Shown here: positions 1 through 27,778 of the stretch, piece after piece
How the letters are laid out: every line of letters begins with the position of its first letter
Numbering within the stretch: the first letter of the stretch is position 1
Virus record (IMG/VR): IMGVR_UViG_3300050821_013875
Coordinates: 1 to 27,778 of that record
Length of the DNA: 27,778 bases
Direction: 5' to 3' (one strand)
DNA from: a virus
Translations under genes and position numbers: made by a program
Notes under the pieces: model-generated
Databases searched by the model: none
What the model was told of the DNA's origin: nothing
What the model saw: the letters and a program-made list of their open reading frames with translations, nothing else

Positions 1-1
1 T

Positions 2-526
2 GTCGATATGCGGTGCGATGGCATGGGCGTTGTCGAGACCGTGCAGTGCGATCGGAAGCACAACGTGTTCACGACCGACGACAATCTGCGGCGAGCGTGT
101 GAGCTCACCGAGGCGATCGACAAGCTGCTCGTGCGCTTCGTGGACGACAAAAACCGCCTCGTCGCCGTGTGCGCGGAGGCGATGAGCTGGCCGCGAAACG
201 CTGCCGCGACGAGCAAGATCGGAATCGCGTGGGGCGTCATCGCGTCGACGTGTTGGCGTCATCGCGTGCCGATTCTGCAGGTGCCGCCCATGGTCGTTAA
301 GCGCGAGATCGCCGGCGTGAAGACGGCCACGAAGGAAGAGGTCGAGCGCGCTGTCGCTGCGCTCGTTCCGCGCGCTAACCTGAGCCGCTGCGGGTACGCG
401 ACGACGAACGAGCTCATCGCCTCGATCGTGAAGACGAAGCGCGAACATCCGAGCGATGCGCTGGGTGTCGCGCTCTCGTGCTCGAAGTCGCAGGCGGTGC
501 AGATGGCGAGGAGGTCGGCAGCATGA
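2..526 (+). CDS. RuvC-like Holliday junction resolvase (5' end outside window)
   Basis: The reading frame is open to the left edge, so the true start and the first catalytic Asp (usually in a GIDPG-type motif) lie upstream. Counting from the ATG at 8, the visible part carries a RuvC-type second acidic site around E57 (AVCAEAMSWPRN) followed by a GIAWGVI helix. After that come the QVPPMVVKREIAG segment, a K/E-rich helix, and a C-terminal SDALGVALSC that matches the RuvC DALAxAL signature with its conserved Asp at 150. Phage RuvC-like enzymes cut branched DNA before packaging. It overlaps the next gene by 4 bases (ATGA), so both are translated as one unit. The family call is good; cleavage specificity cannot be read. 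Confidence 0.8.
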   Translation, partial: VDMRCDGMGVVETVQCDRKHNVFTTDDNLRRACELTEAIDKLLVRFVDDKNRLVAVCAEAMSWPRNAAATSKIGIAWGVIASTCWRHRVPILQVPPMVVKREIAGVKTATKEEVERAVAALVPRANLSRCGYATTNELIASIVKTKREHPSDALGVALSCSKSQAVQMARRSAA

Positions 527-1137
527 TCGTGGCGTTTAGCGGCAAGCGCGGCAGCGGTAAGAGCGAGGCGACGCTCGCGCTCGTGCAGGGACTCGGTTTC
601 GTGCCGTTCGCGCTCGCGAACCCGCTGAAGCTGTTCGTGTTCAAGATCTTGATCGCGTTCGACGTCAGCTCCGAGCGCGCGCGGCGCTACCTGTACGGCT
701 CGAGCGAAGCTCGCGAGGAAGTCATCCCCGAGATCGGTCGGAGCGCGCGCGAGATGCTGCAGAAGCTCGGCACGGACTGGGGTCGCGAGTGCGTGCATCC
801 GGACGTGTGGGTCCGCATGCTGCTCGCGCAGTCGCGCGTGTCGTTCGCTTCGGGCATCGGCTTCGCGCTCGCGGGTGACATCATCGTCACCGACCTTCGG
901 TTTCCGAACGAGCTTCGAGCGTTTCGCTCTGCGGGTGCTTTGGTCATTCGGTTGCGTCGCGCGGGCCGCGCCTCGAGCGCACACGACGGACACGCTTCCG
1001 AGACGGCCCTCGACGACGCGCCCGACGACGCGTTCTCGGCGGTCATCGACAACGAAGGCACGATCCAAGAGCTGCACGAGCGCGTGCTCGCGTTCGTGCG
1101 CTCGCGTCACCCGAAGCTCGCGGCCGCGTCGCCGTGA
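523..1137 (+). CDS. Deoxynucleoside monophosphate kinase (phage gp1-like)
   Basis: The product is 204 aa and probably phosphorylates dNMPs to dNDPs for phage DNA synthesis. It starts at the ATG overlapping the resolvase stop; an upstream in-frame start at 478 would only add residues inside that gene. A P-loop is at residues 7-14 (GKRGSGKS). A conserved LGTDWGRE block lies near residues 82-89, and VTDLRFPNE near 122-130, followed by a hydrophobic strand and an RLRR motif. This order is typical of T4 gp1-type deoxynucleotide monophosphate kinases. It overlaps the next gene by GTGA. Substrate range (dTMP, dGMP or hydroxymethyl-dCMP) cannot be told from sequence. Confidence 0.8.
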   Translation: MIVAFSGKRGSGKSEATLALVQGLGFVPFALANPLKLFVFKILIAFDVSSERARRYLYGSSEAREEVIPEIGRSAREMLQKLGTDWGRECVHPDVWVRMLLAQSRVSFASGIGFALAGDIIVTDLRFPNELRAFRSAGALVIRLRRAGRASSAHDGHASETALDDAPDDAFSAVIDNEGTIQELHERVLAFVRSRHPKLAAASP

Positions 1138-2060
1138 GCTGGGATGCTGCGGCAGCGCGGTCGCTGCGCGAAGAAGAGCACGAGGCCACGGTCGCGGAAG
1201 CGAAGACCGAACCGAAGCTCGTCCCGTACGTGCGCAAGGGCGTCGAGAAGCATCGCATCTCGCTCTTGAATGTGCCGCCGCCCGGCTACCAGGCGCAGAG
1301 CTTCAAGATTGACTGGGCTCGAGCGCGCGAGCTGTACGTCGATGGCGAGCTCGATGCTGACACGGGCTGGCGCACGTGGCCCTCGCAGTCTCAAGTCGCC
1401 GAGCGCGTGGGCGTCAGCACGCGTGCGTTCGGTGAGCGGCTCTCGCAGTGGAATTGGAAGACGCACCGTGCACGCGCACAGGAACACCAGAAGCTCGCGC
1501 AGGCCGAGGAGCGCGACCAAGAGCGTGTGCGTCGTCGCGAGGAGCGGCGCCTTGCTGAGGCAGAAGCGCGCGAGGAAGAGCGAGCGCGCAAGCGCAAGGC
1601 GTCTGCTGCGGATGCGCCAGCGCCCAGCGAGAACCCGGGAGCGCCTCCCCCGCAGCCTGCCCCTGCTCCGCTCACCGATGTTCAAGCCGCAGCTGCCGCC
1701 TCGGTTGACCCGCTGTCGGTCGTCGACGGCATGCTTGCCATCGCCGCCAAGGCGGTCGCCGAGGGCAAGCCGCCTCCCTTCGGTGTGGCCGACTACGAGC
1801 GGGCGGTGAAGCTGCGCTCGTGGCTCCTCGCCGACGCCGCGACGCGCGCGCAGGCTCGAGAGGCAGTGTCACTGGAATCTCTGCAGCTGACGCACCGCGA
1901 GCTGAGGGAACGCGAGGCTCTGCTCACCCCTGAACAAGGCGGGACCGATTCGGCGATCGCTGACCAGATTGCCACTACCGTCAAAAAGCGGCCATCGCTT
2001 GGGAAGGGAGCCAACCGGCGTCGCAAGAAACCGTATCGGAAGGTTCGCAAGCGCGGGTGA
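1134..2060 (+). CDS. HTH and coiled-coil protein, candidate small terminase subunit
   Basis: The product is 308 aa from a GTG start that overlaps the kinase stop. Residues 80-110 read as a helix-turn-helix (SQSQVAERVGVSTRAFGERL) followed by a W-x-W-K-T-H-R-A-R tail. Next come a long charged Arg/Glu coiled coil (about 112-156), a Pro/Ala linker (about 160-182), and a second helical part ending in a strongly basic tail (RRRKKPYRKVRKRG). An HTH followed by W-x(2-4)-R and a charged helix is common in phage small terminase subunits, but the large subunit lies about 18 kb away and the protein is long for that role. A replication initiator or other DNA-binding protein is possible, since the repeat-rich control region starts right after it. 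Confidence 0.45.
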   Translation: MSWDAAAARSLREEEHEATVAEAKTEPKLVPYVRKGVEKHRISLLNVPPPGYQAQSFKIDWARARELYVDGELDADTGWRTWPSQSQVAERVGVSTRAFGERLSQWNWKTHRARAQEHQKLAQAEERDQERVRRREERRLAEAEAREEERARKRKASAADAPAPSENPGAPPPQPAPAPLTDVQAAAAASVDPLSVVDGMLAIAAKAVAEGKPPPFGVADYERAVKLRSWLLADAATRAQAREAVSLESLQLTHRELREREALLTPEQGGTDSAIADQIATTVKKRPSLGKGANRRRKKPYRKVRKRG

Positions 2061-2248
2061 GGTGACTGCCGCTTTCCTCTCCCTCGACCTCGAGCCGGAC
2101 CGAGCCGAGGCAGAGCGCACCATGTGGGATAGCCGGCCTGCCGGGTACCCCGCCCTCGATCGGCCGTCGCGGGCTCGGGCTCGGGGGCGTCGCTAGTAGC
2201 CTTCGAGTTACACGGCGGGTTTTTGTGGAGCGCGCACAATGTGCGACA

Positions 2249-2263
2249 TAGGACATCATTGAC
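2249..2263 (-). promoter_or_regulatory. Operator-like element, reversed copy
   Basis: On the minus strand this reads GTCAATGATGTCCTA. It differs at one position from GTCAATCATGTCCTA at 2513-2527 and at two positions from GTCAATGTCGTCCTA at the integrase promoter (18071-18085, minus). The upstream TTGAC half-site found at those promoters is absent here, so this is a half-type copy. No gene starts to its left on the minus strand. Confidence 0.55.
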
Positions 2264-2337
2264 GCCGCCGCTGCCCCGCCGCTGCCCCCCCGTTTGGGGT
2301 TGAGCTCGAACGGCGAGCTGCGAGCGGCGAACGCGAG

Positions 2338-2376
2338 CCGCGATCTGAAGCCGCGATCTGAAGCCGCGATCTGAAG
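2338..2376. repeat. Three tandem 13-bp direct repeats
   Basis: The unit CCGCGATCTGAAG occurs three times head to tail without a mismatch, at 2338-2350, 2351-2363 and 2364-2376. The units lack spacers, so this is not a CRISPR array. Iteron-like binding sites for a replication or regulatory protein are the obvious option; simple slippage is the other. Confidence 0.85.
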
Positions 2377-2402
2377 CCCGGGAACCTGGCTCGAGCTCGA
2401 CC

Positions 2403-2453
2403 CAGTGCCCCCCTCCCCGATCGGACTGCCCCCGTCCCGACTGCCCCCCGTCC
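2403..2453 (-). repeat. C-rich tract with near-identical repeats, G-quadruplex potential on minus strand
   Basis: The plus strand holds GACTGCCCCCGTCC (2424-2437) and GACTGCCCCCCGTCC (2439-2453), preceded by CAGTGCCCCCCCTCCCC. The minus strand therefore presents at least five runs of three or more G within about 50 bases, with short loops. Confidence 0.65.
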
Positions 2454-2502
2454 ACGTTTCCGAGCCCGGGCGGGCCCACGGAGAAAAAAGATCGAACGGG
2501 TC

Positions 2503-2531
2503 TTGACGGTAGGTCAATCATGTCCTACCTT
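2503..2531 (+). promoter_or_regulatory. Early operon promoter with palindromic operator
   Basis: A TTGACG -35 box (2503-2508), a 17-base spacer and a TACCTT -10 box (2526-2531) make a good sigma-70-type promoter. A perfect TTGAC-N5-GTCAA palindrome (2503-2517) covers the -35 box, and a second inverted repeat GGTAGG-N10-CCTACC (2508-2513 / 2524-2529) covers the spacer and -10. The ATG at 2538 is 6 bases after the -10 box, so transcription should start at or within a base or two of the start codon. Confidence 0.7.
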
Positions 2532-2537
2532 TGGGAC

Positions 2538-2792
2538 ATGAGCGAGCGAGAATACACGGCGATTGCGGCGGTTCCTGCTTCCCGCGAGGCGGCCTGGCGC
2601 GAGGTCGAGAGCCGCGCGAAGGCGGCAGCGGACGCGGTGCGCGGGCACCGGGTGCTCGAGAACATGGCGGGCCGCGTGGCGCGCTGGGACGTGATCGAGG
2701 TCGACGCGCGCGGCGGCTTCCTCGCCCGGGTCGGGACGTACGCGACGCAGGACCGCGCCTTCGCGCGGGTCGCCGAGCTCGGGGGCCGATGA
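2538..2792 (+). CDS. Small hypothetical protein, first gene of the early operon
   Basis: The product is 84 aa and I do not recognise a family. It is charged, mostly helical in the first half (a Lys/Arg/Glu/Ala helix around residues 14-35), then turns to short strands (WDVIEVDARGGFLARVG). The ATG at 2538 is preferred over the in-frame ATG at 2520: the latter lies inside the promoter spacer, while 2538 sits 6 bases downstream of the -10 box and suits a leaderless message. It overlaps the next gene by ATGA. Being first behind a strong, operator-covered promoter suggests an early function, but the sequence gives no activity. Confidence 0.65.
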   Translation: MSEREYTAIAAVPASREAAWREVESRAKAAADAVRGHRVLENMAGRVARWDVIEVDARGGFLARVGTYATQDRAFARVAELGGR

Positions 2793-3130
2793 GCCGCGTC
2801 TACTCGGCGCCGCGGCGCCTCTTCTACTTCGGCGCGCGGGACGTGAACGTCCCCGGCCACTTCTTCTGGGCGCCGGGCGGGGGGATGCCGCCGCGGCTCT
2901 CGGGGTGCCCGTGGACGCTGGCCGAGCTCGACACGAAGCTCTGCCCGCCGGACCCCGAGCAGAGGCAAGGCGCTGCGCTCGTGCATCATCGGGAGGGCTG
3001 GACGGCGCTGGCTTCCCGGACATCATCGCGAGGGGTCGAGCGCGCCGGCGGCGTGAAGCTCGACGACCATGCGCAGGCGTTGCTCGATGCGGCCGCGGAG
3101 CTCCGCGCAGGAGGAGGCTACGGTGTTTGA
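2789..3130 (+). CDS. Conserved phage-type hypothetical protein
   Basis: The product is 113 aa, starting at the ATG that overlaps the stop of the previous gene. The sequence has a style often seen in small phage early genes: an N-terminal RLFYFGARDVNVPGHFFW segment, a PW-x-L-x-ELD turn, a DPEQRQGAALVHHREGWTAL segment, and then a polar tail. No catalytic motif, membrane segment or metal site is evident. The product is likely cytoplasmic. I recognise the type but no function. Confidence 0.6.
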   Translation: MSRVYSAPRRLFYFGARDVNVPGHFFWAPGGGMPPRLSGCPWTLAELDTKLCPPDPEQRQGAALVHHREGWTALASRTSSRGVERAGGVKLDDHAQALLDAAAELRAGGGYGV

Positions 3131-3156
3131 GTTCGACGCGAAGGGAGTCGGCTGAG

Positions 3157-3582
3157 ATGCACTTCGAGATCTTCGACAAGCGGACGGGGCGTTCGAAGGC
3201 CCCCTTTCGTGCAGCGAGCGCGAAGGAAGCGCTCGATGCGTTCGCGCGCGCAAACGGCTACAAGAGCCACGCCGAAGCGGTCGCGAGGGTGGGCGAGGAC
3301 GCGTCTTCGCTCGAGGCGCGCGACGCGACCCCGGGCGAGACCGTGGCGAACGCGCTCGTGGCCTTCCTGCGCGAGCACGGGGTCGAGCGGGTGCTCGCGA
3401 CGATGGCGGACGCGTGCGACGTGGCGGGCGACGGGCACGAGCCGCTCGTCGCTGCGCGCTTCTTCACCGCGTCGAAGAACCTCCGCGACGCCGCGGGCCG
3501 GCTCTCGGCGACGCGGATGCCGGACGAGATCGCGAACTGTCTCGAGGCGCTCGTCGCGCCCGAGGAGGAGACCGGAGAATGA
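3157..3582 (+). CDS. Hypothetical protein
   Basis: The product is 141 aa from the ATG at 3157, with AGGGAG about 10 bases upstream as a possible ribosome binding site. Residues 1-45 (MHFEIFDKRTGRSKAPFRAA and the helix after it) look like a small alpha/beta unit that converts a user-type value into a helix. This is followed by an all-helical region with SHAEAVARVGEDASSLEARD and a long Ala/Arg-rich C-terminal half. No known motif was found. It is separated from the next gene by 3 bases, so it is co-transcribed. Confidence 0.6.
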   Translation: MHFEIFDKRTGRSKAPFRAASAKEALDAFARANGYKSHAEAVARVGEDASSLEARDATPGETVANALVAFLREHGVERVLATMADACDVAGDGHEPLVAARFFTASKNLRDAAGRLSATRMPDEIANCLEALVAPEEETGE

Positions 3583-3585
3583 ACG

Positions 3586-4194
3586 ATGGTTGACGTGCGA
3601 GCCGAGCTCACGGCGCGCGTGCCTCGCGTGATCGTGCTGCTCGAGAAGGTGGCGCTCCACGACGTCGAGGAGGCTCACGTCTTCCGGATGAAGACGTTCG
3701 GGCACGCGCGTTCGTCGTCGCTGCGCCTCGTGCGCGAGGCGCTCGAGAGCTGGGAGCACGCGGAGAAGACGTCGCAGGACGGCTCGGGCGCGGCGGTCGA
3801 GCTGGCGGCGGCGGCCATCGTCGCGCTCGCGGCCATCGTCGCGAAGGGCGAGACGGAGGCGAAGACCGATGCGCCCGACGTGCGCGCGATGCGCGGCGTC
3901 CCCGAAGACGAAGAGCAGAAGGACGCGGAGAAGCGCGAGCGCGACAAGAAGGTCGCCTCGATCGTGCGCGACATGTGCATCGGCGCCGCGCCGCCTCGGC
4001 GTCCCGAGCCGCGCGAGTGGGTGCTCGCTCGCATCTGGAACCAGCACCACGACACGGTCGAGGGTCGCTGGCGCGGGATCTTCCTGCGCGAACACCGAGG
4101 CAAGGCGGTCATTCAGATCGACGCGCAAGGCCAGGAGCATCGCGTCTCGTTCGACGACGTCTTCCCTCTGCCTCCTGGATTCGAGGAAATGTGA
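3586..4194 (+). CDS. Hypothetical protein with helical core and C-terminal beta domain
   Basis: The product is 202 aa. An N-terminal helical domain (about 1-65) is followed by a hydrophobic Ala-rich stretch (AAVELAAAAIVALAAIVAKG) that could be a buried or weakly membrane-associated helix. A very charged segment (EDEEQKDAEKRERDKK) comes next. The C-terminal part (about 145-202) looks like a small beta barrel (WRGIFLREHRGKAVIQIDAQ, then HRVSFDDVFPLP). No family is recognised. It overlaps the next gene by GTGA. Confidence 0.6.
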   Translation: MVDVRAELTARVPRVIVLLEKVALHDVEEAHVFRMKTFGHARSSSLRLVREALESWEHAEKTSQDGSGAAVELAAAAIVALAAIVAKGETEAKTDAPDVRAMRGVPEDEEQKDAEKRERDKKVASIVRDMCIGAAPPRRPEPREWVLARIWNQHHDTVEGRWRGIFLREHRGKAVIQIDAQGQEHRVSFDDVFPLPPGFEEM

Positions 4195-4520
4195 GCCATC
4201 CCATACACGGACCCGTGTGGTTGCTTCTCGTCGTGATGGCGGTCTCGCTCGTCGCCGGCGCGCTCTTCGCGGCTCGCGCCGTGCTCGAGATCGCGGACGC
4301 GCGCGAGGCGCGGATGCGCGCCGCGGCGCGCGCTCTCGTCGACGCGCTCCCGCGTTGCGACTTCTGTTCGTCGCCGGCGACGCGGGCATGGGAGCGCGGC
4401 GCCGCGCGCTTCTGCGACGTGCACGCGGTCGAGGGTCGGGAGAACCTCGAGCCCGTGCCCGAGTACCCGCGTGCCGCGCCGCTGCGCGCGCTCGTCGCGA
4501 TGCTGGGAGGTGGCGCGTGA
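4191..4520 (+). CDS. Membrane-anchored zinc-ribbon-like protein
   Basis: The product is 109 aa from a GTG start overlapping the previous stop. One clear membrane segment lies at about residues 9-30 (PVWLLLVVMAVSLVAGALFA), followed by a basic helix. A likely zinc site is formed by C56-x2-C59 and C75-x2-H78 (CDFCSS, then CDVHA). The order membrane helix then zinc ribbon suggests a type III/N-in anchor holding a cytoplasmic metal-binding domain. No exact family is recognised. A role at the host envelope or in exclusion is possible but is inference only. Confidence 0.65.
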   Translation: MSHPIHGPVWLLLVVMAVSLVAGALFAARAVLEIADAREARMRAAARALVDALPRCDFCSSPATRAWERGAARFCDVHAVEGRENLEPVPEYPRAAPLRALVAMLGGGA

Positions 4521-5266
4521 CGTCGCCATACCGGCAGGCGCAGGACGAGGTTGCTCGCTCCGTCCGCGTCGACGAGAACGATCCGGGCGTGCTCGAGGAG
4601 CTGGGGCTTTTGCTCTCTGCGGCTCACCGCGCCGCGCCCACGTTGCGCGAGCTCGCGTTCATGCTGCTCGTGGCGACGCCGCACTTCCGTGCGATCGAGG
4701 TCGCGGAGCTGCAGCGGCAGACCGAGAGCGCGCGGCCGACGATCCGCGTGACCGGAGTTCTTCGCTCCGGGATGCCAGGTCTCCCCGAGGCGTCTCGCGT
4801 GCAGGCGGCGGGCTTGGCGCTTCAGGAAGCCGTCGTGCGATGGGCGCCGGCGTGGATCACGGCGGTGGTTCAGACCGTCACCGAAGAAGAGGAGAAGTAC
4901 ATGAACGAGACGAAAGAACCGGTCGGCGACTTCGCCCCCGGGTTGAATCCCGAGGCGGAGTGGATCGTGCGCGAGAGCGCCGGCGCGTTCTCGACGAGCT
5001 TCGACGAGTACGTGCTCGAGATGCTGCAGCACTGGTCCGGCTTCGCGGCCTACCACGCGGTCGTGAAGCAGGCCGGCCAGTCGTCGCGCGAGCTCGTGAC
5101 ACTCGCCGCGGCGGACCTCGTGGAGACGACCTTGCAGATCGCGACGGCTGTCTGCGGCCGCGTCGGGCACGACGCCGAGCGCGCGGGCAACAACCTGATC
5201 CGGTGCGTGCGGTGCGGCAAGACGAAGAGGCTCGAGCAGGACGTCGCGCCCGAGGCGAAGAACTAG
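4517..5266 (+). CDS. Hypothetical protein, largely helical
   Basis: The product is 249 aa from a GTG start that overlaps the preceding gene by GTGA. A first part (1-120) contains several amphipathic helices and an ATPHFRAIEVAELQRQ segment. An acidic connector (TVTEEEEKYMNETKEP) leads into a second helical part with a WSGFAAYHAVVKQAG segment. The C-terminus has a single CVRC knuckle and a basic KTKRLEQ tail. No known domain is recognised. The in-frame extension upstream to 3869 was not used because it runs inside two other genes. Confidence 0.6.
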   Translation: MTSPYRQAQDEVARSVRVDENDPGVLEELGLLLSAAHRAAPTLRELAFMLLVATPHFRAIEVAELQRQTESARPTIRVTGVLRSGMPGLPEASRVQAAGLALQEAVVRWAPAWITAVVQTVTEEEEKYMNETKEPVGDFAPGLNPEAEWIVRESAGAFSTSFDEYVLEMLQHWSGFAAYHAVVKQAGQSSRELVTLAAADLVETTLQIATAVCGRVGHDAERAGNNLIRCVRCGKTKRLEQDVAPEAKN

Positions 5267-5270
5267 CGCC

Positions 5271-5603
5271 ATGAGCACGGCGTCGAAGAAGAACCGCCGG
5301 CGGCGTCGCGCCGACCGGCGCGTGCTCGGCGCGTATCAACTCGGCTACGCGCAAGCGCGGCGCGAGTCGGCCGAGCTCATCGAGCCCAAGGAGGGCTACG
5401 TGCTGATCGGCGAGCGGCCGAAGAGCCCGCGCTTCGTCGTGCGCGCGATGTCCGGTTCGGCCATCGACTACGCGCTCGGCGATCGCTATCGAACCGTGTA
5501 CGCCACCTTCGAGGCGATCCGGTACCGGCACGATCTTCACGGCTTCGGCGTCTCGGTCGAGTGGTTCGGCTGGAAGTTCGTCGAAGCGCACGAGGGCACG
5601 TGA
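5271..5603 (+). CDS. Small basic hypothetical protein
   Basis: The product is 110 aa. The N-terminus is strongly basic (KKNRRRRRADRR), which could bind nucleic acid. The rest is a compact alpha/beta fold with a VLIGERPKSPRFVVRAMSG strand pair, a Tyr/Asp-rich turn, and a final VSVEWFGWKFVEAHEG strand. No family is recognised. It starts 4 bases after the previous stop and overlaps the next gene by GTGA. Confidence 0.6.
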   Translation: MSTASKKNRRRRRADRRVLGAYQLGYAQARRESAELIEPKEGYVLIGERPKSPRFVVRAMSGSAIDYALGDRYRTVYATFEAIRYRHDLHGFGVSVEWFGWKFVEAHEGT

Positions 5604-6130
5604 GCGCCTCGCATCTGCTCGAGCTCGCGTGCAAGGCGCACGCGCCGGCGGCCGACGTCGAGTTCTACCTCGCGAAGGCGCGCACGCAGTTCGAGCTCGA
5701 GCTGCGTGCGGCCGAGCAGGCGCTCGTCGCCGCGCGGGCTCGCGACGTTGCGCAGGCGCGCGCGTGGTCGGACTTCGAGACCTCGCGCGACCGCGGGCAT
5801 CCTCTCGGTGTGGTGCTCGTCGGCGTCGCGACCGAGGCGTTCCGCGCCTATGGCATGTGGAGCTTTCGCATCGGCATCGGCCGTAGGCCGGTCGACGCGC
5901 GGCACGACACGGCGAGCGGGCGCCTCGTGAATCCGCAACGCTTCTGCAACGAGCTTGTCGCGGTGTACCGCGCGACGACGGACACGTCGCATCGAGCGGG
6001 ACGCGCGAAGCGCCGGCTCGTTCTGCAGTTCGAACAGGGCGAGCGTGTGCCGTCGTACGCGCTCGATCTCATCGAGGCAGAGTGGATGCGGCGCATCGAC
6101 GCGATCGATCCGATCGAGAGGAAGCCGTGA
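5600..6130 (+). CDS. Hypothetical protein
   Basis: The product is 176 aa. The GTG at 5600 overlaps the previous stop and is preferred to an upstream in-frame GTG at 5561 that lies inside the neighbour. The first 70 residues form an Ala/Arg/Glu-rich helix pair typical of a coiled coil. The middle part (GHPLGVVLVGVATEAFRAYG and WSFRIGIGRRP) looks like a small alpha/beta domain. The C-terminal part carries a LVLQFEQGERVPSYALDLIE segment. No motif could be tied to an activity. It overlaps the next gene by GTGA. Confidence 0.6.
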   Translation: MSASHLLELACKAHAPAADVEFYLAKARTQFELELRAAEQALVAARARDVAQARAWSDFETSRDRGHPLGVVLVGVATEAFRAYGMWSFRIGIGRRPVDARHDTASGRLVNPQRFCNELVAVYRATTDTSHRAGRAKRRLVLQFEQGERVPSYALDLIEAEWMRRIDAIDPIERKP

Positions 6131-6438
6131 GCAACAACGACGCGCTGCTCGAGATCACGCTGCAGGCTGCGGTGCCCCTCTGGATCGAGAAGCTCAAGCG
6201 CGAGTCGCCCGAGCGCATTCTCGAGATCGCGCGCGAGTGCGGCGACTTCATCGCGGAGCACGGCGACGTCGTGCAGTTCAAGTCGAGCCCGGCCGAGAAC
6301 AAGAAGTTCGGCGGCACCGCGGCGGCGTTCAATCACCTCGCGCAGGGGCTCGCCTGCCTCGCGTTCGCGCCGGGTGGCGTGAAGTTCCTCGGCTCGAGGT
6401 GGGAGGCCACGCATCCCGATGCGTGGGACGCGACGTGA
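6127..6438 (+). CDS. Hypothetical protein
   Basis: The product is 103 aa from a GTG start overlapping the previous stop. It is helical in the first half (LQAAVPLWIEKLKRESPERI, then ECGDFIAEHGDVVQF). The second half has GGTAAAFNHLAQGLACLAFA, APGGVKFLGSRWEATH and a DAWDAT end. The AxGGVxFxGxxWEA segment resembles small phage proteins of unknown function. It overlaps the next gene by GTGA. Confidence 0.6.
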   Translation: MSNNDALLEITLQAAVPLWIEKLKRESPERILEIARECGDFIAEHGDVVQFKSSPAENKKFGGTAAAFNHLAQGLACLAFAPGGVKFLGSRWEATHPDAWDAT

Positions 6439-6905
6439 ACGCGAAGCTCGAAAGCCTCTTGCCCCGCCGCATCGTCGCGACGCTCGCTGCGGTCGCCGCG
6501 GCTGAGCGCGTGATCGAGGAAGAGCTCGCGGCTTGCGCGATCGACGCGCCGTCGCTTTCGGACGTCTTCCAGGTCGTCGCGCCCACGCGGCACATGCTCG
6601 AGCTCGTGCCCGAGGTGTACGCCTCGCACGCGCGCGAGCTCGTGCGACGGATGATGCGCGGCGAGGACGTGGCGCTCGGCACGAAGGCCGAGGTCATGCT
6701 CGCGTGCTCGATTGCGAGCTTGCGCGCGCCGCTCGTGTCGCTCGACGCGGGTCTTTACGAGGAGCTGTTCATCGAGATCATGGGCGCCGCGGCCGCGGCT
6801 CGATGCGAGGTCACCCTTCGGCCGGAGCCGTGGACGGGCGCTCGCGCGGAGCGCCTCGCAGAGCTGCGGCGCGCGACGCGCGTACCCGCGAGGAGGCCGG
6901 GCTAG
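6435..6905 (+). CDS. Hypothetical protein, helical
   Basis: The product is 156 aa from a GTG start overlapping the previous stop. Ala/Glu/Arg-rich helices dominate, without membrane segment, Cys cluster or catalytic signature. Its TAG stop overlaps the TAG stop of the minus-strand gene at 6902-7063: the four bases CTAG serve both. It closes the first part of the small-gene train; the next plus-strand gene has its own promoter. Confidence 0.55.
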   Translation: MNAKLESLLPRRIVATLAAVAAAERVIEEELAACAIDAPSLSDVFQVVAPTRHMLELVPEVYASHARELVRRMMRGEDVALGTKAEVMLACSIASLRAPLVSLDAGLYEELFIEIMGAAAAARCEVTLRPEPWTGARAERLAELRRATRVPARRPG

Positions 6906-7063
6906 CTGAGCTTCGCGATCTTCTCGATCATGAAGAGGCCGACAACGAGGCCAGCGGCGAACATGATCTCGCCGATGCGCGCGACCTTCTGGTTCGTGGT
7001 CGCGAACGCGTAGATCAGCAGGCCAGCGACGGCGACGGCGAGCGGAAGGAGCGCGAGGAGCAT
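6902..7063 (-). CDS. Small two-helix membrane protein
   Basis: The product is 53 aa from the ATG at 7063. It is almost entirely two hydrophobic segments: residues 1-21 (LLALLPLAVAVAGLLIYAFA) and about 32-49 (IGEIMFAAGLVVGLFMIE), joined by a short TTNQKVAR loop and ending in KIAKLS. This is a style common among small phage and mobile-element proteins (holin-like or envelope-modifying) without a firm assignment. It is the only short minus-strand gene inside a plus-strand train, and it faces away from the operator-bearing promoter at 7121. A longer in-frame start at 7144 exists, but would add a non-hydrophobic leader inside that promoter. Confidence 0.55.
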   Translation of the reverse strand: MLLALLPLAVAVAGLLIYAFATTNQKVARIGEIMFAAGLVVGLFMIEKIAKLS

Positions 7064-7120
7064 CCGTGGATCTGCCACGCGCGAACGTGGTGCGGTCCCT
7101 GAATTCGGACGCAGGCGTTC

Positions 7121-7149
7121 TTGACAGTCGGACAACAACGGCATAGGGA
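7121..7149 (+). promoter_or_regulatory. Promoter with imperfect TTGAC-N5-GACAA operator
   Basis: A TTGACA box (7121-7126) is followed after 17 bases by TAGGGA (7144-7149), a weak -10. TTGAC-N5-GACAA (7121-7135) is one base short of the perfect palindrome at 2503 and 18095. Its first 17 bases (TCTTGAC-n-GT-n-GG-n-CAA, from 7119) match the 2501 site at most positions. It lies between the divergent genes 6902-7063 and 7162-7794. Confidence 0.5.
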
Positions 7150-7161
7150 CTAGAGGCGCGA

Positions 7162-7794
7162 ATGAGCGAATCGAAAGCCATCACGAAGGTCATCCTCGAT
7201 CTCGAGACGAACCCCGATCTCGATCCGGACGATCGGCACCGGTACGCGAACATCGTGCGCGACTACATCGACACGCTCGAGCGCAAGATCGAGGCGAGCG
7301 CAGCGCGCGGCGCGCGCGAGGTCGAGAAGGTGTTCGCGCCGCCCGGGCCTCGGGAGCGGAACGTGCTCGTGTGGAGCCGAGGGACGAGCGTCAGCATCCG
7401 GCTCGACGGTCCCGAAGAGGCGGCGTGGCTCGAGGAGCTCGCGACGGACTGCCCCCAGGCGATTCGCTTCCGGCTCGAGCCGCAGAGCGCGAAGAGGGTC
7501 GAGGCGAACGTTGAGCACGCGTGGATGCGCGGCCTTCGCGCTCACGTGCTCCCTGTTCGCGTCTCGCGGGTCGACGAGGGCCAAGCTGCCCGGCCGTTCG
7601 ACGAGCGCGTTCTCGAGGCAGTGAGGGCCGTCAGCGAGGCGGGCGACTGGGTGCTCTGGGGGCCGCGCCGGCGGAACGTGGGCGGCCACAAGGGCGACTC
7701 GCTCATCGTCACCTTCTCCCGGACGAGGCTCGAGCCGTGGGGCGAGGACACGCTCGGCGACGACGCCGACGGAGACGCCGCCGATGACGGATGA
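7162..7794 (+). CDS. Hypothetical protein
   Basis: The product is 210 aa, the first gene behind the promoter at 7121. The ATG at 7162 follows a possible TAGAGG ribosome binding site with about 5 bases of spacing. Residues 1-50 are helical (KAITKVILDLETNPDLDPDD and a basic helix). Strands and helices with WSRGTSVSIRLDGPEEAAWL follow, then AGDWVLWGPRRRNVGGHKGD and an acidic tail (DDADGDAADD). No family is recognised. It overlaps the next gene by 11 bases. Confidence 0.6.
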   Translation: MSESKAITKVILDLETNPDLDPDDRHRYANIVRDYIDTLERKIEASAARGAREVEKVFAPPGPRERNVLVWSRGTSVSIRLDGPEEAAWLEELATDCPQAIRFRLEPQSAKRVEANVEHAWMRGLRAHVLPVRVSRVDEGQAARPFDERVLEAVRAVSEAGDWVLWGPRRRNVGGHKGDSLIVTFSRTRLEPWGEDTLGDDADGDAADDG

Positions 7795-8062
7795 GGTTCC
7801 GGCCGAGCTGCGCGCTCGGCTTGAGGAAGAGGTCGGCAAGGCGCTCGAGCCGTTCTTCGGCAAAGAGCTCACGGACCCCATGCGCAAGAGCTTGCGCGCG
7901 ACCGTGCAGCTCACGCTCAACAACCTGCGCATCCGCGAAAAGATCAGGGTGCCGAGCGTGGTCGTCATGATCCATCCGGCGCTCGGTCAGCTTCGGTTCG
8001 TCGTCGGCGCGTCTCCCCTCTTGATCGCGGCGGCCGTGCGCGAGGGGTGGGAGGTCGAATGA
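7784..8062 (+). CDS. Hypothetical protein
   Basis: The product is 92 aa. An acidic helical N-terminal half (LRARLEEEVGKALEPFFG) is followed by a conserved-looking VQLTLNNLRIREKIRVPSVV strand-helix unit and a hydrophobic HPALGQLRFVVGASPLLIAA segment. That segment is too short and broken for a clear membrane helix. Overlaps on both sides (11 bases with the previous gene, ATGA with the next) show co-translation. Confidence 0.55.
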   Translation: MTDEVPAELRARLEEEVGKALEPFFGKELTDPMRKSLRATVQLTLNNLRIREKIRVPSVVVMIHPALGQLRFVVGASPLLIAAAVREGWEVE

Positions 8063-8220
8063 CGAAGGCGAAGGCCGAGCAGGAGGCGCAGCGGCATTGT
8101 GCGCGCTGCGGGCTCCCGATCATCAAGTCGCCCTATGGGCGGTGGAAGCACGTCGGCAATCGCTACTCGGGCAAGGGATGCGGCGCCGAGCCGACGCTTC
8201 GGGGGCGCAGGAAGAAGTGA
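8059..8220 (+). CDS. Very small zinc-ribbon-like protein
   Basis: The product is 53 aa, from an ATG overlapping the previous stop to a TGA that overlaps the next GTG. It has an N-terminal charged helix, then C14-x2-C17 (CARCG), and later H31 and C41 (GKGCG). This spacing fits a small zinc ribbon or knuckle. The C-terminus is basic (RGRRKK). Such proteins often bind nucleic acid or another protein, but no partner can be named. Confidence 0.6.
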   Translation: MTKAKAEQEAQRHCARCGLPIIKSPYGRWKHVGNRYSGKGCGAEPTLRGRRKK

Positions 8221-8474
8221 GGCAGCAGCACGTCGACTATCAGGTCGGGTATCAGTGGCGCGCGATGCCGCTCAAGAGCGCTCGCGCGGAGATACTCGAG
8301 AAGCTCGACGCGCTCGTCGGCGACGAGCTCACGGTCGCCGGCTCGTTCTTCTTCGTGTTCTGCGAGGCGCATCAAGGGCCCAGCAAGGAAGGCGGGTCTC
8401 TGCGCCGATGGACCCCCGACGACAAGTTCCGGAAGCTCATCCGCGAAGCGGCAGAAAGGCAGAAGAGGCCATGA
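8217..8474 (+). CDS. Hypothetical protein
   Basis: The product is 85 aa from a GTG start overlapping the previous gene (GTGA). A YQVGYQWRAMPL segment is followed by a helix (ARAEILEKLDALVGDELT), a hydrophobic strand VAGSFFFVFCE, and a basic C-terminal helix. No known motif was found. It overlaps the next small gene by ATGA. Confidence 0.55.
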   Translation: MRQQHVDYQVGYQWRAMPLKSARAEILEKLDALVGDELTVAGSFFFVFCEAHQGPSKEGGSLRRWTPDDKFRKLIREAAERQKRP

Positions 8475-8566
8475 GGACACCGATCGAAGAGATGAAGTCG
8501 CGTCTCCGCAAGCCCTACCGGGCGAGGCGCACGGAGCCGCGGCCAGGGCTGGAGGATTGTCGATGA
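8471..8566 (+). CDS. Possible 31-aa leader peptide or small protein
   Basis: A short frame from an ATG that overlaps the previous stop (ATGA) to a TGA that overlaps the helicase ATG (ATGA). It is very basic (RLRKPYRARR). The perfect overlap on both sides argues for real translation coupling, but the length makes it uncertain as a functional protein. Confidence 0.35.
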   Translation: MRTPIEEMKSRLRKPYRARRTEPRPGLEDCR

Positions 8567-10848
8567 CCGACTGGTCTCACTACCAGCGCGCGATCTTCGA
8601 CTTCGTGGAAGACCCCGCCGAGCACGCGGCGGCGCGGAGCGCGGTCGTGGTCGCGCGCGCTGGTAGCGGCAAGACGACGACGCTCATCGCGTCGGCGGCG
8701 CGCTACCCGATTCGTGGTCGCATGGCGATCGTGGCTTTCGCCAACAAGAGCAAGGATCGGATCGAAGCATCGGGCCCGCCCAAACACTTCGACGTGACGA
8801 CGTTGCATTCGCTCGGGCTGACGCTCCTCAAGCGCCACAACCCCCGCTTGAAGGTCGACAAGGAGGGCGAGAAGCTCCTCGAGATCGTCGGGCTCGAGCG
8901 CGGCCTGACGCCGGCGCAGCGCAAGCTCGTGGCGTCGGTCGTGAAGGTGGCGAAGACGCGGCTGCTCATGAGTGAGCCCGAGATCGAATCGCTCTTGCTC
9001 GACATGGACGACGGCGAGCTCGCCTCGCGCGAGGACGTGGATGTCGCAGCGCGGGCGGTGTCGAACGTCCTCTTCGAGTGCCGCGAGCGCGACGGGCTCG
9101 TCGACTTCGACGACATGATCTGGTTGCCGGTCGAGCTCGGCTTGTCGGCAGCGCATTACCGCGTGCTCTTGGTCGACGAGCTGCAGGACATGACGCGAGC
9201 GCAGACGGCGCTCGTGGCGAGCGTGACGCTCGGCGGTCGCGTGCTCGGCTTCGGCGATCCGGCGCAATGTCATCCGCCCGGGACCATGATCGACGTAGGC
9301 GGCGGCGCCGCCATCCCGATCGAGAACCTGCGCGATGGCGAACGCGTTCGCGGGTGGGAGCGCGGGTCCCAACGGATGGGAGCCGGGCGCACGATTCGTG
9401 TCGCCCGCCGGCCGTACGTCGGCGAGATGCTCGACGTTCGCGTCGGTGCCTCGATCGCGCCCATGACGCCGAATCACAAGGTACTCGCGAGGTGGAGCGA
9501 TCGGACGCCTGGCACGTGCGTCACCTATCTGATGTATCGGCACGGGTTCGGGTGCCGCGTCGGATGGTGTCAGCTCTTCATGCGCCCGACCGCGAGTGGC
9601 AGCGGTGCCTTGCATCTTCCGGTTCGTCATCGTCTCGAGAGGGCGGACGCTACGTGGATCCTGAAGGTGCACAGCACGCGCACGGAGGCCAGCGCGTACG
9701 AGAGCATCGTCGCGGCGACGTACGGCCTTCCGACGATCACGTTCGAGCCGGTCAAGGGGGCGCAGCATCTCACCGAGGCGACCATCGCTCATGTCTTTCG
9801 CGAGCTGTGGGCGGATAACGGCTCGCGCGGCGCTGCGTGCCTGAAGGCGCACGGCTTGGCGCCCGAGCTGCCTTTCTACCCGTGGCCGAATCGAGAGAAG
9901 GACGCGCCCCAGGGCCGTCGCACGTTTTTCGAGGTCTACGCCGCGAACCTGATCCCCGAGATGATGTCTCTCCCAACGGCGCTCGGGCCGTGGGTTCCCG
10001 TGTCAAAAGTGTGGCGGCGTCCGTACAGCGGAGACGTCTACTCGCTCGATGTAGATCGAGATCACAGCTACGCCGCGAATGGCGTGGTCGTCTTGAACTG
10101 CATCTACCAGTTCGCCGGCGCGTGCGACGACGCGGTCGGGGATCTCGCGGCGCGCACGAACGCGGTCAAGCTGCCGCTCTCGATCAGCTACCGGTGCCCG
10201 CTCTCGGTCATCGAAGAGGCGCAGCTCTACGTGCCCGACATCGAGGCGCGCCCGAACGCGCCTGATGGCAAGGTCGTAACGAACAGCAACATGCACGCGG
10301 TGCGCGTCGGCGACCTCGTGCTCTCGCGCACGAACGCGCCGCTCCTTCGGCAGTGCATCGCGTTCGTTCGCGCCGGCGTGCCCGCATACGTGGCGGGGCG
10401 CGCGTACGGTGAGGAGCTCACGCGCCTGCTCGATCGCGCGCGCTCGAGCGATACGGCGGCCTTCTTGCGCTACCTCGAGGGCTGGGCGCGGAGCGAGCGG
10501 CAGAAGCTCGAAGCGGCCGGCAAACCGACCGACCGAGTCGACGATCGGCTCGCGTGCTTTCACGCGCTCGCGGACGGAGCGAGCACGATCCAGGCCCTCC
10601 GCTCGCGACTCGGCAAGCTGTTCACGCCTGCGCGCGACGGCGCCCCCGCGGTCGTCTTCTCGACGGTGCACCAGATGAAGGGCGACGAGTACGACAGGGT
10701 GTTTGTCCTCGACGACACCTTCCGACTGAGTCGGGAGAAGTTCGCAGAGGAGCCCGAGGCGTACCGCGGCAAGGAGGAAGCGAACCTGCGCTACGTGGCG
10801 GTCACGCGCGCGAAGCGCGAGCTGCACTACGTGGCTGGGATCCGGTGA
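8563..10848 (+). CDS. UvrD-like superfamily 1 DNA helicase interrupted by an intein
   Basis: A 761-residue precursor that should splice to a 484-residue ATP-dependent helicase. The ATG at 8563 is chosen over the TTG at 8557 because GGAGG (8551-8555) is 7 bases from the ATG and only 1 from the TTG. SF1 motifs in order are: Walker A ARAGSGKTTTL (31-41); motif Ia FANKSKDR; TTLHSLG; Walker B/II LLVDELQDM (near 205); motif III GDPAQ (residues 231-235) joined after splicing to CIYQFAGA; motif IV LSISYRCPLSV; motif V VHQMKGDEYDRVFVLDD (near 700); and motif VI LRYVAVTRAKREL. The intein occupies residues 236-512. The protein is short for UvrD/Rep (usually about 700 residues), so accessory domains are reduced. 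Likely role: phage DNA replication or recombination. The next gene starts in a GTGA overlap. Confidence 0.85.
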   Translation: MTDWSHYQRAIFDFVEDPAEHAAARSAVVVARAGSGKTTTLIASAARYPIRGRMAIVAFANKSKDRIEASGPPKHFDVTTLHSLGLTLLKRHNPRLKVDKEGEKLLEIVGLERGLTPAQRKLVASVVKVAKTRLLMSEPEIESLLLDMDDGELASREDVDVAARAVSNVLFECRERDGLVDFDDMIWLPVELGLSAAHYRVLLVDELQDMTRAQTALVASVTLGGRVLGFGDPAQCHPPGTMIDVGGGAAIPIENLRDGERVRGWERGSQRMGAGRTIRVARRPYVGEMLDVRVGASIAPMTPNHKVLARWSDRTPGTCVTYLMYRHGFGCRVGWCQLFMRPTASGSGALHLPVRHRLERADATWILKVHSTRTEASAYESIVAATYGLPTITFEPVKGAQHLTEATIAHVFRELWADNGSRGAACLKAHGLAPELPFYPWPNREKDAPQGRRTFFEVYAANLIPEMMSLPTALGPWVPVSKVWRRPYSGDVYSLDVDRDHSYAANGVVVLNCIYQFAGACDDAVGDLAARTNAVKLPLSISYRCPLSVIEEAQLYVPDIEARPNAPDGKVVTNSNMHAVRVGDLVLSRTNAPLLRQCIAFVRAGVPAYVAGRAYGEELTRLLDRARSSDTAAFLRYLEGWARSERQKLEAAGKPTDRVDDRLACFHALADGASTIQALRSRLGKLFTPARDGAPAVVFSTVHQMKGDEYDRVFVLDDTFRLSREKFAEEPEAYRGKEEANLRYVAVTRAKRELHYVAGIR
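9268..10098 (+). mobile_element. Intein in helicase motif III (277 residues)
   Basis: The intein runs from Cys236 (after GDPAQ) to Asn512 (before CIYQF). The N-terminal splice block reads CHPPGTMIDV, with PIENLRDGERVRGW after it. Block B is PMTPNHKVLARW (T-x-x-H). The C-terminal blocks are YSGDVYSLDVDRDHSYAANG and VVVLN, with Cys as +1 nucleophile. The usual penultimate His is replaced by Leu. There is no LAGLIDADG pair. Between block B and the C-terminal part lies an insert with TYLMY, CRVG, a following Arg, then WILKV and AYESIVAATYG. Its spacing recalls a GIY-YIG type nuclease, but it is too divergent to name with confidence. Confidence 0.85.
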
Positions 10849-11105
10849 GTCAGGAGTCTCGCGTTACGAAGGCGTCCGACATCATCTCTGATGAGGCTTT
10901 CCTGGCCTGCGTGGACAAGTACAACTTGGAGCACCCGGAGATGGGTGGCGCGGTCTCCTGGAAGATGGCCGAAGCGCTCGTAGTTCCCATCAAGGTCCTG
11001 CGCGCGAAGGCGGCTTCCCTCATTAGGCGCGGCGTGATCGAGGGTTGTAGCTGCGGCTGCCGTGGCGACTTCCGACGTGTGAAAAGCGACACGCTCGGAA
11101 GCTGA
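10845..11105 (+). CDS. Small winged-helix-like protein
   Basis: The product is 86 aa from a GTG overlapping the helicase stop (GTGA). The middle (WKMAEALVVPIKVLRAKAAS, then LIRRGVIEG) looks like a winged-helix or HTH, of the style of a MarR/DprA-type recognition helix followed by a short wing. A Cys cluster follows (CSCGCRGDF). It could bind DNA; no family is firmly recognised. Confidence 0.5.
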   Translation: MSQESRVTKASDIISDEAFLACVDKYNLEHPEMGGAVSWKMAEALVVPIKVLRAKAASLIRRGVIEGCSCGCRGDFRRVKSDTLGS

Positions 11106-11140
11106 CAAATCTCGGACCGGATCAAGAAGGAGCATCCCGG

Positions 11141-11701
11141 ATGGACATGAACTGGAACCTCGACAAGCTGTGCGAAGAGAACCTCGTTTGGGTGAAGGCG
11201 AACTTCGGCGAGCGGCCGAAGCATCAGCCTCTTCTCGGCATCATCGAGGAGCTCGGGGAGCTCGACGAGGCGGTCGCGCTGAAGGACGTCATCGACGCGT
11301 GTGCCGACGTGATGATCTTCATGGCGGACTTCTGCAACGCGATGGGGTTCAGCCTGCAGTCGATGTACGAGCTCGCGAAGAAGCGTCTGCACGACGTCGA
11401 GCGGCCGTCGCGGCTCGCCGCGGTCGGGCACCTCGCGCACGCGTTCCTCAAGAACGAGCAGGGCATCCGCGGGACACCGGCCGAGCTCGAGGGCCGCATG
11501 TTCAAGGCGTGCGAGTCGATTATCCTGACGGTCCTCGGCGAGGCGCGCTTCCACCGCTTCGATCTGCTCGAGGAGACGCACAAGACGTGGAAGCAGGTCG
11601 AGCAACGCGTCTGGCGCTGCCAGGCGGTCGACTTCGTGAGCGGCGCCATCTGCGGCAGCGGCACCGTGGGAGGCACCGCGCGCTGCGCGATGCACACGTG
11701 A
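11141..11701 (+). CDS. MazG-like nucleotide pyrophosphohydrolase
   Basis: The product is 186 aa. MazG-type enzymes hydrolyse (d)NTPs, or ppGpp-related nucleotides, to monophosphates. The metal-binding signature is visible as EELGEL (residues 36-41) and DVIDACADVMIF (49-60), that is ExxE followed by DxxxD on the next helix. AAGGAG about 8 bases before the ATG at 11141 supports the start; an ATG two codons further in is also possible. The C-terminal half (about 85-186) is longer than in minimal MazG and includes HRFDLLEETHKTWKQVEQR and a Gly/Ser-rich end with Cys residues. Phage MazG proteins are thought to alter host nucleotide signalling; here it would work with the dNMP kinase at 523. Confidence 0.75.
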   Translation: MDMNWNLDKLCEENLVWVKANFGERPKHQPLLGIIEELGELDEAVALKDVIDACADVMIFMADFCNAMGFSLQSMYELAKKRLHDVERPSRLAAVGHLAHAFLKNEQGIRGTPAELEGRMFKACESIILTVLGEARFHRFDLLEETHKTWKQVEQRVWRCQAVDFVSGAICGSGTVGGTARCAMHT

Positions 11702-11707
11702 CCGGCG

Positions 11708-11964
11708 ATGGACGGCGTCGCTGACGAACTGGACGAGGAGCGCGAGCGCGCGGCCGAGGCCGCGACGGCGGCCCGCATCTTCGATCTCGAAACGCGCCTC
11801 GCGGCGTCGCGCGCTGCCTTCAGGGCGCTCGAGGTGCGACTCGCTGGGCGCGTCGAGATCAACAGCAACAACGCCGCCGCGGCGTGCAAGGCTGGCGACG
11901 TGCGCAGGGTTTCAAGCTCGCGCTCGAGGATGCGCGTACGATCTTCGCGGAGGTCGATCGATGA
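11708..11964 (+). pseudogene. Small helical protein with probable frameshift
   Basis: From the ATG at 11708 the frame encodes a convincing charged helical protein (LDEERERAAEAATAARIFDL, then TRLAASRAAFRALEVRL) for about 60 residues. It then turns into Ser/Arg-rich sequence of shadow type. The frame one base earlier reads well from about 11905 (AQGFKLALEDARTIFAEVDR) and stops at 11962-11964, exactly at an ATGA overlap with the next gene. That is how nearly every gene pair here is joined. The simplest reading is one gene of about 85 codons with a one-base change between roughly 11870 and 11910. A sequencing error is possible. Confidence 0.45.
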
Positions 11965-12155
11965 CGATGAACCGCGCCCAGTTCCTCGCCTGTCAGCAGC
12001 AGCTCAAGACGATCGCGACGCTCGTGCGCGAGCTCCCCCTGCGCGAGTTCATCGCGCAGGCAGGCGCGGACGACGTGCAGGCGAAGTCGATCGCGACCGA
12101 GCTGCTCGCGCTGCAGGCGTCGCTCCCCCCCGTGCCGGCGAACATCGTCCGATGA
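11961..12155 (+). CDS. Small hypothetical protein
   Basis: The product is 64 aa, helical (CQQQLKTIATLVRELPLREF), with a Pro-rich end (LPPVPANIV). It begins at the ATG at 11961 (a second ATG at 11967 is possible) and overlaps the next gene by ATGA. The single Cys and the Gln repeat give no clue. No family is recognised. Confidence 0.5.
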   Translation: MTMNRAQFLACQQQLKTIATLVRELPLREFIAQAGADDVQAKSIATELLALQASLPPVPANIVR

Positions 12156-12493
12156 ACATCGAGCGCGCGCGGGTTATCGCTCGGACGACTGGCATCTCCG
12201 TTCGTGAAGCGCGGCAGCGGCTCGAGGCCATCGAGAAGGACCCCGAGCTGCTCGCCGCGTTCGAGGAGGTCGAGGCGAGGAGCCAGGCGTACGTCGTGAC
12301 GAACGCCCAGCGCGGCGAGGACGGCACGATTGCCGTGAGCGTCGCGCCGCTCGTAGCGGGCAGCGCTGGCGACGTGAGCATCATCGCGCCCGGCGGGCGC
12401 GAGAAGATGCGGCGCGCCGTCGCGCTGCTCGAGCTCGAGCAGGTCTTCGGGACGCCACGGACCGTGCTGCCCTTCCTGCGCGTCGCGCGCTAG
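12152..12493 (+). CDS. Hypothetical protein, last gene of the replication-side operon
   Basis: The product is 113 aa from an ATG overlapping the previous stop. The N-terminal 40 residues (ARTTGISVREARQRLEAIEK) could be a small helix-turn-helix. The middle is strand-rich and ends in LPFLRVAR. The frame is open far upstream without being coding there, so the start is set by the ATGA overlap. The next gene is the first of the virion block, so this is probably the end of a transcription unit. Confidence 0.5.
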   Translation: MNIERARVIARTTGISVREARQRLEAIEKDPELLAAFEEVEARSQAYVVTNAQRGEDGTIAVSVAPLVAGSAGDVSIIAPGGREKMRRAVALLELEQVFGTPRTVLPFLRVAR

Positions 12494-12515
12494 GCTGCTC
12501 GGCGAGGGCGCCGGC

Positions 12516-12842
12516 ATGCTCGACACCACGTACCAGGGCGCCGTCGCACCCGAGTCGTACAAGGTCACGGTCAAGCAGGGGAAGAGCGGGATCGATCTCA
12601 CGACGGCGACCGCCGCGCAGATGCTCGTCCAGCTCCCCGACGGCGAAGATGCCACGTGGTCGGCGTCGATCGTGTCCGGCGCGACGGCGCTGGCGCTCGT
12701 CGCGGTGCACTTCTTCGGCAGCGGCGATCTCCCCCAGGTGGGCGACTACAAGGTCGTCGTGAAGCTCACGGTCCCCGGCGGCTTCATTCGAACGCCCCCC
12801 TCGACGTTGCGCGTGCTCCCCCCCTTCGGGACCATCTGTTAG
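12516..12842 (+). CDS. Beta-sandwich virion protein (BppU-like)
   Basis: The product is 108 aa. The pattern is YKVTVKQGKSGIDLTTATAA, then alternating strands with VSGATALALVAVHFFGSGDL, then VGDYKVVVKLTVPGGFIRTP and a terminal TLRVLPPFG. It resembles the Ig-like BppU-type beta sandwich found in phage baseplate and fibre proteins. Such proteins sit at the virion surface. The first of a run of beta-rich genes, it marks the change from replication to structural genes. The family call is by style only. Confidence 0.55.
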   Translation: MLDTTYQGAVAPESYKVTVKQGKSGIDLTTATAAQMLVQLPDGEDATWSASIVSGATALALVAVHFFGSGDLPQVGDYKVVVKLTVPGGFIRTPPSTLRVLPPFGTIC

Positions 12843-12845
12843 GCT
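12840..12845 (+). promoter_or_regulatory. TANNNT box 7 bases before the ATG
   Basis: TAGGCT, overlapping the stop codon of the previous gene, is 7 bases from the ATG at 12853. Boxes of the same type and spacing precede 2538, 18149, 27722 and, on the minus strand, 18059. It may be a -10 box of a leaderless transcript. No clear -35 box is present. Confidence 0.3.
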
Positions 12846-12852
12846 TGCGGCC

Positions 12853-13314
12853 ATGTCGCTCTCGAACGCGTTCGAATCCGACGTCCTCAAGCTGCTCCTG
12901 CAGAACGCGAACATCGCGAACCTCGGGGACGCCACGGGCGTGCGAGGCAGCTCGACGGCCGGCAACCTCTACATGGCCTTGCACACCGCCGATCCGGGTG
13001 AGGCAGGCGATCAGACGACGAGCGAGGCGACGTACGGCTCTTACGTGAGGCAGGCCATCCCGCGCACGTCTTCGGACTGGGACGTGACGGGCACGGCGCC
13101 GACGCAGGGCGCGAACCACAACCAGATCACCTTCCCCGCGGCGTCGAGCCCCACGCCGCCGACCGTGCAGACGCTCACGCACTTCTCGCTCGGCTTCGCC
13201 TCGAGCGGCGCGAGCGAGATCTTCGTCTCGGGGCCGCTCGGCGCACCGATCGCGGTGTCGACGCCCGTGCAGCCGTTCTTCCCCGCGGGGACGATCGTCG
13301 TCACGGCGGACTGA
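12853..13314 (+). CDS. Gp80-like phage virion protein
   Basis: The product is 153 aa. The layout MSLSNAFESDVLKLLLQNAN, LYMALHTADPGEAGDQTTSE, SYVRQAIPR, NQITFPAASS, THFSLG and a final hydrophobic strand pair is characteristic. It belongs to a widespread phage family (often annotated Gp80-like or tail-fibre related) that starts with a short helix, then Y-x-A-L-H-T-x-D-P-G-E. These are virion components, probably tail-tip associated; the precise place is not established here. Confidence 0.65.
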   Translation: MSLSNAFESDVLKLLLQNANIANLGDATGVRGSSTAGNLYMALHTADPGEAGDQTTSEATYGSYVRQAIPRTSSDWDVTGTAPTQGANHNQITFPAASSPTPPTVQTLTHFSLGFASSGASEIFVSGPLGAPIAVSTPVQPFFPAGTIVVTAD

Positions 13315-13325
13315 GCGAGCGCGCC

Positions 13326-13673
13326 ATGAAGCTTCCCAAGAACACGCGGATCACCTGGAACGCCGACGCCCTCGGGCCGGACGGCAAGCCCGGAACGTGG
13401 CGCTGGTACGTGCCGTTTGTGCATCCGCGCGCGGCCGAGAGCGCAGCGATCCGGATCTTCCTCCCCATGCTGATCCAGCGATGGCGCGCGATGGGGCACG
13501 GTCTCGAGAAGGACCGGTATGCAGCGGCGGTGAAGCGGCTGCGCGACGATCGCGCGTTTGTGCAGCACGTCACGGGCGAGCGAGGCGACGGCAAGGGAGA
13601 CCTCGCGGTCTTCGAGGCTGACGAGCGCCCCGCGGGCGGCGCGCTGATCTCGATTCCGGGGTTCGCTTCGTGA
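13326..13673 (+). CDS. Hypothetical virion-cluster protein
   Basis: The product is 115 aa. The sequence (PGTWRWYVPFVHPRAAESAA and the helical IRIFLPMLIQRWRAM) does not match a family I recognise. Its position among structural genes suggests a small structural or assembly role. It overlaps the next start (GTG at 13670) by 4 bases. Confidence 0.5.
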   Translation: MKLPKNTRITWNADALGPDGKPGTWRWYVPFVHPRAAESAAIRIFLPMLIQRWRAMGHGLEKDRYAAAVKRLRDDRAFVQHVTGERGDGKGDLAVFEADERPAGGALISIPGFAS

Positions 13674-13840
13674 CGGCGCCGAGCTGGACGGTCTCGGTCG
13701 GCGGCGCCGCGTGGGCGAGCGCTAAGTCCATGCTCGACCTGTTCAACGGCTCGAGCTCCGCGAAGACGCTGGACGTGTATCGCGTCTATATCTGTTCGTT
13801 CCCGGCGATCCCGGCGACTCGGTCGAGCCCCCGGCCGTGA
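13670..13840 (+). pseudogene. Short, probably frameshifted relative of the next gene
   Basis: From the GTG at 13670 this frame encodes 56 residues. The middle part (SMLDLFNGSSSAKTLDVYRV) resembles the start of the next protein (GIAAVFNNSDPASSIGDVIE), so the two look like diverged paralogues. After about 13790 the frame one base earlier gives a better sequence (LFVPGDPGDSVEPPAVTSEA) and stops at 13888-13890, just before the next gene. Either this is a genuine short protein or a one-base change has cut a longer one. Confidence 0.4.
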
Positions 13841-13899
13841 CGAGCGAGGCGCGTCCGCGCTCACGTCGTCCTCGCGCCGGCGGCGGGTAGGGCCCCGCC

Positions 13900-15135
13900 G
13901 TGGCGGCGGCGACCTACATCTATCGGACGCGCGGGTGGAGCGCGCCAGGGCTCGACGGCATCGCCGCCGTGTTCAACAACTCCGATCCCGCATCGTCGAT
14001 CGGAGACGTGATCGAGGTCCGGCGCGTGTATGTGCGCAACGGGGGTAAGGGATACAACGCGATCGGCGTGGGCATTGTCGGCGGCGGCAAGCTCGCGGTC
14101 ACGCGCATCACGGCTGCAGCCGGCGGCCGCCTGCTCACCGCCGCGCAGCACCGCACGGCTGACGCTGCTTTGCCTTCGCAGATCAAGGTGCGCGCGAATC
14201 CGGACACGTGCGCTCTCTCGGCCGGCGGCGACATGCGCCTCCTCATCGACTTGAACGAGAGCGGCTTCTGGGTCGGCCAGAACTACTTCCCCGTCGTGAT
14301 GCCGAACGAGGGGAGCGGGGCGCTGCGCACGGGGGCTGTTCTCCGGCACGAGGACACGACCGCAACCGTGGACTCGCTCACGCTCGCCGAGGGCGAAGGA
14401 GTCGCAGTCACGCAGCGCCTCTTCGGGACGCCCATGGTGCGCTTCGCGCAGGTCACGATCACGGACGATACGACGGGCGCCACGCACACGTTCCAAGCCG
14501 ACGTGGCGAGCGGCTTCGGGCAGGACGACGCGCTGATCAGCGTGATGAACGAGACCGGCAGCGGTACGACCATCAACGTGAGGTCGATCGCGCTCGTGCC
14601 TTTCAACAACGGTGGGATCGGAGTGAACGCCACCTTCGCGGACGTGACGCGGCGGCTCGTCAAGCTCGAGGGCTTCGTCGGCGGCTTCTCGGAGTCGCCG
14701 GTTGTCTTCCGCACTGCGCGGCCGATCGCGCCTGGCATTCAGTGCGTCCGCGGCCCGTTTCTTACGCGCGCGCCTGGCGCGACCGAGGGCGTGACGTACG
14801 ACTGGAACACGACGCAGGCCGCGTCGCAGATGACCTTGCTCGCGCAGTCGACGGCCGGGAGGATGCGACGACTCCGCTTCGTGCAAGGCTTCTCGGGGGA
14901 CGGCACGCAGAACCCGCAGCCCCCCATGTACGCCGCGGGCTGGGATCGCATGTGGGACACGGAGAGCGGACGCAGCGGGATCTTCCTCGCGCCAGGCGAG
15001 GGGCTCGCAGTTGCGAGCCTCGATGATGATTGCAACGTGACGCTCAGCTGGGATGTCTTCGACGTGGAGTTCGTGTTCACCGCCGAGCGTCCCAACAACA
15101 TGGGAGCGGGCATCGCGCGCCCGACGTTGACCTAG
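13900..15135 (+). CDS. Beta-rich virion protein
   Basis: The product is 411 aa from a GTG start. Residues 20-130 form strands with VIEVRRVYVRNGGKGYNAIG and an ADAALPSQIKVRANPDT turn. Further parts show many short strands separated by Gly, Asp and Ser, as in tail or head-surface proteins: SGFWVGQNYFPVVMPNEG, then TLAEGEGVAVTQRLFGTP, then FSGDGTQNPQPPM. No enzyme signature is visible. The end runs almost into the next gene (TAG, then ATG immediately). Likely a tail or capsid-decoration component, by context. Confidence 0.55.
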   Translation: MAAATYIYRTRGWSAPGLDGIAAVFNNSDPASSIGDVIEVRRVYVRNGGKGYNAIGVGIVGGGKLAVTRITAAAGGRLLTAAQHRTADAALPSQIKVRANPDTCALSAGGDMRLLIDLNESGFWVGQNYFPVVMPNEGSGALRTGAVLRHEDTTATVDSLTLAEGEGVAVTQRLFGTPMVRFAQVTITDDTTGATHTFQADVASGFGQDDALISVMNETGSGTTINVRSIALVPFNNGGIGVNATFADVTRRLVKLEGFVGGFSESPVVFRTARPIAPGIQCVRGPFLTRAPGATEGVTYDWNTTQAASQMTLLAQSTAGRMRRLRFVQGFSGDGTQNPQPPMYAAGWDRMWDTESGRSGIFLAPGEGLAVASLDDDCNVTLSWDVFDVEFVFTAERPNNMGAGIARPTLT

Positions 15136-15666
15136 ATGTCCATTCGCCGAGGCAAGCCCTTCACCGCGACGTTCGCCGTGCAGGACCCAGCGGCTTCGCG
15201 GCCTCTGCCGAAGACGGGCGTCACGTTCTCGACGGGGCAAGTGCAGATCTCGAAGGACGGCGGGAGCTTCGCGAACACGACCAACTTGCCTTCCGAGATC
15301 GGCTCGAGCGGCCGCTACGCGCTGACGCTCACCGATGCCGAGACCTCGGCCGACTCGGTGTACGTCACGATCGCAGCATCGGGCTACGACCCGATCGATC
15401 TGCCTCTCGCGACGAATGGCGCTCCGGTCGGCACCGTGATCACGGGCGGCGGCGGCAACTCAGCGACGAGCTTCGCGACCAGCCTCGCGGCGGGGACCGC
15501 CGACTTCTACAAGAACGCGCTGATCGTGTTCCTCACGGGCGCGCTCGCCGACAGCGCGCCGCAGAAGTGTTCCGCCTACGCCGTCACGAACGGGGTCATC
15601 ACGGTCTCTTCCGCGTTCGTCGCCACGCCTTCGGTCGGAGATCGATTCGCCGTCGTCACCTTCTAG
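15136..15666 (+). CDS. Fibre-type virion protein with two beta domains
   Basis: The product is 176 aa. The first half (GKPFTATFAVQDPAASRPL, TFSTGQVQISKDGGSFANTT, and SGRYALTLTDAETSADSVYV) is an Ig-like unit common in phage fibre and baseplate proteins. The second half (TADFYKNALIVFLTGALADS, a short loop, then TVSSAFVATPSVGDRFAVV) matches the style of a small head-and-fibre beta domain that often follows it. Start and stop are tightly packed with neighbours. The structural call is good; the exact place in the virion is not known. Confidence 0.6.
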   Translation: MSIRRGKPFTATFAVQDPAASRPLPKTGVTFSTGQVQISKDGGSFANTTNLPSEIGSSGRYALTLTDAETSADSVYVTIAASGYDPIDLPLATNGAPVGTVITGGGGNSATSFATSLAAGTADFYKNALIVFLTGALADSAPQKCSAYAVTNGVITVSSAFVATPSVGDRFAVVTF

Positions 15667-15678
15667 GATCTCTGGGCC

Positions 15679-17250
15679 ATGTCCCGGATCCTCTTCGATG
15701 CGTTCGACTCGGGCGCGTCGCTTGTCAGCGCGTCGGGCACGGCGTCGATCTCGTTCGCCGCGAGCGCGATCGGCGCAGCGCGCGCAGCTGATTCGGATCT
15801 CGCTGCGGTTTTGTTCGTTGCGAGCGCGACAGCTTCGGCGCGCGCAAGCGCAACCGCGGCGAGTTCGGCAACGTTCGGCGCGAGCGCGACCGCGTCGGCT
15901 CGCGCGAGCTCGAGCTCGAGCGTGGCGATCACGTTCGCCGCTAGCGCGTCCGCGTTGGCTCGTGCTTCGTGTTCGGCGGCGGGGAGTCTCTCGTGCGCCT
16001 CTTCGGCGGCGTCTAGCGCTCGCGCCTCTCTGGCCTGCTCGGCGTCGGGCTCGTTCGCTGGCAGCGCGGCCGCGTCGGCTCGTGCGAGCTCGAGCTCGAG
16101 CGTCTCCGCGGTGTTCGGAGCGAACGCGTCGTCGGTGGTGGCGACATCGGCCTCGTGCTCGGCATCGCTGACGGTCTCGTCCACGGCCACGGCAAGCGCT
16201 CGCGCTGGGGCTTCAGCGAGCTCGGCGGGAGCCGGGGCGGGTAGCGCCAGCGCGAGCGCGCGGGCTTCGCTGTCGGGCGCCAGCGCGGCAACGTTCGGCG
16301 CAAGCGCCGGATCGGCAACGGGCGCGGGGGCCGGGCTCGCTTCTATCGCGTTCGGCGCGAACGCCTCATCGAGTGCGCGGGCCGCGCTAGCGGCCGCCGC
16401 GGCGGTCACGGTCGGGCTCGCCGCGATGCCGAGCGCTCGAGCGTCGGCGTCGGCAGGAGGCGCGTTCGGCGACGTGTTCTGCGATGGGACGGCGCACGCA
16501 CGAGCGGCGTCGTCCGCGAGCGCATCGTGCAACATCGGCGCGGCTGCGACGGCACACGCGCGCGCTTCCGACTCGGCGTCGGCCGCAGCGGTTTTCTACG
16601 CGGCCGCGAACCGCGCGTCGTCGGCGACGGCTTCGCTCTCGGGAACGGCGGCAGCCGGCGGGTCCGCTCGAGCGGCAGCTAGCGGACGAACTGCGGCGGC
16701 TCTCGCGGTGAGCGCAGCCCCCTCTTCGAGGGCGACCGCTCTCGCGCGGTCGGGCGGCAGCTTCATCGGCGCAGCGACCGCGTTGGCTAGGGCGAGCAGC
16801 GCCGGGACGGCGCCGGTGCTCTTCGATGCTCGCGCGTCCGGCATCGCCGCGAGGGCTTCGTCGGGCACCAGCTCGATCGCTCTCGCGTCGGCCGCTAGCG
16901 CCTCTTCCCGCGCGCTTTCGCTGGCCCCGGGGTCCTTGGCCCTTACCGCGGAGGCGAGCGCGCAGGCGAGGGCGCGAGGGGGCGCCACGTGCGTCTTGCT
17001 CTTCGGCGAGCTCGCGTCCCCCCGGGCCTCGGCCGCGCTCTCGGCTTTGGCGGAGTTCGCGTGGACGGCTCAAGCTGCAGCGGTTGCATGGATCGGAGCG
17101 GTGCCGCTCGTGTCGCTCGAGCTGCTCGCGCCCGGCGCGGTCGTGCCGCTCTTGGCTCCGGTCGCGTCGGCCGAGGCGCTCGCGCCATCCGCAACGTCGC
17201 CCGTGCTCGCTCCCGTCGCATCCGTCGAGGTCGAGGAAGAGTTCGGCTAG
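15679..17250 (+). CDS. Ala/Ser-rich protein of about 20-residue repeats, probable fibre
   Basis: The product is 523 aa, very rich in Ala and Ser. Nearly the whole length is a chain of units of about 20 residues, for example ARASATAASSATFGASATAS and ARASSSSSVAITFAASASAL. The rough consensus is A-R-A-S, then a Ser/Ala/Val-rich strand, then F-x-A-x-A-S-A. Alternation of small polar and hydrophobic residues suggests short beta strands stacked in a fibre or solenoid. At the C-terminus a different two-fold repeat (LLAPGAVVPLLAPVASAEA and LAPSATSPVLAPVASVEVEE) ends the protein. The DNA shows 60-base periodicity, so unit gain and loss by recombination is likely. A tail fibre or other adhesive virion part is the best guess. 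Confidence 0.65.
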   Translation: MSRILFDAFDSGASLVSASGTASISFAASAIGAARAADSDLAAVLFVASATASARASATAASSATFGASATASARASSSSSVAITFAASASALARASCSAAGSLSCASSAASSARASLACSASGSFAGSAAASARASSSSSVSAVFGANASSVVATSASCSASLTVSSTATASARAGASASSAGAGAGSASASARASLSGASAATFGASAGSATGAGAGLASIAFGANASSSARAALAAAAAVTVGLAAMPSARASASAGGAFGDVFCDGTAHARAASSASASCNIGAAATAHARASDSASAAAVFYAAANRASSATASLSGTAAAGGSARAAASGRTAAALAVSAAPSSRATALARSGGSFIGAATALARASSAGTAPVLFDARASGIAARASSGTSSIALASAASASSRALSLAPGSLALTAEASAQARARGGATCVLLFGELASPRASAALSALAEFAWTAQAAAVAWIGAVPLVSLELLAPGAVVPLLAPVASAEALAPSATSPVLAPVASVEVEEEFG

Positions 17251-17360
17251 GATGGCCGCTGCGGGGCCGGCGGCCCTGGCCGTGGGATTCGGGCGCGCCC
17301 CCTGGGCGGTGTGGCGCGATCGGCCTCGGGGTCGAATTGTCGCCGGTCCCGTTTTTCTTC

Positions 17361-17394
17361 AAAAAAAGCGGCGCCCGAATTCTCGGGCGCCGCT
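17361..17394 (-). terminator. Rho-independent terminator of the integrase gene
   Basis: AGCGGCGCCCGA (17367-17378), loop ATTC, and TCGGGCGCCGCT (17383-17394) form a perfect 12-bp stem with a 4-base loop. On the minus strand the stem is followed by seven T (17367-17361). It sits 51 bases after the integrase stop. The plus strand lacks a T-tract after the stem, so it acts on minus-strand transcripts. Confidence 0.9.
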
Positions 17395-17444
17395 AGCACG
17401 AACCAGGCAGGCGCAGAGACGGTTCGCGACTTCGCGCGAGCACT

Positions 17445-18059
17445 CTAGCAGGGCAGCGCAGCGACGGCGCGCAGCAAGTCCTCGTCGCTGGCCTGGGCGT
17501 AGATCGTCGTCGAGATCACGCTCGCGTGCCGGGCGACGCGCTGGACGAGGCGGATGTCCTTGGTCGCGCGGTAGAGGTTCGTGAGCGCCGTGTGTCGCAG
17601 CGCGTGGAAGGTGAACCGGCGCTCGAAGCCGGCGCGCTCTTGCCAGACGCCGAAGAGGTGGCGGAGCTGCCGCGTGGAGATGCGACCGCCGCGGAGCGAG
17701 ACGAAGAGCGGCGCGTCGAAGACGAGCGACTCGCCGTCGGCCTTCTTGACCTGCAGGAGGCGCGCGAGCTTGCTTCGGAGCGAGTCGGGCAGGACGGCCT
17801 CTTGCGCGTGCGGGTCGTCGTTCGAGCGCTTGAACACGCGGAGCGCGAAGCGGCGACGCACGTTGCGGCCGTCGTGCGAGACGTCGCCCACGTTGAGCGC
17901 GGCGATCTCGTGCTCGCGCAGGCCGGTCCCGAGCGCGAACGCGAAGAGCACGTGGTCGCGGAAGCCGTCGCGACGCAGCCCGGAGACGCGCAGCAAACGA
18001 GCCTGCTCGTCGTCGGTGAGGGTCTTCGGCGCGCGGCGGATCGTGTCGACGTAGGGCAT
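17445..18059 (-). CDS. Minimal tyrosine recombinase / integrase
   Basis: The product is 204 aa. All catalytic residues of the family are visible: R48 (TGLREHE), K77 (RVFKRSN), H152-x-x-R155 (FHALRHTA), H178 (VARHASV) and Y187 (STTIYAQ). It lacks the N-terminal arm-binding and the separate core-binding domain of typical phage integrases (300-400 aa): only about 12 residues precede the catalytic fold. The ATG at 18059 is chosen because the -10 box ends at 18067 and the possible TTG at 18095 is the -35 box itself. It stands alone on the minus strand inside virion genes, with its own promoter and terminator. It may integrate the phage, resolve multimers, or invert a nearby segment; no att site is recognisable. 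Confidence 0.85.
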
Positions 18060-18066
18060 GGTTCCC

Positions 18067-18095
18067 ATAGTAGGACGACATTGACATAGCGTCAA
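18067..18095 (-). promoter_or_regulatory. Integrase promoter with palindromic operator
   Basis: Reading the minus strand, TTGACG (18095-18090), a 17-base spacer and TACTAT (18072-18067) form a strong promoter. The palindrome TTGAC-N5-GTCAA occupies 18095-18081. The element from TCTTGACG to GTCCTAC aligns without gaps to the promoter at 2501-2528. The ATG begins 7 bases after the -10 box, so the message is probably leaderless. Confidence 0.75.
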
Positions 18096-18134
18096 GATCC
18101 GCGCTCCTCGCGTGCGCTCTCGCGCGTGCTCGTG

Positions 18135-18140
18135 TAGCCT
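18135..18140 (+). promoter_or_regulatory. TANNNT box 8 bases before the ATG
   Basis: TAGCCT at 18135-18140 is followed after 8 bases by the ATG at 18149, in a place where a new plus-strand transcript must begin, since the integrase gene faces the other way. No -35 box is visible at normal spacing. Confidence 0.35.
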
Positions 18141-18148
18141 CGACGGCG

Positions 18149-18448
18149 ATGCGCTCCGAGTTCCTGCAGCTCCCGATGCCCGCGTTTCCGGCAGGCGGCC
18201 CGGGAGCGTCGATCGATGTCTCCGGCCTCGAGCAGAAGTTCGTGCAGATCGGCGGTAGCTTCACGGCCACGGTCGCGGTCGAGGGCACGATCAACGGCGC
18301 GGACTGGGTCGCGGTCGCGAGCGTGACGGGGCCGATGCTGATCCAGGTCATTCCCGTCTTCGCTGGCCTGCGCGTCAACGTGACGGGCTACTCGAGCGGC
18401 CCCACGCCGACGGCGATGGTCTCGGGCTTCAACCGGCGGACGGAGTAG
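18149..18448 (+). CDS. Small virion protein
   Basis: The product is 99 aa with the strand pattern [20 protein letters not shown], then [20 protein letters not shown], then [20 protein letters not shown]. This is a well-known style of small phage structural proteins of about 100 aa, with a VEGTxxGxxWxxV centre and a YSSGxP end. It is the first plus-strand gene after the integrase, preceded by a possible -10 box. Function in the virion is unknown. Confidence 0.55.
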
Positions 18449-18450
18449 GC

Positions 18451-19701
18451 GTGACGACCGGCGGCATCATCTACGCGGAGCCGAACCGTCAGGTCGTGTA
18501 CGGCGGCGGCGGCGGCGCTGCAGCGGCGTCGTTCCCGACGTCGTGGCACATCGCGAGCACGGGGAACGACGCAGGAGACGGAAGCGCGTCGTCGCCCCTG
18601 AAGACGTTCGCGGAGCTTGTTCGTCGAGCTCGCGCGCTGAACCAGCCGATCGTCGCAAACGGTACGATCCAGTTCGACGACGCCTCTTCCGAAGCTCTCG
18701 ACCTCGGTGCGCTGCCGCTCGATGGCGCAGCCACGTGGACGATCCAGGGCGCCCCTCCGACTGTGCTCGCGACCGGTGCTGTCTCCGCGGTGACGGCGTA
18801 CAACGCAGGCTCGGGCTCGTTCGGCGTGACGGGATCGATCACGGACAGCTCGCAGAGCTCGAGCTCGTTTTGGACGCCGTTCGTCGGCAAGCTGGTGATC
18901 CTCACGAGCGGCACGAACGCGGGAGCGTGGGCCTGGGTCGACGCGGACTTGGGCTCGAAGGCTGCGCGTCTCTCGCCGTTCTGGGATCCGAACTTCTTCT
19001 CGTGGATCACGCCGACGATCGGAGACGCCTACGAGATCGTCGACATCGTGACGCTCTCGGGGTTCATCGGCACGTTCGGTCGCGGCGACGGCGTGGTCAA
19101 CGTGAAGCAGCTCCACTTCACGGGCCTCGTCTACCACTACGGCGGACAGACGACTTTCGCTGCGTGTCGCTTCGACAACACCGCGAACTTCTTCTCGACG
19201 CTGTATCTCGATCTCTTTGGTTGCGACTTCGCGGCGGACGTCACCTTTCAATCGAAGAACGATCAGGGGTATGTCGACGCGTGCCGATTCGGCGCGCGGC
19301 TCCGCATGTTCGGCGGGACGATTCAGCTCTCCACGCACTGCCTCTTCAGCGGAGCGAGTGCGATCATCGATCACAAGGGCGGCGTGCTGATCGTCGAGGA
19401 CGACGTCGCGATGGTCGGCTTCACTTCGGTGCCGATCCGGCTCGTCAATTTCTACGGCCCCGCGTACCTCAATCTGTTGGGTCGCATCTACGGCGCGGCC
19501 GGGTCGAATCCCGCCTGGGTCGTGCAGACCGACGCGCCTGCGACGGTGGCGCTCTCCGATACTGCGAAGTGTCCCCGCCTCGCCGCGGGCTCGAGCGGCT
19601 ACGCGTCGCTTGGCGGCACGACGAAGGCTACGGTCTCGACGGTGAACACCGCGAGCGTGCTCACCGCCAACGGGGCGGGCTGGATCTATCCGGCGATCTG
19701 A
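18451..19701 (+). CDS. Probable right-handed beta-helix tailspike
   Basis: The product is 416 aa from a GTG start 2 bases after the previous stop. After a Gly-rich linker the sequence reads SWHIASTGNDAGDGSASSPL and KTFAELVRRARAL, the typical entry into phage tailspike beta-helices (a first coil with GNDxGDGSxxxPLKTxxE). The rest has irregular parallel-helix-like turns (VNVKQLHFTGLVYHYGGQTT, CRFDNTANFF, LFGCDFAADVTFQS), with Cys and Asn at repeated places. The end is a Thr/Ala/Gly-rich short domain (LGGTTKATVSTVNT). Tailspikes bind and often degrade surface polysaccharide. An enzymatic site cannot be picked out. Confidence 0.6.
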   Translation: MTTGGIIYAEPNRQVVYGGGGGAAAASFPTSWHIASTGNDAGDGSASSPLKTFAELVRRARALNQPIVANGTIQFDDASSEALDLGALPLDGAATWTIQGAPPTVLATGAVSAVTAYNAGSGSFGVTGSITDSSQSSSSFWTPFVGKLVILTSGTNAGAWAWVDADLGSKAARLSPFWDPNFFSWITPTIGDAYEIVDIVTLSGFIGTFGRGDGVVNVKQLHFTGLVYHYGGQTTFAACRFDNTANFFSTLYLDLFGCDFAADVTFQSKNDQGYVDACRFGARLRMFGGTIQLSTHCLFSGASAIIDHKGGVLIVEDDVAMVGFTSVPIRLVNFYGPAYLNLLGRIYGAAGSNPAWVVQTDAPATVALSDTAKCPRLAAGSSGYASLGGTTKATVSTVNTASVLTANGAGWIYPAI

Positions 19702-19703
19702 CG

Positions 19704-21161
19704 ATGGCGAGCGCGGCCCCCCTGGGGATCGTCAAGCGGACCGAGAGCGAGTTCGCCGAGTGGGCCGCAACCGAGCGAGGCTTCCTGCAGCTCTTCGGGC
19801 GCTACCAGGAAGAGCCGATCCGGTTCGAGGGCTATCAGCTCGCGTTCCTGATGACGCGCTCGACGTACCGCAGCGTCGAGAAGGCGCGGCAGGTCGGCTA
19901 CTCGTGGGTGTTCGCGTGCGAAGCGCTCACGCGCTGCCATCTGCGCGACACGCAGACGAGCGTGTTCGTCTCGTACAACCTCTCCGACGCGAAGGAGAAG
20001 ATCGGGTACTGCCAGCAGATGCATGAGGAGCTCCCCCTGGAGTTCCAGAAGCGCCGCGTCGTCGACTCGAAGCTCGAGATCGCGTTCGCGAGCAACTCGA
20101 GCAAGGGCAAGATCTCGCGCATCATCTCGAACCCGTCGAAGGCGCCGCGCGGCAAAAAAGGAGACATATATCTGGACGAGCTCGCGCACTGCGGCAACGA
20201 CCGCGACATCTACAAGGGCTCGACGGCGCTCATCCTGCGCTCGAGCGGGCAGCTCACGGTCTGCTCGTCGCCGCTCGGGCGCCGGGGCGTGTTCTGGGAG
20301 ATCGCGCGCCAAGAGGTGAAGCCGTACCGCGCGTTCTGGCGGCAGGCGGTGCCGTGGTGGCTCTCTTCGTTCCTCTGCAAGGACGTTCCGAAGGCGGCGA
20401 TCCTCGCGCCCTCGTTGCCGAGTGCGCAGCGCGTGGAGCGCTTCGGCACGCGGCAGATCAAGGACCAGTTCGACTCGCTGATGCTCGAGGACTTTCAGCA
20501 AGAGTTCGAGGTCTTCTACAGCGACGAGACGCTCACCTTCTTCCCGTACGAGCTGATCATCCCGTGCCAGGAAGACGAGCTCGAGCTCGCCGAGGACTTC
20601 GCGGACATCGCGAAGTCGAATCCAGGACGGCTCGTCGCCGGCTTCGACGTCGGACGTCGCCGCGACTTCTCGGTGCTCGCGATCTTCGAGGAGCTCAAGT
20701 CGGGCGTGCTGCGCTGCCGACTCTTGAAGGAGTTCGATCGCGAGACGTTCGAGCGGCAAGAAGCGCAGCTGCGCGCGGCGCTGACGATCCTTCCTCTCGC
20801 GCGCCTTAGCATCGACGCGACCGGGCTCGGGATGAACCTCGCCGAGAACCTTTCGCGCGAGTACCCGCAGGTCGTGAGCGAGGACTTCACGACGAAGACC
20901 AAGGAGACGTGGTGCAACGACTTCAAGATCTTGTTGCAGAGGAAGATGGTCGAGCTCCCCGCCGATCGTGATCTCGTCGCGCAGATCCACAGCATCAAGA
21001 AGACGGTCACCGCGGGCGGGCGCGTGATCTTCGACGCTGAGAAGGCGGCCGACACGAAGGGCCACGCCGACAAGTTCTGGGCGGTCGCGCTCGCCTGCCA
21101 GAAAGAACGCCGGCCGCCTCCGCAGAAGAGCGCTAGCGTAGGGATCAGGATTGTCGGATGA
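19704..21161 (+). CDS. Large terminase subunit (Mu gp28-like)
   Basis: The product is 485 aa and is the motor and nuclease of DNA packaging. The ATPase part has the degenerate P-loop position KARQVGYSW (60-68), as in Mu gp28-type terminases, a Walker B DIYLDELAH (154-162, acidic pair at 158-159), and a coupling motif SSPLGRRG. The nuclease domain shows the RNase H-like acids in GFDVGRRRDF (D315), LSIDATGLGMNLAE (D371) and GHADKFWAVALA (D456). This order is diagnostic. The frame is open far upstream (to 18543) inside the tailspike gene, but the ATG at 19704, 2 bases after that gene's stop, fits. Packaging and portal genes follow directly. Confidence 0.9.
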   Translation: MASAAPLGIVKRTESEFAEWAATERGFLQLFGRYQEEPIRFEGYQLAFLMTRSTYRSVEKARQVGYSWVFACEALTRCHLRDTQTSVFVSYNLSDAKEKIGYCQQMHEELPLEFQKRRVVDSKLEIAFASNSSKGKISRIISNPSKAPRGKKGDIYLDELAHCGNDRDIYKGSTALILRSSGQLTVCSSPLGRRGVFWEIARQEVKPYRAFWRQAVPWWLSSFLCKDVPKAAILAPSLPSAQRVERFGTRQIKDQFDSLMLEDFQQEFEVFYSDETLTFFPYELIIPCQEDELELAEDFADIAKSNPGRLVAGFDVGRRRDFSVLAIFEELKSGVLRCRLLKEFDRETFERQEAQLRAALTILPLARLSIDATGLGMNLAENLSREYPQVVSEDFTTKTKETWCNDFKILLQRKMVELPADRDLVAQIHSIKKTVTAGGRVIFDAEKAADTKGHADKFWAVALACQKERRPPPQKSASVGIRIVG

Positions 21162-21394
21162 GCAACGGCCGCCGCGTGCACGTTCTGGCGGCAGCTCGCG
21201 CCCCGGATCCTGTTACCGAAGAGCGACCGGTGGTGCAGCTCTCGCCAGCGAACGACGCGGACCTCGCGAGGCTCATTCGGTTCGTCGAGCGGCTCGCCGG
21301 CGCGCAGTTCTTCGGCCGATTGACCCTCAGCTTTCAGAACGGCAGGATCACGGATCTACGCACCGAGCAGTCGATGAAGATCGACGAGATCTGA
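21158..21394 (+). CDS. Small protein, DUF2292-like
   Basis: The product is 78 aa from an ATG overlapping the terminase stop. The second half (LARLIRFVERLAGAQFFGRL, then TLSFQNGRITDLRTEQSMKI) has the pattern of small proteins with a helix, two strands and a G-R-I/V turn. DUF2292-like proteins found beside portal or terminase genes look like this. No activity is known for them. Confidence 0.5.
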   Translation: MSNGRRVHVLAAARAPDPVTEERPVVQLSPANDADLARLIRFVERLAGAQFFGRLTLSFQNGRITDLRTEQSMKIDEI

Positions 21395-21400
21395 GGGCAC

Positions 21401-21627
21401 ATGCAGCAGACGTGGAAGGTTCAGCTCTTCGTGGCGCACGACAAGCCGAAGGCGATCGGCAACGCCGCCGACGCGATCGACACGTTCGGCGTGCAGGCGG
21501 ACACGAAAGACGAGGCGCGCGCCGCCGCTCGCAAGTGGCTCGAGGACCGGGGGCACAAGGTCCGGTCCGTGAACTTCACGACGGTGCGGTTCTCGCTCGT
21601 CGCGTACGTGGCGCCGAAGGCGAACTG

Positions 21628-21628
<1 letters not shown>
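21401..21628 (+). CDS. Small hypothetical protein
   Basis: The product is 75 aa. A beta-alpha unit (WKVQLFVAHDKPKAIGNA, then TKDEARAAARKWLEDRGHKV) is followed by a strand (RSVNFTTVRFSLVAYV). The segment DTKDEARAAARKWLEDRG is the type of helix seen in small phage-encoded proteins that modify or bind an ssDNA or protein partner. No family is firmly recognised. The next gene (portal) starts at its stop. Confidence 0.5.
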
Positions 21629-23528
<1,900 letters not shown>

Positions 23529-23532
<4 letters not shown>

Positions 23533-23825
23533 AGTTCGAGCTCGAGCACAAGCGCTGCTGTCCTTCGGAGCTTCGGCGCGGTGAGGCGAAGAGGATCCCG
23601 AAAAATCCGCTCCATCCCGCGTGCGGCTTCTACGTGGGATGCCCGTCGTGCGGGCGGCCGCAGACTGTGACGACGCGCGCCATCGATCCGGACCTCGGCC
23701 AGGTGTGCAGCGAGACGTCGACGCCGGCTGGCGCGCTCGTGGTGACCTTCGAGCCGGGGCACACGTGCAGCCGATGCGGCGTGCGGTTCAGCGTGCAGGC
23801 GAACGAGGTCGTGATTCACGCATGA
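23529..23825 (+). CDS. Zinc-ribbon protein between portal and head gene
   Basis: The product is 98 aa from a GTG start overlapping the portal stop. Two CxxC knuckles (CPSC at 38-41 and CSRC at 80-83), in a ribbon-like setting (CPSCGRPQ, then PGHTCSRCGVRFSV), indicate one zinc site. A basic N-terminal segment (KHR-type with RCCPSELRRGEAKRIPKN, Cys 10-11) precedes it. Zinc ribbons at this place in head clusters occur in several phages, role unknown. The stop overlaps the start of the giant head gene (ATGA). Confidence 0.55.
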
Positions 23826-26800
23826 TGCTCCACGATCTCTACGCGGAGGGCGCTGCCGCCGCGGCCGGCATCCTGCGCGACGTCTACAAGGTCGACGTCT
23901 ACAAGGCGCTCGATCCGCTGAAGCACGACGACTTCGCGAAGATCACGCGGCATCTCGCGAAGGATCTGAAGGGGCTCGCGCTGCCGGTCGAGGCGAAGGC
24001 GCTGAAGCACGCCGTCGAGATGCTCGACGTCGACTGGCACGGCATCTCGATGGAGGCGCGCGGCGCCGTCGTCGCCGAGGCGCAGAAGTACATCAGCGAT
24101 ATCGGCCCGCACGTGATGCCCGCCCTCGAGCAGAAGCTCTCGGTGTTCGCGAAGGATCTCGGTGCGACGACCAAGAAGAACACCGTGCTCGCGCACGACC
24201 TCAAGATCTCGACGTCGTTGAACGCGACCGACGAGCGGATCATGAAGTTCGCCGCCGACAGCCAAGGGCACTACGTGCGCGACGCCTTCGGCAAGCGCGC
24301 AGACGAAGCGGGGGACACGGCGCGCTTCATCGTGTCGTCCGGGCTCGAGGACGGGCTCGGGAGCGCCGACATCTCGGCGAAGCTGAGCAAGTACCTGGGC
24401 GACAAACTCGGCCGCACCGACTCCTACTGGACGACGATCGCGATGGTCTTCGCGAACCGCGCGCGCACGAGCGTGCAGCTCTTCGCGTTCGCCGAGGCCG
24501 GGATCGAGACGTACACCTGGGAGAGCGTGCTCGACGAGGTGACGAGCCTGCAGTGCCGGTTCATGCACGGCCGTCAGTTCTCCGTTGGCGGCGCCGTGCA
24601 GAGCATCCACGCGGTCGAGGACGGAGGTCCCGAGTCGATCAAGCTCGAGGCGCCGTTCCTCAACGTGTCGGGGAACAGGCTCTACGCCCAGATCGGAGAC
24701 GGCCCGACCGGGCAGCTCACGGTCGCGCAGTCGATCGAGAGCGCTGTCGGGCAGAAGGACAAGATCGGCACGTTCTCGAGCACGCACACCGACAAGGATC
24801 TCGAGAACCTCGGCATCCGCATGCCGCCCCTTCACGGGCGGTGCCGGAGCACCGTGATCCCGGCGATCGCGCCTCTCTCTCCCGCTGCGCCGCCGCCCCC
24901 CGAGCCCCCGCCGAAGGTCACGCCTGCGCAGGCCAAGCAGCAAGCCCTGAAGCTCCTCGACGACTCGAGCTTCAACCAGCTTACGGACGTCGAGCTCGTG
25001 TTCCCGAACGACCACCTCCCGTTCGACGTGAGCGCGCTCGCGACGGGCAAGGGCGCGACGTTCGAGGAGCTCGTCGAGGCGAACAAGATCTCGAAGAAGC
25101 CGAAGCTCGACGAGCTCGTCCCGACGGTCTCGCATCTTCCTCAGCAGCCGATCGAAGAGTTCATCAAGAGCCCGAAGAAGCTCGACGCCGCGGCTAAGCC
25201 GCTCGTCGTGAAGAAGAACGGGATGATGTTCATCGGCTCGGGTCACGAGGCGCTCGCCGCGCAAAAGCTCCTCGGCCAGAAGACCGCGTACGTCGACTTC
25301 GTCGACTTCGACAAGCCGCTCAAGGTCCCGGCCGTGGCGGCGCACGCGATCCCCGCGACGCCTCCGGCTACGCCTGCCGCATCTTCGCTGCTGACGAACC
25401 CGCACATGTCGGTCGTGTGGGGCAAGGACGCGAAGCACGAAGACGAGATCCTGCACGGGGTGAAGTTCTCGCCGGCGGCGCCGAAGGAATGGGACAAGAT
25501 CAAGGACGTCGACGTCAAAGAGCCGAAGCTGCCCGATCTGAAGCCGGGTACGAAGCGCTCGAGCGGCGTCGTAATCGTCGAGGACGACGGACGCGTGTGG
25601 CTCGTCGAGCCGAAGGACCACTTCGGCGGATATGAGCAGACCTTCCCGAAGGGCAAGGTCGATGCGGGGCTCTCCCTGCAACAGAATGCGCTCAAGGAGG
25701 CGTTCGAGGAGAGCGGGCTCGACGTCGATATCACGGGCTACCTCTGCGACGCCGAGGGTACGACGTCGAACACGCGCTATTACGTCGGGCGCCGCCGCGG
25801 AGGTGCGCCGTGGAAAGCGCACTGGGAGAGCTCGACCGTGCGTCTCGTGCCGCCCGAAGAGGCGGAGCTCTTGCTGAACACGAAGCGCGACAAGGAGACT
25901 CTCGAGAAGCTCAAGGAGTACATGAAGCCGAAGGTCGACGCGAGCGTCGTACTTGGCACGAAGCTCGGGTCGCAGCAGGGCTCGAACGAGGGCGGCTTCT
26001 ACCGCGGCACCGACGGCATCGAGCGATACGTCAAGTTCTACAAGGACGCGGGCCAAGCTCCGGCTGAGCACCTCGCGAACAACATCTACAACGATCTCGG
26101 TCATGCCGCGCCGAAGAGCAACGTCTTCGAGCACAACGGTAAGCAGGCGTACGCGAGCGAGATCATCAAGGACGTGAAGACGCTCGGCAGCGTCGGGCTC
26201 ACGAAGGAAAACGCGCGCGAAGCCATGAAGGGCTTCGTCGCCGACGTGCTCGTCGGGAACTGGGACGCGGCCGGGCAGTCGCTCGACAACATGGTCGTTG
26301 GCCCTGGCGGGAATATCATCCGCATCGACAACGGCGGATCCTTCCTCATGCGCGCCAAGAATGGCCGCAAGGACACCTCGCTGCTCAACAAGATCACGGA
26401 ATGGGAAGGCTTCTTCGACGCGAGCACGAACGCTCAATACAAGAGCGTAGCGAAGGCGGCCGGATACAACAGCGCCGCCGACATGGCGAAGGACCATCTC
26501 AACAGCGAGATCGAAAAGGTGCTCTCGCTCCGCGACGCGCACGGCGGATGGCACGGCTACGTCAGCAAGATCGCGCCCGGCCTTCCGCTCGACGACAAGC
26601 GCGCAATCGTCGAGATGCTCGAGCACCGCACGGCCTTGCTCGAAGCCAAGATCGAGCGTCCGAAGATCGAGCGCAAGCCGGGGGTGAAGATCTCGATCAA
26701 CATCTTCGACAGCGCGGATCCGGTTGCCGTGAAGGCGAGCGCGCTCATCAACAAGAGGATGGGCAAGGAGTATTACGAGAAGAACATCTATGGCAAGGCG

Positions 26801-27445
26801 GGCATCGGAGTGGACGACGCACGCGAGGCCATGAAGATCACGAGTCGATGGACTGGTGAATTCCGACTCGGAAGCATGCATCAGAGCGTCTACAAGGGCA
26901 GCGCTCGCGCCATGCTCAAGAAGCCTGGTTCGGGCGGCAGCACCGAGAAGGTCGTCGAGAAGATGGTGCTCACGCGCGAAGCGCGATGGCGAGCTTTCCT
27001 CGACGAGGCTGGCGCCAAGAGCGCGGCCGTGCCGACGCATCTGCGCGTCATGCGCGGCATGGGAGGGCGCGAGTACGTGCTCGACGTGGCGAAGGCGTGG
27101 AAGGACGACACGAAGACGCACGCGACGCTTCAGTCGCACGAGGTCGCGTCGTGGTCGTGGAGCAAGAAGAAGGCGGATGAGTTCCGCGGCGACACCGGCG
27201 TGCGGTATCACTGGGATGCGCCGCTCGAGCACACGGTCTTCGATCAGGCGACCGACGACTCTTCATTCCAGAGTTCCTTCCATCACGAGCACGAGGTCAT
27301 CGCTGGCCCTGGGCATGACAAGGGACTTGATCTCCCGAAGGAGGAACAGGTCGTCGCGCTGGACGGCGTGGAGTACGAGTACAAGGACCGTGCTAAGCTG
27401 TTCGAGGCTCTGAAGAAGGCGGGCGAGCCGGGATGGCGGCGATGA
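23822..27445 (+). CDS. Minor head protein fused to ParB-like, Nudix, kinase-like and ADP-ribosyltransferase domains
   Basis: The product is 1207 aa. Residues 1-350: SPP1 gp7/Mu F-like head morphogenesis part, with LQCRFMHGRQF (C245) and PPLHGRCRSTVIP (about 336-348). Residues 350-370: Pro-rich linker. About 415-505: ParB-like segment (KLDELVPT, PLVVKKNGMMFIGSGHEALA, H475). About 577-690: Nudix domain, box at 611-633 (GKVDAGLSL through EAFEESGL), E629 and E630 present, first Glu replaced by Leu617. About 705-950: kinase-like/HipA-type fold, with a Lys near 737 (RYVKFYK), NWD (813-815), D822-N823 and RIDNGG (D836). About 960-1200: ADP-ribosyltransferase with R1078, SWSWS (1110-1114) and E1156-H-E1158. 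This order suggests a capsid-packaged, injected polyvalent effector protein. An ATG at 23825 is a near-equal start. It overlaps the next gene by ATGA. Confidence 0.85.
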   Translation: MMLHDLYAEGAAAAAGILRDVYKVDVYKALDPLKHDDFAKITRHLAKDLKGLALPVEAKALKHAVEMLDVDWHGISMEARGAVVAEAQKYISDIGPHVMPALEQKLSVFAKDLGATTKKNTVLAHDLKISTSLNATDERIMKFAADSQGHYVRDAFGKRADEAGDTARFIVSSGLEDGLGSADISAKLSKYLGDKLGRTDSYWTTIAMVFANRARTSVQLFAFAEAGIETYTWESVLDEVTSLQCRFMHGRQFSVGGAVQSIHAVEDGGPESIKLEAPFLNVSGNRLYAQIGDGPTGQLTVAQSIESAVGQKDKIGTFSSTHTDKDLENLGIRMPPLHGRCRSTVIPAIAPLSPAAPPPPEPPPKVTPAQAKQQALKLLDDSSFNQLTDVELVFPNDHLPFDVSALATGKGATFEELVEANKISKKPKLDELVPTVSHLPQQPIEEFIKSPKKLDAAAKPLVVKKNGMMFIGSGHEALAAQKLLGQKTAYVDFVDFDKPLKVPAVAAHAIPATPPATPAASSLLTNPHMSVVWGKDAKHEDEILHGVKFSPAAPKEWDKIKDVDVKEPKLPDLKPGTKRSSGVVIVEDDGRVWLVEPKDHFGGYEQTFPKGKVDAGLSLQQNALKEAFEESGLDVDITGYLCDAEGTTSNTRYYVGRRRGGAPWKAHWESSTVRLVPPEEAELLLNTKRDKETLEKLKEYMKPKVDASVVLGTKLGSQQGSNEGGFYRGTDGIERYVKFYKDAGQAPAEHLANNIYNDLGHAAPKSNVFEHNGKQAYASEIIKDVKTLGSVGLTKENAREAMKGFVADVLVGNWDAAGQSLDNMVVGPGGNIIRIDNGGSFLMRAKNGRKDTSLLNKITEWEGFFDASTNAQYKSVAKAAGYNSAADMAKDHLNSEIEKVLSLRDAHGGWHGYVSKIAPGLPLDDKRAIVEMLEHRTALLEAKIERPKIERKPGVKISINIFDSADPVAVKASALINKRMGKEYYEKNIYGKAGIGVDDAREAMKITSRWTGEFRLGSMHQSVYKGSARAMLKKPGSGGSTEKVVEKMVLTREARWRAFLDEAGAKSAAVPTHLRVMRGMGGREYVLDVAKAWKDDTKTHATLQSHEVASWSWSKKKADEFRGDTGVRYHWDAPLEHTVFDQATDDSSFQSSFHHEHEVIAGPGHDKGLDLPKEEQVVALDGVEYEYKDRAKLFEALKKAGEPGWRR

Positions 27446-27687
27446 AGCGAGACGAGCTGCGGTCACTCGGGTGGGACGACGACGAGCTCGTCGACAAGTA
27501 CGCGGAGGTCTTCGGCGTGCGCCCCGGGCTCGATGGCAGCGACGACGATCGCGTCATGAAGCTCCGTCGGCGCGTCTTCGATGAGCTGCAGCTGCGCCTT
27601 TCCGGGAAGGTCTTCACGGACACGAAGGGCGCCAAGGTGGGCCCCTTCGCGCTCGACGCTCCGGACCTGCACAGGCCGAGCTCGTAG
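27442..27687 (+). CDS. Small hypothetical protein after the effector gene
   Basis: The product is 81 aa from the ATG overlapping the previous stop (ATGA). An in-frame ATG at 27433 would add three residues. It has an acidic helical start (WDDDELVDKYAEVFGVRPGL), a polar middle and a short Pro/Ser end. No family is recognised. Its tight coupling to the multi-domain effector makes it a candidate partner, chaperone or immunity-type protein, which is inference from position only. Confidence 0.5.
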   Translation: MKRDELRSLGWDDDELVDKYAEVFGVRPGLDGSDDDRVMKLRRRVFDELQLRLSGKVFTDTKGAKVGPFALDAPDLHRPSS

Positions 27688-27707
27688 ACCAGGGCGCCCC
27701 CTCGCAG

Positions 27708-27713
27708 TAGCCT
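27708..27713 (+). promoter_or_regulatory. TANNNT box 8 bases before the last ATG
   Basis: TAGCCT with an 8-base gap to the ATG at 27722, identical in sequence and spacing to the box before 18149. No -35 box is evident. The G-rich CCGGGGAG between box and ATG could instead serve as a ribosome binding site. Confidence 0.3.
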
Positions 27714-27721
27714 CCGGGGAG

Positions 27722-27778
27722 ATGGCAGCGTTCGCTCAGCTCGTCGCCGCGGATCAAGTCGGCCGTGTCACGCTCACG
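27722..27778 (+). CDS. Start of a gene cut by the right edge
   Basis: 19 codons (AAFAQLVAADQVGRVTLT) from an ATG, open to the end of the window. The start is preceded by CCGGGGAG, a possible ribosome binding site, and by a TAGCCT box. The short segment is too small to assign; by position after the minor head gene a head-assembly protein would be expected. Confidence 0.5.
   Translation, partial: MAAFAQLVAADQVGRVTLT

Follow-up and report, generated by a model that had tools for sequence, protein, structure and literature searches.

A palindromic promoter block shared by the early genes and the recombinase gene of a GC-rich phage, a candidate common operator

In the virus record IMGVR_UViG_3300050821_013875, analyzed here over its whole length (27,778 bases, linear, 68% G+C; hereafter "the window"), the predicted promoter of a plus-strand gene cluster and that of a minus-strand tyrosine recombinase gene contain nearly the same palindromic block, which raises the question of whether a single protein switches both units. 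The genes follow the order RuvC-like resolvase, dNMP kinase, a cluster of plus-strand genes of unknown function from position 2538, UvrD helicase, a fibre-like gene, the minus-strand recombinase, and then terL, portal and head genes. The phage is probably temperate, and the plus-strand cluster is presumably early, judging from its position and content. Since the record is linear and the contigs of several relatives measure 45-114 kb, a part of the phage is likely to be missing. The UvrD-type helicase gene (8557-10848) contains a 277-residue in-frame insert (9268-10098) between GDPAQ and CIYQFAGA, which is intein-like in its first residue (C) and in its end (VVVLN followed by C), and shows a weak match to the Pfam intein model (E 0.005). 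The region 23819-27445 encodes a 1208-aa protein with a weak Mu F-like head region and a NUDIX hydrolase domain (residues 579-697).

Site A (2501-2528, plus strand; TCTTGACGGTAGGTCAATCATGTCCTAC) and site B (18070-18097, minus strand; TCTTGACGCTATGTCAATGTCGTCCTAC) are 28-bp blocks in inverted orientation relative to each other, identical at 23 of 28 positions in an ungapped alignment. Each contains an exact palindrome TTGAC-N5-GTCAA, i.e. TTGACGGTAGGTCAA at 2503-2517 (plus) and TTGACGCTATGTCAA at 18095-18081 (minus), with 5-bp arms at a spacing of 5 and different central bases (GGTAG vs. GCTAT). The initial annotation had placed this palindrome over the -35 box at both loci and described flanking bases common to them, and it was accurate in both respects: the palindrome occurs exactly twice in the record, compared to 0.01 occurrences expected from dinucleotide shuffles, both times at a predicted promoter and nowhere else, and the extended pattern TCTTGACG-n-TA-n-GTCAAT-nnn-GTCCTAC matches with zero mismatches at 2501-2528 (plus) and 18097-18070 (minus). 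The identity between A and B ends close to the promoter, the mismatches fall between the conserved blocks, and both palindrome arms are perfect.

Promoter A (2503-2531, plus strand) comprises a -35 box TTGACG (2503-2508), a 17-bp spacer and a -10 box TACCTT (2526-2531), followed by TGGGAC and the ATG at 2538, while promoter B (18067-18095, minus strand) comprises a -35 box TTGACG (18095-18090), a 17-bp spacer and a -10 box TACTAT (18072-18067), followed by GGGAACC and the ATG at 18059. Both fit TTGACG-17-TACnnT on the correct strand, with the ATG six (A) or seven (B) nucleotides past the -10 box. Both -35 boxes agree with the consensus at five of six positions, and the overall fit to the sigma70-type consensus is 8/12 for A (TTGACG-17-TACCTT) and 9/12 for B (TTGACG-17-TACTAT). 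The palindrome overlies the -35 box and about the first (upstream) half of the spacer. If transcription is assumed to start 7 nt past the -10 box, the predicted transcripts begin at the ATG or one base before it, and would be leaderless or nearly so; we infer from these signals that A and B are active, near-leaderless promoters of the sigma70 type. A second inverted repeat, CATGTCC-N8-GGACATG, can be read around the -10 box of site A (2519-2540, plus strand); site B retains only part of it (GTCC-TACTAT-GGGAAC), and GTCCTAC and GGGA lie one base farther apart at one site than at the other.

The first gene behind promoter A (2538-2792, plus strand) encodes 84 aa and heads the cluster that includes the UvrD helicase. 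According to codon-position GC, it looks coding, as does the gene behind promoter B. Its product has no family match and no relatives found in our search, and none of the loci fetched for comparison contains relatives of the early genes. The predicted model of the 84-aa protein is a low-confidence alpha-beta structure, without the look of a helix-turn-helix protein and with no significant fold match. Upstream of site A lies a GC-rich, non-coding-looking stretch of 440 bp (2061-2500), within which 13-bp tandem repeats AGCCGCGATCTGA occupy 2323-2374.

In an all-against-all comparison of 28-mers, A and B emerge as the top-ranking interspersed pair of the record. A pair as good was found in one of 50 shuffles, so that raw similarity by itself is unusual only to a moderate degree. 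With a fixed query, the 101-bp upstream region of the recombinase gene, searched against the 27.8 kb, the best non-self match was the site at 2501, with a score of 29.6 that was reached in none of 300 shuffles (Gumbel p ~6e-4). Outside the sigma hexamers the two sites agree at 15 of 20 positions (p ~2e-5), and thus their likeness exceeds what two sigma70-type promoters must share. Furthermore, the promoter pattern TTGAC-N16-18-TAnnnT has only two matches on both strands of the 27.8 kb, and these are sites A and B. Taken together, the fixed-query result, the agreement outside the hexamers and the uniqueness of the promoter pair make chance a very unlikely explanation.

A third copy, with one mismatch, had been listed in front of the gene at 7162. 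The mismatch count is correct (TTGACAGTCGGACAA, plus strand, 7121-7135), but this variant contains neither GTCCTAC nor a TAnnnT element at the right distance, and remains weak. On the minus strand, the overlapping stretch 7154-7127 agrees with the block at 20 of 28 positions and is the second-best match to the recombinase promoter (p ~0.02 for the 28-bp block, with 5 of 300 shuffles as good), and the record contains three palindromes with at most one mismatch vs. 0.31 expected. The setting is a divergent intergenic region (7063-7162) between a minus-strand gene (6902 to 7063 or 7144) and the plus-strand gene at 7162. The region 7121-7154 may therefore be a degenerate operator. The minus-strand gene (6902-7144), divergent from 7162, is the sole candidate on that strand within the plus-strand early cluster, and its product is small, two-helix and membrane-like (MLLALLPLAVAVAGLLIYAF...).

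Because a near-identical promoter with a palindrome precedes both genes, one protein probably switches the early block together with the recombinase. We consider a common phage repressor that co-controls both promoters to be the best explanation, to which we would give an even chance. Repression is suggested by the position of the palindrome on a near-consensus -35 box, as judged from general knowledge of promoters. In this scenario, a phage repressor acting as a dimer, with a function like that of CI or Cro, would bind TTGAC-N5-GTCAA at A and B and block RNA polymerase, so that the early cluster (2538 onward) and the recombinase gene (18059) would be silenced together, and both units would be released together upon induction or during infection. 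The repressor would be encoded outside the sequenced part, or within it in an unrecognized form. The claim of one regulator linking early expression to integration is thus supported by the non-random, promoter-embedded palindromes, but not by a recognizable regulator or by a relative that carries the block. No HTH_3 domain was found in the record, and scans against Pfam and PHROG (most gene products up to 8.1 kb and selected later ones) recognized no regulator gene, although in a linear, possibly incomplete record this does not imply absence from the phage. Also against a shared repressor, there are only two good sites in one 27.8-kb record, and the inverted repeat at the -10 box is unequally kept.

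Comparison with related phages bears on the origin of the pair. Among viral contigs, 36 relatives of TerL were found (65% identity for the best), including proviruses apparently from isolate genomes (L034-L038). The recombinase is present in most of the closer TerL relatives, nearly always divergent from terL and close to it; in the window the two are separated by two genes (18149-19701). In the set L021-L038, a catalytic-domain-only recombinase, where found, is almost always encoded beside terL in divergent orientation, a conserved pairing. The related recombinases are 56-62% identical to that of the window and lack the A/B block; instead, the upstream regions of many of them share a different block (CTTGCTTTC...GCGTGnATGG) and a stretch resembling a ribosome-binding site, both of which are absent here. 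Neither the other loci fetched nor the relatives of the helicase contain the A/B block, four relatives with the same recombinase have no comparable pair of blocks of their own at the recombinase and another promoter, and blastn searches of phage records with both promoters returned nothing useful. This negative conservation test is weak evidence against an operator, because the specificity of operators changes quickly in evolution and the search yielded no close relative. Given the different upstream block of the relatives and the likeness to the phage's own early promoter, replacement of the recombinase promoter is the simplest reading, and in this lineage a copy of the early promoter-operator seems to have taken its place.

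The same events could have occurred with no dedicated regulator, if A and B are a duplicated strong host-type promoter and their likeness reflects ancestry after the recombinase captured the early copy. The near-consensus -35 and -10 boxes, the near-leaderless geometry and the probable replacement itself are consistent with this view, and a recent promoter copy without a shared regulator would look identical. However, a recent copy should exhibit identity in the flanks, yet the identity stops close to the promoter, and an old unselected copy should have lost positions outside the hexamers, yet both palindrome arms are perfect. We regard this alternative as possible but rather unlikely.

No convincing copy of the block turned up outside the window. 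The pattern TTGAC-N5-GTCAAT-N3-GTCCTA matched 2 records among 2.9 million viral contigs, compared to 6 for a reversed control pattern; one of the two matches lies inside a portal gene and the other (TTGACCTTAGGTCAATCACGTCCTACAGT) between divergent genes of the contig L004. The single bacterial match lies inside a 1222-codon open frame, and looser patterns match coding sequence, often copies of one gene. A host or phage-wide regulon was rejected, as the outside matches fall in coding sequence save one and are no commoner than those of the control. The exception (L004:1302-1331), on an unrelated phage contig, reads CTTGACCTTAGGTCAATCACGTCCTACAGT, close to the sequence of site A; situated 5' of where one of the divergent genes probably starts, it could be real, but it is not beyond chance for the collection. 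A coding function of the block was likewise rejected: one frame is open at A, B and L004, but the changes often hit first codon positions and alter residues, and at A the frame ends at once.

The recombinase gene (17445-18059, minus strand) is followed by a terminator-like hairpin with a T run (17367-17394, minus strand). It encodes 204 aa with the catalytic domain only (PF00589 at 9e-25; PHROG integrase), in which the HxxR motif and the tyrosine are present (HALRH at residue 152, IYAQ at 186). Its alignments to XerA (136-306) and XerD (105-285) are confined to the catalytic parts of these proteins; the N-terminal core-binding domain is absent, and alignments to the closest relatives begin at the same first residue. 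The name "integrase" is reasonable on these grounds, but for a catalytic-domain-only protein the role in integration assumed by the initial annotation is itself a prediction, and neither an att site in the record nor a tRNA gene suggestive of one in the window was recognized. One may ask whether this recombinase, or its directionality factor, binds the block and regulates its own gene, site A then serving as a secondary site or a crossover site. Site B is directly upstream of the recombinase gene, A and B are mutually inverted, and autoregulated integrases with attL overlapping the promoter have been documented (PMC2951348). On the other hand, the palindrome has 5-bp arms at a spacing of 5, both sites coincide with promoter elements, and the block is missing from relatives whose recombinases are 56-62% identical. 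Tyrosine recombinases are usually intolerant of differing bases in the crossover region, and the palindrome centers of A and B differ. Such binding, under which recombination between A and B would invert the intervening 15.6 kb, appears improbable. It is less probable still that A and B are sites of the catalytic-domain-only enzyme through which it regulates its own gene and couples early transcription to recombination, possibly with inversion of the segment between them.

Also improbable is the possibility that the palindromes are activator sites, at which a CII-like protein would recruit polymerase to an establishment promoter and the recombinase promoter. Lambda CII, a single phage protein that acts both on the integrase promoter and on promoters far from it, activates PI, PRE and PAQ together and provides a direct precedent for such co-control of an integrase (PMC9986795). 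However, -35 boxes with five of six consensus positions need no activator, the site extends over the spacer of the core promoter, where repressors usually bind, and the unit behind site A is the early cluster, not a repressor gene. Finally, it is very improbable that the whole block is recognized by a polymerase or an alternative sigma factor that the phage encodes: its length would suit one, as would the GTCCTAC..T.GGGA at its end, directly in front of the start codon, but it has only two copies in 27.8 kb, its GTCCTAC-GGGA spacing is off by one base, its hexamers fit sigma70, and no such protein was found among those scanned.

If the shared repressor is real, the block would be the first operator of an otherwise undescribed group of GC-rich phages and would help to find its repressor. 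It would also exemplify how promoter replacement can place a phage recombinase gene under the switch of the early genes. Control of this kind is ordinary textbook phage biology; it is the sequence that is new. CII acts as an activator at direct repeats that flank a poor -35 box. A site of this type was not found here, where an inverted repeat overlaps a near-consensus -35 box, but the window resembles the CII regulon in that an integrase promoter would be controlled together with a distant one. Recognition of direct and inverted repeats has been contrasted previously, and YdaT of the prophage CP-933P, a lysogeny-type regulator, recognizes the inverted repeat TTGATT-N6-AATCAA (PMC9986795). This site is superficially similar to TTGAC-N5-GTCAA, but the half-site and the spacing differ, and no YdaT-like protein was found in the record. 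The dispersal of repressor operators over a temperate genome is exemplified by the stoperators of mycobacteriophage L5, which are alike in that one operator word recurs at several places, whereas here there are only two good copies. In KplE1, the autoregulated intS has a promoter that carries regulator sites (PMC2951348); IntS and TorI serve as the regulators in that case, and their sites are att arms, whereas the palindrome described here is without a recognized att site. Cluster K mycobacteriophages contain start-associated sequences, conserved repeats, some of them inverted, located just upstream of gene starts (PMC3203893), but these are 13-bp elements in many copies whose function is open, as opposed to the 28-bp promoter block present here in two copies.
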